Shown here piece after piece: positions 1-64,000 of a DNA stretch of 64,000 nucleotides. The number at the start of each line of letters is the position of its first letter. The first letter of the stretch is position 1. The notes beneath the pieces were generated by a model. That model saw only the letters and a program-made list of their open reading frames with translations, ran no database searches and was not told the DNA's origin. The position numbers were made by a program, and so were the translations under genes. The DNA lies in assembly GCF_028747805.1 (NCBI RefSeq), contig NZ_CP114887.1, positions 3,142,001-3,206,000 of the forward strand, read 5' to 3'. The DNA comes from Solibacillus daqui (GTDB lineage Bacteria; Bacillota; Bacilli; Bacillales_A; Planococcaceae).

Positions 1-2
1 AA

Positions 3-203
3 TTAGCGGGCAATGAACAAGGCTTTGCGATGGGCATGAACAATGCATATATGAGTATTGGTAACATTTTAGGTCCACTGCTTGCAGGTGCATTATATGA
101 TATTCAAATTTTGTATCCATTTATTGCAGGGCTTATAATCTTAATAGGAACGATTATTTTCACGTTTATGTGGAAAAAGGTACAAACACCTACAGTTTCT
201 TAA
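3..203 (+). CDS. MFS multidrug-type exporter, C-terminal end (5' partial)
   Basis: The reading frame is open from the window edge and ends at TAA 201-203, giving 66 residues. It shows a GMNNAYMSIGNILGPLLAG stretch and a final hydrophobic helix followed by a short basic/polar tail. The glycine-rich helix GNxxGPxLAGxLYD is typical of the last third of drug:H+ antiporters of the NorA/Bmr branch of the major facilitator superfamily. It acts in the cytoplasmic membrane. Substrate cannot be told from this fragment. A terminator shared with the convergent gene follows 28 bases later. Confidence 0.75.
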   Translation, partial: LAGNEQGFAMGMNNAYMSIGNILGPLLAGALYDIQILYPFIAGLIILIGTIIFTFMWKKVQTPTVS

Positions 204-230
204 ACATGCTTGAATAGCAAATTGTAAATA

Positions 231-267
231 AACGAAACCTACCCCGAATTTCGAGGTAGGTTTCGTT
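231..267. terminator. Bidirectional Rho-independent terminator
   Basis: AACGAAACCTACC (231-243) pairs perfectly with GGTAGGTTTCGTT (255-267) across an 11-base loop, with T runs on the plus side. It lies between the convergent MFS gene and the sigma-factor operon and can serve both. Confidence 0.85.
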
Positions 268-268
268 T

Positions 269-1723
269 TTATTTGGAGTTGTCGATTTCGGGTATATCCT
301 CAAAAGCAATAGGTATTGTATATTCAATGCCTTTTTCATCCTGCAAAATGCGCGGTGCGGTGCGTGTTAGTGTCCAGCTAAAACCGTCGTCTCCTGTAAT
401 GAAATATTGATTGCCCTTTGTTTCGACTTGGATATTTGTGTACGTTTTTTCAACTAATTCGCTTGTAGCCGTTTTACCTCTGTAATAAATCGTATCCTCA
501 TTAAAGATATAAATTAGTTGATCATTATAGCGATTCATTAAAAACATATCTTTAAAATGCTCTGGCTTTGCTTCTAGCATATCTCGCAATCTTAAATCCT
601 CATAGAGATTCATCGACTTTAGTTCGAAATACTGAGATGTTTGCCGCAAATCCTCTGTATATTTCACGAGTAATACCGTACCATAGCTTTCCGTACTATA
701 AAATTCAAGTGGCTGTACAAATTCAGCATTCGCAAAAATATTAGCATAAATAAGCTCACCATTTTGAATCGTCATTATTTTTGGCTGTGTACCACCCGTT
801 ACTACAAACGGTGCGTCATGGAAATCAGTTTGATATAGCGTGTTGCTTTGCTCACCAAGATCACCTGTTATCATTTGATAATTACCTTGCTGATTCAAGT
901 AAATATATGTCAGCTGATTCGTTAAGCTATCTATGATAAAAAATTGATTGCTTTCTCCCGAATTAAAATAAGAAATCCCTTCACTAGCAATCCCTAAATC
1001 AAAGCGCTCACCAGAAAACGATTCAAAAACTCGTTGCATGCCTGCTTTTGTTTCAATTTGATATAAGGTGTTGCCATTGATTGTTTGTTGTTCGGCCTTT
1101 TCAAGCTTCCTCGGTGTAGTTTTCATAGGTGTCGCAATAGGTGCATCTTGATATGTTAGGGAGATTGATTTTGGGAGCACAATTTCTTCCTCGTAATATA
1201 GAAATGCATAAGCATCATTTATAATGAATTTTTGGCTTTCCTTATCTAATACGAGCTTTTCTAAATACGAAGACGTAGTATCTTGTAATTTATCTTGTAA
1301 TTTTATATAAAGTATTAACTCTTTTTCGTCATCAATTGTTTTGATCACTTCTATGTGATTTGTTAAGTCAAACCCCTTATAACGATTGATGACTTCTTCG
1401 TTGCTCATTGTTGCCACTTTTGCCAGCGCTTTTTCATCCTTCATAGCAATGGCAGTATAATAGTTTTCTACTAGCTTGGCTTGTGCATCAGTTAAACTAA
1501 ACTCTTTAATTTCTATTGCAGAATGCTCTATTTGTGAAGGACTAAAATAAAGTACCGTACCAATCACTAGCATCATTACTACTACAAGTGCTGGTTGTAA
1601 AAAAGGAATTGTTTTTTTCGAACGTTTTTTATCGTTCAGTACTTTTTGTACAAAGTTCTCGTTCATCATCGGTCCGTTACTAATTGCTTCATCAATGGCC
1701 TGTTTCATTTGAGATTTCGTCAT
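269..1723 (-). CDS. Single-pass membrane protein co-encoded with ECF sigma factor (probable anti-sigma/sensor)
   Basis: 484 residues from the ATG at 1723, chosen because AAGGAGG lies 8 bases upstream; an in-frame GTG three codons earlier overlaps that site. About 40 cytoplasmic residues precede one membrane helix (about residues 41-60), then roughly 420 residues outside the cell, rich in beta-strand-like hydrophobic alternation. The start overlaps the end of the sigma-factor gene by 32 bases, so the two are translationally coupled. That arrangement is typical of membrane anti-sigma factors such as RsiX. I see no HxxxCxxC zinc motif in the short N-terminal part, so the anti-sigma role is inferred from position and topology, not from a domain. 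The outer domain is not one I recognise. Confidence 0.7.
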   Translation of the reverse strand: MTKSQMKQAIDEAISNGPMMNENFVQKVLNDKKRSKKTIPFLQPALVVVMMLVIGTVLYFSPSQIEHSAIEIKEFSLTDAQAKLVENYYTAIAMKDEKALAKVATMSNEEVINRYKGFDLTNHIEVIKTIDDEKELILYIKLQDKLQDTTSSYLEKLVLDKESQKFIINDAYAFLYYEEEIVLPKSISLTYQDAPIATPMKTTPRKLEKAEQQTINGNTLYQIETKAGMQRVFESFSGERFDLGIASEGISYFNSGESNQFFIIDSLTNQLTYIYLNQQGNYQMITGDLGEQSNTLYQTDFHDAPFVVTGGTQPKIMTIQNGELIYANIFANAEFVQPLEFYSTESYGTVLLVKYTEDLRQTSQYFELKSMNLYEDLRLRDMLEAKPEHFKDMFLMNRYNDQLIYIFNEDTIYYRGKTATSELVEKTYTNIQVETKGNQYFITGDDGFSWTLTRTAPRILQDEKGIEYTIPIAFEDIPEIDNSK

Positions 1724-2216
1724 CCCACGCACCTCCTTCTAGCGTTTGCTTTAGTTTTTCTCGTCCGCGCCTTAGCCTCGTTTTCACCGTATTGTCTGAA
1801 CACGATAACATCTCGGCAATTTCATCGATTTTAAGTTCTTTGTAATAATATAAGACGATGATTTCACGATATTTAAGCGGTAAACCGAGTACCGCCTCAC
1901 CTAATACCCGGTTTTCTGTTAAAACAAGTACTTCCTGCTCCGCTGATTTCGTGCCTTTAAAAATTTGTTGGATTTTTTCAGTGAGAATGGTATTTTTATG
2001 GCTCCAACTGCGTAAATAATCATAGCTACGGTTTATTGTCATGCGATATAAATACGTACGGTAACTTGCTTCCCCACGAAATTGTCCCTGCTGCTCAAAA
2101 GCTTTTAGTAAGACGTCTTGTACAATATCCTCAGCTGTTTCTTTATTTTTCACATATGTATAAGCAAGGCGTAATAATTCCTCACCATGCGCTCGGATCA
2201 ACTGCTCTAGCTGCAT
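1692..2216 (-). CDS. ECF-type RNA polymerase sigma factor
   Basis: 174 residues, the usual ECF length. Region 2 covers about residues 1-75 (LLRLAYTYVKNKETAEDIVQ, the sigma-70 region 2.1/2.2 signature, then YLYRMTINRSYDYLR). Region 4 covers about 105-160 (LPLKYREIIVLYYYKELKIDEIA, then the helix-turn-helix SDNTVKTRLRRGREKLK). It directs RNA polymerase to stress promoters, probably cell-envelope ones, when released by the membrane protein encoded next to it. The start has an AAGGTGGTG ribosome site. A promoter of ECF form lies 34-60 bases upstream, so it probably drives its own operon. The regulon was not determined. Confidence 0.9.
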   Translation of the reverse strand: MQLEQLIRAHGEELLRLAYTYVKNKETAEDIVQDVLLKAFEQQGQFRGEASYRTYLYRMTINRSYDYLRSWSHKNTILTEKIQQIFKGTKSAEQEVLVLTENRVLGEAVLGLPLKYREIIVLYYYKELKIDEIAEMLSCSDNTVKTRLRRGREKLKQTLEGGAWDDEISNETGH

Positions 2217-2249
2217 TTTGTCACCACCTTACAAAAGAATTTACCGTTA

Positions 2250-2276
2250 GACGGCACACTACTTGAAATAGTTTCA
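2250..2276 (-). promoter_or_regulatory. ECF-sigma promoter of the sigma factor operon
   Basis: Read on the minus strand, TGAAAC (2276-2271) and CGTC (2253-2250) are separated by 17 bases. The TGAAAC / CGTC pattern with 16-17 spacing is the known form of SigW/SigX/SigV-class promoters in Bacillus. It lies just upstream of the sigma gene, pointing to autoregulation. Confidence 0.7.
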
Positions 2277-2338
2277 AAAGGGCCAAATATATTTTATTTA
2301 GGTATATTATTACTTTATAAAAACTGGGAGGTTGTAGC

Positions 2339-2869
2339 ATGAAAATCCTACTAAATATCACAGGAAAATCACAATATAGTGCAGATATTCGAACTGAATT
2401 CCAAAACTCTGCATGCGGACCAACTACAGCACACGTGATTTTAAATTATTTATGTCAAAATGACGAAAAGGTGCTACCACATGATATTAATGAATTGTAT
2501 AAACTACTTGGCGGTACAAAAATCGGATTATTTAAGTGGCGTCTAATCCGCAATTTGCGCAAGCTGCTTGGTGATGATTGGTGTGTAGAGGAGTGTACAA
2601 TAACGCAAGCAATTGAGCAGTTACGTGAAGGCAATCCTGTAGCGATGCGCTTTGATGTTTATTTTTCGTGGAAGTTTTTACCAAAAAATAAGCCACTTTA
2701 TAAATACCATTGGGTACCACTCATTGGCTACGAAATTAAAAATGGTGAATTGTTCTTATCAATCCATGATAATGGTGGTCGCAATCGCGATAGCCAAGTG
2801 CGCTCCTTTAAATATGATGATAATCGTAAAGTATTAAACTTTGTTAAAATTGAACCTATAAAGCGTTAG
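2339..2869 (+). CDS. Peptidase C39-like papain-fold protein
   Basis: 176 residues, no signal peptide, start supported by GGGAGG 7 bases upstream. Papain-fold hallmarks are visible: Cys26 in SACGPTTAHVILNYL, His124 in KYHWVPLIGYE and Asp144/Asn145 in LSIHDNGG, in the order Cys-His-Asp/Asn expected for the C39-like clan. Such domains cleave or bind peptides, and the standalone cytoplasmic form often has no known substrate. It is divergent from the sigma-factor operon, with 122 bases between the starts. A hairpin terminator overlaps its stop codon. Whether it is an active protease cannot be told from sequence alone. Confidence 0.65.
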   Translation: MKILLNITGKSQYSADIRTEFQNSACGPTTAHVILNYLCQNDEKVLPHDINELYKLLGGTKIGLFKWRLIRNLRKLLGDDWCVEECTITQAIEQLREGNPVAMRFDVYFSWKFLPKNKPLYKYHWVPLIGYEIKNGELFLSIHDNGGRNRDSQVRSFKYDDNRKVLNFVKIEPIKR

Positions 2870-2887
2870 CCCGAGCTAGCGCTTTTT
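2861..2887 (+). terminator. Rho-independent terminator after C39-like gene
   Basis: AGCGTTAGC pairs with GCTAGCGCT (one G-U pair) around a CCGA loop, followed by TTTTT. The stop codon lies inside the left arm. Confidence 0.85.
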
Positions 2888-3039
2888 ATATTTTCCAAAA
2901 TAAATATTATTCCCTCCGATTAAATATAATCCCACTGATTGAAATTTCACTTTATAAGAAATATAGTATCTGATACTAATATCCTTAAAATTGTATAACC
3001 ACTCTATTTTTGGCAATACTTTGTACTAGGAAGAGAGTG

Positions 3040-3060
3040 CTTATCTTAAGTTAAGGTAAG
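3040..3060. promoter_or_regulatory. Near-perfect 21-base palindrome upstream of the germination operon
   Basis: CTTATCTTAA-G-TTAAGGTAAG: ten-base arms with one mismatch, 58 bases before the first germination gene. No T run follows, so an operator is more likely than a terminator. The binding protein is unknown. Confidence 0.35.
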
Positions 3061-3118
3061 TACATGTTCTTTTCCACCTAATAATCATTCAATAGAGAAA
3101 AAGTGCGAGGAATTTTCT

Positions 3119-4216
3119 ATGAAATCTAAAGGTAAAATTAGTATTCTTCATATTGTTTTTTTATCGATGACGGTGATTGGCTTGAAAAATCACGTAACAA
3201 TCATTCCCTCTTTATTAAGTGGAGCTGAGCGCGATTCATGGATGTCAATCATTTTATCAGCTCTTATCACCGTTCCCTGGCTTTATGTATTTTTTCTACT
3301 TCAAAAACAGCTACATTCGGATTCCGTTCGTACTCGTTTGCTTACAAATTACCCTAAATTCGGAAACGTAGTGATTTATGTAATTGTTTTTTATTTATTG
3401 GTAATGGCTGCATTTACAATGCGTGAAACTTTACAATGGGTGTCGACAACCTTCTTAATTGAAACACCTGTTCTCCTACTATTTTTCCTTTTTTCAGTTG
3501 TTTGCCTTTTATTAGCCACGTCGTCCGTGTTAAGTATTACGATGGCGAATATTATCGTCCTATTTGGTGTCGTTGTATTGGGCTTTTTCGTTGCGTTTGT
3601 CAACTTACAAGTAAAAGACCATTCATTACTGCGTCCATTTTTCGAGCATGGCTATTCCCCCATCATAAAAACGGTCGTATATCCTGCTTCCGGCTTTTTT
3701 GAAATTCTTTTGCTTTTGTTTATTCAACAGCATTTTACGAAAAAATTAAAATTTACGCACCTACTCATTATTCTTTTCATTCTCGTTGGCTTAACGCTTG
3801 GTCCACTAATAGGTGCAATTACAGAATTCGGTCCTACAGAAGCTGCTAGACAACGTTATCCTGCCTTTGAAGAATGGAGAATTGCTAAAATTGGTAACTA
3901 TGTATCGCATTTAGACTTCTTCTCTATTTATCAATGGTTAACAGGTACGTTTATACGCGTCGGCTTTTTATTATATATCGCCATTGAGCTATTAGGGATG
4001 ACAGGGAAGAAAAAAAAAATTTGGGAAATCGTTGCACCAGCATTTATTTTTTTAACATTGCCGCTATTTTTGATAAATGACAGTATATTTATCGAGATTA
4101 AAGGGAAGTATTTTTTAATAAGTACAGCTTTGTTCTTTTTCATATTAGCGTTTTTATTGCTGTTTCTTTTACGAAAGAGAACAAACAGTAAGGTGGAAAG
4201 CGATGCATCAAATTGA
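3119..4216 (+). CDS. GerB-type spore germination receptor permease subunit
   Basis: 365 residues, the usual length for GerAB/GerBB proteins, with about ten hydrophobic helices throughout. The family-typical opening is present (SILHIVFLSMTVIG...HVTIIPSLL, then RDSWMSIILSALITVPWLYVFFLL). This is an amino-acid/polyamine/organocation-fold transporter homologue. In GerA receptors this subunit binds the germinant in the spore inner membrane. The start has GCGAGG 8 bases upstream. Its end overlaps the next gene by 14 bases. It is first in the operon, whereas the GerA-type subunit comes first in the classic gerA, gerB and gerK operons. The germinant is unknown. Confidence 0.9.
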   Translation: MKSKGKISILHIVFLSMTVIGLKNHVTIIPSLLSGAERDSWMSIILSALITVPWLYVFFLLQKQLHSDSVRTRLLTNYPKFGNVVIYVIVFYLLVMAAFTMRETLQWVSTTFLIETPVLLLFFLFSVVCLLLATSSVLSITMANIIVLFGVVVLGFFVAFVNLQVKDHSLLRPFFEHGYSPIIKTVVYPASGFFEILLLLFIQQHFTKKLKFTHLLIILFILVGLTLGPLIGAITEFGPTEAARQRYPAFEEWRIAKIGNYVSHLDFFSIYQWLTGTFIRVGFLLYIAIELLGMTGKKKKIWEIVAPAFIFLTLPLFLINDSIFIEIKGKYFLISTALFFFILAFLLLFLLRKRTNSKVESDASN

Positions 4217-5636
4217 TACGATTTCGTTAAAAGAGCACTTTAAACATTGTGAGGATGTTCATTTTCAAACGTATTCCTTTCAAACAAGCAAAGTAACACT
4301 TATTACATGCGATGCGATGATTGACAAATATTCACTAAATGAAATTATTGTACCTAGACTTCAGTCGATTTGTAGTGACTCCGATAAACCGTTAACTGAA
4401 AATATGCTTTCCCAAAATTTATACCTTCCTGATTTACAACAAATCACAGATTTAAACGATGCCACAACGAATGTATTTGGTGGCTTTGTCCTTATTTATG
4501 TGGAAAAGCTTCAAATACTATTATCAAGTAATATTGAAAAAAAGCCTAATCGAAGTCCAGAAGAAACGAAATTAGAGGTACAAATAAAAGGGCCTCGAGA
4601 CAATTTTATTGAAGATTTATCAATTAATATTGCACTGATTCGCAAGCGACTACCTACTGATTCTCTTGCCGTTGAAAAGCTATCCATTGGGGAACGCTCG
4701 AAAACGAAGCTTGCCGTTCTTTATTTTCACGATATAGCAGATTTAACGATACTAAAAGAACTAAAGCAGGATTTGGAGTCTGTTTGTACTGATATTCTTA
4801 TAAGCAGTGAATCACTTATGGAACGTTTTAATAAACGGTCCTATTTTTTACCGCTAAACCATACGACTGGTCGACCGGATTTTGCTGTAATGGCATTATC
4901 AGCAGGACGCTTTGTTATTCTCGTTGATGGCATTTCATATGCGGTAATTACTCCCGTCAATTTGTTTTTGCTATTAAAATCAGGTGAAGATTTTGATCAC
5001 CCAGCGGTTACAAGCTCAATAGAGCGAATTTTACGAATTTTTAGTATTATTATCGCATTATTTTTACCTGCATTTTGGCTTGCTTTAACGACATTTCATC
5101 AAGAACAATTACCATTCCCGTTACTTGCGACAATCGTTCAAGCAAATACTGGGTTACCGCTTCCAACGGCGTTGGAAATGCTCGGTATGTTATTCATGTT
5201 TGAGCTATTTCGAGAAGCCGGATTACGTTTGCCAAGTACCCTCGGTGGGACAATTAGCGTCGTTGGAGGACTTATTATCGGAGATGCTGCAATACGTTCA
5301 GGAATAACAAGCCCTGCAATGATTGTCGTTATTGCCATTTCAACAATTGCAGGATTTACTCTTGTAAATCAATCGCTCGTTACTACGGTAAGTATTATGC
5401 GCATTTTGAATATTCTTATGACCTCTGTATTTGGCTTATTTGGCTTATTTTTATCGCTTTATTTGTTCGTGCTTTATTTAGCCAACTTGCGCGTGTATGG
5501 CGTTCCTTACCTTTACTTTACAGCTGATCTTTCTTGGTCGAATTTGAAAGTAACGCTATTCCGTCCTCCTATGTCATCCTATAAAAAAAGGACAGCAACA
5601 AAAAATCTTCAAGATAAAACGAGGGAGAAAGAGTGA
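4203..5636 (+). CDS. GerA-type spore germination receptor subunit
   Basis: 477 residues, matching the usual 470-500 of the GerAA family. A soluble N-terminal half (about residues 1-260, including IKGPRDNFIEDLSINIALIRKRL, a family hallmark) precedes about five membrane helices. The helices contain the conserved stretches PAFWLALTTFHQEQLP and REAGLRLPSTLGGTISVVGGLIIGDAA. In characterised receptors this subunit assembles into an ion channel in the spore inner membrane that opens when germinant binds. It overlaps both neighbours and is translationally coupled, its stop sharing bases with the GerC start. Confidence 0.93.
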   Translation: MHQIDTISLKEHFKHCEDVHFQTYSFQTSKVTLITCDAMIDKYSLNEIIVPRLQSICSDSDKPLTENMLSQNLYLPDLQQITDLNDATTNVFGGFVLIYVEKLQILLSSNIEKKPNRSPEETKLEVQIKGPRDNFIEDLSINIALIRKRLPTDSLAVEKLSIGERSKTKLAVLYFHDIADLTILKELKQDLESVCTDILISSESLMERFNKRSYFLPLNHTTGRPDFAVMALSAGRFVILVDGISYAVITPVNLFLLLKSGEDFDHPAVTSSIERILRIFSIIIALFLPAFWLALTTFHQEQLPFPLLATIVQANTGLPLPTALEMLGMLFMFELFREAGLRLPSTLGGTISVVGGLIIGDAAIRSGITSPAMIVVIAISTIAGFTLVNQSLVTTVSIMRILNILMTSVFGLFGLFLSLYLFVLYLANLRVYGVPYLYFTADLSWSNLKVTLFRPPMSSYKKRTATKNLQDKTREKE

Positions 5637-6775
5637 TGAAAAAGCTTCTATTTCTCCCACTCCTTCTTTTACTTGCAGGCTGCTGGGATACAAATCAACC
5701 GGAGCGAATGTATTATCTTTTCGGTCTCGGAATTGATTTTAAAGATGATGAATATATCATGTATGCCCAAATTATTGATTTTACGAATATCGCCAAATCA
5801 GATCAACCAAATCCTGACGCGAGTCAAGCAGAAGTCGGTGTAGCAAGAGGGCGAAATTTTAATGAGGTTTTTTTCAACTTATATAAGACTATGGATGAAA
5901 GACTTTTTTTAGGACAACTTGAATATATTGTATTTTCCGAGGAAGCTTTAAAACAAGAAAAAGGAAAGGCAACTGTTAATGCCTTTGTTCGCTATAGGGA
6001 ATTGCGCTATACGACCTGGACATATGTTACGGATGCCCCTCTAGAAGAAATTATGTTAACAACACCGATTATTAATAAAGCCATTACATTATCAAAGGTA
6101 GGAGATCCAACCAACTCGCTGTCACAATCATCGTTTATTCAACCGATAAATTTCCGTGAACTTTTGATTAATACTGATGAACCGAGCCATTCGGCGATTA
6201 TTCCTTTCATCGAACTAAGTGACAGCTGGTCAACAGATAAAGGTCAAGATAGCGTATACTCTATTAAATCTGTTGCCTTAATTACCTATAAGGACGGTTA
6301 TATGGGGCAATTAAAAGGCGACGATGTAAAAGGACTCCAATGGATGAACGAAAAAACCACGCGTGGTCAAGTAACAATTAAAATAGATGGTTTTTCAGAA
6401 CCTTATATAACAAATGTCATAGAATCCGTTAAACCAACTATTCGTCCAATCATCAACGAAGATTCGATACACTTTGAATTGGAGGTAAAATGTGTTGTTA
6501 AAGCGATAGAATCTGAGAATCAGGAAATAATGGATCAAGTAAAAGATAAAATTGAAGAGACGATAAAAAAAGAAATTGAAGCGACCTATAAAGCAGCGTT
6601 AGAAATGGGCGTGGATGTTTTTCGTCTATCCGAAGTAGTGTATCGAAAACACAATAAGTCTTGGAAAAAATTCCATGTAGATGGGACTGTACCGTTAAAT
6701 GAAAATTCCATTCGCTCGATTGACGTTGAAGTTGTAAAAATGAATGGTGAACGTATCATTTCAAATGAAAAGTAA
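5636..6775 (+). CDS. GerC-type spore germination receptor lipoprotein
   Basis: 379 residues from ATG 5636, which overlaps the preceding TGA; an in-frame GTG sits one codon earlier. The signal peptide ends in a lipobox, LLLLAGC, with the lipidated Cys at residue 16. The family-typical continuation follows (CWDTNQPERM..LFGLGIDFKDDEYIMYAQIIDF). The C-terminal third (VDVFRLSEVVYRKHNKSWKKF) is also typical of GerC. It is anchored on the outer face of the spore inner membrane and is needed for receptor function. It completes a three-subunit GerBAC operon closed by a strong terminator. Confidence 0.93.
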   Translation: MKKLLFLPLLLLLAGCWDTNQPERMYYLFGLGIDFKDDEYIMYAQIIDFTNIAKSDQPNPDASQAEVGVARGRNFNEVFFNLYKTMDERLFLGQLEYIVFSEEALKQEKGKATVNAFVRYRELRYTTWTYVTDAPLEEIMLTTPIINKAITLSKVGDPTNSLSQSSFIQPINFRELLINTDEPSHSAIIPFIELSDSWSTDKGQDSVYSIKSVALITYKDGYMGQLKGDDVKGLQWMNEKTTRGQVTIKIDGFSEPYITNVIESVKPTIRPIINEDSIHFELEVKCVVKAIESENQEIMDQVKDKIEETIKKEIEATYKAALEMGVDVFRLSEVVYRKHNKSWKKFHVDGTVPLNENSIRSIDVEVVKMNGERIISNEK

Positions 6776-6814
6776 AACGCCTACGGGGTTAGGATAAGAA
6801 TAATAATGAACGTA

Positions 6815-6859
6815 AAAACATACACCGTTTCTTCGCAAAGAGACGGTGTATGTTTTTTT
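6815..6859. terminator. Bidirectional terminator after germination operon
   Basis: AAACATACACCGT pairs with ACGGTGTATGTTT around a short paired stem-loop (TCTTCGCAAAGAG), with T runs on the plus side and a run of A on the minus-strand entry side. It separates the operon from the convergent exonuclease gene. Confidence 0.85.
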
Positions 6860-6869
6860 GTATCACTAT

Positions 6870-7745
6870 TTATTTTATCGACCGCGCATGTTTTGCAATT
6901 AAACGATAGCCCTTTTGTTCTACAGAATTAAATAGCGATGGTGTGTATGCATCTAAACGTAACTCATCAAGCTCTGCATCAATTGGCGCTGCGCAGTTAA
7001 TTGTTGCTAATTGGTGTGATAAGCGAAGCATGTCTTCATTTTCACTAATTTTAATTCGTTGCCCCGGCTTTAATGTCGATAATGCTGCTAATACCCCGTC
7101 AATGGAGCCGTGGTTTTGAATCAATTGTAAAGCGGTTTTCGGACCAATACCTTTAACACCTGGGTATCCGTCACTTGTATCACCCATAAATGCTTTTACG
7201 TCGGCAAATTGCTTTGGTGCAATGCCATATTCATCAACAAAGCGTGCCTCCGTGTAGACATCATATTCTGTGTAGCCCTTTTTCGTGAACGCAATTGTAG
7301 TAGTTGGATTTAACAGCTGCAATAAATCACGGTCACCACTAATAACAGTAATTTGTGCAGCATCCTTCCATTTTTCTATCATAGACCCAATTAAATCATC
7401 GGCTTCTAAACCCTTTGTTCCGAAATTTTTCCAGCCAATCATTTGTGATACATCCTTTGCCATATCAAATTGTGGCAGCATTTCTTCTGGAGGAGCTGGG
7501 CGATTTGCTTTGTAGCCATCGAACAATTCATTGCGAAATGTGTGGGCGCCCATATCCCAACAAACTGCTAAATGCGTTGGTTTCATTATATTTTGTGCTG
7601 TTAATACATGGCGTGCAAAGCCCTGTACGCCGTTCGACGGTGTGCCATCATCTAAACGAATAAATTGATTCATCGCAGCTGACGCGAAAAACGAACGGAA
7701 TAGAAGTGCCATACCATCAACGATTAATAAATGTGGTTTTGTCAT
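6870..7745 (-). CDS. ypcP: 5'-3' exonuclease (PolA N-terminal / FEN-like, YpcP type)
   Basis: 291 residues from ATG 7745, preceded by GAGAGGA. An in-frame upstream start exists but would add only an unlikely leader. The protein opens with LLIVDGMALLFRSFFAS and carries metal-binding acidic motifs typical of the family (LEADDLIG, then VISGDRDLLQL). The helix-hairpin-helix region is VKAFMGDTSDGYPGVKGIGPKTALQLI. It is a stand-alone version of the 5' nuclease domain of DNA polymerase I, removing RNA primers and flaps in DNA replication and repair. Length agrees with Bacillus YpcP (about 296). It is monocistronic and convergent with the germination operon. Confidence 0.9.
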   Translation of the reverse strand: MTKPHLLIVDGMALLFRSFFASAAMNQFIRLDDGTPSNGVQGFARHVLTAQNIMKPTHLAVCWDMGAHTFRNELFDGYKANRPAPPEEMLPQFDMAKDVSQMIGWKNFGTKGLEADDLIGSMIEKWKDAAQITVISGDRDLLQLLNPTTTIAFTKKGYTEYDVYTEARFVDEYGIAPKQFADVKAFMGDTSDGYPGVKGIGPKTALQLIQNHGSIDGVLAALSTLKPGQRIKISENEDMLRLSHQLATINCAAPIDAELDELRLDAYTPSLFNSVEQKGYRLIAKHARSIK

Positions 7746-7871
7746 AAATATTCTTCCTCTCAAACTTCTAGACATTTATTATAGCAAAACCACAAGATCA
7801 ATTGCACCTTTACGCAACTGCGTCGAGATTTCTAACACCTACTTAATAAGGTAAAACGCTGATAGACACAC

Positions 7872-9356
7872 TTACCTTGATGGCAATAAGAATTCGATAA
7901 TACGATTGACATCATGACTGAAAATTCGGTCTTCGGTCATACTTGGAGCAAGTTCTCGAATTTGCTCCCACTTTTCGCGTAGCTTTGGTGACATCTGCTC
8001 CACCCCACGATATTCTACAGCTTGAGCAGCACAAAATGCTTCAATCGCCAATACATTGCGGACATTTCCGATAATCATACGCGCATGTCGTGAACCCGTA
8101 GTCCCCATACTAACATGATCCTCCTGATTTGCTGAAGATGGAATCGAATCAACCGATGCTGGATGTGCAAGTGTTTTATTTTCTGATACTAAGCTTGCCG
8201 CGCTATATTGTAATATCATCGCCCCTGATTCTAAACCAGGTTTGGCACTTAAAAATGCTGGTAATCCTTCGTTTAACTGTGGATTCACTAAACGTTCAAT
8301 GCGACGCTCCGAAACATTTGCAAGTTCGGCAACTCCAATTTTTAAAAAATCCATCGCAAAGGCTATCGGTTGTCCGTGGAAGTTCCCACCTGAAATAATG
8401 AGTTCGCCATCCTCAAAAATCAATGGATTATCCGTTGCTGCGTTCATTTCAAGCTCTAGCTTTTCTTTGACATAATTTAATACTTGCCAGCTCGCTCCAT
8501 GAATTTGAGGAATGCAGCGCAGTGAATATGGATCTTGTACACGTTTTTCCCCTTGATGTGTAATAAGTTCACTGCCTTCGAGCCAGTCACGCATACGCGC
8601 TGCAACGTCCATCTGCTCATGCATTCCACGTGCCTCGTGAACAGCTGGGTGGAAGGCATCAATAATACCGTACAATGCTTCCATCGTCATCGCTGCAATC
8701 CATTCACTTGCGTACGCTAATTTTTCGGCTTCAATATAGTTAACAATCCCTTGTGCAGTCATTGCTTGTGTTCCATTAATGAGCGCTAAGCCTTCCTTTG
8801 CTTGTAGCTCGATTTTCGGAAGATTTAGCTGGTCAAATAATTCACTCGATGGTCGACGTTCCCCTTGAACAAACACTTCACCCTCGCTAATTAATGCCAA
8901 TACTAAATGCGAAAGCGGTGCTAAATCACCCGATGCTCCAAGCGAACCTTGCTGTGGAATGACAGGAATAATATCTTCATTAATCATATAGCATAGTCGC
9001 TCAAGCACCTCTAAACGAATACCTGAAAATCCTTTTAACAACGCATTCAAACGTAACACCATCATTGCTTTTGCAACTAAAATCGGGAACGGCTCGCCGA
9101 AACCACAAGCGTGTGAACGAATTAAATTCACCTGCAATTTACTGACTTCTTGTTCGGCGATTTTTACATCGCTAAATTTCCCAAACCCTGTATTAATGCC
9201 ATACACCGTTTTATCTTGCTGTACAATTCGTTCAACTGCTTCACGGCTTTTTGCTACTTTATGTTTTGCATCATCTGCAATCGCTACTTTTTGTTTACTA
9301 TATAAAATACTTGCCATTTGTTCCATCGACAAATTCTGGCCGTTTAATTGAATCAT
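7872..9356 (-). CDS. hutH: Histidine ammonia-lyase
   Basis: 494 residues. It converts L-histidine to urocanate and ammonia, the first step of histidine degradation. Ala141-Ser142-Gly143 in [14 protein letters not shown] form the MIO prosthetic group. [10 protein letters not shown] near residue 82 carries the His that favours histidine over phenylalanine or tyrosine, so the HAL assignment is preferred to PAL/TAL. The rest of the hut pathway (urocanase, imidazolonepropionase, formimidase) is absent from the window, so the gene appears detached from a hut operon. The start is supported by an AAGGGTGGGG purine run. The upstream 266-base AT-rich region holds inverted repeats that may be regulatory. 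Confidence 0.93.
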
Positions 9357-9418
9357 ATTACCCCACCCTTTGTGAATTTTCTAAATCAATAGTTTCCTTG
9401 AATTTATTATTCTACAAA

Positions 9419-9537
9419 AAATAGTTTATTTCCACTTATTTTTTAACAAAAATCAAATTTTCTCTCTAAAAATCATTTTTTACGTGGTTTATTACGGTAT
9501 TTTCAATTTAACCTGTTTATATGCTAATAAACTATTT
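9419..9537. promoter_or_regulatory. Widely spaced perfect inverted repeat upstream of hutH
   Basis: AAATAGTTTATT (9419-9430) and AATAAACTATTT (9526-9537) are exact reverse complements 95 bases apart, and a third partial copy (ATAGTTT) lies nearer the hutH start. They may be operator sites for a looping regulator. The bases are so AT-rich that chance is possible. Confidence 0.3.
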
Positions 9538-9583
9538 CACTAGTAATTTAGTATTCTATTATAGTAAAGTGTTTTATACCACA

Positions 9584-9613
9584 CAAAAAAAGAGACCCTA
9601 AATCGAATCTCTT
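9584..9613 (-). terminator. Terminator of the aarF-like operon
   Basis: Read on the minus strand, AAGAGA (9613-9608) pairs with TCTCTT (9595-9590), followed by a run of T. The stem is short but well placed, 10 bases after the stop codon. Confidence 0.6.
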
Positions 9614-9622
9614 AAAAATTTT

Positions 9623-11623
9623 TTATTTTGTTCGTTTCATATCTCGAATTGCTTGGATTGATAAGCGTACGAGTAATATTGCACATAAAAATAAACCTAG
9701 GTAAGCAGCCGTATTTAGATAAACAGCATAGGCGGTATGAATAAACTGCGAAATTGCTAGCAATGCTACCGAGATAATGCCAAATGTAATGCCAACGAGC
9801 AACAACACGAAACGTGAAAATAGCTGTGTAACAAACATCGCATTCGTTTTATCCGAGAAAATATCATGATGCAAAATGATTTTGCCGCTTTCTGCTTTTT
9901 TTATCATTTGATCAATACGACGAGGAATTTTTCGTAAATTGGGTAAAAGTAGCGCCAGCTCTTCTTCGATAAATTGCTTCGTTTCTTTTGGTTGCTTAAA
10001 TGGTTTTGCCAAACTCGCTTTTAAATAGTTATTTGAAAAATCTTTAATTTCTCTAAAAATTTCAAAGCGTGGGTCAATAGTTGATAATGTCCCGTCTAGT
10101 GTGACAATTGCGCGTAAAGCTATACTAACTGCCGGATAGAAATGTAGACCAAAATCACGTGCGACCGAGAAAATAGAATATATCAGTTCGTCCGTTTCAA
10201 CGCGTGACACATAACTAATTCTAAGTAAAATTTGGCTAATGGCCTGTTCCATTTCTTGACGATTCACCGATTCACCATTTTCTACTAGTAGGTTGATACC
10301 GTCAACAACAAGCGCTGCATCCGCCTGGTGAATTCCAACTAAAAAATACTTAAGGCCATCTTGTTGCTGTATTGCTAAGCGACCCACCGCACCGTAATCC
10401 AACATTGCCACCCGACCCGTATCTTCTTCAATATAAATATTGCCTGGATGTGGATCGGCATGAAATATACCAGAAACAAGTGCCTGTTCTAAAAAGGCAT
10501 ATAGAAGCGTTTGAGCAAAATCATGGCGATTTACACAGTTATCATTAAATAATGCATTTGCCACAGTAACGGATTGCCCTTTAATATACTCCATTACAAG
10601 CACATTTTTTTTGCTATAGCGCGTAAAAACTTGGGGCACTTTTACGTTGATTTCACCTTTTTGCACAATGAGCGCCATTTGCTCCATATTGCGCGCCTCA
10701 ATATTAAAATCGATTTCCTCACTAAGCGCTAAACTAAACCCTTTTGCTAAATCATAGAAACCTAAGTTTTCAGCCCACCCGGATTTACTCGAAATCCAAC
10801 TTGCAAATTCCATTAAAATCGATAAATCCTCATGCATAATATGCTTTACTTCAGGACGTAGCAATTTAACGACAACCGGCTCATTTGCTTCTTTCAAAAC
10901 CGCCTTATGCACTTGTCCAATAGAGGCTGAAGCTAATGGCGTTTTGCTAAAGTAGGAAAATACTTGGTCTACATCTTGACCGTAATTTTCTTGTAAAATT
11001 TGTTCAACTTGCTGTTCAGTTAATGGCTTTACATGCTGCTGAAGCTTTTCTAATTCTTCTATAAAAATAGGTGATAGAAGCTCTTTTCTTGTAGATAGTA
11101 CTTGACCAAATTTGATAAATACCCCACCACATTGTTCAAGTGTGTCACGCAAAGCCTTCGCTAACTCACGCTCATCTTCACGAGAACGCGCATATTTTAC
11201 CGTACGCGTTACACCATTTTTCACAGCTATACCGACTACTTCGCGTAAACGTTTTTGACGCTTCCAATATATTAACAGTGTTTTGAAATAAGAACGTCTA
11301 CCAACAGGTGTACCATTTTCATTTAACTCGATCGGGTCAAATAATTCGAAAAACAAGTACAACAGCATCGAAATAAGCAACATACTACCAAGCCACAGCA
11401 GCGTCGCACTATTTACTACATTCTCCACAATGCCGTAATCAAAATAATCCGTGCCACGCAAATACGTATACCAAAATACAAATGTTGTAAAAACAACACT
11501 TATAACGACTGATAGTACACGTTTTACTAAACTAACTTGCGAGCCGATTAATCGTCCACTGATAAAAAAGATTACAAAGCTAGCGCCTACTAATTGAATG
11601 ACCGCTGAAATAATATTCAACAA
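9623..11623 (-). CDS. AarF/ABC1/UbiB-family atypical kinase, membrane protein
   Basis: 666 residues from a TTG with AGGGGG 8 bases before it; no in-frame ATG lies near the start. Three N-terminal membrane helices (about 4-24, 36-53, 75-93) and two at the C-terminus (about 607-660) flank an ABC1 kinase-like domain. Visible motifs are the signature KFGQ (171-174), the alanine-rich ASIGQVH (233-239), HADPHPGN (388-395) and a DYG (409-411) in place of DFG. In other bacteria UbiB/AarF proteins support quinone synthesis or lipid traffic through ATPase activity; no quinone genes are adjacent here. It lies 10 bases downstream of an OsmC gene, probably in one transcript. Confidence 0.88.
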   Translation of the reverse strand: MLNIISAVIQLVGASFVIFFISGRLIGSQVSLVKRVLSVVISVVFTTFVFWYTYLRGTDYFDYGIVENVVNSATLLWLGSMLLISMLLYLFFELFDPIELNENGTPVGRRSYFKTLLIYWKRQKRLREVVGIAVKNGVTRTVKYARSREDERELAKALRDTLEQCGGVFIKFGQVLSTRKELLSPIFIEELEKLQQHVKPLTEQQVEQILQENYGQDVDQVFSYFSKTPLASASIGQVHKAVLKEANEPVVVKLLRPEVKHIMHEDLSILMEFASWISSKSGWAENLGFYDLAKGFSLALSEEIDFNIEARNMEQMALIVQKGEINVKVPQVFTRYSKKNVLVMEYIKGQSVTVANALFNDNCVNRHDFAQTLLYAFLEQALVSGIFHADPHPGNIYIEEDTGRVAMLDYGAVGRLAIQQQDGLKYFLVGIHQADAALVVDGINLLVENGESVNRQEMEQAISQILLRISYVSRVETDELIYSIFSVARDFGLHFYPAVSIALRAIVTLDGTLSTIDPRFEIFREIKDFSNNYLKASLAKPFKQPKETKQFIEEELALLLPNLRKIPRRIDQMIKKAESGKIILHHDIFSDKTNAMFVTQLFSRFVLLLVGITFGIISVALLAISQFIHTAYAVYLNTAAYLGLFLCAILLVRLSIQAIRDMKRTK

Positions 11624-11633
11624 GCTCGCCCCC

Positions 11634-12083
11634 TTAGTTCATCGTAATATGTACTTGAATGTCTACATTCCCTTTTAACGCCTTACTAATCATACAAGTT
11701 TCTTCTGCTTTATATGCATAGCGCTCTGCTAGTTTTCGTACACGCTCTGATTGGTCATTTAGCGTTATCGTGACATAATGATGAATTTCTTGATAGGTAA
11801 AGACACCGTTTGTCACATCAACTATTCCTTCTGATCTTAATGCCAATTCTGCATCAATTTGACCACGTTCATACATAGCCGCTAACGTGATGATATAGCA
11901 CGTTGCTGCCGCGCCGAGCAACATTTCATCAGGGTTTGTACCGATTCCTGGACCATCCATTTCTGGTGGAATTGAAATCTGCGTTTGTAGGCGGTTTGCT
12001 GATAAGCTACCTACTGAATTTCTTCCCTGTGGCCAATCAATTTGTAAAGTAAATATATGCTTTGTCATTATAAGTTCACTCAT
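11634..12083 (-). CDS. OsmC/Ohr-family peroxiredoxin-like protein
   Basis: 149 residues, of normal OsmC length. The two redox cysteines are Cys62 in AAATCYIITLAAM and Cys130 in KAEETCMIS, the arrangement used by OsmC/Ohr enzymes to reduce organic hydroperoxides in the cytoplasm. The surrounding sequence (GTNPDEMLLGAAATC) is a family hallmark. Two starts are possible: ATG 12083, with only a weak purine tract, or ATG five codons later, preceded by GAGTGA. It is probably co-transcribed with the AarF-like kinase gene that follows. Whether it belongs to the Ohr or the YhfA-like branch is unclear. Confidence 0.85.
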   Translation of the reverse strand: MSELIMTKHIFTLQIDWPQGRNSVGSLSANRLQTQISIPPEMDGPGIGTNPDEMLLGAAATCYIITLAAMYERGQIDAELALRSEGIVDVTNGVFTYQEIHHYVTITLNDQSERVRKLAERYAYKAEETCMISKALKGNVDIQVHITMN

Positions 12084-12148
12084 TTCATTTTTCTTTTACT
12101 ATAACATTTTTTAATAAATGAATGCTTTCAATGACTATAAACAAAGAA

Positions 12149-12184
12149 AAAACGCAAAATCCCTATTACTAGAAATTGCGTTTT
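12149..12184. terminator. Terminator between ATP-grasp gene and OsmC gene
   Basis: AAAACGCAA (12149-12157) pairs with TTGCGTTTT (12176-12184), with a T run on the minus strand, so it ends the ATP-grasp transcript. Confidence 0.8.
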
Positions 12185-12191
12185 GTTTAAT

Positions 12192-13406
12192 TTACCAAAC
12201 ATTCTCTTTATATTTTTTGTAATAATTCACCTGACGCATGAACATATAGAACTTGCGCTTTAGGTGCTTGTCTTGCTTGTAGAATAAAGGGTTCACCATT
12301 TTATTTTCTTTTAATAAACGGGCGATATCCGCTTGAACAGCTGGATCAGCTACGAATTTCTTCAGTACGATTTTTGGCACGACCGAAAATAATACATCGC
12401 CTTTTAAATACGTGCACGGCTTCTCTTTATTGTAAATTAAATCATCAACAAAATAACGCGCCATATTATGTCCCATTGCCGTTACATAATAACTCGAACG
12501 CCCTTGACGGATATTTACTTCAAATACTTTGAACTTACCGTCGCGCTCATCATATTTTAAATCGAAGTTTCCAAAGCCGCGGTAATTCAATGCTTCTAAA
12601 AAGCCGCTTAGCTTCGTCATTAGATTTTCATTGTAGCGAGAAATCAGTGCTGTATAATTCCCAATGGCTGTTTTTGTATGCTCTTGTAGTACAACTTGCG
12701 CAAATGATACTAGCTGAGTTTCGCCTTTTGAGCTTACATAAACAACTGAATCCCACATCGCTGTATCTTCACCAGGAATGTAATCTTGAATGATTAATGT
12801 GTCAGCATAACCACTGTTTTTAATCATTTTCACAACATTGTTTAGCTCCGTGATGTTTTCAACTTTAAAAACTTTTTCTTGTCCTTCAAACGGATGTCGG
12901 CTATATTCAATCCCATTACTTGGCTTAATAATTACCGGATAGAGCATATCTTTTGTGAACTCATCGTCTGTTTTACAATTATAAAAAACAGTCGTCGGAA
13001 AATCGAGGCCGTGCTGCTCACATAGTTTATAAAAGTTTTCTTTAAATTGAACTTCATTCATTAACTCTTCATCAATGTAGTTAAATACAAAGTAATCTTT
13101 TAAAATATTGCGATTTTCAATAATGAGTCGTACATATAAGTCGTTTGTCCCGATTAAAATTAATTTTTCAGCTGCTTCTTCATATTTTTTGGCAACACTT
13201 ATTAAAATTTTTGCAAATTGTGTTGGGTCACCTAGTTTTTTATCGTACTCTATGGCACGAGGTATCGTACTTAAATTTGTGAATGGCAGTACACCCTTTC
13301 CTACTAACACGGGCTGGATTTTATATTCTTCATGGAATGATATCGCCATGTTGTATGCATTAATATCTGTACCTACGATAATCGGTAAAAATGGTTGTTG
13401 GCTCAT
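12192..13406 (-). CDS. ATP-grasp ligase, candidate peptidoglycan D-aspartate ligase
   Basis: 404 residues. The N-terminal part resembles a Rossmann-like pre-ATP-grasp domain (PIIVGTDINAYNMAISFHEE). The ATP-grasp core follows with VIIKPSNGIEYSRH (ATP-binding Lys), IIQDYIPGEDTAMWD and FGNFDLKYDERDGKFKVFEVNIRQGRSSYY (Mg-binding Asp/Glu/Asn). It joins a carboxylate to an amine or thiol using ATP. The closest functional family I recall is the D-aspartate ligase (Asl) that adds the bridge residue to lysine-type peptidoglycan, and Lysinibacillus and Solibacillus are known for Lys-Asp or Lys-Glu bridges. That role is inference. Another carboxylate-amine ligase remains possible. Confidence 0.65.
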   Translation of the reverse strand: MSQQPFLPIIVGTDINAYNMAISFHEEYKIQPVLVGKGVLPFTNLSTIPRAIEYDKKLGDPTQFAKILISVAKKYEEAAEKLILIGTNDLYVRLIIENRNILKDYFVFNYIDEELMNEVQFKENFYKLCEQHGLDFPTTVFYNCKTDDEFTKDMLYPVIIKPSNGIEYSRHPFEGQEKVFKVENITELNNVVKMIKNSGYADTLIIQDYIPGEDTAMWDSVVYVSSKGETQLVSFAQVVLQEHTKTAIGNYTALISRYNENLMTKLSGFLEALNYRGFGNFDLKYDERDGKFKVFEVNIRQGRSSYYVTAMGHNMARYFVDDLIYNKEKPCTYLKGDVLFSVVPKIVLKKFVADPAVQADIARLLKENKMVNPLFYKQDKHLKRKFYMFMRQVNYYKKYKENVW

Positions 13407-13581
13407 AACGTTTAGTTCCTCTCAACATTGTTCATGTAAGGTTATATTTTTCACTTATTTATCATACACCACTCGTTCCAATTATGCTGTATTTTGCAAA
13501 CTTAATTTTGAGCATTCCTATCGTTTTTTTTGTGAAACTTTCATTAATTAAATACGTACAAATAAATAAGAGGTGATAGTG

Positions 13582-14499
13582 ATGAACGAGCAACTACAAT
13601 TATTTTTCTACAATGTCGAAAAAATCCGCCTTTATTTTGGTTCGGAAGCTGCTCCATTTGAAAAAGAATTAGCGCTTAAATTAACTGTGCGTAATATTCC
13701 TTTTTACTATGAAGACTATGAAAAGGTTGTACAGCAAATTAAGGCCAATACGAAATGGTATAGTAGTGCACGGGCTGGCCAAAAAATCTATCATAATTAC
13801 TATGTACATTTCGCTAAAGCTCCTGAACAAGTCGTACACACATTACATATGTATAAACAGTTAACAAAGCAATTTAAACGAAATGAGCAAACGTACTTAG
13901 CAGCAATGTACATGAAGCATGACGCCGACATTCAAAAATTACAAACTCTCACTAACGAATTAGCACGGCAGCCCAGTTTAACCTATTCCGCACTTAAGCT
14001 TTCGACAACAGCTTTGCTTTCGACACGTGAAAATAATGTTGCAACTCTCGTACAAACATATGAACTCTATTACAAGGCTCTCATTTCATTAGGTTATGAG
14101 CATAAAGATACTACGAAAAATAGTGCAGTGCTATTAACTTTAGGGACGGGCATATTTTGTGATGAAACAAGTCAACACTTACAGCAAATTTCTCATTTTA
14201 TTCGCAAATCCGATGTAAAGATTGAACGTTGTCATTACAATACAATTGCGCTATTGGCGTTAGCAAAATTTAAAGTAGTTCAATTCCCTGCTCTCTATGC
14301 AATTCACGACGAAATTTGCCGTGAGTTAAACATTAAAAAATACGACTGTAACTCGTTACTCTTAGCCGCGCAAATTTATACGTCCAATGAAGCCATCGGT
14401 GACTTACCAGAATCGGCACTCGATTTTAATGACATGCTGCACATTGATCCTGTAGTTGCAGGAGAATGTGGCTCTGACAACGGCGGTGGTGGAGATTAA
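13582..14499 (+). CDS. DUF4003 family protein
   Basis: 305 residues from ATG 13582, with AAGAGGTG just upstream; a GTG three codons earlier overlaps the ribosome site. Soluble, alpha-helical by appearance, no signal peptide. It looks like the DUF4003 family of Bacillales: an N-terminal LTVRNIPFYYEDY region, a central serine/threonine-rich stretch and a C-terminal part with CHYNTIALLALA. The tail ends in CGSDNGGGGD, a glycine-rich low-complexity end. Function unknown. It is divergent from the ATP-grasp gene and has its own terminator. Confidence 0.7.
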   Translation: MNEQLQLFFYNVEKIRLYFGSEAAPFEKELALKLTVRNIPFYYEDYEKVVQQIKANTKWYSSARAGQKIYHNYYVHFAKAPEQVVHTLHMYKQLTKQFKRNEQTYLAAMYMKHDADIQKLQTLTNELARQPSLTYSALKLSTTALLSTRENNVATLVQTYELYYKALISLGYEHKDTTKNSAVLLTLGTGIFCDETSQHLQQISHFIRKSDVKIERCHYNTIALLALAKFKVVQFPALYAIHDEICRELNIKKYDCNSLLLAAQIYTSNEAIGDLPESALDFNDMLHIDPVVAGECGSDNGGGGD

Positions 14500-14544
14500 C
14501 GTTAGAATAACTGATACTTTCCTATTCCATATATCAAAATTAAA

Positions 14545-14576
14545 GGCATGCCAGTAATCCTAGCATGCCCCATTTT
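14545..14576 (+). terminator. Probable terminator after DUF4003 gene
   Basis: GGCATGC pairs exactly with GCATGCC, followed by CCATTTTA. The T tract is imperfect. Confidence 0.6.
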
Positions 14577-14582
14577 ACTTAA

Positions 14583-14757
14583 TCATAAAATTCTTCGATT
14601 CACATTGCTCAAACTTACCAATTGTACTTTCCGTCCTACCTTTTGAGCGTTGCCATATAAGTCGAGCTTAAATAGATAGTTATGTTTAACTTTGCTTAAA
14701 TTTTGTAATAAATTTTGTATCGCGCATTACTTGCCGTAAATCATCTAAAATTGACAT
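14583..14757 (-). pseudogene. Frameshifted small gene remnant
   Basis: A strong ribosome site (GGAGGGG, 14769-14763) precedes ATG 14757 by 5 bases. The frame reads MSILDDLRQVMRDTKFITKF and stops after 23 residues at 14686. A one-base shift just before that stop lets reading continue for about 34 residues to TGA 14585-14583 (ending VQLVSLSNVNRRIL). The good start and the readable second half suggest a roughly 58-residue gene broken by an indel. Alternatively the 23-residue peptide is the true product. Not recognised. Confidence 0.35.
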
Positions 14758-14884
14758 ATTGTCCCCTCCAAAATCGACTAACTGGAAATCTCCCTTTCTA
14801 TATATAACAGTCATTTTCGAACAATTTGTACTTTATTTCCCAAGAAATAATGCCATTCGACAAATAATTAGCGGAAATTTCGAT

Positions 14885-14922
14885 AAAAAAATTCACACTG
14901 CTTATTAGGGCAATGTGAATTT
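14885..14922 (-). terminator. Terminator of sstT
   Basis: AAATTCACACTGC (14889-14901) and GCAATGTGAATTT (14910-14922) form a 13-pair stem with one mismatch; the minus strand then reads a T run. It lies 10 bases after the stop codon. Confidence 0.8.
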
Positions 14923-14931
14923 TCATATAAC

Positions 14932-16143
14932 TTATTTATTTTTACGCTCGTTTGCGTATTCTGCTGCTGCCGTAAATACAATATCCGAAGAAGAGTTTAG
15001 TGCTGTTTCACAAGAATCTTGGATTACACCGATAATAAAGCCAATCGCAACCACTTGCATGGCGATATCATCTGAAATACCTAATATGCTACATGCTAAT
15101 GGGATTAATAGCAATGAACCGCCAGCTACGCCAGAAGCACCTGCTGCCGAAACAGCGGATAATACCATTAAAACAACAGCCGTAAAGAAATCTATTTCAG
15201 TCCCTAATGTATGGGCTGCTGCCATCGTTAAAATTGAAATTGTGATTGCTGCGCCAGCCATATTTATCGTTGCCCCTAGAGGAATCGATACTGCATACGT
15301 GTCTTTATTAAGCTTCAATTTTTCAGCCAATGCCATATTTACTGGAATATTTGCTGCCGAGCTTCGCGTGAAAAATGCAGTAATACCACTCTCTTTTAAT
15401 GAAGTTAACACTAATGGATAAGGATTCCGACGTGCCACGACAAATACGATGAGCGGGTTCACGACTAATGCTACAAAAAACATTGTAGCAACTAATATTA
15501 CAATTAAACGACCATATTCTGCTAATGCAGAAATACCCGTTGTTGAAATTGCTTCAAATACAACACCCATGATACCAATTGGTGCTAAACTAATTACCCA
15601 TTGAACAATTTTCGTTATAGCATCGGATAGGTTTGTAATCATCGCTTTCGTGGAGTCATTTGCTCCTTTTAAAGCAATACCTAATACAACGGCCCAGGCT
15701 AAAATGCCAAGATAATTCGCATTTAACAATGCACTAACCGGGTTCGTAACGATGTTAAATAGTAACGTTTCTAACACTTCTAAAATGCCGCTTGGTGGTG
15801 TGACATCTTGTGCAGCCGTTTTTAATGTTAATGTTGTCGGGAAAATATAGCTTACAACTACCGCCACAAAGCCTGCCAAGAACGTTGCTACTGCATATAG
15901 AAGTAAAACCGTTTTCATATTGGTAGCCTTGCCTTTTACATGTGAAGCAATCGCATTAATAACTAACACAAATACAAGTACGGGTGCTACTGCCTTTAAA
16001 GCTGAAATAAACAAAGTACCAAGAATCGTAATGCCGCTTACGGTTTCTGGAATTGTTAATGCTAAAACAACACCGATGACAATACCGATAATAATGCGGT
16101 TTACTAAATTAATACTATTCCATTTGTTGAACAAATTCATCAT
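14932..16143 (-). CDS. sstT: Serine/threonine:Na+ symporter SstT
   Basis: 403 residues, close to the 414 of E. coli SstT. It belongs to the dicarboxylate/amino-acid:cation symporter family: eight membrane helices with two re-entrant loops. The transport core is visible as [32 protein letters not shown] and [19 protein letters not shown], ending with [23 protein letters not shown], characteristic of SstT rather than GltP. It takes up serine and threonine with Na+. Two adjacent ATGs follow GGAGG; either may be used. Single-gene transcript with its own terminator. Confidence 0.9.
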
Positions 16144-16477
16144 GATTTCCTCCGCAATTCTAAGTTGTTACAAGCTTCTAGTCTGAAGCGAAGCAGTTGA
16201 AACTTAATATTAGAATGAAAACAAGTTTCATACCGATTTGAAGTTTCACGTTTATTACACTTCTGTTTTCTATTTTTGCTATATAACAATAATAGCTTGT
16301 GTTCTCTATTAACACAACTGTATTTTCAAGGAGGACAAAAATATCAATAACAACACTCTCTTTAAATCCCCTCAAAATAAGGGTTTTACGCAACCAACTA
16401 CCTCTAAATACGAATAAAAATTTATTTAATTCGTCCTAAATTCCTCAATACACGTACAATAAAACATTCGAACGATG
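16144..16477. other. Intergenic region upstream of sstT
   Basis: 334 bases with no convincing gene. The one notable item is a perfect AAGGAGG at 16328-16334 on the plus strand that is not followed by any normal start codon; from ATA 16341 a frame runs 32 codons to TAA. It may be a lost gene start. No clear terminator for the convergent side was found. Confidence 0.4.
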
Positions 16478-17401
16478 TTATGTTCGTGTTACTTTAAAGA
16501 AAATGGATGCTAACACTTGTTGGAATAACATCCCAAAAACAACTGGCATCGCTACTTTAGAGGGAAAATATGTCGTTGCAATAACAACGCCTACCGCAAT
16601 ATTACGCATCCCACCATTAAAAATAAATGTCGCTTGATCAGCCTTTGATTTTAAAAACAGCTTTCCAAGTGCTAGTGCCAGAATATAACCTGACACCGCA
16701 ACGAATAACACAGTCCCAATAACAAGTGCTAGCTCAGCATTTATATTTTTTACATATGGTGCAATGGCGCTACTATTAATCATAATAATGCCAAACAAAC
16801 ATAGTTTTGAAATCAATGCAAACGGCTGATTATAACGCTTTTGCAGCTCCCCTTTGGTCCATTCATTGATAAACATTCCGACAAACGACGGCAGAACAAT
16901 CATCAAAATTAAATCAATAATGAGCGCTGCTGTCTCTATATGAATTGTCTCACCAACAACGATGTGTAAAAGTAACGGCATTAATATTGGAGCTAGTAAC
17001 GTATCTATTAAGATAATCGCCAAACATAAGGGTAAATTTCCCTTACTAATTGTTACCCAAATTACACTTGTAACACCTGTTGGAACTGCTACTGATAATA
17101 TAAAACCAATCGTTAATAAATAATCATCGAAAATAAGCTCAGCTATTGTGTACGCCCATAATGGCATTAAAATATGTAAAAATGCTATGACAAATAAAAT
17201 CGTTTTTGGGTACATTTTAAATACTTTAATGTCACGAAATTTCAAACTCAAACTACTAATAAACGTCATAACTGCAAATAATATTGGAACTAAAAATAAA
17301 AAATTACTACCTATTTGTTCAAGTATCACGCCAATCACTAAACTTAGAGGCGTTAATATCGGCATATAGCGTTGAATAAATTGATTAAGTTGTTGAACCA
17401 T
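16478..17401 (-). CDS. Bile acid:sodium symporter (SBF/BASS) family transporter
   Basis: 307 residues from ATG 17401, chosen because GAGGG lies 7 bases upstream; the longer in-frame start 12 codons earlier has no ribosome site. Nine to ten hydrophobic helices. Family features include FAVMTFISSLSLKFRDIKVF, the AVPTGVTSVIWVTISKGNLPL stretch near the first crossover, and FIFNGGMRNIAVGVVIATTYFP near the second, which line the Na+ and substrate sites. Substrate unknown: members carry bile acids, pantoate, keto acids or arsenite. The neighbouring SstT gene is in the same orientation downstream, but a 330-base gap argues against one operon. Confidence 0.8.
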   Translation of the reverse strand: MVQQLNQFIQRYMPILTPLSLVIGVILEQIGSNFLFLVPILFAVMTFISSLSLKFRDIKVFKMYPKTILFVIAFLHILMPLWAYTIAELIFDDYLLTIGFILSVAVPTGVTSVIWVTISKGNLPLCLAIILIDTLLAPILMPLLLHIVVGETIHIETAALIIDLILMIVLPSFVGMFINEWTKGELQKRYNQPFALISKLCLFGIIMINSSAIAPYVKNINAELALVIGTVLFVAVSGYILALALGKLFLKSKADQATFIFNGGMRNIAVGVVIATTYFPSKVAMPVVFGMLFQQVLASIFFKVTRT

Positions 17402-17745
17402 GACTTTTCCCTCGTTTCTTACCACTTTCGTCTCCATGTCATTTCAAGGACATCGAATACAATATTATCTTACCTCCACTTAAAAATATCACTTTTTCAT
17501 TATCTATTTTAGATTTATTTATACTAGAAAGAGGCAGTCCCTACTCTTTTCTCTTCATCCTTCCTTGAGAATCCAACTTTATTACTACCCAAAAAACGTC
17601 TATCCCCTCACTAACCCCGATTATAACTCAACCAATAAACTAATATTTTTCCAATTTAATTACTTTCATTTTATTTTTTAACTCAATTTTAACCTTCTTC
17701 TTTTACCTTAATAACTAATAGGAAAATAAATAGGAGTGTGTTAAA
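17402..17745. other. AT-rich intergenic region before the multi-kinase operon
   Basis: 344 bases between divergent genes, strongly pyrimidine-rich on the plus strand (runs such as CTTTTCTCTTCATCCTTCCTT). No ORF, hairpin or clear sigma-A promoter was recognised. Confidence 0.4.
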
Positions 17746-17799
17746 ATGCAACAAAATACTACCATGCCAATGGATTTTAGCTCGTCTATTCTAAATTGA
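17746..17799 (+). CDS. 17-residue leader ORF before the multi-kinase operon
   Basis: ATG preceded by AGGAGTG (7-base spacing) encodes MQQNTTMPMDFSSSILN and stops at TGA 17797-17799. That stop overlaps the TTG that opens the next frame (aTTGA), so the next ORF can be reached by stop-and-restart, or the two may be one gene interrupted by a frameshift. No aromatic or amino-acid run suggests attenuation. Product unknown. Confidence 0.45.
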   Translation: MQQNTTMPMDFSSSILN

Positions 17800-18131
17800 T
17801 TACATTTCATGTCAACTCTCTACAAGATTTGTTCAGTAAATTTTCCGATTTTTTAATCAATAATGATGAACAGCACATGCGTCGCTATTATGAAAATTTG
17901 AAGCAGCACTATCATCAAAATGAATGGTTTAGTCATATCTATTTACCAGTTTTTCATGCATTTCGTGTAATGGATAACTATGAAATGGTTCCCCACCCCT
18001 ATTACCAACTAAATGAAATACAATTAGCGTCATTGATGTCACAATATTTATGTAAGACACACGGAAAACCTCAACTAATCACTGACTTACAACGATTTAA
18101 TAAAACAGGAGCATTATTTTCAACTCAATAA
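17796..18131 (+). CDS. Uncharacterised 111-residue protein, coupled to leader ORF
   Basis: Opens at TTG 17796, which has no ribosome site of its own and overlaps the stop of the 17-residue ORF. The protein is soluble, His- and aromatic-rich (RRYYENLKQHYHQNEWFSHI) and ends 14 bases before the start of the giant kinase gene, so it is very likely in that operon. Not recognised. It could be the body of a protein whose first 17 residues are read in the other frame (joined by a -1 shift near CTAAATTGA), or an independent partner of the kinase. Confidence 0.5.
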   Translation: MITFHVNSLQDLFSKFSDFLINNDEQHMRRYYENLKQHYHQNEWFSHIYLPVFHAFRVMDNYEMVPHPYYQLNEIQLASLMSQYLCKTHGKPQLITDLQRFNKTGALFSTQ

Positions 18132-18145
18132 AGGAGCTGTTGCCA

Positions 18146-21100
18146 ATGATTACCGAAACGAACTTATTACATCCACTACTGCTACGAAAATACGTTGAAC
18201 ATTTCGAACGCACAATGTTAGTACAGCCGATAGAGCATATTTTATCTGAACAACAGGCACTAGAATTACTTGTGCAGCTTCAACAAAAAACAAAAAATAA
18301 TCCATGGCTTTTTCAGCCAGTTGGTATTACAAATTTTCAACAGCAGTATGCGATTGTTTATGAAGACTTTTTGGGACAATCATTACAACAGTATCAACAG
18401 CAGCACCAGCTATCATTACATGAAATTATTCAAATTGCACTGGAGCTGACAAACGCATGTATTAGCTTTCATCAACAAGGTGAAACGATTGAGTATTTTT
18501 CACCTCGTTTGATTGCGATTCAGCCTAAACGCCATAAAATTAAATTAGTTGCACCAATGACTGCAAAACGAGCTGTTACTAATATGCACGCTCACAATAT
18601 ACAAGAAGCCGTTTATAATGCACCAGAACAAACGGGTCGAGTTGTTGCAGAAATCGACGAACGTACAGACCTTTACATTTTAGGTACGATACTTTTTGAG
18701 CTCATTACAAAAAAGCCACTATTTCAAGCAGACAATATTGGCGATGCGCTCTTTTTTGTATTAACGAAAACCCCCGACGAACATTTACTTGAAGAGCATT
18801 GTCAGCTAAAAATATTACAAGACATCACGTTAAAGCTATTGCGAAAAGATAAAGTAGAGCGTTACCAATCGGCAATAGGCCTACGTCATGATTTACATAA
18901 GGCAATGGATTTACTAATACAGCATCAATTCAATGCATATTTTGCTCTTGGCGAACAAGATTTGCCTCTACTACCGATGTTTTCATCAAAATTATATGGC
19001 CGAGAAAGCGAGCAAATCGTTTTACAACAGGCCTATAACAAGGCAAAAGCCGGCAACAAGGAAATCGTTTTTATTAAAGGGATTTCAGGAATTGGAAAAT
19101 CATTCCTCGCTAAATCTTTAATGAAGCAAATTATTAATGATCACAACTATTTTTTAGAAAGTAAATTTGAACAATTACAAGAACAGCACTCATTTCAGCC
19201 AATTGTCGAACCTTTACGTAAATTACTACAACAAATTTATTTAGAGGGTGAACAGTCCATTGAAAGCTTTCAAATAAAAATGCACGAAATGGAATTAATA
19301 CTTACTGACAGTTTAATTCTACTCATCCCTGAGCTTGAATGGTTTATTAATGAAGAGTTTCGCATCGTGCAAGAAAGCAAGCAGTATACACTTCAATTAA
19401 ACGCAATTATTTTTGCTTCAATCGAAAAAATACTGCATATTTTTGCGCTCCTAAAAAAAACACTTGTCATCTTTATTGATGATATGCAATGGGCTGAAAC
19501 CGAGGTAATTCAAATTTTAGAACAAATCTACAACCAGTATGAAGGTGGTCATTTACTAATAATTATTGCGAGTCGTGACGAAATCTGCCATGCAAACAAT
19601 GAACTACTACTATGGCAAAAAGAATTATCTGCTTTTAGTGCTATTCAAGTTCATTTACTTTCCCAAAACCATATTTTTTCAATCGTTAGTGATGCTTTAA
19701 AATCTCAATGTGAAACCGCCCATATCGTAGCACAACGTATTTTCCAAATGACTCAAGGAAACCCCCTTTTCGTCCACGAAGTATTAAGGATTTTTATTAA
19801 AGACAAAACGGTTTTCTATCATTTAGAAAAAGGGCTCTGGGAATATGATGTAGAAAAACTTTACCAAAATATAGGAAACACAGACTTATTTAGCTTTATA
19901 GAAAGTCGCATGAATATGCTTTCGGAAGCGTCATTATCTTTGTTACAAATTGCGTCTTGCTTCGGACATAATTTTGACTTCGAACTTTTATTAAAATTAG
20001 TAAATGCACCTTACTATGAAATACTATCTAATTTAGAAGAGTTGATTTCAAATGGCTTTATTCAAGCACTTGATACACTCTTGGATTTTAAACATGAATC
20101 GATTATTGAAAATAGCCAGCAGTTAAATGCGATGAAGTTTCAATTTGTGCATGACCGTATTCAACAAGCTGCCTATGAAATGCTGCCTCATGATGTGCGT
20201 TTAAAAACGCATTTTTCTATAAGTCAGTTATTACAACGTGAAGATGTTCGTGAAAATCAATTGCAAGCTCTTGTTCGTCAGCTAAATCAATGTATGGAGT
20301 TACTTTCTGCTACAGAACATCAGCAATTAGCTCTTTGGAACTACGAACTTGGCATTAAAGCGAAAAATGCTGGTCTTTATAGTAATGCGCGTCTATATTT
20401 CAATCAAAGTTTACGATTTTTACCAGAGGAAAAATGGATTTCAATGCGCGAAGAAACGATTCAAATCTATATGGACATTGGAGAATGTGAATATTTAGTA
20501 GGAAATTATGAGCAGTCGAAAAATTATATTTTTGAGGCGTTATCTCATGCGAAATCAAAACTTGAAAAATTAAAAATTTATCGTTTAATGTCGCTCATTT
20601 TTATTGAAGAAGAAAATTCAGAGCTCGTTCTAAATGCAGGATTACAAGCAATGGAACTGTGTAATCTTAACATTAAGATTGAACCAAAAACTTGGGAAGT
20701 TGCAAAAGAATTTATTCTTGTAAAAATGGCGCTACGTAACAAAACTAATGAACAGCTACTGAACCTGAAGCCGATTGAGAACGAAGAAATCGATGTTGTC
20801 ATCCAAATTATGATTAACATCGTAAGTAACTCATTCCGTATTAGTCAAAACTTAACAGGTTTAATTTTACTACGCTTGATGCGATTACAATTGCAATACG
20901 GTGCACCAACTGAGAGTGCCATTGTCTTTATTAATTATTCTTTATTACTCATTTCAGGTTCAAATGACGTTAAAGAAGCATTACGTTATGGCAAATTGGC
21001 GGTATCAATGGCGGAAGAAACTGAAAATACATATATTAAATCTCGTGTCTATTTTATATATAGTATTTTCTTAAATCATTGGGAAAATGATTTTGAGACG

Positions 21101-23230
21101 AGTATACGATATATGAGAAATGTTCAACAAAATATGGAACAACTAGGTCTATATTACAACGTTACTGCTATGTCATGTTTTTTATGCAGTGCAAAGTTGC
21201 TTGATGGACGTTCCTTAGAGGAAATTTCTGAGGAATTAAGCTTGCAACAAAATCTTTATGGAAAATACCCGAGTGTTTTAGCGGTTGATTTTTTAGAAGA
21301 ATTTAAGTATTGGGTTCGTGTTCTAAAATCACCTAGTGCGGAGCTTATTTGGAATTCACATATTACTTTAAAAAATGATGAAGCTGTATTGGTAATGCAT
21401 TACACGCTGCGCCTTCGTATGGCTTATTTATTTAAAAATGAAACGCAAATTAAATCGTTGCTTCAAGATTTAGCAAAACAAAGTGAAGAAGTCTATTCAT
21501 TACCAACAACACCGATTTATCATTTTTTCCGTACACTTTGTTATTTTGACTTTTTACAAGGTCGTCAATCACATAGTTTTTCGAAAAATGTATTTCGTAA
21601 AGAAATCGCGGCTAGCTTGCGCCATTTTAAACATTGGTCAAAACATGCACCGCACCAATATGAGCATATTTATATGACTTTAGTAGCCGAAGAGTATGCC
21701 TATAAAAAGCAATACAAAAAAGCAACTCAAGCTTACAATGAAGCACTTCAGCTTGCAGAAATATATCAGTTTTGCCATGATGCAGCAGTCATTCATGAAC
21801 GAATGGCTTTACTTTATATGAATCAACTAGAAACCACGAAGGCAACTTATCATATTACTCAAGGTATCGAAAAACTTCGAGAATGGGGAGCAACAACGAT
21901 AGCAAATAATTGGGAACAGGACTATTCAGATTATATTACAACACGTGTAGTCAAATCATTGCCCATCCTTTCCTACGATATGATTAATTTATTTGATGCA
22001 ACGCATTTGTTGGCAAATGAAGATTTTAATATAGAACAATTATTGCAACAAATGTTAAAAACGATGTTAAAACAGGCAAATGCCACTTCTGGATACTTTG
22101 TTCGCTATATAAACCAGCAATATTCTATTTTAGCAAACGCGACAAGCAATCAACAGCCCATCCCTATTTCATTACCTGCACAACTTACAGAGCCTTCGAT
22201 GAAAATTATATTCGATTATGTTCTGCAACTTGGGGAAGTTTTTGTGATCGGTAACTTAGAGAAAGACCCTTCCTATAAACATATGAAGCGCTCAACAAAA
22301 TCTGTATTATGTATGCCAATCAAATACAAAGGGAAAATTCAGGCCTTTTTATATTTAGAAAATCAATTATTAGTTAATGCCTTTAGCAATGTACAGTTGG
22401 AATTATTACGCCTTATTGCTACACAAATGGCCGTCTCACTAGAAAATCTGGAAATTTACAATGAGCTTGAAAATCGTGTAAAAGAACGAACAGCAACACT
22501 CGATCAAATGAACGTTTCACTAAAGGAAGTCAATGAACGCCTAGCGATCAATGAGCAAGAACGTAAGAAATTATTACAAAGTATTTCGCATGAATTGCGT
22601 TCTCCATTAACATCAACATTAGGTTATATCGAATCCATTTTGGACGGGGTTGTCAACGAAAAGGAACAGCAAATGTACTATTTACGACGTAGCCATGACC
22701 GTTTAATTTCACTTAATCGGCTAATTCAAGATTTATTTGAGCTAGCAAAATTAGAAGCCGGGCGCATGGACTTTACTTTTAATACGCTAACAGTGCAGGA
22801 ATTTTTCGAGCACTTTGCATATCGTTTTGAATCGAATGTATTAGAGGCGAATTTAGCTTACTCCGCTTCAGGAAATTTAGAGCCAAACTCCTACGTAAAT
22901 GTGGATTTACTAAGAGTGGAACAAGTGATTTCAAACTTAGTTTCAAACGCCATAAAATATACGGAAAAAGGACGTGTCGCGCTCAAAATGTCGATAGAAG
23001 AAGAGGAGCTCGTTTGTATAATTGAAGATAGTGGTATCGGGATTCCTGAACATGAATTACCATTTATTTTCGATAGTTATTTCCGCGCTTCTAATTCAAA
23101 TATATTGAATTCGCACGGCATCGGCCTTGCTATTTGCAAGGAAATCATTTCACAGCATAATGGAAAAATCTATGCGGATAGTAATGACATGGGTTCGCGC
23201 TTTTACTTTACAATGCCAATACAGCATTAA
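18146..23230 (+). CDS. Pseudokinase-AAA ATPase-GAF-histidine kinase fusion protein
   Basis: 1694 residues from ATG 18146 (AAAGGAG upstream), with no membrane helix. Domains in order: a Hanks-type kinase-like domain (1-270); an AAA/STAND ATPase with Walker A GISGIGKS (312-319) and Walker B LVIFIDD (440-446); a long TPR-like helical region (about 690-1270); a GAF domain (about 1293-1440); a coiled linker; and a histidine kinase with His1482 in SISHELRSPL, the N box NLVSNAIKY (1597-1605), DSGIGI and HGIGLAICKEI. The kinase-like part keeps an APEQ segment and the helix after it (DLYILGTILFEL) but has no HRD or DFG, so it is probably inactive. Such fusions are known in cyanobacteria as multi-sensor multi-kinases. 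No response regulator is adjacent. Confidence 0.85.
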   Translation: MITETNLLHPLLLRKYVEHFERTMLVQPIEHILSEQQALELLVQLQQKTKNNPWLFQPVGITNFQQQYAIVYEDFLGQSLQQYQQQHQLSLHEIIQIALELTNACISFHQQGETIEYFSPRLIAIQPKRHKIKLVAPMTAKRAVTNMHAHNIQEAVYNAPEQTGRVVAEIDERTDLYILGTILFELITKKPLFQADNIGDALFFVLTKTPDEHLLEEHCQLKILQDITLKLLRKDKVERYQSAIGLRHDLHKAMDLLIQHQFNAYFALGEQDLPLLPMFSSKLYGRESEQIVLQQAYNKAKAGNKEIVFIKGISGIGKSFLAKSLMKQIINDHNYFLESKFEQLQEQHSFQPIVEPLRKLLQQIYLEGEQSIESFQIKMHEMELILTDSLILLIPELEWFINEEFRIVQESKQYTLQLNAIIFASIEKILHIFALLKKTLVIFIDDMQWAETEVIQILEQIYNQYEGGHLLIIIASRDEICHANNELLLWQKELSAFSAIQVHLLSQNHIFSIVSDALKSQCETAHIVAQRIFQMTQGNPLFVHEVLRIFIKDKTVFYHLEKGLWEYDVEKLYQNIGNTDLFSFIESRMNMLSEASLSLLQIASCFGHNFDFELLLKLVNAPYYEILSNLEELISNGFIQALDTLLDFKHESIIENSQQLNAMKFQFVHDRIQQAAYEMLPHDVRLKTHFSISQLLQREDVRENQLQALVRQLNQCMELLSATEHQQLALWNYELGIKAKNAGLYSNARLYFNQSLRFLPEEKWISMREETIQIYMDIGECEYLVGNYEQSKNYIFEALSHAKSKLEKLKIYRLMSLIFIEEENSELVLNAGLQAMELCNLNIKIEPKTWEVAKEFILVKMALRNKTNEQLLNLKPIENEEIDVVIQIMINIVSNSFRISQNLTGLILLRLMRLQLQYGAPTESAIVFINYSLLLISGSNDVKEALRYGKLAVSMAEETENTYIKSRVYFIYSIFLNHWENDFETSIRYMRNVQQNMEQLGLYYNVTAMSCFLCSAKLLDGRSLEEISEELSLQQNLYGKYPSVLAVDFLEEFKYWVRVLKSPSAELIWNSHITLKNDEAVLVMHYTLRLRMAYLFKNETQIKSLLQDLAKQSEEVYSLPTTPIYHFFRTLCYFDFLQGRQSHSFSKNVFRKEIAASLRHFKHWSKHAPHQYEHIYMTLVAEEYAYKKQYKKATQAYNEALQLAEIYQFCHDAAVIHERMALLYMNQLETTKATYHITQGIEKLREWGATTIANNWEQDYSDYITTRVVKSLPILSYDMINLFDATHLLANEDFNIEQLLQQMLKTMLKQANATSGYFVRYINQQYSILANATSNQQPIPISLPAQLTEPSMKIIFDYVLQLGEVFVIGNLEKDPSYKHMKRSTKSVLCMPIKYKGKIQAFLYLENQLLVNAFSNVQLELLRLIATQMAVSLENLEIYNELENRVKERTATLDQMNVSLKEVNERLAINEQERKKLLQSISHELRSPLTSTLGYIESILDGVVNEKEQQMYYLRRSHDRLISLNRLIQDLFELAKLEAGRMDFTFNTLTVQEFFEHFAYRFESNVLEANLAYSASGNLEPNSYVNVDLLRVEQVISNLVSNAIKYTEKGRVALKMSIEEEELVCIIEDSGIGIPEHELPFIFDSYFRASNSNILNSHGIGLAICKEIISQHNGKIYADSNDMGSRFYFTMPIQH

Positions 23231-23325
23231 TTTTTGAATTGCTTACAATCTCCTATGCCTTTGAATAGGAAATCATGCATATTCTATGTTATTTTTATGA
23301 TATGGCATTTAAGGAGGCGTTTGTT

Positions 23326-23532
23326 GTGTCACTTTCTAAAAGTGGTTACTTAACATTATTTGTCGGCATTATTTTATTAGTTGTTTCGATTTTTTTCACA
23401 AGTGGTTGGGGTTTAACAGCTTGGATGATCTTATTTATCGTTAGCCTTATCCTTTGTACAGTGGGAATCATTATGCTAATCATTCAATTAATGCGCCAAA
23501 TAAAAGAAGACAAAGCACGAAAACTACAATAA
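23326..23532 (+). CDS. Small two-helix membrane protein
   Basis: 68 residues from GTG 23326, with a perfect AAGGAGG 8 bases upstream; the longer frame lacks a site. Two hydrophobic segments (about 7-25 and 30-54) are joined by a short SGWGL turn, then a charged tail (RQIKEDKARKLQ). Not recognised as a named family. It follows the giant kinase gene by 95 bases and may be co-transcribed. Terminator immediately after. Confidence 0.75.
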   Translation: MSLSKSGYLTLFVGIILLVVSIFFTSGWGLTAWMILFIVSLILCTVGIIMLIIQLMRQIKEDKARKLQ

Positions 23533-23535
23533 AAA

Positions 23536-23579
23536 TAGGAGCAGATAAAAAAATTAGATTTTTATCTGCCTCCTTTTTA
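23536..23579. terminator. Bidirectional terminator
   Basis: AGGAG and CAGATAAAAA pair with TTTTTATCTG and CCTCC (one unpaired C), ending in TTTTT. It lies between the small membrane protein gene and the convergent UPF0158 gene. Confidence 0.85.
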
Positions 23580-23939
23580 TAAACGTTCCAGCCATTCTTG
23601 CATTTTCTTTTTTGTGTATTCTTGTTCATAATCGTACCACGGATTTATAATTCCTAAGCTGTTCGCTGTTTCTTGAAATGCACGAAACGGTTTACGACCA
23701 TTTAATGCTTGAAATAATTTTTCTTCGAGTTCTCCTTCATACTGATTCGAAAAATCAACCATTACTTCATACATTTCACGCGACTCTTTATATGGTACTA
23801 GCTCCAAATTTTCATCGTCTTCCCAATCATTGTTCAACATTTCTAACACATCGACCTCTTTTGTCATACGATTGTAGACAAATCGAAAATCCTGTGCCCC
23901 GTTTAAAAATGCGTCTGCTAAATGCTCTAATAATTTCAT
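23577..23939 (-). CDS. UPF0158 family protein
   Basis: 120 residues if the last of three consecutive ATGs is used; a GGGTG site allows any of them. The pattern DFRFVYNRMTKEV ... EVMVDFSNQYEGELEEKLFQALNGRKPFRAFQE is that of the UPF0158 family, acidic cytoplasmic proteins of unknown role. A small 52-residue gene lies about 190 bases upstream on the same strand. Start uncertain, family call fairly good. Confidence 0.75.
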   Translation of the reverse strand: MKLLEHLADAFLNGAQDFRFVYNRMTKEVDVLEMLNNDWEDDENLELVPYKESREMYEVMVDFSNQYEGELEEKLFQALNGRKPFRAFQETANSLGIINPWYDYEQEYTKKKMQEWLERL

Positions 23940-24125
23940 CATCATCACCCATTATAGTTTACAAAAAATATAGCTCGACTTGTCGAATAGATTTATACGA
24001 CAAAAACAATCAATTCTAGTGGACTGATTTCCACAATGAGCGCTAAAGCCTACCCTAAAAACCTGTTCTTTCCACTATCATCAGCACGGAAGTTTTATCT
24101 CTGAGTGGCTTCTCGGACAATATTT

Positions 24126-24284
24126 TTACTTGTCTTCTTTTATTGAAATAATTTTTACCGCGTCTTCATAGTGGATACGTACCGTTTTTCGTGCAAGTAT
24201 CGATGATCGTGCCTTTACCGGAACAACTTTTTTCTCGCCATTATGTTCGATTTCTACTAAAAAACATTTCGCACCACACTGCAT
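24126..24284 (-). CDS. Small 52-residue protein
   Basis: ATG 24284 is preceded by AAGGAGAGTGG at good spacing. The product begins MQCGAKCFLVEIEHNGEKKV and ends IKEDK, with two cysteines in a CGAKC pair and a basic middle (KARSSILARKTVRIHYEDAVK). Codon use looks like that of the neighbours, and no competing gene overlaps it. The Cys pair may bind metal or be chance. Family not recognised. It is followed by UPF0158 on the same strand. Confidence 0.65.
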   Translation of the reverse strand: MQCGAKCFLVEIEHNGEKKVVPVKARSSILARKTVRIHYEDAVKIISIKEDK

Positions 24285-24418
24285 AATAACCACTCTCCTT
24301 CCATCATTATAATTTCCTAAAATAGTTTACGCGAATAATATACAAAAATGATCGAATGTAAAAACAGCTAATGGTACACTGATACTAAACTAACAACTGT
24401 CAATTGAGGTGAATACGA

Positions 24419-25321
24419 ATGAATAAACGAAAACGTGCGCTTTGGGGCTTTATTATTGGCGATGCATATGGTGTGCCGATGGAATTTATGGAGCGTGATA
24501 CATTTAAAGTAGATGATATGATTGGTTACGGTTGCTGGGATGTACCAGCAGGAACGTGGTCAGACGATAGCGCGATGACACTTATTACAATCGAACATCT
24601 AATACATGATACATCTATTGCAGATTTAAAACAGGCCTTTTGTGATTGGGCATTTCGTGGCTACTGGACTCATAATGATGAACCTTCATTTGATGTTGGT
24701 TTAACGATTTCAGAAGTTCTAAATCGTTGGGAGAAAAACGGGCCTTTTGAACAGGCGAAAACCGATGAAAAAAGCAATGGAAATGGGGCATTAATGCGTA
24801 TTTTACCAATTGCTTTATATAGTTATAAGCGTAGTATCGAGGAACGCTATGTGAAAGATTATGCTACGTTAACACATGGCCATATTCGTTCGACGCTTTG
24901 TTGTATGCATTATACATATGTAGTACATCATTTAATGGATGGTATGACGGTTGCACAAAGCCTTGAGAATGCAAACAAGCAATTACTCCCCTTATTAAAT
25001 TATTATCCAAATGAAAAACCACATTTTGAGCGTATTTTTTCAATCAATGAGTTAACACGCGATGATATTAATAGTAACGGCTATGTCATCCACACACTCG
25101 AAGCAGTATATTGGAGTATGCTCAATAGTTCAAGTTACTATGATACTATTTTCAATGCCGTTCACCTAGGAAGTGATACCGATACGGTTGCTGCGATTGC
25201 TGGTGGAATTGCTGGCATCTACTATGACGAGTTAAATGTACCTGAGGATTGGATGGAGTTAATTCCAAAACGCGATGAAATTAACAAATTGTTAGATCGG
25301 TTTGTAAAAGTAATTTTTTAA
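24419..25321 (+). CDS. ADP-ribosylglycohydrolase family protein (DraG-like)
   Basis: 300 residues, typical length. The fold's metal-binding pieces are visible: GFIIGDAYGVPMEF, the Asp pair at 49-50 in TWSDDSAMT, and LGSDTDTVAAIAGGIAGIYY near the C-terminus, which binds the two Mg2+ ions. Enzymes of this family remove ADP-ribose from arginine or other targets, or hydrolyse related nucleosides. The target cannot be inferred. Start with GAGGTG 7 bases upstream. It is a single-gene unit: the convergent CNNM genes share its terminator, and no ADP-ribosyltransferase is seen nearby. Confidence 0.9.
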   Translation: MNKRKRALWGFIIGDAYGVPMEFMERDTFKVDDMIGYGCWDVPAGTWSDDSAMTLITIEHLIHDTSIADLKQAFCDWAFRGYWTHNDEPSFDVGLTISEVLNRWEKNGPFEQAKTDEKSNGNGALMRILPIALYSYKRSIEERYVKDYATLTHGHIRSTLCCMHYTYVVHHLMDGMTVAQSLENANKQLLPLLNYYPNEKPHFERIFSINELTRDDINSNGYVIHTLEAVYWSMLNSSSYYDTIFNAVHLGSDTDTVAAIAGGIAGIYYDELNVPEDWMELIPKRDEINKLLDRFVKVIF

Positions 25322-25373
25322 ATATAAAGTGAAAGTAAATCGTGGCAAAGTTGCAATATTTCAAAATTAAAAC

Positions 25374-25399
25374 AGTCCCCCAAATTTTTTCGGGGGACT
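25374..25399. terminator. Bidirectional terminator
   Basis: AGTCCCCC (25374-25381) pairs with GGGGGACT (25392-25399) around an AAATTTTTTC loop, between convergent genes. Confidence 0.85.
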
Positions 25400-25406
25400 A
25401 CTTCTT

Positions 25407-26468
25407 TTATGTTGTGGCAATCATACCATCATCTTCATCTTCAATTTCACCAACGATTTCGGTTAAAATATCTTCCATTGTTACTAAGCCAATTGTGACA
25501 CCTTTTTCATTTGTTACAATTGCCATATGATTACGCGTTTGCTGCATTTTTTTGAGTACGTCTTTAATCGCTTTATACTCTTTATAACGCGGGATTTCAC
25601 GAATGAATGTTTCAATTGTTCCTTCACGCCCTGCAGCAATATCCGTTAACATTTCCTTCGTATTAATAAATCCAACGAAGGCTGCTGTATTATTACTACG
25701 GTCAATAACTGGATAACGCGTATATTCATATTCATCAATTACCGCAAGCGTCTGTTCAAGCGTAAATGATTTTTCTAGCGTAATCATTTCACTGCGTGGA
25801 ATCATGACTTCTTTAAGCTTACGTGAGTCAAATTCAAAAATATTTTCTAAATACGCAAGCTCGGTTTGGTTAATTTCTCCACCCTCATAGCTTTGCGTCA
25901 CAATCATTTTTAATTCTTCCTCTGAATACACCGTATCATGTCCAGCCGGTTTTACGCCAAAGCCTTTTAAAAGTAAACGTGCCGAACCATTTAATACCGA
26001 AATAAATGGTGCCGTCACTTTACCGAACCAATATAGTGGTGGTGCAAGCAGTAGCGTCATTTTTTCCGCATATTGAATTGCTAATGTTTTTGGCATTAAC
26101 TCACCAAGTACTACGTGTAAAAACGTTACAACTGATAATGCAATAACATATGATAATGCAGTCGCGACCGCTGCTGGAACATTGAAGTGTTCAAATACTG
26201 GGTGCAGCATTTTTTCAACGGTTGGCTCACCAAGCGCACCAAGAATTAATGCCGTAATCGTAATGCCAAGCTGACAAGCCGATAAATAATAATCTAGGTT
26301 TTCTGTTACTTTTTTAGCGGTAATTGCTTTTTTATTCCCCTCTGATATTAGCTGATCGATACGTGACATACGTACCTTTAAAATCGAAAACTCCGCTCCT
26401 ACGAAAAACGCAGTTAACGCGATGAAAAGGGCTACTAATAGTAAATTAATAATGATTATACTGTCCAA
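25407..26468 (-). CDS. CNNM/HlyC-type membrane protein, short form lacking the CorC domain
   Basis: 353 residues from a TTG start. A DUF21/CNNM membrane domain (about 1-190, three to four helices, VGAEFSILKVRMSRIDQL) is followed by a CBS pair (about 205-335; MIPRSEMITLE and MAIVTNEKGVTIGLVTMEDILTEIVGEI). It stops soon after the second CBS motif, so the C-terminal CorC/HlyC domain present in its neighbour is missing. Relatives include YhdP/MpfA, linked to Mg2+ efflux. It is a tandem paralogue of the next gene, 38 bases downstream of it, and shares the same unusual hairpin-containing start region. Confidence 0.85.
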   Translation of the reverse strand: MDSIIIINLLLVALFIALTAFFVGAEFSILKVRMSRIDQLISEGNKKAITAKKVTENLDYYLSACQLGITITALILGALGEPTVEKMLHPVFEHFNVPAAVATALSYVIALSVVTFLHVVLGELMPKTLAIQYAEKMTLLLAPPLYWFGKVTAPFISVLNGSARLLLKGFGVKPAGHDTVYSEEELKMIVTQSYEGGEINQTELAYLENIFEFDSRKLKEVMIPRSEMITLEKSFTLEQTLAVIDEYEYTRYPVIDRSNNTAAFVGFINTKEMLTDIAAGREGTIETFIREIPRYKEYKAIKDVLKKMQQTRNHMAIVTNEKGVTIGLVTMEDILTEIVGEIEDEDDGMIATT

Positions 26469-26473
26469 TTAAC

Positions 26474-26499
26474 TCCCCCACTTTGAGGGACTCACCTCC
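26474..26499 (-). promoter_or_regulatory. Hairpin between ribosome site and TTG start (short CNNM gene)
   Basis: Read on the minus strand: GGAGGTGA (26499-26492), one base, then TCCCTC-AAAGT-GGGGGA (26490-26474), then GTTAA and the TTG start. Unfolded, the ribosome site is 23 bases from the start. With the stem formed the effective gap is about 6. The same layout occurs before the upstream paralogue. Confidence 0.7.
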
Positions 26500-26506
26500 G
26501 AGAAAA

Positions 26507-27835
26507 CTATTGTTTAAATTCGTATTGTTTTAAAATGACTTCTTTAATTTGTAAGTGATCCATATCGCCAATTACCCAAGCATGGTCATCATATTTGAGT
26601 GTATCCCCTATTTGTAGGTCCTCTCCGTTTTTCACAGTATCGATATTCATATGCTGAATCCAGCCACCGATTGTATCAATATCTTCACTATTCTCGAATT
26701 CAAAGCCGAAGCGGTCCTCTAGCTCTACAAGTAATACACGTGCACTAATTGTATATTCATTTATACCAGTTTTTCGAATTTCGTCTACTTCATCTTCATC
26801 GAATTCATCCCGAATTTCACCAACGATTTCTTCTAACACATCCTCCATTGTAAGAACGCCTGCAGTTCCACCAAATTCATCTAACACTACCGTCATATGC
26901 ATTTTTACTTGCTGCATTTTAAGCAGGGCATCTTGAATTGGCGTTGCTTCCATTACATATGGGATGTTACGCAAGAATTGCTCTAACGTAAATTCACGTT
27001 TTGAAACGATATAGCTTAATAATTTATTGGCATTGACTACACCGATAATATTATCTTTGTCATTGTTTTCTACGATTGGATAACGCGTGTAGTTATGTTC
27101 ATCTAAAATCGCGATAATTTGCTCGGCATTCATGTTTTTATCAAGTGTCACAAGGTCCGTACGTGGTACCATAATATCCTTGGCCATACGCTCATCAAAC
27201 GAGAATACATTTTCTAAATAGGCAAGTTCTTGCTGGTCAATTTGGCCACCTTGGAAGCTTTGCGCCATAATAATTTTCAACTCTTCTTCGGAGTATGCTT
27301 GATCTTCACTTGCTGATTTTACGCCAACTACTTTTAATAATAAGCGTGACGTACCATTTAATGCTTGAATGAATGGATACATTACCTTACCAAAATAGTA
27401 AAGTGGTGGTGCTAATAATAACGTCAATTTTTCTGAAAACTGAATCGCTAACGTTTTCGGAGCCATTTCCCCGATAACAACGTGTAGGTAGCTGACAATT
27501 GCTAGTGCAATAACGTAAGACATTGCCGAAGCTACGACATCCGACACATTAAAATAATCGAATACCGGTAATAACAATTGCTTTATGTAAGGCTTAGTAA
27601 ATGCCCCTAAACCAATCGCAGTTATTGTAATACCTAATTGACAGGCAGATAAATAGTAATCTAAATCACTTACAACCTTTTTGGCGATGACCGCCTTTTT
27701 GTTACCTTTTGTAATCAACTGGTCAATGCGTGATTTACGGATTTTTACGACCGCAAATTCTGCCGCCACGAAAAATCCTGTTAACCCTAAAAAGATGATT
27801 AATAAAATAATGTTTACAATGGTGTTTATGTCCAA
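26507..27835 (-). CDS. CNNM/HlyC-type membrane protein with CBS pair and CorC domain
   Basis: 442 residues from a TTG start (TTGGAC). Domains: DUF21/CNNM membrane part (1-195, FFVAAEFAVVKIRKSRIDQLI), CBS pair (about 210-335; MVPRTDLVTLDK and VVLDEFGGTAGVLTMEDVLEEIVGEI) and a CorC/HlyC domain (about 345-435, ending in VIGDMDHLQIKEVIL). The family, often labelled hemolysin, includes MpfA/YhdP proteins needed for Mg2+ export or tolerance. It is transcribed before its shorter paralogue. The start is unusual: ribosome site and TTG are brought together by a hairpin. Confidence 0.9.
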   Translation of the reverse strand: MDINTIVNIILLIIFLGLTGFFVAAEFAVVKIRKSRIDQLITKGNKKAVIAKKVVSDLDYYLSACQLGITITAIGLGAFTKPYIKQLLLPVFDYFNVSDVVASAMSYVIALAIVSYLHVVIGEMAPKTLAIQFSEKLTLLLAPPLYYFGKVMYPFIQALNGTSRLLLKVVGVKSASEDQAYSEEELKIIMAQSFQGGQIDQQELAYLENVFSFDERMAKDIMVPRTDLVTLDKNMNAEQIIAILDEHNYTRYPIVENNDKDNIIGVVNANKLLSYIVSKREFTLEQFLRNIPYVMEATPIQDALLKMQQVKMHMTVVLDEFGGTAGVLTMEDVLEEIVGEIRDEFDEDEVDEIRKTGINEYTISARVLLVELEDRFGFEFENSEDIDTIGGWIQHMNIDTVKNGEDLQIGDTLKYDDHAWVIGDMDHLQIKEVILKQYEFKQ

Positions 27836-27840
27836 TTACT

Positions 27841-27866
27841 TCCCTCGTCTAGAGGGATTCACCTCC
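27841..27866 (-). promoter_or_regulatory. Hairpin between ribosome site and TTG start (long CNNM gene)
   Basis: Minus strand: GGAGGTGA (27866-27859), one base, TCCCTC-TAGAC-GAGGGA stem-loop (27857-27841), AGTAA, TTG. The perfect 6-pair stem loops out 17 bases and restores a 6-base effective spacing. A GTG inside the ribosome site also opens an 8-codon frame whose TAA touches the TTG. Confidence 0.7.
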
Positions 27867-28079
27867 AAAATTTTAGATAGTTACTACATATTCCCCTTTA
27901 CCAATACGATTCATTCTCTTAAAGTGCGAAAAATATGTAAAAAATTCATAAGCTCCTATAAAGTATTACGTGATACTTATTAAAAAGTTTCAATATTTAT
28001 AATAGATTACTAAAACTGAAACGTTACGGTTTTTTAGTGAGTATATAGTGTTGTTGCTTTCGATGCAAATCTGAGCATA

Positions 28080-28122
28080 AAAAAAGGAACTGTCCAAAAA
28101 GTTTTAACTTTTTGGACAGTTC
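28080..28122 (-). terminator. Strong terminator, part of a structured element
   Basis: Perfect 17-base arms GAACTGTCCAAAAAGTT / AACTTTTTGGACAGTTC with a 2-base loop; on the minus strand a T run follows. It ends the transcript of the lipoprotein gene. Confidence 0.85.
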
Positions 28123-28296
28123 AAATCTCGTGTAGTAATCATCCGCTTTAGGCGGTGCTTCTGCGGTGGTCAGAATAGGAACGAATGCTAAAATCGTCAC
28201 ATCGTGTGACAACGCATTCATGACCAGCTTCGTGCTGGCCTCCATCCTCGGCGCAAAGGGAAATGTCCTAGAAATACTTCTAGGACATTTCCCTTT
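28087..28296 (-). repeat. Structured intergenic element of about 210 bases with five hairpins
   Basis: Bounded by two long perfect stem-loops: 28087-28122 (17-base arms) and 28255-28296 (19-base arms, AAAGGGAAATGTCCTAGAA and its complement, loop ATAC). Between them lie CCGC-N5-GCGG (28143-28155), GTCACA-TCG-TGTGAC (28196-28210) and CCAGC-TTCGT-GCTGG (28224-28238). The inner part is more GC-rich than its surroundings. It follows a minus-strand gene directly. It could be a non-autonomous mobile repeat or a structured 3' UTR/ncRNA. A long minus-strand frame through it is probably not translated. Confidence 0.55.
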
Positions 28297-28306
28297 GATA
28301 CCAATA

Positions 28307-28777
28307 CTAATCCACTTCTGTTGAGGATTTAATAATATTTCCGTTATACAATTGAACTTTTTCATAATCCTTTTTATCCACTTGTAATACGAATGTATGA
28401 GGCACACCTTCTGAATCACAATTTTCGCCTTTGGTATCAAGTAGTTGAACCGCTAAATAATTGTTATAGTCATAGGCGCCGTCTACCGCAATACCACAGC
28501 TATCTGAATATGTGACAATAAAAATAGCCATATATTTTTCAGTATCAATATCAAAGCCCTGTACATTAAAACGCGCCTTTAATTCCTCTAACTGTCCTGC
28601 CGTTTCTGCATAAGCTATATGTGGTACAAGCGATTCATAAACCGATGCAATTTTTTCTTCATATTTTACAATTTCAAATGGTACAGATTGATTTTCAGTA
28701 AACAACGGACCTCTGTCCTCTTTACCACCACAACCTGCTAATAATAACATCGCTAGTAATAATACATACTTTTTCAT
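28307..28777 (-). CDS. Small lipoprotein of unknown function
   Basis: 156 residues. Signal peptide with lipobox LLLAGC, lipidated Cys at 16 followed by GGKED. The mature part is a mixed alpha/beta domain (FEIVKYEEKIASVYESLVPHIAYAET, then KYMAIFIVTYSDSCGIAVDGAYDYNN), with two cysteines that could form a disulfide. Exposed on the outer face of the membrane. The C-terminal half vaguely recalls PrcB-type domains but I do not claim it. Monocistronic, followed directly by the structured repeat. Confidence 0.75.
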   Translation of the reverse strand: MKKYVLLLAMLLLAGCGGKEDRGPLFTENQSVPFEIVKYEEKIASVYESLVPHIAYAETAGQLEELKARFNVQGFDIDTEKYMAIFIVTYSDSCGIAVDGAYDYNNYLAVQLLDTKGENCDSEGVPHTFVLQVDKKDYEKVQLYNGNIIKSSTEVD

Positions 28778-29089
28778 ATAAATATTCCCTTCTGTTTGCT
28801 AACTCTATCCTCTGTGATTTTAGTCAATTTCCAATCGTTTATCAAATTTCTACTTATACATATTAAAATTTCCCTTTTCACTTAGCCACAAAGTCGAACA
28901 TCTTAACAAAATGGATTGTAATTAATGCGCCTCTATACATATCTGACCTTATGAAGATTGTGTTAGACTTGGGAATTACAAGGCTATCCTTCGAGCGTTA
29001 GAATATTAAGAAAATTTTATATTTTTAAATACTTTTTTGAGATTTTTTGGTATTATATTTTTATTCAAATGACAGAGAGGTTAATATGG
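28778..29089. other. Divergent intergenic region, 312 bases
   Basis: AT-rich promoter region between the lipoprotein gene and a divergent unknown gene. No hairpin, repeat or small ORF with a ribosome site was seen apart from the two flanking starts. Confidence 0.4.
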
Positions 29090-29665
29090 ATGCCTTTAAA
29101 TTATAGTAGTTATCAAGAAATCGATCCGTTTTATATGACTTTATTTGATCGTCTTTGGGAGCAATATTCTCCGGAGTTACCCCCACTTCCTACCGATATT
29201 CAAAATGAAAACAATACAAAAGCCGCGGTGTTCAATATATGGGTTAACTACTATCAGGTAAAAGAATACTTATTCATTAAATTTGAGAAAAATTTTTTAC
29301 ATGCATATGATGAACATTTTGCAAACCGCTTGAAAATTTCCACGCCAGACCAATTACAAACAATATTACAATCTTATCGCACCAAACACCATCATGCATT
29401 TTTATATTGCTATTTTCTAGTTTTACATGCATTTAATGAATTGACCATTTTTGTAAATCAACACGAAGAAATCAACCCTCCAATGCTGAAGAAATATAAT
29501 TACTATTATTTAACCGATACAGATTATGAACCACACGACGAGGTATTTCGAATTATGAAGATTCTAACTTTCGAATTTCTACAAGTACATTTAACTGTAC
29601 AAAAATGCGAAAGAATGCATTTTTTTGCTTACAACGATATACAACCGTATTTAAAAGGATGTTAG
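29090..29665 (+). CDS. Uncharacterised 191-residue protein
   Basis: The ATG at 29090 is preferred because AGAGAGG lies 9 bases upstream; an ATG seven codons earlier has no site. Soluble, rich in aromatic residues and His (SYRTKHHHAFLYCYFLVLHAFNELTIFVNQHEE), mostly helical. No motif I recognise. It stands alone between AT-rich spacers. Confidence 0.6.
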   Translation: MPLNYSSYQEIDPFYMTLFDRLWEQYSPELPPLPTDIQNENNTKAAVFNIWVNYYQVKEYLFIKFEKNFLHAYDEHFANRLKISTPDQLQTILQSYRTKHHHAFLYCYFLVLHAFNELTIFVNQHEEINPPMLKKYNYYYLTDTDYEPHDEVFRIMKILTFEFLQVHLTVQKCERMHFFAYNDIQPYLKGC

Positions 29666-29779
29666 TAGGTTCTATTGCCTAATAGCAACTTTTTTATTGT
29701 AGAACTGTATAAATTACTTAATCATTAATAAGTTCCACTCTATCCCCAATTTCTTTTATGTTTAAAAAAGAAAAAAACA

Positions 29780-29805
29780 GCGAACACCCAATTTCGGGTG
29801 TTCGC
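29780..29805 (-). terminator. Terminator of hydrolase gene
   Basis: GCGAACACCC and GGGTGTTCGC are perfect arms around AATTTC; the minus strand continues TGTTTTTTTC. Confidence 0.9.
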
Positions 29806-29813
29806 ATTATTCA

Positions 29814-30389
29814 TTATTTCAATACTTTTCGTAAGTAATCAATTTCTATGTCTCTCACTTCATGCCCACTATCAACGAGTTTAAACGTTGTATTTGGGAA
29901 ATGTTGTTCAAGTTGCTTACTTAATTTCATCGTATCTCCTGGAATCGCCAGTGTATCCATTGAACCAGCAGTGATATAAATTTGAACATTGCTTCCACCT
30001 TCAAACGTATAACCTAAATTAGCTGGATGCATTAGCACGATACAATCAGCAATTTCTGGCGCCTTTTCTAGAATACCTAAAATAAAGTTTGCCCCATTCG
30101 AATAGCCTAAAAATGTTATCTTCTCTGTATTCGTTGGTTTAATATGGTGCCAAGTCGTAAGGAATTCTTCAACACGCTCATTGAAATCAGTGCGTATGAG
30201 CTTTCCATTCTCTAAAGGGGAAAAAAAGCGTCTGCTTTCTCTTGAACCGACATTACCAATTAATGATAAGATATTAGCATTTGGCTCAATATCCCCTGCG
30301 ATTTGTAATAGGCTAAATTCGTTGCCTCCCGTTCCATGAAAAAGTACAATCCATTCATTTAACGGACCATCTATGCTAAAATAATCCAC
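29814..30389 (-). CDS. Alpha/beta hydrolase, MhqD-like carboxylesterase
   Basis: 191 residues from GTG 30389, preceded by GGGAGAGA. The frame stays open 32 codons further, but those would overlap the divergent dioxygenase gene. Catalytic triad: Ser97 in GYSNGA, Asp145 in AGSMDTL, His176 in SGHEV; oxyanion region LFHGTGGNE. Size and sequence resemble Bacillus MhqD, which acts with ring-cleavage dioxygenases MhqE/MhqA in resistance to quinones and catechols. The divergent neighbour is exactly such a dioxygenase, 42 bases away start to start, which strengthens the assignment. Substrate unproven. Confidence 0.8.
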   Translation of the reverse strand: MDYFSIDGPLNEWIVLFHGTGGNEFSLLQIAGDIEPNANILSLIGNVGSRESRRFFSPLENGKLIRTDFNERVEEFLTTWHHIKPTNTEKITFLGYSNGANFILGILEKAPEIADCIVLMHPANLGYTFEGGSNVQIYITAGSMDTLAIPGDTMKLSKQLEQHFPNTTFKLVDSGHEVRDIEIDYLRKVLK

Positions 30390-30431
30390 AATTACATCTC
30401 TCCCTATATTATTTTTAAGGATGTGCGACAA

Positions 30432-31379
30432 TTGACAAGTCCAATTATTCACCACGTTTCTGTCATTAACCGCGACAGTAAACAATCATTTGAGTTTTAT
30501 CATAAATTACTTGGCATGGATTTTCTATTAAAAACTGTCAATCAAGACGATATGGAAATGTATCATTTGTTTTTCGGTGATACAACAGGGCGCCCTGGTA
30601 CCGAATTTAGCGTATTTGAAATGAAAAATGGTCCGCAAAAAACTTATGGTACCAACGCATTAGAGCGTACAATTTTTGCGGTGCCAAGTGAAGAATCATT
30701 AATATTTTGGGAAGCTCGCCTAAATACGCACGGCGTGTTTAACTGCGAAATCGAAGAATATAATGGTAGCAAAATTTTACGTTTTGAAGATCATGACGGT
30801 GTGCTACTCGGACTTACCCCTGTCACGATGCGTGAAGATGAGCAATACTATCCCTATATAACTGCGGATATCCCAGTAGAGCATGCTATTTTTGGTATTC
30901 ATTCGGTGCATTGCAGAGTGCGTTTTGCCAAGGCGACAGCCGTATCATTCGAAGAAATATTCGGCTTAAAACAAATTACAACGTTTGAAGAAAATGGCTA
31001 TCACGTTACAGTGTTAGGCACAGATAATGTACTATTCGAACAACAGTTGCATTTGTATGAGGACCGTACTCGAAACTTAGAGCAAATGGGCATCGGTGCA
31101 ATTCAACATATTGCACTCAATGCAAAAGATAATCATACTTTATTGGAAATTGAAGAATCAATTTTAGAAAAAAACTTTCACTATTCGGGTATTAAAAATC
31201 GTGAATTCTTTCAATCGCTTTATTACCGCGAACCAAATAATTTATTAATCGAAGTAGCAACAGAACAAACAAATTTCAAAAAGGCTGTAATGAAAACGGA
31301 TCAATTAGATGATATCGAACTATACTTACCACCATTTTTAGAACAGCGCCGTAGTTTTATTGAAAGCACAATTCGTTAA
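30432..31379 (+). CDS. VOC-family ring-cleaving dioxygenase (MhqA/MhqE-like)
   Basis: 315 residues from TTG 30432. AAGGATGTG ends 6 bases before it, and the earlier in-frame GTG lies inside that site. Two vicinal-oxygen-chelate modules: residues about 4-130 (IIHHVSVINRDSKQSFEFYHKLLGMDFLLKTVNQDD) and about 150-300 (FGIHSVHCRVRFAKA, AIQHIALNAKD). His and Glu ligands for a metal are present. Bacillus MhqA, MhqE and MhqO have the same layout and detoxify hydroquinones and catechols. Paired divergently with the hydrolase. Terminator shared with the convergent fic gene. Confidence 0.85.
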   Translation: MTSPIIHHVSVINRDSKQSFEFYHKLLGMDFLLKTVNQDDMEMYHLFFGDTTGRPGTEFSVFEMKNGPQKTYGTNALERTIFAVPSEESLIFWEARLNTHGVFNCEIEEYNGSKILRFEDHDGVLLGLTPVTMREDEQYYPYITADIPVEHAIFGIHSVHCRVRFAKATAVSFEEIFGLKQITTFEENGYHVTVLGTDNVLFEQQLHLYEDRTRNLEQMGIGAIQHIALNAKDNHTLLEIEESILEKNFHYSGIKNREFFQSLYYREPNNLLIEVATEQTNFKKAVMKTDQLDDIELYLPPFLEQRRSFIESTIR

Positions 31380-31386
31380 CGACTAA

Positions 31387-31427
31387 GAAAAAGGAGATTC
31401 CCTAAAATCGCGGGAAATCTCCTTTTT
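31387..31427. terminator. Bidirectional terminator overlapping fic 3' end
   Basis: AAAAGGAGATTCCC pairs with GGGAAATCTCCTTTT (one bulge) and a T run follows. The last codons of the convergent fic gene are inside the stem. Confidence 0.85.
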
Positions 31428-31992
31428 GTAATGTATGCAAAAAAATGTTCTGTAGCTTATTCGTATCAAGTACCGCATCAATCATCGCCTGCATATAACC
31501 GTCACGCTCTAATTTCACAAAATCCCAATTATAGCCCTTACTTTTCGCATACGCATGAATGAATAAGCGAATTGCGCGGCCATTTCCTTCACGAAACGGG
31601 TGAATGATGTTAAGCTCTGATTTGTAATATGCCAGACGTTGAGCTGCTATTTCGACAGTGGGCCAATCCCCTTCTTGCTCCAGCTCCGTGAAAAGTTTCT
31701 CACACATTGATAATATATATTGCATTTGGCAAAATCGCGTATCCCCTTTTATGAGTTGAACTTTACGAATTTCACCAGCAAATTGATAAATATCTTGAAA
31801 TAAATAATGGTGCAGCGTCATCAGTGACGCTAAGTTAAAACTATCAATCGTATATTTACCGCACTCAATTTCTAAGCTACGCACGGTAAATGCAAATTGC
31901 TCGGCAAGTTCTAAATCATCGTAATTATCAATGCCCAGTAAATTTTGCTCGAGTAAATACGACTCATCTTCACCAAAATTATACTTTTTCAC
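31402..31992 (-). CDS. Fic-domain AMP-transferase (toxin of a Fic toxin-antitoxin pair)
   Basis: 196 residues, GTG start. The active-site motif HPFREGNGR (131-139) is complete, with catalytic His131 and the anion-binding glycines. Fic enzymes transfer AMP from ATP to hydroxyl groups of proteins; bacterial FicT toxins modify gyrase and topoisomerase IV. Here a 57-residue ORF precedes and overlaps it by 14 bases, as in FicA-FicT modules. No N-terminal or C-terminal inhibitory helix is evident in the Fic protein itself, which fits control by the small partner. Target not deducible. Confidence 0.9.
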   Translation of the reverse strand: MKKYNFGEDESYLLEQNLLGIDNYDDLELAEQFAFTVRSLEIECGKYTIDSFNLASLMTLHHYLFQDIYQFAGEIRKVQLIKGDTRFCQMQYILSMCEKLFTELEQEGDWPTVEIAAQRLAYYKSELNIIHPFREGNGRAIRLFIHAYAKSKGYNWDFVKLERDGYMQAMIDAVLDTNKLQNIFLHTLQKGDFPRF

Positions 31993-32152
31993 TATTCACC
32001 ACTTCTTTAATCATTTCTGCTGTTAGTGATTTTCCTTCGTTAACAATTTCAATTGCTTGCAATGCGACTTCTTTATTGATTGGAAAATTTTCAAGCGTTA
32101 AGTTTTTTTCTACGCGCTTATAGGCGTCGCATTCCAAATGAATTTTAGACAA
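31979..32152 (-). CDS. Small antitoxin-like partner of Fic (VbhA/FicA-type, tentative)
   Basis: 57 residues from a TTG with GGAGGGG upstream. The sequence opens MSKIHLECDAYKRVEKNLTL and its second half reads ALQAIEIVNEGKSLTAEMIKEV. The EG within NEGKSLTAE matches the glutamate-glycine of the class I inhibitory motif (S/T)xxxE(G/N), but the S/T position is Glu here. The surrounding pattern (EG, then a polar-T-x-E helix start) is like VbhA-type antitoxins. Overlap with fic implies coupled translation, antitoxin first. Confidence 0.7.
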   Translation of the reverse strand: MSKIHLECDAYKRVEKNLTLENFPINKEVALQAIEIVNEGKSLTAEMIKEVVNSEKV

Positions 32153-32424
32153 AAGAACCCCTCCACAAACTTGCTTTATCTTTTAATTATAAAGCTTTTT
32201 TACTGTGAAGTAAATTTTGATACAGCCTATAATCAAGCTCGAATGGTTGTGCTGCTTTGGGTTTGAAGTTTACTAGCTATAGAAATCGTATGAAAAAATC
32301 CTTCCGTCGTTTCACTGCACTTATCAAATTTTTATGCTCATTTCATTAAATTTGTTACTAATCTAGAAACTTTTAAGACGTTAATACGTATAACAATAAA
32401 ACAAGTAAAAAAGGGGTTATTATT

Positions 32425-32592
32425 ATGCTAAAAAAGATTCTTCAAAACCTTCTTGGGTCAAATAAAGGCTACCGCCACTATTCTTCTTCAAGTAGCCGTC
32501 GTCGCTATTCACATAAAGATAACTATCGCGGTCATCATTATTACAAACGTAAAAAACGTAGCTCACGTAGTTTCTTTAGTAGCTGGTCATGA
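32425..32592 (+). CDS. Basic Ser/Arg/Tyr-rich peptide coupled to Ser/Thr kinase
   Basis: 55 residues, AAGGGG site 8 bases before the ATG. After a short amphipathic start (MLKKILQNLLG) the chain is low-complexity: runs such as SSSSRRRYSH and KRKKRSSRSFFSSWS, with about a quarter Ser and a similar share of Lys/Arg. Its TGA overlaps the ATG of the kinase gene (ATGA), so the two are tightly coupled. A plausible reading is a kinase substrate or adaptor, possibly nucleic-acid binding. That is inference only; no family recognised. Confidence 0.75.
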   Translation: MLKKILQNLLGSNKGYRHYSSSSSRRRYSHKDNYRGHHYYKRKKRSSRSFFSSWS

Positions 32593-33374
32593 TTTTTTAT
32601 TTTCTAGAAAATAAGTATCGAAAGCGTACAGAGCATTATATTCAACAATACACAGATTATGAGCTTATCACTATACTAGGCGAGGGATCGTACGGCGTTG
32701 CGTATTTATTACAACATCGTAAGTCAAAAGAGCAGGTCGTGTTAAAACGTCTAAAAGCTAATCAATTAAAACCTACATCCAAGCAACGATTTATTCAAGA
32801 AATGGCCCTGTTGCAAGAGCTCCAGCATCTGCCCGTTCCGAAATTCATTGCGAGTGGATTTATTGGAGATGCACCCTATTATTTAATGAGCTTTGTCGAC
32901 GGCTATACATTTGAAAAGGCAATTTTCGAACAGCAACAAACCTATTCCATCGATGACACGATTTCAATAACAAAAGATCTTTTGTATTTTGTACAACAAC
33001 TACACGAAAAAAACATTGTCCACCGTGATCTCCGCATTCCCAATGTTCTTGTAGCTGACGATGGATTACACATCATTGATTTTGGCTTAGCGACAAACAT
33101 CGATGCATATTTCAATTTGCACGGCGAAAAAAACCCAAAAAAAGCTCCACATCCATTGAGCGATTTATATGCGGTTGGACACTTTATGTTGTTTTTATTG
33201 TATTCAATCTATGAACCACAAGCTAAAAAAAGTACAACTTGGCAGCAAGAGCTCCAGCTTCCCGTCGCGCTTCAACATTATATTGAGCGCTTATTGACTA
33301 TCAAAACGCCATTTCAAAATGCCTCAGAAGCGCTACAGGCACTCCAACAATTAAGGGTCTATTCGGAACATTGA
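32589..33374 (+). CDS. Hanks-type serine/threonine protein kinase, soluble
   Basis: 261 residues with all catalytic motifs: glycine loop GEGSYGVAY (31-39), Lys53 in VVLKRL, Glu71, HRDLRIPN (145-152, catalytic Asp147, Asn152) and DFG (164-166). No membrane helix, PASTA or other sensory domain, so it resembles the small cytoplasmic kinases YbdM/YrzF of Bacillus rather than PrkC. The activation segment (HGEKNPKKAPHP) is short and lysine-rich and has no clear APE. It is translated by coupling from the Ser/Arg-rich peptide. Target unknown. Confidence 0.9.
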   Translation: MIFYFLENKYRKRTEHYIQQYTDYELITILGEGSYGVAYLLQHRKSKEQVVLKRLKANQLKPTSKQRFIQEMALLQELQHLPVPKFIASGFIGDAPYYLMSFVDGYTFEKAIFEQQQTYSIDDTISITKDLLYFVQQLHEKNIVHRDLRIPNVLVADDGLHIIDFGLATNIDAYFNLHGEKNPKKAPHPLSDLYAVGHFMLFLLYSIYEPQAKKSTTWQQELQLPVALQHYIERLLTIKTPFQNASEALQALQQLRVYSEH

Positions 33375-33472
33375 TTTCCAGATAGACCTTTTCTTCTAAA
33401 CTTCCTAATACACCAAAAATCAACCTTAAATTTAAGACTATAAAGAAAATTTAAATAAATAATTTTATTATA

Positions 33473-33501
33473 TTGACAGTCATTTTTATCCGTGATATAT
33501 T
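33473..33501 (+). promoter_or_regulatory. Sigma-A promoter of the yceI-like gene
   Basis: TTGACA (33473-33478), 17 bases, TATATT (33496-33501): near consensus. The start site would fall inside the first operator-like palindrome, consistent with strong but repressible expression. Confidence 0.85.
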
Positions 33502-33519
33502 TATTACGAATTCAAGATA
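33502..33519. promoter_or_regulatory. MhqR-like operator 1 (degenerate)
   Basis: TATTACGAATTCAAGATA lies directly after the -10 box. It matches the remembered MhqR consensus tATCTcgAAtTCgAGATa in most positions, with the left half weaker. Confidence 0.5.
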
Positions 33520-33581
33520 AATGAATTCAAATTAATAATAGAAATTCTTCCCAATCAAAACGGGAATTTTATTTTAACTAA

Positions 33582-33599
33582 TATCTCAAATTCGAGATA
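33582..33599. promoter_or_regulatory. MhqR-like operator 2 (near-consensus)
   Basis: TATCTCAAATTCGAGATA is a palindrome with one mismatch pair and fits the MhqR consensus at all but one base. It sits 80 bases downstream of operator 1, just before the ribosome site of the yceI-like gene. Confidence 0.65.
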
Positions 33600-33619
33600 A
33601 TTTCAGGAGGAAAATGAAC

Positions 33620-34147
33620 ATGACAAACTGGACAATCGATCAATCACACTCAACGGTAGGCTTTGAAGTAAAACACATGATGGTATCAAAAGTGAAAGGC
33701 CAATTCGACAGTTATACTGCAAATCTTGACGTAGCCAATCCAGCGGACTTATCCGATGCAACAATTAACTTTACACTTGACGTTGCAAGCATCAACACAA
33801 AAAGCTCAGACCGCGACAACCACTTAAAATCAGCAGATTTCTTTGATGCAGACGCTTTCCCAAGCATGACGTTCACTTCTACAAATGTTAAAAAAGATGG
33901 TACTGACTTCAAAGTAACAGGCGATTTAACAATTAAAGACATTACTAAGCCAGTAACATTCGATGTTGAATTTGGTGGCAAAGGTACAAATCCATGGGGT
34001 GTAGAAGTATACGGCTTCGAGGCTTCGGCAAAAATCAACCGTGAAGATTTCGGCTTAACTTGGAACCAAGCACTTGAAACAGGCGGTGTACTAGTAGGAA
34101 AAGATATTAAAATTAATGTGGAATTAGAAGTAAACCCAGCACAGTAA
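33620..34147 (+). CDS. YceI-family lipocalin-like protein, cytoplasmic
   Basis: 175 residues from ATG 33620 (AGGAGG 9 bases upstream; an ATG two codons earlier is too close). Begins WTIDQSHSTVGFEVKHMMVSKVKGQFDSY and has the family pattern DRDNHLKSADFFDADAFPSMTF and VTGDLTIKDITKPVTF. YceI proteins form an extended lipocalin-like barrel binding polyisoprenoid or similar amphiphiles. No signal peptide, as usual in Firmicutes. The promoter with paired MhqR-like operators suggests induction by quinone-like electrophiles, and a quinone or isoprenoid ligand would fit. Confidence 0.92.
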   Translation: MTNWTIDQSHSTVGFEVKHMMVSKVKGQFDSYTANLDVANPADLSDATINFTLDVASINTKSSDRDNHLKSADFFDADAFPSMTFTSTNVKKDGTDFKVTGDLTIKDITKPVTFDVEFGGKGTNPWGVEVYGFEASAKINREDFGLTWNQALETGGVLVGKDIKINVELEVNPAQ

Positions 34148-34201
34148 TTATTCCATATGCTCTGCAAATCAATGTTATGATTGGAAAAACAATTCACGCC
34201 G

Positions 34202-34240
34202 AAAAAGCATCTCCACCGAAATTTTACGGAGATGCTTTTT
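34202..34240. terminator. Bidirectional terminator
   Basis: AAAAAGCATCTCC pairs perfectly with GGAGATGCTTTTT between the convergent yceI-like and yxjI-like genes. Confidence 0.9.
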
Positions 34241-34242
34241 TC

Positions 34243-34734
34243 TTATACACTTGCCGCCGCTGTATTTTGGTCAGCTTTTACACAATCAATCGCTACAACT
34301 AATGCAATAACAATCATTTCCCATGCCTCATCTAATACTTGAATTTGATATGTGTCGCCCCATGTCATCCATTCTTTTGATACGCGGCCAATCACTTGAC
34401 CATCCTTCACAACATCAAAATCCATATCCCATAAGTTTCCATCCACTTCAATTCCAGCACCATCGACCAAATATTTCGCCTTAAAAAATGTAAATTCCTT
34501 TTTAATTGTAAATATCTGACGTCCCTCTACTTCTACATAAAACGTTGGCAACCAACTAAAAGTCTTTTTCGTTATCAGTGCCTTTTCATTGTGCTGTAAG
34601 TCACTAATCGTAAACGTTTTCGGAATTTGTAGAAAACTACCTTCGATTTTATACACCTCTTGCTGTAAATCATCAAACACATTAAAACGTCCGCGCATGC
34701 TCATGATTTTTTGCTTTAAATAAAATGATTTCAT
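34243..34734 (-). CDS. LURP-one-related / YxjI-family protein
   Basis: 163 residues from ATG 34734 (AAAGGAGCGGAG upstream; the longer frame lacks a site). It opens MKSFYLKQKIMSMRGRFNVF and contains YKIEGSFLQIPKTFTISD and VDGNLWDMDFDVVKDGQVIGRVSKEWMTWGDTYQIQV, the tubby/scramblase-like barrel pattern of YxjI (162 residues in Bacillus). Function unknown; related barrels bind membrane lipids. Ends with a hydrophobic helix and a short polar tail. Confidence 0.85.
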   Translation of the reverse strand: MKSFYLKQKIMSMRGRFNVFDDLQQEVYKIEGSFLQIPKTFTISDLQHNEKALITKKTFSWLPTFYVEVEGRQIFTIKKEFTFFKAKYLVDGAGIEVDGNLWDMDFDVVKDGQVIGRVSKEWMTWGDTYQIQVLDEAWEMIVIALVVAIDCVKADQNTAAASV

Positions 34735-34828
34735 CGATCTCCGCTCCTTTTCGAAAGGCTTTTTCTGTAATACGAAATTGAAGTAGGAAAGATTCAAATA
34801 AATAATGTCTCATGCATAAAGTAAGGAC

Positions 34829-34875
34829 AAAAAAAAAGCCGCTATATGCTTACAATCTAAAACAAACAGCGGTTT
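34829..34875 (-). terminator. Terminator downstream of the 31-residue ORF
   Basis: Minus strand: AAACCGCT, 24-base loop, AGCGGCT, then nine T. It shows that something is transcribed leftward from within 34880-35150. Confidence 0.65.
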
Positions 34876-34880
34876 GCTTG

Positions 34881-34976
34881 TTAAATATATTGTACAGCCG
34901 ACTCTAACGCAAAATGCATCACTTTTGGTGCAGTTGAATCACATAAAATATATGGTTTGGTAACTTCATTATTCAT
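34881..34976 (-). CDS. Candidate 31-residue ORF
   Basis: Starts MNNEVTKPYILCDSTAPKVM and stops five bases before the terminator. The ribosome site is weak (CGGGCGAA). The strong terminator just after it is the main argument that this spacer is expressed. It could equally be a non-coding transcript. The rest of the 423-base gap (34977-35157) shows only an AT-rich promoter region. Confidence 0.35.
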   Translation of the reverse strand: MNNEVTKPYILCDSTAPKVMHFALESAVQYI

Positions 34977-35157
34977 TTCGCCCGAGTTATTATGAGGCCC
35001 CCTTTTTAATCTCCCACATCATATTACGATATTATTACAAAATAACATTTTCTTTTAATATTATTGAAAAGTAAGTGAAATATTTCTTTGTTATGATTAA
35101 TCTCGTTAGTTCAGTTCGAGCTAAAAAAACTTACATCTACGAGGTTTAACATATATC

Positions 35158-35757
35158 ATGAAAAAATTTTTTAAAACAATTGCAGCATTTTCTTTAGGTA
35201 CATCACTATTATTTACATCTATGTCTGGCGCTTCGGCAGCTACATATACTGTAAAAAGTGGCGATACATTAGCTAAAATCGCTAAACAATACGGTACGAC
35301 TTACTCATCGATTATGAGTTCAAATAGCTTAAAATCAACAAACATCAACGTTGGACAAAAACTACAAATTGGTTCTAATACTGCTACTTCGGCTTCAGTA
35401 AACAGCTCTAAAGTAATTTCTGTAGCCAAACAACAATTAGGCACACGCTATGTTTTTGGGGGTTCATCACCATCTGGTTTTGACTGCTCAGGTTTCGTAT
35501 CTTATGTATTTTCAAAATCAGGTAAATCAGTGGGACGCCAAACTGCCGCAAGCTTATATAATAACGCAACAAAGGTATCCACTCCTAAAGTTGGGGACTT
35601 AGTGTTCTTTAGTAACACGTATAAAAGAGGCATTTCACATGTAGGTATTTACATGGGTAACGGTAAAATGATTAACGCAAGTGGGTCTAAAGTAAACATC
35701 ACATCTATCCAAGATGGCTATTGGAAATCGAAGTTTACAGCCTATGGTCGCATTTAA
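35158..35757 (+). CDS. LysM-NlpC/P60 cell-wall endopeptidase
   Basis: 199 residues, secreted: signal peptide ending GASA-A at about 27-28. One LysM repeat (29-71; TYTVKSGDTLAKIAKQYGTT) binds peptidoglycan. After a Ser/Thr linker, an NlpC/P60 domain (85-199) shows Cys110 in PSGFDCSGFV and His161 in ISHVGIYMG. Such D,L-endopeptidases (LytE, LytF and CwlS in Bacillus) cut between D-Glu and the diamino acid of stem peptides. Only one LysM, so shorter than LytE. The ribosome site is weak and distant (GAGG, 13 bases). No riboswitch-like leader seen. Confidence 0.93.
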   Translation: MKKFFKTIAAFSLGTSLLFTSMSGASAATYTVKSGDTLAKIAKQYGTTYSSIMSSNSLKSTNINVGQKLQIGSNTATSASVNSSKVISVAKQQLGTRYVFGGSSPSGFDCSGFVSYVFSKSGKSVGRQTAASLYNNATKVSTPKVGDLVFFSNTYKRGISHVGIYMGNGKMINASGSKVNITSIQDGYWKSKFTAYGRI

Positions 35758-35769
35758 TTTCATACAAGC

Positions 35770-35813
35770 AAAACTCCCTGTTTGTTTACAAACTAAACAA
35801 ATAGGGAGTTTTT
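35770..35813. terminator. Terminator of the NlpC/P60 gene
   Basis: AAACTCCCT-G-TTTGTTT pairs with AAACAAA-T-AGGGAGTTT, followed by TT. Confidence 0.9.
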
Positions 35814-35874
35814 AAGTTTTGTGTTGATCAATAATTCATCTTACGCAAACACTGCTTTATATAGCTTTCATATC

Positions 35875-35908
35875 AAGGCAGCCTAGCTATTTGGTCATAG
35901 GCTGCCTT
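35875..35908 (-). terminator. Terminator of the acidic protein gene
   Basis: AAGGCAGCCTA and TAGGCTGCCTT are perfect arms 12 bases apart, 11 bases after the minus-strand stop. Confidence 0.8.
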
Positions 35909-35919
35909 CATTTTATGGA

Positions 35920-36270
35920 TTACTTTGCTGAATTAATTGCATCAATTAGCGTCTTAAAAATTGCTGGATCTTCTACATCTTCATCCGTGATTTCATTTAA
36001 AATTTCAAAATCATCAGCATCTACAAGTAAAATACTCGCTCCGTCTTTTATGAATTCATCTGCTTCTACTTCACCTTCGTAATACTGATATGTCGCAAGC
36101 ACTACATTGGCACCCGCTTCCTCATCAAAAAACGTATATAGCGCATCTGCATTGCCATACACTTCTTCGATTGCATCCGTTAACCCTTCTGAACCCACGT
36201 TCCACTTCACTTCATTATTAATCGTTGCCGCTACTAATGATTCTACAAACTCATCTACTGTATTTGTCAT
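35920..36270 (-). CDS. Acidic 116-residue protein of unknown function
   Basis: GGAGG lies 7 bases before the ATG. Very acidic, with segments such as YYEGEVEADEFIKDG and ITDEDVEDPAIF; no signal or membrane helix. The alternation suggests a small alpha/beta domain. Not recognised. Confidence 0.7.
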   Translation of the reverse strand: MTNTVDEFVESLVAATINNEVKWNVGSEGLTDAIEEVYGNADALYTFFDEEAGANVVLATYQYYEGEVEADEFIKDGASILLVDADDFEILNEITDEDVEDPAIFKTLIDAINSAK

Positions 36271-36368
36271 TACATCGCCTCCATATTTGCCAATTGCTTG
36301 GCGGTAGTGTAGCTACTGTATCACAGTTAGTACTCTTTGAAAACTCCCATTAACACGCATACCACCGC

Positions 36369-38330
36369 TTATGACCGATGAACTTTATACAGTTTAACAA
36401 TTCGATTTAATTGCTCTGCTAGTTGTGTTAACTGCTCGGTAGAAACGGCAATATTTTGCATAGATGCACTTGATTCCGTTAATGTGCTCGTTGTTTCTTC
36501 CACAGCGGCTGTCGTTTCTTCACTAATCGCAGCAATTTCTTGAACTGTTGCATTAATTTCCTGACTTTCACCGTTCATTTGTACTAAACCTTGCATCATT
36601 TCAGCAATCGCCTCGGATATCGTCGCTACTGCCTGTTCAATTTCATTAAAGGTTTGCGAAGTTGTTACTAATTGGCTTACGCCGAGTTCTACTTGTGTAT
36701 AGCCGTTTTGTAACGAATCACTTACATTTGTGGAATCGCGCTGTATCGTTGAAACAATGGACGTAATTTCTGAAACGGACTGCTCTACTTGAACCGCAAG
36801 CTTGCGTACCTCTTCTGCCACTACAGCAAAACCTTTGCCATGTTCCCCAGCACGTGCCGCCTCAATCGAAGCGTTTAATGCCAGCAAATTCGTTTGATTT
36901 GCTACCTCTTCAATAATGGATACGAACGTTGTAATTTTATTTGCTTGAATGTCTAATGCCGCCATTTTTGTTACCGCATCATTCATGACCATTTGCAATT
37001 CATTCATTTGCGCTGATGAGGCATACATCAGTTGTGCACCTTTTTCAGATAGCGCACGTACCGATTGTGACGAGTTTTGTAAGATGGTACTTTGCTGTGC
37101 GGTTTCTTGTAAACGGTTTGAAAAATCATTTACCGTTTCCGAAACTTCTGTAATGGCGAAAGTTTGACGCTCTGCTCCGGAAGAAATATCTTCCATCACT
37201 TGCGTTATTGCTTGTGAGCTAGACGACGCAATTGACACATCTTCTTTTAATTGGATACTCTGAGCAGAAACAGTTTCTGAGGCAAGCGAAACTTCTTTAA
37301 TCGTACTATGAAGCTGCTGTTGCATATCTTTCATATCTTGCATCATCATACCCATCTCATCTTGGCGATTTGTTAATTCGATTGTTTGTGTTAAATTACC
37401 ATCTCGCAAAAGCTGCAGCGATTTTGCCGTTTTTACAATTGGCGCTGTTAACGATTTGCTATAAACCATTGCAATAACAATGGCTGCGAAGAACGCAAGC
37501 ACTAATACAATGATGCCCGTTGTAAACATACCCGATTGGATGGATTGCATTGCCGAAACATCTTGCTTCAGCAGCATGACGCCAATCACTTCTTTTCCTG
37601 TTGGGTCTAAAAATGGCAAGTAGCTTTCGATTACTTGTGCATCTTCTATAAATACACGTGTAGCGTCACCGTTTAACAATTCCTTTAAAGAGACGTCCTC
37701 GCTTTTGGCAAGCAAAGTTTCTAGCTCTTCTGGATTTAAAAATTGAAGCTGCACAAGTGGCAATAATTCCTGAATAAGCTTAATAAATTGATCATTTACC
37801 CCAACTTGAACCGTACCAATAATTGTTCCGTTCACTTCAATCGGAGCGAAAGCACGAATCGCTAGTCCACTTTTCCCATACTCTAGCCCACTAATTACGT
37901 TGCCATTTAAGGTTTCCTGAATTGCAGAAGTTTTGGACTTATCATCACCAAATTGCTCCAAATTATGGCCGCGCACATGAACCATTCCTTGTGCATCTCC
38001 TATTTCTAGTACGGCTAGCTGCTGCTCATGCTGAAGTTTGGTAAACAGCGCATTCATGCTTTCATTTATAGAAGCGCGGTTCGTTGATTGCAAAATAGCC
38101 GCCACTTCTGGATTTTTCGCAAGTGATGTAGCGATCGCCTGCAGTTGCGCCTTTTCTGTTTCGACTTGGGTATTCACAATATGTTCCATTTGCTTTTGAT
38201 CTTCATTTTGAATCGACTCAAAGCTTGATGTTGTTGCAAAATAATTGACTACCACAGTTACGAGAACCGGTAAAATACATACTGCTAATAATAGAAAAGT
38301 TAACCTCGTTCTCATCGTTTTCTTGCGCAC
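36369..38330 (-). CDS. Methyl-accepting chemotaxis protein
   Basis: 653 residues, GTG start with AGAGGTG 6 bases upstream. Membrane helix 1 (about 10-30), an extracellular Cache-like sensor (about 35-275), helix 2 (about 276-298), HAMP (about 299-352) and a cytoplasmic signalling domain with the hairpin motif [28 protein letters not shown]. The sensor binds an unknown ligand; the cytoplasmic tip controls CheA. Monocistronic. No chemotaxis genes are adjacent. Confidence 0.93.
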
Positions 38331-38733
38331 AATTTCACCTCTATGTAATTTATCGCATTATTATTTTTTGACAATTTTATCACAATTTTGTCACAACAAA
38401 TATCATAACAGGAATTGTAGGAAATTTAAATTGTACAGTGTAAAAAAATGGGGAATAATTTGGTTGGTGTTGAGATGGAATTTTTAGTGCGGGGCTGAAT
38501 TCAGTTTCGGTAGTTCGTTTTCCACGACCACAGCTACAAAAAGAGGGTGTCGGAATTTCAGATGCAAACCTGATTTATCGAACACCACCCGATTTTGTGT
38601 TTCTGAAATAAATTCGACCTTCAAAAAAGTTTTCTTCTGTAAACTGACCACTTCAAAAATTGATATTTTGGTACTTTTAAAGATATCAATTTCCACTATA
38701 CTAAACGTATTAATCTTTAGGAGGTTTTTACTC
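38331..38733. other. Divergent spacer upstream of pdxS with inverted repeats
   Basis: 403 bases without a gene. AAATTGATAT (38657-38666) and ATATCAATTT (38683-38692) form perfect 10-base arms 16 bases apart, just before a TATACT -10-like box (38697-38702) that lacks a good -35. ATTTCAG and CTGAAAT form another pair near 38550-38610. The layout would suit an activator or repressor site for pdxS; the protein is unknown. Confidence 0.4.
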
Positions 38734-39618
38734 ATGGTTCAATTTGGTACAGATCGTGTAAAACGAGGGATGGCAGAAATGCAAAAAGGTGGCGTTATTA
38801 TGGATGTTGTCAACGCCGAGCAAGCAAAAATCGCTGAAGCAGCTGGAGCAGTAGCAGTTATGGCGTTAGAGCGTGTTCCTTCAGATATTCGTAAAGCTGG
38901 CGGCGTTGCACGTATGGCGGATTTAAAAATTGTTGAAGAAGTAATGGCTGCCGTTTCAATTCCAGTAATGGCGAAAGCACGTATCGGTCATATTACAGAA
39001 GCGCGTGTATTAGAATCAATGGGTGTGGATTATATCGATGAATCTGAGGTATTAACACCGGCAGATGAAGAATTCCATTTACTAAAAAGTGACTATACAG
39101 TTCCATTCGTATGTGGCTGCCGTGATTTAGGTGAGGCTGCTCGTCGTATCGGCGAAGGGGCATCCATGCTACGTACAAAGGGTGAGCCTGGTACAGGAAA
39201 TATTGTCGAGGCCGTTCGTCATATGCGTAAAGTAAATGCGCAAGTACGTCGTGTTGTCGGCATGAACATAGATGAGCTAATGACAGAAGCAAAGCTGTTA
39301 GGTGCACCTTTTGAATTATTGTTAGAAATTAAGCGCTTAGGTCGGTTACCAGTTGTTAACTTTGCAGCTGGAGGTGTAGCAACGCCTGCGGATGCCGCGT
39401 TAATGATGGAGCTAGGTGCTGACGGTGTTTTCGTAGGTTCTGGTATTTTTAAATCGGAAAATCCTGAAAAATTTGCACGCGCAATTGTGGAAGCAACAAC
39501 ACACTATCGAGATTATGAATTAATCGCTCGCGTGTCTAAAGATTTAGGTTCACCAATGACTGGCATTGAAATTTCAAAATTAGCTGCTGCGGATCGGATG
39601 CAGGAACGTGGCTGGTAA
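38734..39618 (+). CDS. pdxS: Pyridoxal 5'-phosphate synthase, synthase subunit
   Basis: 294 residues from ATG 38734 (TAGGAGG upstream; a longer frame begins 22 codons earlier without a site). It condenses ribose 5-phosphate, glyceraldehyde 3-phosphate and ammonia to PLP. The two active-site lysines are visible: Lys81 in VMAKARIGH and Lys149 in [11 protein letters not shown], with Asp24. It works as a dodecamer with twelve PdxT glutaminase subunits, encoded by the overlapping next gene. Confidence 0.97.
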
Positions 39619-40222
39619 TCAAAAAAAGATTGGCGTCCTCGCTTTACAGGGAGCAGTTCGTGAGCATGTAAACGCCATTGAAACAGTCGGTGCACAGGCA
39701 GTTGTTGTTAAGCATGTTGAGGATTTGGTTAACATTGACGGCTTAATCTTACCTGGTGGTGAAAGTACAACAATGCGAAAACTAATCGATCACTATCAAT
39801 TTCTTGAACCATTACGTGCTTTTGGACAAAGCGGTAGGCCCATTTTCGGCACTTGTGCGGGTTTGATTTTATTAGCTGGTGAAGTTGTCGGCTATGAAGC
39901 GCCCCATATAGGATTGATGAGTAGTGTAGTGGAGCGCAATTCTTTTGGGCGTCAAAAGGATAGCTTTGAAGTCAAGCTCCATGCGAAAGGTATCGGCGAA
40001 GATGTAGCTGCTGTCTTTATCCGTGCCCCGCATATCGTTTCAGTTGGTGAAAATGTAGAGGTACTCGCAGAATATGATGGTCGTATTGTACTCGCTCGCG
40101 ATGGACAATACTTGGGCTGTTCTTTCCATCCAGAGTTAACAGAGGATGTACGAGTAATGAAGTATTTTTTAACGATGGTTGAACAGAGTGGAGAAAAATA
40201 CTGCAAGTCTGATCAACTTTGA
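39608..40222 (+). CDS. pdxT: Pyridoxal 5'-phosphate synthase, glutaminase subunit
   Basis: 204 residues, GTG start overlapping the pdxS end by 11 bases. It hydrolyses glutamine and channels ammonia to PdxS. Class I amidotransferase triad: Cys83 in [12 protein letters not shown], His174 and Glu176 in SFHPELTED; oxyanion glycine loop LPGGESTT at 49-56. Start supported by [13 protein letters not shown]. Confidence 0.97.
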
Positions 40223-40238
40223 AAGACTTAAATAGTAG

Positions 40239-40276
40239 AAAAGGTCTGTCCGGAATTTTTTTTGGGGCAGACCTTT
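40239..40276 (+). terminator. Terminator of pdxST
   Basis: AAAAGGTCTGTCC pairs with GGGGCAGACCTTTT (one G-U). An 11-base direct repeat, AGTCTGATCAA, flanks it at about 40206 and 40282. Confidence 0.85.
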
Positions 40277-40548
40277 TACTGAGTCTGATCAAAAAGCAAA
40301 CACTTTTTTGGACAGTTCCTCTATTATTACCTATTCAATGAACAATCGGTTGAACATCAGAAAGTATATGGGTTGCAATACTTTAAATTCCCAAGAAGTT
40401 TATCTTTATTCAGTTGCCAATCCCAATACTGCCTCTTCAATTCTAGCTATAAAGCTATTACAAACCTCTATTTTATTCACATCTCATTTGCTATTCTAAA
40501 AATAACAAGTAATAATTTTAATAATAAGCATTCGAGGGAGTGGGATTT
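40277..40548. other. Spacer after pdxST
   Basis: Holds CACTTTTTTGGACAGTTCCT, which resembles one arm of the strong hairpin at 28087-28122 and may be half of a related terminator. No gene seen. Confidence 0.35.
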
Positions 40549-41181
40549 TTGGAGAAAAAGTTTAAATTACAAAATGTGTTAAAAGTTCAAGTTTTACATG
40601 CGCCGGAAAACTTTACGATTACTACAACTTCAAATGAACAAACATACGATCGAATCCTCTATTTTGTTTACAATCTAGAGGAAATGGTAAAGGGATTACG
40701 AGCGGTCATTGCGGCAAAATCACTTGCACCAGATGGCTACTTGTTTTTCATTTATCCGAAAAAAGGGAATAAGCAATACGCAACTTATATTGGCCGAGAT
40801 GAAATTTTCCCCGCACTGCAGGTGGATGACGACAAATATGCTCTACAAAGTGCCATCAAATTTACGAGTCTGCAATCACTCGATGATACGTTTTCAATAC
40901 TTGGTATGAAGCATGAGCCGGTCAAGCAAAAAAAGACTGCTTCTAGCCAGCGTGTTGGCGATTACGAGGGATATATTCCTGAAATTACGAGCTTATTAAA
41001 TGATTATCCAAAGGCTTTATCACTTTATGAAAGTTTAACACCTGGCTACAAAAAGGATTGGGCACGCTATGTATTTAGTGCGAAGAAGGCTGAAACACAG
41101 TCCCATCGAAAGGAAGAAATGATTCAGATTTTAGAAGCTGGGTTTAAAACGAAAGATTTGTTTAAAAAAAGCAATATGTAG
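40549..41181 (+). CDS. YdeI/OmpD-associated-like protein
   Basis: 210 residues from TTG 40549; a GTG three codons earlier lies on the ribosome site GAGGGAG. The C-terminal third (PKALSLYESLTPGYKKDWARYVFSAKKAETQSHRKEEMIQIL) has the form of the YdeI / OmpD-associated (bacteriocin-protection) domain seen in many soil bacteria. The first 130 residues (ILYFVYNLEEMVKGLRAVIAAKSLAPDGYLFFIYPKK) look like a DUF3052/methyltransferase-like fold without a SAM motif. Function unknown. Confidence 0.65.
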   Translation: MEKKFKLQNVLKVQVLHAPENFTITTTSNEQTYDRILYFVYNLEEMVKGLRAVIAAKSLAPDGYLFFIYPKKGNKQYATYIGRDEIFPALQVDDDKYALQSAIKFTSLQSLDDTFSILGMKHEPVKQKKTASSQRVGDYEGYIPEITSLLNDYPKALSLYESLTPGYKKDWARYVFSAKKAETQSHRKEEMIQILEAGFKTKDLFKKSNM

Positions 41182-41502
41182 ATACTCTGATAATCGCAGC
41201 TCGCACAGTAATTTGATAGACAGTTTTCCCCCAAATGGAAACGGACACGCCTGTATGTCTTTTTTTATTATACGAACAAAGCATTGCAAAACCGCATCGC
41301 AAAAAACAAGGATATCAAATATTTTCCGATAGTAAAGTATAACCTTTGAAAAACTCCATTTAGATCATAGCGGACAATTATTTCCACCAAGTAATGACGC
41401 CCAGCACCCAAATACATCGCTTTTTCCGTCAAGACAACGTATAATGAAAAATCAGAAGAAGAATTCCATTTTTCCTCTAGTCAAAAGAAGAGGTGCTATT
41501 AC
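41182..41502. other. Spacer, 321 bases
   Basis: No gene found. GGACACGCCTGTATGTC followed by TTTTTTT at about 41250-41280 is a possible weak terminator. Confidence 0.35.
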
Positions 41503-41931
41503 TTGAAAACGTTTGAAAAAGAATTACCTGAACAATACGAAGCATTAAAGAAGCAAGCCAATTATACATCTAGCTGGCGCGAGCGTTTAGCCGCGGTTGA
41601 AACATTATCAGCTTATCGACATGAAAAAGTGATCGATTTATTAAATAACCGAATGAAAAATGATACGGTTTACACGGTGCAAACAGCAGCTTACAATGCT
41701 CTTGTATCGTTTGGTGAAAACGTGGAAAAACCTAAACCTGCACGTTTTGATATTATTAAAGGGACAGATAAAATTTTCCTACGTGTGAAAAAAAGCTTAC
41801 CAAAAGATCATACGATTGCAGATTTTGCTGAGAAACTAAAACGTATGCGCTTAGATGTATTTGATGCATATGAAGGCGACAAAGGTGAGCAATTTATGAC
41901 TTGGCTAGAGGAACGTTGGGCTAAGCTGTAA
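41503..41931 (+). CDS. HEAT-repeat-like small protein
   Basis: 142 residues from a TTG with AAGAGGTG 7 bases upstream. The region WRERLAAVETLSAYRHEKVIDLLNNRMKNDTVYTVQTAAYNALVSFG has the paired-helix spacing of HEAT or PBS-lyase repeats (about residues 25-72), and a charged C-terminal helix bundle follows. Probably a protein-binding scaffold. Partner unknown. Confidence 0.7.
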   Translation: MKTFEKELPEQYEALKKQANYTSSWRERLAAVETLSAYRHEKVIDLLNNRMKNDTVYTVQTAAYNALVSFGENVEKPKPARFDIIKGTDKIFLRVKKSLPKDHTIADFAEKLKRMRLDVFDAYEGDKGEQFMTWLEERWAKL

Positions 41932-41957
41932 TTATTCTTTTCATAATTTTTATGGAT

Positions 41958-41993
41958 AACCATTCTCTCCGATAATTGGGGAGGGTGGTTTTT
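41958..41993 (+). terminator. Terminator
   Basis: AACCATTCTCTCC pairs with GGGGAGGGTGGTT through several G-U pairs, then TTT. Confidence 0.75.
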
Positions 41994-42094
41994 CTGCGAT
42001 GCACTAGGTAACACACTAGGATTCATTTTTGCATGCTTCATTCATATAGAAGAGGTTCTTTTGTTCATTCGCTATTTTAAAGGAGATACATAGG

Positions 42095-42781
42095 ATGGGA
42101 AAATTAAAAGATTGGAAAACTGGTGCTGATGGTCAAAAGTTTGTTGCCTCCTTTAGCGGTGGTAAAGATAGTACACTCGCTTTATACGAGGCCATGAAAA
42201 CCGGGCAAGCAGTAGGTTTAATTATTGTACTTGAGGAAGATGGGACACGCTCTCGCTCACATGGTATGACCGTAGACTTTATAAAAGCACAAGCCGAGTC
42301 TATTGACTTGCCTATTCATTTTGCAGCAGCAAGCTGGGCAAACTACGAAGCGACGTTTATTGAGATGCTCAATAAAATGAAGAATTTAGGAGCAGATGCA
42401 CTTGTTACAGGCGATCTTGATATGCCTGAGCACGGCTGCTGGCATGAAAAAGTCGCAAACATCGCAAACTTAAAACTCGGAATGCCATTATGGCAAGCTG
42501 ACCATTCAGAAGTTGTTGAACGCTTCATTAATTTAGGTTTTAAAACGATCGTGACTACTGTTAACCTAACATTAGGTATGCGAGAAGATGATTTAGGGAA
42601 AGTATTAACACATGAGTATGTGCAGGAGCTAAAATCTCGAGGCATAGATCCTTGTGGTGAAGGTGGCGAGTTTCATACAACCGTAATTGATGGGCCCATT
42701 TTTAGACAGCCCATTACTTTTCAACCGTGCAAAATTATTCGGGAAGACAACTATGCGTTTTTACCGCTCATATTAATTTGA
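42095..42781 (+). CDS. Dph6-like diphthine-ammonia ligase family ATP pyrophosphatase
   Basis: 228 residues. The N-terminal PP-loop SGGKDS (21-26) binds ATP. GALVTGD-like (ADALVTGDLDMPEHG) and GIDPCGEGGEFHTTVIDGP are hallmarks of the Dph6/MJ0570 family. In eukaryotes and archaea it amidates diphthine on elongation factor 2; bacteria lack diphthamide, so the bacterial substrate is unknown, perhaps another nucleotide or cofactor amidation. Good ribosome site (AAAGGAG). Confidence 0.88.
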   Translation: MGKLKDWKTGADGQKFVASFSGGKDSTLALYEAMKTGQAVGLIIVLEEDGTRSRSHGMTVDFIKAQAESIDLPIHFAAASWANYEATFIEMLNKMKNLGADALVTGDLDMPEHGCWHEKVANIANLKLGMPLWQADHSEVVERFINLGFKTIVTTVNLTLGMREDDLGKVLTHEYVQELKSRGIDPCGEGGEFHTTVIDGPIFRQPITFQPCKIIREDNYAFLPLILI

Positions 42782-42947
42782 ACATTTGATTGAGTAATAG
42801 CTCTTTGCAAGCTATAAAATTGCGGGCACATTAATTGAATAAAAAAATTTTAGCGTTATCCAATTCCATAGCAACACGATAAAATGGTTCACCATTGAAA
42901 CAATTTCGACTATGGCAAAAATTTAGTTACAAACGGTGGAGTGAAAA

Positions 42948-43787
42948 ATGAAAAAATTTACAATTGATATTCTTATTATAATGATTGGGGCATTCCTCTT
43001 TGCACTTGCTATCAACTTATTCGTTATTCCACACGATTTAGGTGAAGGCGGCGTAACAGGTGTAACGATTATTCTTTATTATGTAATGGGATGGTCTCCT
43101 GGTCTTGTCAGCTTTGTAATCAATGCCGCCCTATTAATTATGGGCTATCGATTCCTCAATAGGCAAACTACAATTTATACAATTATCGCAGTAACCTTCA
43201 ATTCAATTTTCTTACATTTAACAGAATCTTGGTCAATTCAATCAGATGAAATTATGATTAATGCTATTTTTGGTGGGGTTTTTGTTGGTGTTGGGATTGG
43301 ATTAATAATCCGCGTCGGTGGTACAACTGCTGGCACGACCATTTTAGCGAGAATAGCGAATAAATTCCTTGGCTGGAATATTAGCTACGCGCTACTTTTT
43401 TTCGATCTAATCGTTGCCTTTTCATCTTATTTCATTATCGGCGCAGAAGCACTCATGCTTACGATTATGATGCTTTACATTGGAACAAAGGTTATGGAAT
43501 TCGTGATTGAAGGGGTAAATCCTCAAAAAGCGGTGACAATCATTTCAAAAAATCCGAATGCCATCGCGGATCAAGTAAGCTTTAAAATGAATCGTGGAGT
43601 AACTGTCCTATCTGGGCACGGCTATTATACGAAGGAACAAAAGGAAATTTTATATATCGTTATTAGCAGACAAGAAGTCATTAAGCTAAAAAATATTGTA
43701 AAAGCGGTAGATAAGGATGCCTTTATTACAATCCATGATGTACGAGATGTATTTGGAAAAGGCTTTATCGAGCTATCAAAGTCTTAA
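42948..43787 (+). CDS. YitT-family membrane protein (DUF161/DUF2179)
   Basis: 279 residues. Five to six helices in the first 190 residues (GAFLFALAINLFVIPHDLGEGGVTGVTIILYY is the family start), then a cytoplasmic DUF2179 domain (about 195-279; VTIISKNPNAIADQVSFKMNRGVTVLSGHGYYTKEQKEILYIVISRQE). Members include YitT, YpjC and YqfU, putative transporters of unknown substrate. Ribosome site GGAGTG. Confidence 0.9.
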   Translation: MKKFTIDILIIMIGAFLFALAINLFVIPHDLGEGGVTGVTIILYYVMGWSPGLVSFVINAALLIMGYRFLNRQTTIYTIIAVTFNSIFLHLTESWSIQSDEIMINAIFGGVFVGVGIGLIIRVGGTTAGTTILARIANKFLGWNISYALLFFDLIVAFSSYFIIGAEALMLTIMMLYIGTKVMEFVIEGVNPQKAVTIISKNPNAIADQVSFKMNRGVTVLSGHGYYTKEQKEILYIVISRQEVIKLKNIVKAVDKDAFITIHDVRDVFGKGFIELSKS

Positions 43788-43828
43788 TAAGAACAGGCTT
43801 TAACAATTGTAAGCGGTCAAATACACAT

Positions 43829-43867
43829 AACACCGTTCATAAAGTCTGAACGGTGTTGATGTTATTT
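43829..43867 (+). terminator. Terminator of the yitT-like gene
   Basis: AACACCGTTCA and TGAACGGTGTT are perfect 11-base arms around 7 bases; a GATGTTATTT tail follows. Confidence 0.75.
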
Positions 43868-43905
43868 CCTCTGAACTACTTCCCCGATATTTAATACTTA
43901 CTAAG

Positions 43906-43970
43906 AAGGAAAAACGCTCACTTGAGAAACATTTACAAGGGTGTTGCCAAGAATTTTATTGGCGATTTAG
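43906..43970 (+). pseudogene. Fragment duplicated from the DUF2339 gene
   Basis: About 60 bases match 63225-63290, inside the DUF2339 gene at the right edge of the window, with a few substitutions and small indels. The shared text begins AAGGAAAAACGCTCACTTGA and continues through TTGCCAAGAATTTT. An indel breaks the frame (GAAGAA has become GAGAA), so no product of the original kind can be made. The remaining bases of the 421-base gap to the next gene hold no intact gene; a minus-strand AAGGAGG near 44100 leads only to a 6-codon frame. Confidence 0.65.
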
Positions 43971-44208
43971 AAGAACGTTTAAGGAAATATCAAAATAATT
44001 ATTGGTTAACAGTGGATTATTATATTAAAAAGTAAAATCCTTTAAAAATTGCTCATCATATTCAACGCTTAGAATGATTGACCATTCATATTAATAGCCT
44101 CCTTCATTACAGCAATCTAGGACTTATACGTATGCTATATCATGCAAGTACTTTGGTTTACCTATACTTCATTATCGTTCTAAGATTCCTGCACCGGATA
44201 CACAAGAT

Positions 44209-45474
44209 TTAATCAATAACCGTCGTTGGTGTCGCCTCTTTCACAATTATTAAGCTATCATAAGATTCATTTGGTATCATTTTAATCGTATAAAACATCT
44301 TCGTGAACTTATACCACGAACGGAAATCATCGCCTATATTCGCCATCTTCTGTTCAGTCGAGAGAATAGTTGCTAACTCTTTTGATGCACTAGCTTTTTT
44401 AAAATCTACGTAAAATACATTTTCCTCTACATCACTAAAGGCATCTACTAAATCATCATGATGCTCCAGTGTATAGTTTTCACGTTCACCTGAACTACCG
44501 TTTAACGCCTGGAATGTATTATCGATAAAATCCGTTCCAATCGCAAAATATGCATCTCCGTAAATTTCATCTAAATAATCTCCCATTGCTTTGTAGCCTG
44601 CTAATGATGCGGAAGTTTTTTCAATATGCCCATTATGTGCAGAAATCAGCACTTTATCGTGCCCGCGCCCCGCTTCAAATTCAACAATCCATTGCAGGTT
44701 TTCTGCCAAATATTGATCTCGTAAAGTGGCATACTCGCTATCATTTAAAAACAGCTGAGTACGTTGCTTCATGATTTGTGCATATTGTGAAGCAATAGCA
44801 AATGTTTCTTCCGATGAGCGTGTAATATATGCTGTGCTATTTGATTGCAAATCTAAAATAATTGAATCCATTGTTGCATCCAACTCTTTCAGTTGGCTGT
44901 TTGTTAATTCACGCATTGTCTCATTGGAAACATGCTCCAGCTGCGTTGTATATTCTTTTACCACATCGCTGTTTACTTCTTTATAATAATCTAGCAACCC
45001 TTTTTTACTGTAGTCATAGCGTTGCATATCGTTGCCGTAAAAATAAACCTTCTCATTCTCATCTACCGTCCTATTATAATCATGCATCCATTGCACCAGC
45101 TCTATCATCTGCTCTGTTCGGTAAATTTGATAATCAAGGGTATTTACAGCCTCTTCTGCTGTACCGTTACCCGTTAATATAAACTGATTAATTTGCTGAG
45201 CACCACCAAAGTCACCCTCTAATACAAAGACATGAACATTCTCATTCACAACTAATGCTTGAAATAGATCCTTTTTCAATTCTTGAAATTCAATATTACC
45301 GTGTGTTGCTTCTCCAAAGCCAATGACTTTAACGTCATTTGGAATATCAATATTTTCTATTTCCGATGTATATTGAGCTACATCTTCTACCGCTTCCCCA
45401 CTTCCACACCCTGCTAGGAAAACAGAAAGGGCAATCGATGTCGTTACAAACCAAGTTTTTTTCAATAAATTCAT
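44209..45474 (-). CDS. Erythromycin-esterase-family lipoprotein
   Basis: 421 residues. The signal peptide ends in the lipobox VFLAGC (Cys23), so the protein is anchored outside the membrane. The esterase-family core shows GFGEATHGNIEF, FVLEGDFGGAQQINQF, YFYGNDMQRYD and VLISAHNGHIEK, which carry the conserved His and Glu residues of EreA/EreC-like hydrolases. True macrolide esterases are cytoplasmic, so an extracellular lipoprotein version probably hydrolyses something else. Substrate unknown. The palindromic repeat lies just upstream. Confidence 0.82.
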   Translation of the reverse strand: MNLLKKTWFVTTSIALSVFLAGCGSGEAVEDVAQYTSEIENIDIPNDVKVIGFGEATHGNIEFQELKKDLFQALVVNENVHVFVLEGDFGGAQQINQFILTGNGTAEEAVNTLDYQIYRTEQMIELVQWMHDYNRTVDENEKVYFYGNDMQRYDYSKKGLLDYYKEVNSDVVKEYTTQLEHVSNETMRELTNSQLKELDATMDSIILDLQSNSTAYITRSSEETFAIASQYAQIMKQRTQLFLNDSEYATLRDQYLAENLQWIVEFEAGRGHDKVLISAHNGHIEKTSASLAGYKAMGDYLDEIYGDAYFAIGTDFIDNTFQALNGSSGERENYTLEHHDDLVDAFSDVEENVFYVDFKKASASKELATILSTEQKMANIGDDFRSWYKFTKMFYTIKMIPNESYDSLIIVKEATPTTVID

Positions 45475-45496
45475 ATAACATCCTCCTCACAAAAAT

Positions 45497-45612
45497 CAAT
45501 TACGCCTCGGCGTAATTGCGTTCAGATTTTTTTCGAGCCTGCTCGAAAAGCTCCCCTTAAAAATCTGTGACATCCGCCGGGGCTTTAACTTGATTCAGCC
45601 TGGGTTTAACCC
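45497..45612. repeat. Palindrome-rich intergenic repeat element
   Basis: CAATTACGCC-TC-GGCGTAATTG (45497-45518) is followed by a nested structure: CAGATTTTT (45523-45531) pairs with AAAAATCTG (45558-45566) around TTTTCGAGC-CT-GCTCGAAAA (45530-45549). GGGTT-T-AACCC (45602-45612) closes the element. It lies between two minus-strand units. From memory, similar text occurs in intergenic regions of related genomes, but this could not be checked. Confidence 0.6.
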
Positions 45613-45684
45613 CCAACTAAATAAAAATTGCATATCTGGCATTCATCTCCCATTTATACAAATAGGGACTTCTGCTGAAACAAG

Positions 45685-46413
45685 TTAAACAGCTTTTCGC
45701 TGGAAGTACAAATAGCCTCCAATGAAAAACAACATAAAACTACCACCTACAACCGTAACTAATTGATCCCATGGTACAAAAAATACTTCCCCTGTGCTTC
45801 CACCTATATTCATCATAAAAAAAGGTTGCACCCACGGATAGTAAGGGCCAAATTGTTCAGAATTCGCAACTATTATAGCTGGCAAGGTAAAAATTACATT
45901 TACTGCAAACGGAGCAGCAAAGCTTTTAAACATCACTGACATCCACAATTGCAATGCAACTAATGGAAATGTCGCTACCCATCCTCCAAAAATGCTTTTC
46001 CAAACGATTTCCATTGGGAAAGGATCTGTATAACCTTTTATCATACCTACTGCATATATAGAAATTAAATATAATAATTGCATCGCCAAGATTAGCAGCA
46101 TGATTAATACATACTTCGCGACAAATACTCTTCCCCTTGTAACAGGCAATGCTAAAAGTTGTTTCCAACCACCAGCTTGGTGCTCATATCTACAAATGAG
46201 GCTTGCAAAGATCCCTGAAATAAGTGGTAGAAACAATAATGAATATGTTAAATTCATTGAAAGTAATGCAATATACCATTTATTCACATCGAAATCATCC
46301 TCGAAACCGACCGATAATCCTATAATTAGACCGATCATCGGACCCGTTAGAATAAGCGGTATCATTTTAGACTTCCTTAATTTGTACCATTCAGAATGTA
46401 GTATAGCTCGCAT
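45685..46413 (-). CDS. ABC-2 type permease (second permease)
   Basis: 242 residues, six membrane helices. It begins MRAILHSEWYKLRKSKM and has AGGWKQLLALPVTRGRVFVAKY, the loop typical of BcrB/LanE/LanG-like permeases of peptide-antibiotic exporters. Start overlaps the previous stop (TAATG). With the preceding permease and ATPase it forms a heteromeric exporter like LanFEG or BcrAB. Substrate unknown, probably a cell-wall-active peptide. Confidence 0.85.
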   Translation of the reverse strand: MRAILHSEWYKLRKSKMIPLILTGPMIGLIIGLSVGFEDDFDVNKWYIALLSMNLTYSLLFLPLISGIFASLICRYEHQAGGWKQLLALPVTRGRVFVAKYVLIMLLILAMQLLYLISIYAVGMIKGYTDPFPMEIVWKSIFGGWVATFPLVALQLWMSVMFKSFAAPFAVNVIFTLPAIIVANSEQFGPYYPWVQPFFMMNIGGSTGEVFFVPWDQLVTVVGGSFMLFFIGGYLYFQRKAV

Positions 46414-47123
46414 TATTTCACATCCCTTCTCGTGAAATCGATCATTCCAACGATATATAATAGAATACCTACACCTATACCTAGTGCAACATTGATAATT
46501 GGTTCATTCCATTCATTCATTAATGTTGGCCACTTCCAAATCATCCAATCTGGCAATTTATATGCTGAAAATGCAAATATCACACCAAAGACCCCGGTAG
46601 TAATAGGTATGGCTTGATTTTGACTAACAGTCGCAATCCAAAGCTGCAATGCTAATACTGGTAATGACGCTAAAAATGGATAATAACTAGACTGGACTAG
46701 CTCCATATAAGGAATATTCGCTCCCAAATCTAAAAACAATCCGTAAGCAAATGTTAAAAATAACAGTAGCGAAGAAGAAACAAACAATAATATGGTTAGC
46801 ACTGTAAATTTTGATAAATACACTGTCATTTTTGATACAGGCAAAGCAATTAATTGCTTCCATGCATTTGTTTCATTTTCAATACTCGCCATGAAAGATG
46901 TTAATATGGCAATCCCTAAAATAAGCGCAAGTGGGGTAAAAGAATGTACATTCCCTAAATAATAGCCCCAATCATCTTCACTTTGTTGTAACAAATAGTC
47001 TTTTCTTAATCCGTAATTGACCGTTTGTAGCGCCACTACACCAAAAGGTCCTAAAGCTGTTAATAACCATAATCCCTTTCGTTTAATTTTTAAGAAGTCA
47101 GATGACAATAGATTGCCTATCAT
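46413..47123 (-). CDS. ABC-2 type permease (first permease)
   Basis: 236 residues, six helices, and a sister of the next permease (shared ENETNAWKQLIALPVSKMTVYLSKF loop). Overlaps the ATPase gene by 4 bases (ATGA). Together they resemble lantibiotic/bacitracin immunity exporters. The paired permeases suggest the LanE/LanG arrangement. Confidence 0.85.
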   Translation of the reverse strand: MIGNLLSSDFLKIKRKGLWLLTALGPFGVVALQTVNYGLRKDYLLQQSEDDWGYYLGNVHSFTPLALILGIAILTSFMASIENETNAWKQLIALPVSKMTVYLSKFTVLTILLFVSSSLLLFLTFAYGLFLDLGANIPYMELVQSSYYPFLASLPVLALQLWIATVSQNQAIPITTGVFGVIFAFSAYKLPDWMIWKWPTLMNEWNEPIINVALGIGVGILLYIVGMIDFTRRDVK

Positions 47124-48031
47124 ATCGCTTGCACTCCCGCCGTCATTTGAAGGAATATATCTTCCAATGATTGTTTTTCTTCTTCTACGCGATAAACAGA
47201 AAAGCCGTCCTGCACAAGAATTTGAACGATTTGCGCTACTTTTTCATCGGAGCATTCATCTAATACAATTTGCCCTTCTTTGCATTCTGCTTTAATGCCA
47301 TTCGCCACTAACGAACGCCACGCTTGCTCACTATTATTCACCTTGAATATAACTTTTGGCTGTGCATGCATACGCATTGCTTCAATTGAATCTTGAAAAA
47401 TCATTTTCCCTTTCGAAACAATGCCAACTGTTGTCGCCATTTGATCAATTTCAGACAACAAATGACTCGAAATAACAACCGTCATCCCATATTCAGAAGG
47501 AAGGCGTTTTATTAAATTTCGAATTTCAATAATCCCAGATGGATCAAGTCCATTTGTTGGTTCATCTAATATTAATAATTCTGGATTGTGTAAAAGAGAA
47601 GCGGCAATGCCTAGACGCTGCTTCATACCAAGCGAGAATCCTTTAACTTTTTTATTGGCTGCCTCTGTTAAACGAACAATTTCTAACACTTCATCGATGC
47701 GCGATTTTGGCACACCTAATATTTTTCGTAGAGCTTCTAAATTTTCGTAAGCTGTTAAATGTGGGTAATAGGATGGGTTTTCAACCAACGAACCAATTTT
47801 CGATAATATTTTGATTCGATCCTTCGTTACATCCTTTTGGAAAATTTTAATTTTTCCAGATGTTGGTTTCATTAATCCTAAAAGCATACGAATTGTCGTT
47901 GTTTTCCCTGCACCATTTGGGCCTAAAAATCCGTAAATTTCCCCTTTACGAATTTTTAAATCTAACCCTGATACAGCCCGCTCTTTACCAAACTGTTTTG
48001 ATAAATTTTCTGTTTGTACGATATATTCCAT
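47120..48031 (-). CDS. ABC transporter ATPase, BcrA/LanF-like
   Basis: 303 residues from ATG 48031 (AGAGGTGAGG upstream; a longer frame starts 8 codons earlier). Walker A GPNGAGKTT, signature SLGMKQRLG, Walker B LLILDEPTNGLDP, and switch His in VVISSHLLSEI. The C-terminal 80 residues (VIFKVNNSEQAWRSLVANGI) are the extension common to BcrA-type ATPases. It energises export by the two permeases downstream. The adjacent two-component system and the repeat boxes in its promoter suggest inducible resistance. Confidence 0.92.
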   Translation of the reverse strand: MEYIVQTENLSKQFGKERAVSGLDLKIRKGEIYGFLGPNGAGKTTTIRMLLGLMKPTSGKIKIFQKDVTKDRIKILSKIGSLVENPSYYPHLTAYENLEALRKILGVPKSRIDEVLEIVRLTEAANKKVKGFSLGMKQRLGIAASLLHNPELLILDEPTNGLDPSGIIEIRNLIKRLPSEYGMTVVISSHLLSEIDQMATTVGIVSKGKMIFQDSIEAMRMHAQPKVIFKVNNSEQAWRSLVANGIKAECKEGQIVLDECSDEKVAQIVQILVQDGFSVYRVEEEKQSLEDIFLQMTAGVQAI

Positions 48032-48058
48032 TTCCCTCACCTCTTTATTTAGCATAAA

Positions 48059-48106
48059 GTACTAAGTTTAAAAGTAGGTATGTACGAAGTTTAAATTTTG
48101 TTTAAA
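48059..48106 (-). promoter_or_regulatory. Response-regulator-type direct repeats upstream of the ABC operon
   Basis: Three GTTTAAA boxes on the plus strand at 48066, 48089 and 48100, spaced 23 and 11 bases, that is, on one face of the helix. Two sit in longer repeats GTACTAAGTTTAAA and GTACGAAGTTTAAA. OmpR/PhoB-family regulators bind such arrays; the neighbouring regulator is the natural candidate. Confidence 0.6.
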
Positions 48107-48151
48107 TTGCTTCAGCAGTATCAATTAAAAGCCCCCAGCGTAATTAATAAA

Positions 48152-48187
48152 AAGAAGCCGTCCGAAAAATCATTCGGACAGCTTCTT
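48152..48187 (-). terminator. Terminator of the two-component operon
   Basis: AAGAAGC and GTCCGAA pair with TTCGGAC and GCTTCTT, with single unpaired bases; the minus strand then reads TTTTT. The kinase stop codon is within it, so the sensor operon and the exporter operon are separate transcripts. Confidence 0.85.
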
Positions 48188-49552
48188 ACGTCGTATAATT
48201 TTAATCATTGTGCCGGACTCACTTGATGTGATATCCCAATCTAGCTCCATACCCTTCACCATAATATCCACTATAGATAAACCAATCCCTGCGCCTTTTG
48301 CATTGGATTCATTGTTCATTCCTTTTCCGCAATCCGAAATGACGAATGCATCATAGTACTTCGTTGATTCTGTTTTAACACCAATATATCGCCCACTACT
48401 TGCATGACGTAATACATTTTGAAAGAAATTATCAAATATACGACCTAACCAAAGCGAATCAACTAGCCAGTTATTATCCTCGAATGAATGTAACTCTACG
48501 TCTATTTCAAAACCTTCTTTTTCAAAAACAGGATACCACGTAGTCATGTGCTCTCGTGCAAATCGAATAACATTAGTTTCCTTTGGTTCAAATTTATATT
48601 TACTAGCCATGAGTAACGTATACGACATTAAATTTTCCATTAATCCGTCAATATTAACAATCGACGTTTCCAAAGCTTTCACAGCATATTTGCCTTCATC
48701 TGATAATTTCTCTTTACTAATGGAATAAGTTTGTGCCCGTACTTTCGTCAAAGGCGTACGTAAATCATGAGAAAGATTAGCAATTAATTCCCTCCGTAAT
48801 TGTTCTTCCTTTTGCTCACGGTTTTTACTTTCCCTAAGCTCACACACCATGCGATTAAAGCTTTGTTCAAGTTGCCCAATCTCATCCTTCTTTTTCACAT
48901 CCATCCCAATAGGTAACCCGTCTACATCACGAATTTCCATCGCTTCCTGAAGCTTTAATAAACGTTTACGAATTCCTCTAAAAAATAAAAAGGATACACT
49001 GATAAAAAATATAATGATACAAATAACACCTAAAAATACAATGGTCCCATATTGCTGATAAACATTTCTAATCGGTGGATTCAATACCGATCTAGGAATT
49101 TCAAAAACAATAAAACCATTCGTTTCATCATCTCCTAGATATGCAATAACGGTAAAAGGATCCCCGTCATATCGCTCTTTTATAAACTTAGTCGTAAATG
49201 CAGGTGTCCATTGTGCTGGAAGCTGCTCTTTCACATTGACTTCTGTTAGTAATGTCCCCTTCTCACTTACCCAAAACATGGCGGCTTCGGGGTATTTTTG
49301 CTGCCAGTCTTCAAATAATTGTTCGATTACTTCTATTTTAATAGCTTTTATTTTATTTGCTTCAGCATGCCATTGTTCCTCAATCACATTTTCATTGTAG
49401 TCTTCGCCATATTGAATATTATTATTACTTTCCTCTTTTTGAGCAATCCCCATTACAAATAAAGCAGGAATAAAGTACGCTATTTGAACAATAGACATTG
49501 CCAGTAAAATAATAAGCATATACTTCGCTAATAATGATCGGAAAATTCTCAT
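48170..49552 (-). CDS. Sensor histidine kinase
   Basis: 460 residues. Helix 1 (about 10-36), an extracellular loop of about 130 residues, helix 2 (about 168-192), HAMP, HisKA with LIANLSHDLRTPL (phospho-acceptor His), and a catalytic domain with NVLRHA, SDCGKGM and GAGIGLSIVDI. The large sensor loop differs from the short loop of BceS-type kinases. Overlaps the regulator gene by 4 bases. It probably controls the adjacent exporter. Confidence 0.92.
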   Translation of the reverse strand: MRIFRSLLAKYMLIILLAMSIVQIAYFIPALFVMGIAQKEESNNNIQYGEDYNENVIEEQWHAEANKIKAIKIEVIEQLFEDWQQKYPEAAMFWVSEKGTLLTEVNVKEQLPAQWTPAFTTKFIKERYDGDPFTVIAYLGDDETNGFIVFEIPRSVLNPPIRNVYQQYGTIVFLGVICIIIFFISVSFLFFRGIRKRLLKLQEAMEIRDVDGLPIGMDVKKKDEIGQLEQSFNRMVCELRESKNREQKEEQLRRELIANLSHDLRTPLTKVRAQTYSISKEKLSDEGKYAVKALETSIVNIDGLMENLMSYTLLMASKYKFEPKETNVIRFAREHMTTWYPVFEKEGFEIDVELHSFEDNNWLVDSLWLGRIFDNFFQNVLRHASSGRYIGVKTESTKYYDAFVISDCGKGMNNESNAKGAGIGLSIVDIMVKGMELDWDITSSESGTMIKIIRRKKLSE

Positions 49553-50217
49553 AGTTTTACCCTATAGCCAATGCCGCGAATTGTTTCAATAATCAGTGGC
49601 TTAGCTGGATTTAATTCTATTTTTTCTCTTAAATATCTTATATGGACCATTAATGTTTTATCACCTTCTATGTAAGCCTCTTCCCAAACCCCTTCATATA
49701 GCTGTTCCTTTGTTAGTATTTGATTTAAATGACGAATAAAATATTGAAATAAATAAAACTGCTTGCTTGTTAATTGAATTTCTTCATTAGCAATACTGTC
49801 CATTATTCGCATCTCTTTTGTATGTATTTTTAAGTGCTGAAGGTCTATTATATCGTCATTCTTTTGATATCTCCTTAGTAATACTTCTACACGCGCTACT
49901 AGTTCATCCGGATGGAAAGGCTTTGTTAAATAATCATCCGCAAAGTTTAGCCCCTCAATTTTGTCCTCCACTGCTGTGCGTGCGGAAAGCATTATAATAG
50001 GTAATTCATTATTTTCCCTCTTGATTCTTTTCCCGATCGAAAAGCCATCTAAGCCAGGTAGCATAACATCCAAAATGACAACATCGGCAGAACCTATGTA
50101 ATGCTCAATACCCTCACCAGACTCTAGCCATCGCACCTCAAATCCTCTTTCCGTTAACTCCTTCGTCACCCATTGCCCGATTTCTTTTTCATCCTCTATG
50201 TATAAAATACGAAACAA
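49549..50217 (-). CDS. OmpR/PhoB-family response regulator
   Basis: 222 residues, TTG start with AGGAGATGG. Receiver domain (1-118) with Asp8/Asp9 region IEDE, phospho-acceptor Asp50 in VVILDVMLPG, Thr/Ser SARTA and Lys in LTKPF. C-terminal winged helix (about 130-222) ends in VHIRYLREKIE and IRGIGYRV. Transcribed before the kinase. Confidence 0.94.
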   Translation of the reverse strand: MFRILYIEDEKEIGQWVTKELTERGFEVRWLESGEGIEHYIGSADVVILDVMLPGLDGFSIGKRIKRENNELPIIMLSARTAVEDKIEGLNFADDYLTKPFHPDELVARVEVLLRRYQKNDDIIDLQHLKIHTKEMRIMDSIANEEIQLTSKQFYLFQYFIRHLNQILTKEQLYEGVWEEAYIEGDKTLMVHIRYLREKIELNPAKPLIIETIRGIGYRVKL

Positions 50218-50354
50218 CTGCTACCATCTCCTATATTCAATTCATTTGGAAATATCCATTTTGAATTATTATACATTTAAGTAAAAAAGCACTCAATCTA
50301 TAATACTTTATTTAATATTTATTTAGGCAGGCATGTTTTTAATAATCAAAAAAA

Positions 50355-50391
50355 CTACGTTCAAAGCCCGATAATTTGAGCTATAACGTAG
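50355..50391 (-). terminator. Terminator of the SbcC-like remnant
   Basis: CTACGTT and AACGTAG are perfect 7-base arms 23 bases apart; the minus strand continues with seven T. Confidence 0.65.
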
Positions 50392-50418
50392 CTTATCTAT
50401 TTTGTTAAATAACTTTGG

Positions 50419-50682
50419 CTAGTGCACAAACAATACTTTTTTGGTCTCGCTCAGCTCCTCAGCATAAAGATTAAATACCTTATTTTTCCGCTCATCATCT
50501 AATACGCTATCAAATTCATCGAGCACAATATAGCCTGATGAAGTGGCTAAGTTTTGCAGTAACGCGAGTGCAAATAGAAGTGAGCTTAGTGATTCCTCCC
50601 CACCTGATACACCTAGTAACACCTTTAACTACGAACCTCCAAGACCACGAAATGAAGCAATCCATTTATGTTTAACGAGCTT
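50419..50682 (-). pseudogene. C-terminal remnant of an SbcC/Rad50-like ATPase
   Basis: The frame reads KLVKHKWIASFRGLGGS, then a TAG stop, then in the same frame LKVLLGVSGGEESLSSLLFA...GYIVLDEFDSVLDDERKNK...FVH. SGGEES is an ABC signature, IVLDEFDSVLD a Walker B and D-loop, and FVH the switch histidine region of SMC/Rad50-type ATPases. The Walker A half and coiled coil are gone and a nonsense codon interrupts the rest. Original terminator retained. Confidence 0.75.
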
Positions 50683-50707
50683 AGATTACTTAGACCGACT
50701 AGTGCTT

Positions 50708-51355
50708 CTAGCTGGTCTTTAAATTAATGTGAGAAGAATTTTTCCTAGTTAACTTGTAAACTAAGCCTATATAAATCCAATCATATATAAGTATGGCAAC
50801 AGAAATCATCGTAATTAAGCTTGCTTTGAAATACATATAGAAAGCAATAGAAATACATAAGGTACCTAGCATTTTAAAAATAGCGATTGCTAAAGATTGC
50901 CCCTTCAAACTCCCTCTCCATAATAGCAAAGAAATAAACAGACCCGACATCATTAAGTTTTGCGAAAAAGCAACGTACTTCCCTTCAAAATCATTTATCT
51001 CATGTGTGATCATTAGTATTATGTAAAAACTAATGCCTAGTGTTATAAAGAAAGAGGAATAAAAAAGCTTCCATGAAAGGTATTTTTTAAATTCCTTTCG
51101 CCCATAAGTTAAATATTGCATTAGTATAACAATATCCAAGGCAAACCAAATCATCGTAATTTTCTGTTGTATATCATTGATTGGGTAAATGAATGCGAAA
51201 ATGAATTCCCATGAAATATTTGCACAAATTGCAACCATTGGCATGCCATATGCCTTATCTCGAAATCCCTGCATTATTATGAGTATGTACGTCATAATCC
51301 AAAATAGCGCCATCCCCAATTGCAACACGAATAACCAATTAATTTGGTCCGCCAA
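50708..51355 (-). CDS. Pyr4/PaxB-like transmembrane terpene cyclase family protein
   Basis: 215 residues from TTG 51355, which has AGAAGG 9 bases upstream; the frame stays open to an ATG at 51451 without a site. About seven membrane helices. The segment WIMTYILIIMQGF, then RDKAYGMPMVAICANISWEF and WFALDIVILMQYL match the pattern I remember from fungal PaxB/Pyr4 cyclases, and the C-terminus has IYDWIYIGLVYKL. The two catalytic acidic residues of Pyr4 would correspond to Glu50 and Asp192. These enzymes protonate an epoxide or alkene to cyclise prenyl chains. No prenyltransferase or monooxygenase is adjacent, so the bacterial role is unknown. Confidence 0.65.
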   Translation of the reverse strand: MADQINWLFVLQLGMALFWIMTYILIIMQGFRDKAYGMPMVAICANISWEFIFAFIYPINDIQQKITMIWFALDIVILMQYLTYGRKEFKKYLSWKLFYSSFFITLGISFYIILMITHEINDFEGKYVAFSQNLMMSGLFISLLLWRGSLKGQSLAIAIFKMLGTLCISIAFYMYFKASLITMISVAILIYDWIYIGLVYKLTRKNSSHINLKTS

Positions 51356-51509
51356 ATACACCATCCTTCTGATTAATAAAACCGCGCTCGTCTCTGTCAC
51401 TATATGAAGAGGTGGGTATTCCCTATTCAAATTTTTGTTAATTGCTTTCATGGGAGGCTGTACTTCAGGGATGGGATGGATCTTGTACCTATGATCAAAT
51501 CGAAATAAA

Positions 51510-51546
51510 TTACGGCTAAACTCTTATTCAATGAGTTCAGCCGTAA
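51510..51546 (-). terminator. Probable terminator of the permease/amidohydrolase operon
   Basis: TTACGGCT and AACTC pair with GAGTT and AGCCGTAA (one mismatch), but the minus-strand tail AATTTATTTC is an imperfect T tract. Confidence 0.6.
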
Positions 51547-51642
51547 TCTTGCCTTCTCTTTTCACCTAATACAAGAAGTATTAAGAACGCATATAGAGAA
51601 GATCTATGTTATATCATATTGGGGATATGATTTATAACTAAA

Positions 51643-53250
51643 TTAAACGATGGCACTTTTTAACTCGTAAACAACTTCGCCATCACACATTGTAAATACT
51701 ACTTCTGTTTCTAAAATATCTTTTGACTGAATTTCAAATAAATTTTTATTCATTACAATAATGTCGGCTAGTTTTCCTTCTTCTAAAGTTCCTAAATTCT
51801 CTTCACGGAAGCATCCATAAGCCGGTTCATATGTGTATGCTTTTAATGTTTCAGACATCGACAATTTTTCATTCGTATTCCAATCATTCACTAGCGTACT
51901 ATCTTTTCTCGTGACAGCATGGTAAATTTCTTTCATTGGTGAAATATGGACTACAGGAAAGTCGCTTCCTAAAGCTACAATCGCTCCAGCGTTTAAAAAT
52001 GATTTACTTAAATACGTATTTTTAAAACGCTCCTCACCGAGTCTTTCTATATAAATTTTTTGCTCTAAAGCGGCTAAATGATATGGTTGAATCGATGCAA
52101 TAATATTTAGCTCTTTAAAACGTAATATATCTTCATCACGAATCGATTCAATATGCTCGATTGTATGTCGCGTGTTTTGGCTTCCGTTTAACTTTCTCGC
52201 TTTTTCAAACGCGTCTAATGAAAACTTTACAGCTCCGTCACCGATTGCGTGTAAACGTACGCTAAATCCTTCTTTATCTGCCTCTATAATCCACTCTTCT
52301 AGTTGTTGTAATGGATACGTCGTATCACCGCGATGGGCAACATCTGCATAATCTTCTAACATGTATGCAGTATGACCCGTTATAACACCGTCAATAAACT
52401 GCTTCAAGCCATTCATTTTAATTTTGGGATGATTATATTTTTCCTTAAATATTTTCGCTTGATCTAAACAGTCATCCATTTTAGGTTGTAAATGAACTCT
52501 CGCTTTTAATTGTTTCTTTTCCTCTAATTCATAGAGCAAATCAAAGTCATCTAAAAATTCAGAAAAAGGTGCATACATATCATTTAACGATGTAATACCG
52601 TGGCGTGCTGTATAGTCAAAAAAGTTGTTGAGCATTGCAATTTTATCTTCTTTACTAAAATTGTAAGCTAATTTTTGTACTAAACTTTGCGCCTTTTCCA
52701 TTAAAATCCCTGTAATTTCTCCATTCGCATCTTTCATAATTTCACCGAATTCAGGATTAGGCGTGTCCTTCGTAATTTCCGCTAATTCCAGCGCTTTACT
52801 GTTAACCCAACAATAGTGACATTCTAAATGATTTAATATAATCGGATGGTCTGGGAAATGTACATCTAATAATTCTTTCGTTGGTAATGCTGCATCATTC
52901 CAACCGCCATTGTCCCAACCAAATCCAATAATCCACTCTTTATGTTGATGTTGGTCCCAGTCTCTTTTAATAACTTGAATGACATCTTCAGCTGATTTAG
53001 TTTCACTCAAATCGATACTTTGCAATTGTAATGCGCCTGGAAAAAGATGCAGATGAAAGTCATGAAATCCTGCCATTACTAATTGGTCATCAAAATTGTA
53101 TACGGTTACATCTTCATTTAAAATCGGCTTTAATTCTTCAATAGATGGTGCAATCTTAATAATTTTATTTCCTTCAACTAAAATAGCCCCTGGTACTGGT
53201 CTATCAGTTGTTCCTGTAAATACTTGATTACTAATTAAAACTTGTTGCAT
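51643..53250 (-). CDS. YtcJ-like metal-dependent amidohydrolase
   Basis: 535 residues. Family hallmarks: MAGFHDFHLHLFPGALQL (metal-binding His-x-His), IIGFGWDNGGW, RLHAIGDGAVKFSLDAF, RHTIEHIESI and ALGSDFPVVHISPMKEIYHAVTR (metal Asp), then a C-terminal beta-sandwich. Such enzymes hydrolyse amides or related bonds, often of N-substituted compounds; the true substrate is usually unknown. Ribosome site GAGGAGGG is inside the last codons of the permease gene, 2 bases apart, so it is co-translated with the APC permease. It probably degrades what that permease imports. Confidence 0.88.
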   Translation of the reverse strand: MQQVLISNQVFTGTTDRPVPGAILVEGNKIIKIAPSIEELKPILNEDVTVYNFDDQLVMAGFHDFHLHLFPGALQLQSIDLSETKSAEDVIQVIKRDWDQHQHKEWIIGFGWDNGGWNDAALPTKELLDVHFPDHPIILNHLECHYCWVNSKALELAEITKDTPNPEFGEIMKDANGEITGILMEKAQSLVQKLAYNFSKEDKIAMLNNFFDYTARHGITSLNDMYAPFSEFLDDFDLLYELEEKKQLKARVHLQPKMDDCLDQAKIFKEKYNHPKIKMNGLKQFIDGVITGHTAYMLEDYADVAHRGDTTYPLQQLEEWIIEADKEGFSVRLHAIGDGAVKFSLDAFEKARKLNGSQNTRHTIEHIESIRDEDILRFKELNIIASIQPYHLAALEQKIYIERLGEERFKNTYLSKSFLNAGAIVALGSDFPVVHISPMKEIYHAVTRKDSTLVNDWNTNEKLSMSETLKAYTYEPAYGCFREENLGTLEEGKLADIIVMNKNLFEIQSKDILETEVVFTMCDGEVVYELKSAIV

Positions 53251-53252
53251 GT

Positions 53253-54587
53253 TTAGCCCTCCTCAGCAAATTCTAAATTAATTTTATTTATCCCTTTAAA
53301 TTTCACTAAATAAATTAAGTAGCATACACCGATAGCACCCCATGTTATTCCAAATACAACTGATATAATGTCTAACTTAAATAATAGGTAGATGATAAAC
53401 AAAGATCCAAGACTCGGCATTAATAAATATTTAATCGTTGCGCCAAATGAGCGATTTTTATTTTTGATATAGTAATGAAATACAACCGATACATTAACAA
53501 ATAAAAATGCTATTAAAGCGCCGAAATTAATAAATGAAGTTGCTAATGTTAGTGTCATAAAAAACGATAACAGAGAAATTGCAGCGATTAATAGTAAATT
53601 AAAGACGGGTGTTTTATATTTCGGACTTAAAGAGGCAAATACTTTTGGAAGCATGTTATCCCGCCCCATAGCGTACAGGACACGCGACGCACTTGCTTGT
53701 GATGCAAGACCCGATGCAAAACATCCGATTAATGTACCTGCTAAAAAGAATGAAACAAATAAATTACCGCCTACCATCGTTACTAACTCTACAGCTGCCG
53801 AATCCAAATTTGCAAAATTTCGATAATTTGGTTGGACAAGTGTTCCTAAATAAGAAACAACTACGAAAGTAAATGTTCCAATTGCAATGATTGTATAGAT
53901 TGCTCTTGGAATTGTCTTTTTCGGTTCAATGACTTCTTCCGCTAACGTCGTAATTGAATCAAATCCTAAGTAAGAGAAACATAGGAGAGAGGCACCCGCC
54001 ATAATCATAGACATATCAAATCCAGATCCCAACATTGGTGATAATGTAAATAAGGTAGAAGCCTCATTACTTGCTAATACATACCGAATACTTAAGAACG
54101 AAAAAATAAAAACAACTAAAAACGAGTAGATTAAGAGAAGTGTGTTTACCCAGGAAGCCATTTTTGTACCTTTAATATTAATAATTGTATTTAAAACAAT
54201 TAACAATATAATCCAAAATCCATACGGTATTTGTGGCAAGATTGAATGTAAAAATATCGCTGCAACTAAATAGTTTACCATCGGTAATAATGCATAACTT
54301 GTTAAGAGTGCCCACCCTACTAGAAAACCTACTTTTGAATTGACAGCGCGATGTACATAGGAGTAAGCCGAACCTGAAATAGGGAATGCTTTAACCATTT
54401 GAGCATAACAATAACCAGTTAACGATAAAGCTAATGCAGTAAAAATGTACGCAAGTGGCACTCTACTATCTGTCACTTCTGATGCAATCCCAAATGTCGT
54501 GAAGATAGTAATTGGAGCCATTAATGATAAACCAAAAACAACAAGCTCTTTACCTGTTAATCTTCTAACTAAATTTACTTCTGACAT
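53253..54587 (-). CDS. APC-family amino acid/amine permease
   Basis: 444 residues from ATG 54587 (GGAGGGG 4-5 bases upstream; a longer frame starts 11 codons earlier). Twelve helices with the APC signatures GLSLMAPITIFTTFGIASE, FPISGSAYSYVHRAVN (helix 3) and FSYLGFDSITTLAEEVIEPKKTIPRAI (helix 6 and the following loop). Imports an unknown amino acid or amine. Operon with the amidohydrolase; promoter carries TetR-type operators. Confidence 0.9.
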   Translation of the reverse strand: MSEVNLVRRLTGKELVVFGLSLMAPITIFTTFGIASEVTDSRVPLAYIFTALALSLTGYCYAQMVKAFPISGSAYSYVHRAVNSKVGFLVGWALLTSYALLPMVNYLVAAIFLHSILPQIPYGFWIILLIVLNTIINIKGTKMASWVNTLLLIYSFLVVFIFSFLSIRYVLASNEASTLFTLSPMLGSGFDMSMIMAGASLLCFSYLGFDSITTLAEEVIEPKKTIPRAIYTIIAIGTFTFVVVSYLGTLVQPNYRNFANLDSAAVELVTMVGGNLFVSFFLAGTLIGCFASGLASQASASRVLYAMGRDNMLPKVFASLSPKYKTPVFNLLLIAAISLLSFFMTLTLATSFINFGALIAFLFVNVSVVFHYYIKNKNRSFGATIKYLLMPSLGSLFIIYLLFKLDIISVVFGITWGAIGVCYLIYLVKFKGINKINLEFAEEG

Positions 54588-54606
54588 AAAACCCCTCCAA
54601 TCCATA

Positions 54607-54690
54607 TGACTGATTATCATTCATTTTCAAAATAAAAAAATATGAATGACTGATTATCATTCATATTAACATATATTATTTGGTTTACAA
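54607..54690 (-). promoter_or_regulatory. Promoter and TetR operators of the permease/amidohydrolase operon
   Basis: Minus strand: TTGTAA (54690-54685), 16 bases, TAATAT (54668-54663). Overlapping the -10 is ATATGAATGA-CTGATTA-TCATTCATAT (54640-54666, perfect 10-base arms), containing TGACTGA-TTA-TCATTCA (54647-54663). A second TGACTGA-TTA-TCATTCA lies at 54607-54623. The same core is found at the TetR and SMR promoters. Confidence 0.7.
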
Positions 54691-54780
54691 CTGTTTTTTT
54701 CTCGAAAAAACGTATTTTTTATATTTTAATACTACAGAAATTATATTGTAAAAGTATTTCCAATCAAAAAACAAATAGAA

Positions 54781-54809
54781 AAAAGTGCATTTTATTTCAA
54801 TGCACTTTT
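54781..54809 (-). terminator. Terminator of tetR-type gene
   Basis: AAAAGTGCATT and AATGCACTTTT are perfect arms; the gene's last codons lie in the stem and a T run follows on the minus strand. Confidence 0.75.
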
Positions 54810-55361
54810 CGTAAATTCAACTAATTCTTTATATTGGGCTTCAATTTCATCTTGTGAGGGTGAATCATATAAATATAATTGTTCTGCAGTGGATTCTATT
54901 AAGCCAATTAAAATTCGTGATGTACGCGAGCAATTTATATTCTCTCGGATTTCTCCTTTTTCACTCGATTGTTGTAAGAACGTACACATCCAATCATAAA
55001 ATGGCGAATAAATAGATTCCCATTGCTTTAAATGCTCACTTTGTGCTAATCCAGCATACAACATTGCAAATATTTCCTTCTTGCTATCGGTAATACGAAA
55101 AACGGCACTTACTAAATCTTCAATTTTCTTGTCAAGATCATCTGCTAAATTGATACTTGAATGGATTTCTTTCATAATCTCTTCAACAGCAAATTTTGCA
55201 ATTTCTGGCATGACAGAAAACTTCGATGGAAAATATAAATAAAAAGTACCTTGTGCTATACCGGCAGCTCGAACAATATCCGATATTTTCGTATTTTCCA
55301 CACCTTTAATTGAAAATTGCTCAATTGTGGCTTCAATTATTTTTTGTTTTTTATCCAACAT
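54792..55361 (-). CDS. TetR-family transcriptional repressor
   Basis: 189 residues. N-terminal helix-turn-helix (about 1-50) reads IIEATIEQFSIKGVENTKISDIVRAAGIAQGTFYLYFPSK, the TetR signature. The C-terminal ligand domain (KEIFAMLYAGLAQSEHLKQW...LIGLIESTAEQLYLY) is of the YerO/QacR-like kind. Ribosome site GAGGTG. A TGAATGA-AAT-TCATTCA operator covers its own transcription start. It most likely represses itself, the SMR exporter pair upstream and the permease operon downstream until a toxic amine or cation binds. Confidence 0.92.
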   Translation of the reverse strand: MLDKKQKIIEATIEQFSIKGVENTKISDIVRAAGIAQGTFYLYFPSKFSVMPEIAKFAVEEIMKEIHSSINLADDLDKKIEDLVSAVFRITDSKKEIFAMLYAGLAQSEHLKQWESIYSPFYDWMCTFLQQSSEKGEIRENINCSRTSRILIGLIESTAEQLYLYDSPSQDEIEAQYKELVEFTKSALK

Positions 55362-55379
55362 TGTATCACCTCAAATTGT

Positions 55380-55396
55380 TGAATGAAATTCATTCA
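55380..55396. promoter_or_regulatory. TetR operator at its own promoter
   Basis: TGAATGA-AAT-TCATTCA, perfect 7-base arms, immediately downstream of a TATAAT -10 box read on the minus strand. Confidence 0.75.
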
Positions 55397-55485
55397 TTAT
55401 AGACTTTATCATAACGAATTCTATCAAAAAGAACAATATTGAGTAATTCCATAAATAAGCAAAAAAATGTATTTTCTATGACTCA

Positions 55486-55800
55486 TTACGAAACGTATTT
55501 GAGTCCAGAAACACCGACTACGATGACTAACACGGCAACAAATCGACCGATACTTTTAGATTCACCGAAAAATATCATATTAATAATGACGGCAGCGGTT
55601 GTTCCGATTCCGATCCATACAGCATAAGCAACACTCACCTGCAAATAGTCAAATGAGGCATATAAAAAATAAAAGGCACCGCCAAACCCTGAGACGAGTA
55701 TCATTGCATTCATTAAATTTTTTGTTGTACTATATTTCTTCAGTCCAATTACGCCAATCGTCTCTAAAATGGCTGCAAGAATTACAAATAACCATCCCAT
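55486..55800 (-). CDS. SMR-family multidrug/guanidinium exporter subunit (YkkD-like)
   Basis: 104 residues, four helices. Family features: LAAILETIGVIGLKKYS with the essential membrane Glu near position 13, and AYAVWIGIGTTAAVIINMIFFGES. Partner of the SMR gene immediately upstream (stop and start adjacent, AAGGAGG within the end of that gene). SMR pairs such as YkkCD or EbrAB act as heterodimers exchanging protons for cationic drugs or guanidinium. No ykkC riboswitch is present; control is by the TetR operator. Confidence 0.9.
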   Translation of the reverse strand: MGWLFVILAAILETIGVIGLKKYSTTKNLMNAMILVSGFGGAFYFLYASFDYLQVSVAYAVWIGIGTTAAVIINMIFFGESKSIGRFVAVLVIVVGVSGLKYVS

Positions 55801-56148
55801 TTAAGCTGCCTCCTTTTGTTGTTTCTGCTCAGATAAAGTATCTGCAATGTTTAACATCATCACACCAATTACAATGACACAAATGAACACAACTTTAATA
55901 GGCGTAAATGTATGGTTGAATATATAGACATCCATTAGCGCTGTCCCCACTGTTCCCGCCGCAGCAAAAACCGCATATACCGTTCCTGTTGGTAACCCTT
56001 CACAAGCCTTTGCTAAAAACCAAAAATCAACGACTATAATTGGAATAATGATCGCCCAATGCCACCATGTACTCGCTACATTGAAACCAAAAATCCATAA
56101 CAACTCACACAAACTTGTCAAAATAACAAATATCCATGATTTATTCAT
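55801..56148 (-). CDS. SMR-family multidrug/guanidinium exporter subunit (YkkC-like)
   Basis: 115 residues from ATG 56148 (GAGGAGG 6 bases upstream; an ATG five codons earlier overlaps that site). Four helices; WIFVILTSLCELLWIFGFNVAS carries the conserved membrane Glu, and GLPTGTVYAVFAAAGTVGTALMDVYIF is the SMR core. First gene of the exporter pair. The tail is charged (SEQKQQKEAA). Confidence 0.9.
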   Translation of the reverse strand: MNKSWIFVILTSLCELLWIFGFNVASTWWHWAIIIPIIVVDFWFLAKACEGLPTGTVYAVFAAAGTVGTALMDVYIFNHTFTPIKVVFICVIVIGVMMLNIADTLSEQKQQKEAA

Positions 56149-56193
56149 CTTTTTCCTCCTCATAAATAAGAGAGTTTATTTACTACAACATAA

Positions 56194-56241
56194 ATGAATG
56201 ACGTTCATTCATAATTTAACATACAATAAAAAGAAAATCAA
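56194..56241 (-). promoter_or_regulatory. Promoter and TetR operator of the SMR pair
   Basis: Minus strand: TTGATT (56241-56236), 17 bases, TAAATT (56218-56213), then at once ATGAATGA-CGT-TCATTCAT reading across 56212-56194 with perfect 8-base arms. Repressor binding there would block transcription start. Confidence 0.75.
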
Positions 56242-56273
56242 TTACATTTCATCGCGCATCAGGTGTAACAACA

Positions 56274-56310
56274 AACAAGCCGCGCAACCTAATTCGTTGC
56301 GCGGCTTGTT
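56274..56310. terminator. Strong bidirectional-type terminator
   Basis: AACAAGCCGCGCAAC and GTTGCGCGGCTTGTT are perfect 15-base arms around 7 bases. It ends the minus-strand 100-residue gene. Confidence 0.9.
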
Positions 56311-56388
56311 TATGATTGTTAATTAATCCCGTTCAGTAAATCGCTTTCGAGCCCTTCATCCTTTTTATAGATAACCACATCGCACATC

Positions 56389-56691
56389 TTAGCCTTCAAT
56401 ATAATTTGCTTCAAGTAAATGTGCAATTTCCATCGTTTTCTCTAAAACGACTGGATGTGAAACCGCCACATAAATTTCACCTTCAAAAAAACGGAAAGGA
56501 ATTTTCACATTTTCTAATTGCCACATAAAAAAGTGACCTTTAATCTTCATATGTACACCGTCTTGACTAGCACCAAAGGAATCATTGTACTCAAAATCTG
56601 ATTTTGTCGAGAAGAAGCTTTGGCATTCTTCTAAGCTTAACGTTGGATTTCCTTGTTCATCAAGACGTGTAATTTTATATCGTGTGTTCAT
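56389..56691 (-). CDS. Uncharacterised 100-residue protein
   Basis: AAAGGAG precedes the ATG. Soluble, mixed alpha/beta (YKITRLDEQGNPTLSLEECQSFF, then DGVHMKIKGHFFMWQLENVKIPFRFFEGEIYVAVS). No recognised motif. It is monocistronic by its spacing and terminator. Confidence 0.65.
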   Translation of the reverse strand: MNTRYKITRLDEQGNPTLSLEECQSFFSTKSDFEYNDSFGASQDGVHMKIKGHFFMWQLENVKIPFRFFEGEIYVAVSHPVVLEKTMEIAHLLEANYIEG

Positions 56692-56902
56692 TAAACAAGC
56701 TCCTTTTAAATCCTTACTATCGCTTAATTATAATAGGTTAGATTTGATTAGGCAAAAGAAGAGGTAAATTTTTGTTTGGCTCTAATGATTAGGTCCGTTC
56801 AACTAATTATGAAAAGGGTACGTAGCTTCCATATAATAACGTCGGAGGTGCCATGCTGTTTATATACGCTATTTGATTATGTGCTTACCTATATAATAGA
56901 AG

Positions 56903-56948
56903 AAAAAAACACAAGCAACACGATATTCTCGTCCGCTTGCATTTGTTT
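56903..56948 (-). terminator. Probable terminator of the abg-like operon
   Basis: Minus strand: TGCAAGC, an internally pairing CGGACGAGAATATCG loop, GCTTGTG, then TTTTTTT. The stem is imperfect. Confidence 0.55.
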
Positions 56949-56954
56949 CACTAA

Positions 56955-58397
56955 TCACCCATACATATTCGGTTGTACATCTTTTGGTATCGGGTTGTGA
57001 TATGCATTTTTTGTTTGTGCCTCAAGTTCTTGTTTCGCTTGAGCAATAGAGTCCTTATTAGTAAAGAGCTCCACTGCAGTAGCTGCCAGCACTTTGCCCG
57101 CATAAATCATACCTTTATGTCCTAAACTTGTTTTTCCTTGTGACACAAGCTGCCATGTATGAAGCGGCGTGCCTAACACAAAACACGTTGTGAAAAATTG
57201 CGCAGTTGGTACAACCCAGCTAACATCTGCCACATCAGTAGAACCTGCCATTGCCTCTTGGCTCTTTTCGTAAGGTAGTACTTCCTCGTAAAATGGCGAA
57301 TCCAGCTGTTCTAATTGTAATTGGTCAGCTTGCGTACCTGCTAATCGCTTCATTTCTTCTTTTGCACTCATCAATTCTTGTTGAGTGATCGTACTAGCCA
57401 TTTGCTTTGCATATGCGTATTCTTCATCACTATATTCAGGCAAACCAACATCTTGGAGCTTGTCAAAAATAATTTTATTTATTGTATCGTTTGGAATATA
57501 GTTGGAACAGGCTTTATCAAATTTAACCGTAACTTTTGTTTCAGTCATTAATGCAGCACCCTCTGCAATTTTCAAAATTCGCTTATAAATTTCATCTACT
57601 TCAGCGATTGTTTTTGAACGGATTAAATATAATACTTCTGCTTGTGATTGTACGACATTCGGGGACATGCCACCTGTATTCGTTACCGCATAATGAACTC
57701 TTGCTGTTGTCGGAATATGTTCACGTAAATAATTCACACCCACGTTCATTAACTCCACGGCATCGAGAGCACTGCGCCCTAAATGCGGGGAATTTGCTGC
57801 ATGGGCCGCAATCCCTTCAAATTCAAAATAGACTTGATAATTTGCTAATGATGAAAAACTAAAGACGCCAGTAAAAGAATTTGGATGCCACGTTAAGGCA
57901 ACATCTACATCATTAAACACACCTTCACGAACCATAAACGTTTTACCCGAACCGCCTTCTTCTGCTGGGCACCCGTAATAACGGATTGTCCCATCAATCT
58001 CTCCTGCAGCAATTAATCCCTTTAACACAGCAACAGCAGCAATGCCCGCTGTACCTAATAAGTTATGGCCGCAACCGTGCCCGTTAGCACCTTCCACAAT
58101 GGCTTCGCGAAGTGGTGTTGCAGGTTTTTGGTTTAATCCTGGTAATGCATCATACTCCCCTAAAATACCGATAACTGGACCTTTTGTACCGTAGCTCGCT
58201 ACAAAAGCTGTAGGGAGTCCACCTATTCCGAGTTCCACTTCAAATCCGATTTTTTCAAGGTAGCTTGTCAGTAGTTGCACAGATTCGTGCTCTTCAAAGC
58301 GTGTCTCAGCAATTTCCCAAATTTGATCCGCTAACGTAATAATTTCTTGTTCGTAATTGGTAAGTACTTCATTTATATTTTCAATTGTAATGTTCAT
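56955..58397 (-). CDS. abgB: M20-family amidohydrolase, AbgB-like
   Basis: 480 residues, close to AbgB of E. coli (481). Metal-site motifs: GILGEYDALPGL, GHGCGHNLLGTAG, AEEGGSGKTFMVREGVF, and a C-terminal AGSTDVADVSWVVPT...PLHTWQLVSQGKTSLGHKGM that is specific to the AbgB branch. With AbgA it cleaves p-aminobenzoyl-glutamate, a folate breakdown product; relatives cleave other N-acyl amino acids. Third gene of a T-A-B operon, ribosome site inside the end of abgA. Confidence 0.82.
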   Translation of the reverse strand: MNITIENINEVLTNYEQEIITLADQIWEIAETRFEEHESVQLLTSYLEKIGFEVELGIGGLPTAFVASYGTKGPVIGILGEYDALPGLNQKPATPLREAIVEGANGHGCGHNLLGTAGIAAVAVLKGLIAAGEIDGTIRYYGCPAEEGGSGKTFMVREGVFNDVDVALTWHPNSFTGVFSFSSLANYQVYFEFEGIAAHAANSPHLGRSALDAVELMNVGVNYLREHIPTTARVHYAVTNTGGMSPNVVQSQAEVLYLIRSKTIAEVDEIYKRILKIAEGAALMTETKVTVKFDKACSNYIPNDTINKIIFDKLQDVGLPEYSDEEYAYAKQMASTITQQELMSAKEEMKRLAGTQADQLQLEQLDSPFYEEVLPYEKSQEAMAGSTDVADVSWVVPTAQFFTTCFVLGTPLHTWQLVSQGKTSLGHKGMIYAGKVLAATAVELFTNKDSIAQAKQELEAQTKNAYHNPIPKDVQPNMYG

Positions 58398-58402
58398 GTC
58401 TT

Positions 58403-59698
58403 TTATAGCTCCTCATATATTTGAAAGACGGTATTTAACCAAATTTCAATGGCTGATAACATATCATCTTCTTCAATATCAAAGCGCTCATGATGATGTC
58501 CCGCTGCTAAATTTGTACCAATAATCGAATAACATGCCTGACCACCATTGTGCTGTACTTTTTGCATTAAAAATGTTGCATCTTCAGAGCCTGCTTTAAA
58601 GTTTCGATACTCAATGACTTCTTCTATCGTTGTTTTACGAGCAGCCTTAGCAAGAATATGTGCTAACTTTGTATCTGAAGGTACGCTAATTGCGTGTCCT
58701 ACTTTCTCAATAGTTGCTTCTATATTATACATTGCTGCGGCACCATGAATAATATGCTCGACTTGTTCTTCGTAAAATGCATTAACTTCAGTTGTTTCTC
58801 CACGTATTTCAAGCTGCATTTCTGCTATCGAAGGAATAACATTGCGCCCTTCTCCTGCTCGGAGTATACCGACATTCACTCTTGAAACACCATCGCTATG
58901 TGGTGGCATACTATGCAATGCAAGAGTAGCCTGTGCACTCGCTAAAAGTGCATTTTTTCCTCTCTCGGGATATGCCCCTGCATGGGAAGCTAAACCGGTA
59001 AATGTTACATTATATTTTGTAGATGCTAAAAATCCATCTGTCCCTGCAACGAAAGTGCCCTTCGGAATACCAGTACCAATATGCATTGCAAGTATGTACT
59101 GCACATCATCTAACAAAGGTGATTCAACAATGGCATTGGCACCACGCACGCCTTCCTCTGCCGGTTGGAAAATGATCTTTATTTTCCCTATTAATTGATC
59201 CTTGTATTGCATCAGTTGCTGGGCAAAACCTAAGCCAATTGTTGCGTGGCTATCATGACCACAAGCATGCATAAAACCATTGTTTTTTGAACGAAAGCCC
59301 AGCTGCTGTGGGCTATGTGCTGAATCTTCTGACTCCGTTATAGGCAATGCATCGATATCTACGCGAAACGCAATAGTTGGCCCTTCTTTACCCGTATCAA
59401 GGGTAGCAATCACACCTGTATAACCGCCTACCATTTTCTCTAACCACTGCTGTGGCGCACCGTTTTGTTGTGCCAGTTCATAATACTCATCTAAAATTTT
59501 TTGCTCCGGAACGCCTAATCGCTCACCTACAGCGACTTCTTTCCCAACTTTTACATCGTATCCCCACTCGTGCAAAAATTTCGCAATAATTGATGATGTA
59601 CGAAATTCCAACCAACCTACCTCTGGATATTGGTGGAAGTCACGACGCCATGCACTCAATGTTTGTAAATAATCTTTATCTAGTTGAATAGATTTCAA
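58403..59698 (-). CDS. abgA: M20-family amidohydrolase, AbgA-like
   Basis: 431 residues from TTG 59698: AGAGGTG lies 6 bases before it, while the GTG three codons earlier is part of that site. Metal ligands are seen in GFMHACGHDSHATIGLGFA, FQPAEEGVRGANAIVE and GHHHERFDIEEDDM; the usual Asp is in FRVDIDALPI. Forms a pair with the AbgB-like protein. Substrate likely an aminobenzoyl-glutamate-type or acyl-amino-acid amide imported by the AbgT-like carrier upstream. Confidence 0.82.
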   Translation of the reverse strand: MKSIQLDKDYLQTLSAWRRDFHQYPEVGWLEFRTSSIIAKFLHEWGYDVKVGKEVAVGERLGVPEQKILDEYYELAQQNGAPQQWLEKMVGGYTGVIATLDTGKEGPTIAFRVDIDALPITESEDSAHSPQQLGFRSKNNGFMHACGHDSHATIGLGFAQQLMQYKDQLIGKIKIIFQPAEEGVRGANAIVESPLLDDVQYILAMHIGTGIPKGTFVAGTDGFLASTKYNVTFTGLASHAGAYPERGKNALLASAQATLALHSMPPHSDGVSRVNVGILRAGEGRNVIPSIAEMQLEIRGETTEVNAFYEEQVEHIIHGAAAMYNIEATIEKVGHAISVPSDTKLAHILAKAARKTTIEEVIEYRNFKAGSEDATFLMQKVQHNGGQACYSIIGTNLAAGHHHERFDIEEDDMLSAIEIWLNTVFQIYEEL

Positions 59699-59711
59699 GT
59701 CAAACACCTCT

Positions 59712-61244
59712 TTATTTTAATAAGTAACCTACGCCTGGGCCAATCGGAATATTAAACAATACAAATACAAGTATTAAAATTATCCATGCAAGTAAAAAGA
59801 CTATTGTATATGGAATCATTAATGACATCAATGTGCCGATACCCGCACGTTTGTTATATACTTGCATAAACCCTAGGATAATAGCGAAATAGGTGTTTAA
59901 CGGTGTTACCATATTTGTTGAAGACTCACCTACACGGTATGCTAATTGAATAAACGCTGGATGATAACCAAGCACCATAAATGTCGGTACAAAAATCGGT
60001 GCGACTAATGACCATAATGCCGAGCCACTAATAATAAATAAGCTCAGTATCGCTACAAGCAATACAAATAAAATGATCGCAAAGACATTTGTTAAATTAA
60101 TCATCGTTAAAAATTCTGCTAAATGTACGGCCATCCAAGTTGCAATATTTGTCCAGTTGAAATAACCGATGAATTGAGAAATCATAAAAATTAATACAAT
60201 ATAGCCGGATAAATCTTTAATTGCTAATGCCATAATTTCTGGTACATCCGCTGCTTTTTTAATCATTTTAATCGAAATACCGTATGTAATTCCTGTAAGT
60301 AAGAAGAACATAAAGATAATTGGAATGATGCCCGATAAAAATGGTGAACGTAAAATTGTTCCATCATCATTTAATAACGGTGAATTCGGGACAAACATGG
60401 ATACTGTAATTGCGCCAATATAGAGCAATGCAACAATACCTGTATTGCGTAATGCACGGTTTTCTAATGCTGTTAACGCTGTGGAGTCTGCTACTTTCTC
60501 TCCCGTATACTTTCCTAAGCGCGGCTCAACAAATTTTTCTGTTACAAAAGCACCTAAAAATGCTAATAAAAATGTAGAAGCACTCATGAAAAACCAGTTA
60601 TCTAAAGGTGAAACAACCATATCTGGAATAATCGATTTTGCAATTTCAGTTGTAATACCTGATAGTAACGCATCTGTACCTGCAATTAAAACATTTGCAG
60701 TAAAACCGATTCCAGCTCCAGCTAGCCCTGCAGCCAACCCTGCTAATGGGTGACGCCCTAATGATAAAAATACTAGGGCTGCTAACGGCGGAATAACAAC
60801 AAACGCAGCATCCGATGCAACATTTCCTAATATACCGATTAAAACTACCATAAATGTTACAATACGTTTTGGTGTTTTCGTGATAGCCTTAGTCATTAAT
60901 GCAGAAAACAATCCTACTCGTTCAGCTAAGCCAATACCTAACATCATCGTTAATACTAACCCTAACGGCGCAAAACCTGTGAAGTTAGTCAAGGTATTTG
61001 CTAATATATATCTAATACCATCTTTTGACAATAAATTTTGGACAACAACTTCTTCACCCGTACTTGGATGAATGACTGCTGCTTGCAAAGTACCTAAAAT
61101 GGCTGAAACTGCGACTAAAATACATGTTAAGTAGAAAAACAACATAAATGGATGTGGTAATTTATTCCCAACCTTTTCAATTCCATTCAGGAATTTATTA
61201 AACATACCATCATTCTTTATTTCTAAATTTTCGTTTGTGTTCAT
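59712..61244 (-). CDS. abgT: AbgT-family transporter
   Basis: 510 residues, eleven to thirteen hydrophobic helices. Characteristic opening: FNKFLNGIEKVGNKLPHPFMLFFYLTCILVAVSAILG; inner repeats GNVASDAAFVVIPPLAALVF and YRVGESSTNMVTPLNTYFAIILGFMQVY. The family includes E. coli AbgT (p-aminobenzoyl-glutamate uptake) and MtrF/YdaH (proton-driven export, including antimetabolites). The two hydrolase genes downstream favour uptake, but the MtrF-like alternative is open. First gene of the operon; divergent regulator upstream. Confidence 0.9.
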   Translation of the reverse strand: MNTNENLEIKNDGMFNKFLNGIEKVGNKLPHPFMLFFYLTCILVAVSAILGTLQAAVIHPSTGEEVVVQNLLSKDGIRYILANTLTNFTGFAPLGLVLTMMLGIGLAERVGLFSALMTKAITKTPKRIVTFMVVLIGILGNVASDAAFVVIPPLAALVFLSLGRHPLAGLAAGLAGAGIGFTANVLIAGTDALLSGITTEIAKSIIPDMVVSPLDNWFFMSASTFLLAFLGAFVTEKFVEPRLGKYTGEKVADSTALTALENRALRNTGIVALLYIGAITVSMFVPNSPLLNDDGTILRSPFLSGIIPIIFMFFLLTGITYGISIKMIKKAADVPEIMALAIKDLSGYIVLIFMISQFIGYFNWTNIATWMAVHLAEFLTMINLTNVFAIILFVLLVAILSLFIISGSALWSLVAPIFVPTFMVLGYHPAFIQLAYRVGESSTNMVTPLNTYFAIILGFMQVYNKRAGIGTLMSLMIPYTIVFLLAWIILILVFVLFNIPIGPGVGYLLK

Positions 61245-61272
61245 GAATATCCCCCTTGTTTACGGACACATT

Positions 61273-61301
61273 TTTACAATGTCTTTAAATCAATTTATAC
61301 T
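61273..61301 (+). promoter_or_regulatory. Sigma-A promoter of the divergent regulator
   Basis: TTTACA (61273-61278), 17 bases, TATACT (61296-61301). On the other strand TATAAA (61300-61295) overlaps the same -10 and may serve abgT with a poor -35, so the two promoters would share sequence and be jointly controlled. Confidence 0.75.
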
Positions 61302-61345
61302 AAACTGAAAATTTATACAATAGGGAAAATAGGAGGAATTTAAAA

Positions 61346-62668
61346 TTGTACAAAATATTAATCTTTTCTACGGAGTATTCTTACGTTTGGATGGAGAAAA
61401 TTAAGCAGCTAAAATTTGATAATGTGGCATTTGATTTTTATTTTTATCACTCATTAACTGAACTAGAAAATTTATTTGTGGAGCATGCAAATAAGTATGA
61501 TGGCATTGCATTTAGCGGTCAGATACCCTATTTACATATTCAAAGTAAGCTTCCTAACGAGGCTAATTTTATACCCCGAACGTTTTTTGATATTTTACAA
61601 AGGGATTTTTATTATAAAATGGCTGAAATTCAGTATAAAGACCCGAGTTTTTCTTGGAAGGAATCTGTTATTGATTTTATCTACAATGAAAATAATTATT
61701 TGGACTTAAAAAATTGGCTACCACAGGAAGATTTCCCATATATTTTAAGTGATACAATCGACATATTCGGTCATCCAGATGCTTATGATATTGTAAGTAA
61801 TCGCCATCTATCGCTGTGGCGAGAAAAGAAAGTACGCTATTCCTTTACGCGCTTAACGAATCTACATCACTATTTAAAAGATGATAATATTGAGCCGATC
61901 TTAGTCGTACCAACTAAATATAGTATGTCCATTACGTTAACGAAGCTAATAAAGGAAATTGAACTAGTACAGTTAACAAATAGCCAAGTCGTAACGGGTC
62001 ACCTTATTTTCTCAGCAGCTCAAAATGATGCACATGAAATTGAATATCGCCAAATCGCATTATATAAAGCGATTTTAGATTTTAATCGTGAACTCGGTAT
62101 TCCATTAATCACCTTTAAAAGCGCGATTCATTATGAAATTATTACGAATTACATCGATTTGTTAACAATCACAAGCAACTTGAAGTCTTGTTCTCTTACA
62201 AATTTCCTGCAAAAGGAGCTTCCTTTCAAGGTGAAAATTGGATGGGGTATCGGAAAAACATTAGATGAATCACGCTTACAAGCAGAAAAAGCAACGACAT
62301 TTTGTCAAGGTGCATTCACGCAAAGCTATGTGCTGACAAAGGAAAATCAAGCCATTGGTCCACTAGATGGTCAAAGCCAACTTGCGACGACAACGAGTGA
62401 TACCGTATTAAATGAAGTGGCAGAACAGACACATCTTGCGCTATTTCAACTCCAAAAAATTAGCGCTGTGTTGGAGAAATTAAAGACAGATGAAGTCATT
62501 GCGGAAGATTTAGCAGCCCATTTATCAATCTCTATCAGAACGGCAAATCGTATGTTAAATAGATTACATGAAACAGGTTACGCAACTGTATTAGAAAAGA
62601 AACTTTTGCACGTAAAAGGCCGTCCGCCTAAAGTTTATAAGATATCTTTGCATAAAGAGATGGATTAA
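61346..62668 (+). CDS. Transcriptional regulator with sensor-like N-terminus, GGDEF-like fold and C-terminal HTH
   Basis: 440 residues from a TTG with AGGAGG 9 bases upstream. The first 100 residues (MYKILIFSTEYSYVWMEKIKQ...YDGIAFSGQIPYL) look like a periplasmic-binding or receiver-like fold used as an intracellular sensor. About 290-330 reads FKVKIGWGIGKTLDESRLQAEKATTF, the degenerate GGDEF/CdaR-type pattern GxGxTxxESxxQAExA found in CdaR/PucR regulators. The C-terminal 70 residues contain a winged helix (EDLAAHLSISIRTANRMLNRLHETGYATVL). Divergent from the abgT-like operon, hence its probable regulator. Confidence 0.7.
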   Translation: MYKILIFSTEYSYVWMEKIKQLKFDNVAFDFYFYHSLTELENLFVEHANKYDGIAFSGQIPYLHIQSKLPNEANFIPRTFFDILQRDFYYKMAEIQYKDPSFSWKESVIDFIYNENNYLDLKNWLPQEDFPYILSDTIDIFGHPDAYDIVSNRHLSLWREKKVRYSFTRLTNLHHYLKDDNIEPILVVPTKYSMSITLTKLIKEIELVQLTNSQVVTGHLIFSAAQNDAHEIEYRQIALYKAILDFNRELGIPLITFKSAIHYEIITNYIDLLTITSNLKSCSLTNFLQKELPFKVKIGWGIGKTLDESRLQAEKATTFCQGAFTQSYVLTKENQAIGPLDGQSQLATTTSDTVLNEVAEQTHLALFQLQKISAVLEKLKTDEVIAEDLAAHLSISIRTANRMLNRLHETGYATVLEKKLLHVKGRPPKVYKISLHKEMD

Positions 62669-62735
62669 TCTGTATTGGGTGCACAAACAATTTTATTCCA
62701 ATAACCTATTGTTATACCTTTGGGTACGCACGATG

Positions 62736-62780
62736 AATAGCCAACTATCCTAATTTTTTTGCGGATAGTTGGCTATTTTG
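62736..62780 (+). terminator. Terminator after the regulator gene
   Basis: AATAGCCAACTATCC and GGATAGTTGGCTATT are perfect 15-base arms, followed by TTG. The remaining part of this 351-base gap, up to 63019, shows only an AT-rich promoter region. Confidence 0.85.
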
Positions 62781-63019
62781 CACATGTTGCTTGGATACTT
62801 TTTGATCAAGGTATGTAGTTATGTAAAAGTTCCGGCTGTTGATGAATCGGTAATTTTGGCAAACCTATCAATAACATTAATTTGATATTTACACTATATC
62901 TTCATTTATTTAGCACATACAAAAGAGGGAATTTTCATAAGACGCTTTACATACGTTGAACTAAAATGGAAAATTACATTATTCAAGTGACATTACTTTC
63001 ATTGAAAGAGGTGAATTGT

Positions 63020-64000
63020 ATGGAAAAAGACTCAAAGTTGCTAGAACGGATTGATACACTTGAACGAGAACTTCACACATTACGTACAGAAGTGCAGCAT
63101 TTAAAAGAGCATGTAAGGTTCGAGCAAATTGTACCTATTAAAAAAGAGGTAGCAAAAATTATCGTTTCTCCAAAACAGCCCGTCCAAAAAGAAACAACTA
63201 TAGTCCAAGAAAAAGGCGCTCCTAAAAAGGAAAAACGCTCACTTGAAGAAACATTTACAAGGGCATTGCCAAGAATTTTTATGGTCATTTTAGTGCTCGG
63301 TGTTCTGTGGGGCTTGAAGCTTGTGAGTGATTACGGCTTTTTATCAGACAGTATAAAAATAATCGGTGGTTTTGCCTTATCAATTGGTCTCGGTATATGT
63401 GCGTTTATGATGGAGAAAAGGCAAAAAGGATCACGTATTGTCGCCTTATCACTCTATGGTGGTGCATTTATTGTGGGGATTTTAGTGACCGCAGCTGGTG
63501 CCATTTTATATGACGTCCTTAATCTATACGTTGCACTTATTATCGCACTTGTCTACATTGCGTATGGGGTTTGGATTAGTTACGTAAAAGGAAATGAAGC
63601 ATTAACCACTCTCGTTATATTTACCTCTTTATTACTACCGTATTTACTCGAATATATGAAATTTAGCGCACTAATTATCGGTGTTTTCATCGTGTTGCTG
63701 TTCACGTTTGTGCAGGTTGTTATTTGGAAGCATACACAACGCAAAGCACTCTATATCGGGATGGCTTTTTCGATTTTGGCATTTGGAATCGTTTTTATAT
63801 TCCATAGCGAGCAAAACGTCTTTTTCGCACTCGCAATTGTTACGTTATATAGCGTCTTTTTAGGAAGCTTTTTACGCTTATATTCTAGTAAAAGTAAGAA
63901 AAATGCTAGTATGCTATTTAGCTTTACGATCATTATTTTATCACTAATAAACGCGATGCTTTTACAAAAAGAGGTCGCCCTGCTTCTGGTGCTCGTTCTC
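63020..64000 (+). CDS. DUF2339 multi-pass membrane protein (3' partial)
   Basis: ATG 63020 with AGAGGTG 6 bases upstream; 327 codons are open to the window edge. An N-terminal coiled coil (about residues 5-35, LLERIDTLERELHTLRTEV) and a Lys/Pro-rich linker precede tandem hydrophobic helices from about residue 88 onward (PRIFMVILVLGVLWGLKLV, IIGGFALSIGLGICAFMM, LYGGAFIVGILVTAAGAILYD). This is the layout of DUF2339 proteins, large many-helix membrane proteins of unknown role. A mutated copy of its codons for KKEKRSLEETFTRALPRIF lies at 43906-43970. Confidence 0.82.
   Translation, partial: MEKDSKLLERIDTLERELHTLRTEVQHLKEHVRFEQIVPIKKEVAKIIVSPKQPVQKETTIVQEKGAPKKEKRSLEETFTRALPRIFMVILVLGVLWGLKLVSDYGFLSDSIKIIGGFALSIGLGICAFMMEKRQKGSRIVALSLYGGAFIVGILVTAAGAILYDVLNLYVALIIALVYIAYGVWISYVKGNEALTTLVIFTSLLLPYLLEYMKFSALIIGVFIVLLFTFVQVVIWKHTQRKALYIGMAFSILAFGIVFIFHSEQNVFFALAIVTLYSVFLGSFLRLYSSKSKKNASMLFSFTIIILSLINAMLLQKEVALLLVLVL

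Follow-up and report, generated by a model that had tools for sequence, protein, structure and literature searches.

The Pyr4-like terpene cyclases described in the reports cited here work within natural-product clusters (PMC13307353, PMC6173783). In addition to the fungal Pyr4 and PaxB, bacterial members are known, including XiaE/XiaH and DmtA1 (PMC6173783) and TylF, GroF, and ZigF (PMC13307353), and 1107 bacterial candidates have been charted, of which 264 with terpenoid genes nearby were taken further (PMC13307353). DmtA1 is a bacterial drimentine cyclase whose activity was abolished by changes at W29, Y33, W59, or E60 and impaired by changes at D214, N56, and Y217; D94 and E133 also matter and are described as unique to DmtA1-3 (PMC6173783).

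A second point of reference is the sporulene route of Bacillus subtilis, in which heptaprenyl diphosphate is processed by YtpB, under sigma-E during sporulation, and by SqhC (PMC11708026). Sporulene is made in the mother cell and affects resistance to peroxide and UV as well as germination (PMC13123705). Among ten endospore formers, sqhC was reported in eight and was absent exactly in two Lysinibacillus strains (PMC12654598, Table 4). One of these two, SDF0037, carries the cyclase gene described below (locus L147).

The locus considered here lies in a 64-kb window, the whole stretch of 64,000 nucleotides of Solibacillus daqui DNA that was analyzed, from a genome assembled as a single contig of 4.11 Mb. 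It holds a Pyr4-like cyclase gene that stands alone, with no biosynthetic cluster seen. Its product may act in the mother cell as a terpene cyclase and supply a spore terpenoid instead of sporulene, a proposal drawn from sequence features for which the chances are close to evenly balanced.

The cyclase gene and its start codon

The gene lies at 50708-51355 on the minus strand and encodes a product of 215 aa, coordinates that an earlier sequence-only reading of this DNA had given correctly. The longest mechanical frame, 50708-51451, begins at an ATG and would encode 247 aa. The TTG at 51355 appears to be the better start because, in genome G001 of the same species (locus L034), a stop codon stands directly before the same TTG, and because a GAAGGA stands 8 nt ahead of it and the relatives compared do not share the 32-residue extension. 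The features of the gene are as follows.

50708-51355, minus strand: Pyr4-like transmembrane terpene cyclase, 215 aa, TTG start (PF25129, start in L034, ribosome-binding site, seven-helix model)
51364-51369, minus strand: ribosome-binding site GAAGGA, 8 nt before the TTG (from the sequence)
51356-51451, minus strand: in-frame upstream extension to the ATG at 51451, probably untranslated, overlapping the promoter and absent in the relatives compared
51206-51208, minus strand: codon of Glu50, proposed general acid, helix 2 (115 of 115 rows; by spacing equivalent to DmtA1 Glu60)
51134-51136, minus strand: codon of Asp74, third invariant acid, helix 3 (115 of 115 rows)
50780-50782, minus strand: codon of Asp192, second acid, helix 7 (115 of 115 rows; by motif equivalent to DmtA1 Asp214)

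The frame is far beyond chance, with a PF25129 E-value of 3.9e-25 and copies in 39 of 261 genomes of the bacterial family, and encodes an intact Pyr4-family membrane terpene cyclase of the proton-initiated type II class. The motif from which its relationship had been proposed (RDKAYGMP, N-I-S-WEF, IYP, and W-F-A-LD) is present in the translation, as is the segment IYDWIYI.

Family membership and conserved residues

Pfam placed the protein in PF25129 (Pyr4-TMTC) with 89.3 bits against a cut-off of 27, in an alignment spanning profile positions 19-217 of 227, and this was the only match above a curated cut-off; a place in SQHop_cyclase was thus not found. No match appeared in NCBIfam up to E 1, and PDB sequences contained no relative up to the same value, with no solved Pyr4-type structure detectable by sequence. 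The protein almost certainly belongs to the Pyr4-like family. The profile search bears out the sequence-only reading as to a Pyr4/PaxB-type homologue; its description as a fungal-type protein in Bacillales holds for the family but not for the novelty of a bacterial member, since XiaE/XiaH, DmtA1, TylF, GroF, and ZigF are known. The protein is a plain new member of a known family with bacterial members already described.

Trp19, Asn46, Trp49, Glu50, Asp74, and Asp192 were found in 115 of 115 aligned rows and Tyr23 and Tyr195 in 114 of them, with residues 12-19 and approximately 129-136 conserved partly by construction, as the patterns for the homologue search were drawn from there, and the acids lying outside these segments. 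Of 119 rows collected, 115 (94 distinct) were used, and L053, L058, L135, and L151 were left out as odd in length, broken, or short. The pair of acids picked out earlier, Glu50 and Asp192 in the IYDWIYI helix, is accordingly invariant, and no better Pfam match to an unrelated membrane family was seen; the two outcomes named in advance as counting against the assignment, such a match and variable acids, did not arise.

The cyclase protein and DmtA1 agree in the spacings W-4-Y, W-27-N-3-W-1-E, and D-3-Y, and W19, Y23, N46, W49, and Y195 match DmtA1 W29, Y33, N56, W59, and Y217 by spacing, a comparison that rests on published residue numbers. By the same comparison, a counterpart of DmtA1 D94/E133 is not established. 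Terpene cyclase activity is very probable.

Distribution and relatives

The 39 positive genomes belong to 4 of the 19 genera of the family: 30 of at least 32 Lysinibacillus genomes (G058 and G063 gave no match), 4 of 16 Solibacillus genomes, four Psychrobacillus genomes, and one genome in a fourth genus. Among 398 genomes sampled from the phylum, the only match was the window's own cyclase. Two copies among the 39 are broken, one split (G147) and one with a stop (G054). By locus, a split frame was seen in L053 and L135 (Psychrobacillus soli) and an in-frame stop in L058 (G054).

Named homologues, considered here as the best 80 of 84 confirmed loci, come from Bacillota, Nitrososphaerota, Methanoperedens, Chloroflexota, Bacteroidota, Actinomycetota, Planctomycetota, Nostoc, and others. 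Identity to the window's cyclase outside the Bacilli is 31-56%, with the exception of L086, on a contig of a Tissierellales MAG, at 63%. The midpoint-rooted tree sets the 20 Bacillota rows apart from the rest at a branch with support 100/99, with Clostridia outside and Bacilli inside. The surrounding stretch had been called accessory-looking. The gene is patchy in Solibacillus, but a recent accessory of the family is countered both by the near-complete presence in Lysinibacillus and by the position of the Bacillota copies on one side of that branch. A plasmid search with the cyclase protein gave six distant matches, in Streptomyces and Nostoc.

Archaeal relatives with approximately 42-51% identity were seen in Nitrosopumilus, Nitrososphaera, and Methanoperedens (L095-L097, L099, L105-L108, L110, L112-L114, and L118), with no common neighbor. 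Within the family of Nitrosopumilus salaria the gene is sporadic, in 9 of 200 sampled genomes, and a role in crenarchaeol ring formation, considered from the archaeal relatives, was rejected on that count. Two cyclase paralogues occur together in 3 of 18 named genomes (L104 and L123 of Ktedonobacter racemifer; L141; L149).

A sporulation-type promoter

Upstream of the cyclase gene, two elements were recognized.

51399-51406, minus strand: -10 element CATATAGT of a sigma-E-type promoter (strict motif at 33 of 39 loci; the same element before yabP)
51424-51428, minus strand: -35 element GAATA, 17 nt before the -10 element (motif scan)

The strict motif [AG][AC]ATA-N17-CATA[TC]A[AG]T precedes the cyclase in 33 of 39 Bacilli loci from three genera, the window's locus included, a count that shows specificity and not independent discovery, as the motif was derived from the same 39 related loci. 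Four of the other six have 15-nt spacing, L051 has CATATATT, and L048, the sole fourth-genus locus, has the -10 element only; irrespective of spacing, an ATA at -35 is shared by 38 of the 39 loci. The strict motif is absent from all 630 other upstream regions of these loci, and shuffles gave 0.01 of 39. A looser form (N14-18) was found in all 22 Bacillaceae-type loci, including L086 of the Tissierellales MAG, and in none of the 58 others among the best 80 of 84; it is missing in the Formimonas and Syntrophomonas loci.

In sporulation promoters of Clostridioides difficile, the -35 element is ATA for sigma-E and AC for sigma-K, with very similar -10 elements, much as in B. subtilis, and spoIIID reads ATA-N16-CATATATA (PMC3789822). 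The sigma-E form (-35 ATA, 16-18 nt, CATA-type -10) is present upstream of the cyclase. As a positive control, CATATAGT also stands 30 nt upstream of yabP in the same genome, identified by PF07873 and its neighbor yabQ and sigma-E dependent in B. subtilis (PMC3533761, PMC517825); this control is one gene, and its -35 element, ATG, departs from ATA, which is why a strict ATA search misses it. Across 200 kb of the same chromosome, CATATAGT has six copies, four in genes and one elsewhere, with the yabP copy alone at promoter distance, and within the window it occurs once, before the cyclase gene.

Genome-wide use of the exact pattern was rejected as too unspecific, with 14 matches compared with 7 for a reversed control; nine of the 14 lie in frames of at least 150 aa, and none of the four other sites besides that of the cyclase was recognized as belonging to a sporulation gene. 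A looser sigma-E pattern was likewise set aside, giving one intergenic match in 200 kb and no recognized sporulation gene while missing yabP. A sigma-70 promoter scan returned nothing above shuffles (5 vs. 8.2). From the promoter elements, the cyclase gene is probably under sigma-E (mother-cell sporulation) control.

The sporulene gap and the proposed role

The sporulene route was surveyed in 32 genomes (16 Solibacillus, 11 Lysinibacillus, 4 Psychrobacillus, and 1 other), of which 18 have the cyclase and 14 lack it. None of the 32 has YtpB, and a convincing SqhC was found in one, G042 (contamination given as 5), which also has the cyclase. G003 and G053 gave marginal partial SqhC matches just above the cut-off, three more genomes gave matches below it, and PF13243 had no match in the window's own genome. 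YtpB is missing and SqhC mostly missing in the 14 cyclase-less genomes as well; absence of the sporulene route therefore does not track the cyclase within the family, and confidence in a spore terpenoid was lowered slightly for this reason. The sporulene gap is real for the whole group, of which the cyclase could fill only a part.

Tetraprenyl curcumene, the sporulene precursor, was rejected as the substrate because YtpB is absent from all 32 genomes. The SQS_PSY family is present in 32 of 32, and its co-occurrence with the cyclase is uninformative. Four cyclase-less Solibacillus genomes (L154-L157: G010, G009, G005, and G004) have an extra strong SQS_PSY gene, with E-values of approximately 1e-66 to 1e-71.

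As proposed, Glu50 would protonate a linear prenyl lipid that the cell already contains at its terminal double bond, assisted by Asn46, Trp49, Tyr23, and Asp192/Tyr195 in roles carried over from DmtA1, and one or more rings would be closed with no epoxidase needed, as in DmtA1. The likeliest substrates would be housekeeping prenyl products, namely heptaprenyl derivatives including menaquinone-7 or its precursors, or alternatively farnesol- or squalene-type products of an SQS_PSY-family (YisP-like) enzyme. Cyclization would yield a spore terpenoid doing the job of sporulene in genera without the YtpB-SqhC route. A wider and more tentative statement, somewhat less probable than the proposal for this protein, is that Lysinibacillus, Psychrobacillus, and some Solibacillus could make a cyclic spore terpenoid via the Pyr4-type cyclase as a replacement for the missing sporulene pathway.

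Two further observations count against a spore role. The gene is lacking from 12 of 16 Solibacillus genomes and is therefore dispensable in that genus, and G042 has a real squalene-hopene cyclase and the Pyr4-type cyclase together. Relatives in non-spore-formers, including archaea, cannot serve spores, and the chemistry of the family must therefore be wider than a spore role. Among the literature matches listed, there was no report of cyclic terpenoids in Lysinibacillus spores, nor of a stand-alone and probably mother-cell-expressed Pyr4 member in sporulene-less genera. If the spore role is true, this would be the first Pyr4-family enzyme known to us that serves development and is not part of a natural-product cluster.

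A menaquinone-like substrate had been suggested earlier and is possible, but the promoter points instead to a sporulation product. In its full form, this alternative would have the enzyme close the end of the MK-7 side chain in any growth phase, as the omega-cyclic menaquinones of Nocardia require, where MK-8(H4 omega-cyclo) is found (PMC3621993). It draws further support from the prenyltransferases of the window's own genome, where two UbiA proteins stand above the cut-off, heme O synthase (TIGR01473) and MenA (TIGR00751, NF004749), with one match below, so that a UbiA-made prenylated aromatic must belong to the heme O/A or the menaquinone branch. The Syntrophomonas relative G662 has a single UbiA, of the UbiA-other/MqnP-like type (MqnP models below their cut-offs). 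The promoter points to sporulation, and routine quinone analyses of Lysinibacillus give plain MK-7, which leaves a menaquinone cyclase unlikely.

Gene neighborhood

Neighbors in the Bacilli, named through representatives of the neighbor groups of the 39 loci, are ordinary and include a divergent yfiH-type polyphenol oxidase in 30 and a LysM-CAP protein in 19, and no conserved operon partner of the cyclase was found across the 39. Among the other relatives, neighbors are common within a genus, as in Rufibacter and Mucilaginibacter, and not across phyla (74 of the 80 loci). Next or next-but-one neighbors of the non-Bacilli relatives numbered 156 after removal of ten near-duplicate loci and of proteins outside 90-700 aa; 122 were scanned, and the commonest 25 of 126 Pfam families were each found in at most three proteins. 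A prenyltransferase, usually with an epoxidase, in the same cluster was seen neither among the representatives of the 39 Bacilli loci nor among these 122 neighbors.

In the window's own genome, the nearest UbiA lies 127 kb from the cyclase, and among 29 positive genomes, several of them drafts, the nearest on the cyclase's contig is at approximately 15 kb (G658). These positions and the neighbors bear out the earlier statement that no prenyltransferase adjoins the gene. They also weigh on the possibility of a split meroterpenoid pathway, with the prenyltransferase and an oxygenase elsewhere in the genome and a secreted natural product as the outcome, for which the family offers precedent in XiaH, DmtA1, TylF, and ZigF (PMC13307353, PMC6173783). 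Against such a pathway, which is unlikely, stand the lack of neighbors common across phyla, a distance never below 15 kb to a UbiA on the same contig in the 29 genomes, where drafts leave closeness across contig ends possible, and the restriction of the own-genome UbiA proteins to the heme O and menaquinone types; the prenyltransferases covered were those of the UbiA and SQS_PSY families.

Several features adjoin the gene. One of them lies outside the proposed system.

50419-50622, minus strand: SMC/RecF-type ATPase gene remnant (PF02463, E 1.8e-6, below the cut-off)

The decayed gene noticed beside the cyclase is thus real, and a similar ATPase remnant of 79 aa is found in L034 of the same species (11114-11353); in both genomes the remnant directly follows the cyclase. 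On the other side of the cyclase, an amidohydrolase (PF07969) and an amino-acid permease (PF00324) at 51643-54620 of the window lie between the cyclase and a gene at 54792-55361; both are missing at the same place in L034. At 51509-51547, between the end of the amidohydrolase and the cyclase promoter, the minus strand has an imperfect inverted repeat of 15 bp (14/15 by eye) and then a T-rich segment. This element, absent from the calls of a terminator scan, may serve as a terminator isolating the cyclase unit.

Further afield, five of the 39 loci, from two genera (L035, L046, L047, L049, and L063), have an O-acylation cassette of DUF4358-MBOAT-DHHW(AlgX-like) genes close to the cyclase, upstream in two and downstream in three. 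In the Tissierellales MAG (L086, 6071-10288), the cyclase has the same promoter form and is located between a TPP-dependent enzyme and a multicopper oxidase; a TPP enzyme is found alike in this locus and in the published zig cluster.

In 17 of 39 loci, a gerA germination operon is found no more than six genes from the cyclase, which speaks for the proposed spore role. This proximity would also suit a gene used at spore time but controlled by sigma-K or a different sporulation sigma factor, with a product unrelated to spore protection, such as an inhibitor of germination or a signal for export, but the ATA at -35, the sigma-E type, in nearly all loci makes this very improbable.

Predicted fold

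A 74-sequence alignment gave a seven-helix model with a mean pLDDT of 93.9 and a pTM of 0.88, replacing an earlier model from 18 close relatives with a pLDDT of 76. In the model, E50 lies on helix 2, D74 on helix 3, and D192 on helix 7. The best Foldseek rows were KDEL receptors, SWEETs, and cystinosin, with probability 1.00 and an E-value of 0.012 at best, none below 0.001. VIA-align superposed the model on a KDEL receptor with Z 14.6 and an rmsd of 3.6 over 178 residues, and its KDEL receptor, SWEET, and cystinosin rows ran down to Z 9.3, with ferritin as the next fold at 6.9; helical bundles may reach such values through a common arrangement, and a missing match by this method proves nothing about other folds. 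The predicted fold of the cyclase is that of KDEL receptors and SWEETs, which would connect the cyclase family with a transporter fold. The literature matches listed contained none tying Pyr4-type cyclases to SWEETs or the KDEL receptor.

The likeness to these PQ-loop proteins is one of predicted fold, with 6-11% identity in the aligned rows of the group, and no Pfam family of that fold matches the cyclase up to E 1. Going by its conserved residues, the protein appears to be an enzyme and not a transporter. That it is instead a transporter or receptor of the KDEL receptor/SWEET/PQ-loop kind with a retained Pyr4-like sequence, as the best model alignments could suggest, is highly unlikely, for Pfam assigns the cyclase family alone, the family-common residues important in DmtA1 mutagenesis are kept, and, with no sequence relatives in the PDB, the shared fold may simply be that of the whole cyclase family.

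Comparison with known systems

As a candidate for spore terpenoid synthesis in genera without the sporulene route, the cyclase would, if the proposal is true, be one outpost of a stand-alone bacterial and archaeal subfamily acting on a common prenyl lipid, and the spores of soil spore-formers may contain a ring-shaped lipid that comes from an undescribed route. The locus also offers the majority of the 1107 charted candidates, those without terpenoid genes nearby, a concrete role in making a housekeeping or developmental lipid.

Compared with the SqhC/YtpB pathway of B. subtilis, the proposed role is the same, that of a mother-cell cyclase for a spore terpenoid, and the type II chemistry, predicted here, is alike, whereas the protein family is unrelated. 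With the Pyr4-like cyclases, both the fungal Pyr4 and PaxB and the bacterial XiaE/XiaH, DmtA1, TylF, GroF, and ZigF, the protein shares the near-full-length profile match, its size, seven membrane helices (here modeled), the Glu/Asp pair, and those residues required in DmtA1 that are common to the family. It differs from them in that no cluster is seen, no UbiA prenyltransferase lies nearby, and the promoter is of a sporulation type. Further differences are that the gene is present in 30 of at least 32 genomes of a single genus, Lysinibacillus, and that relatives are also found in ammonia-oxidizing archaea and Methanoperedens.
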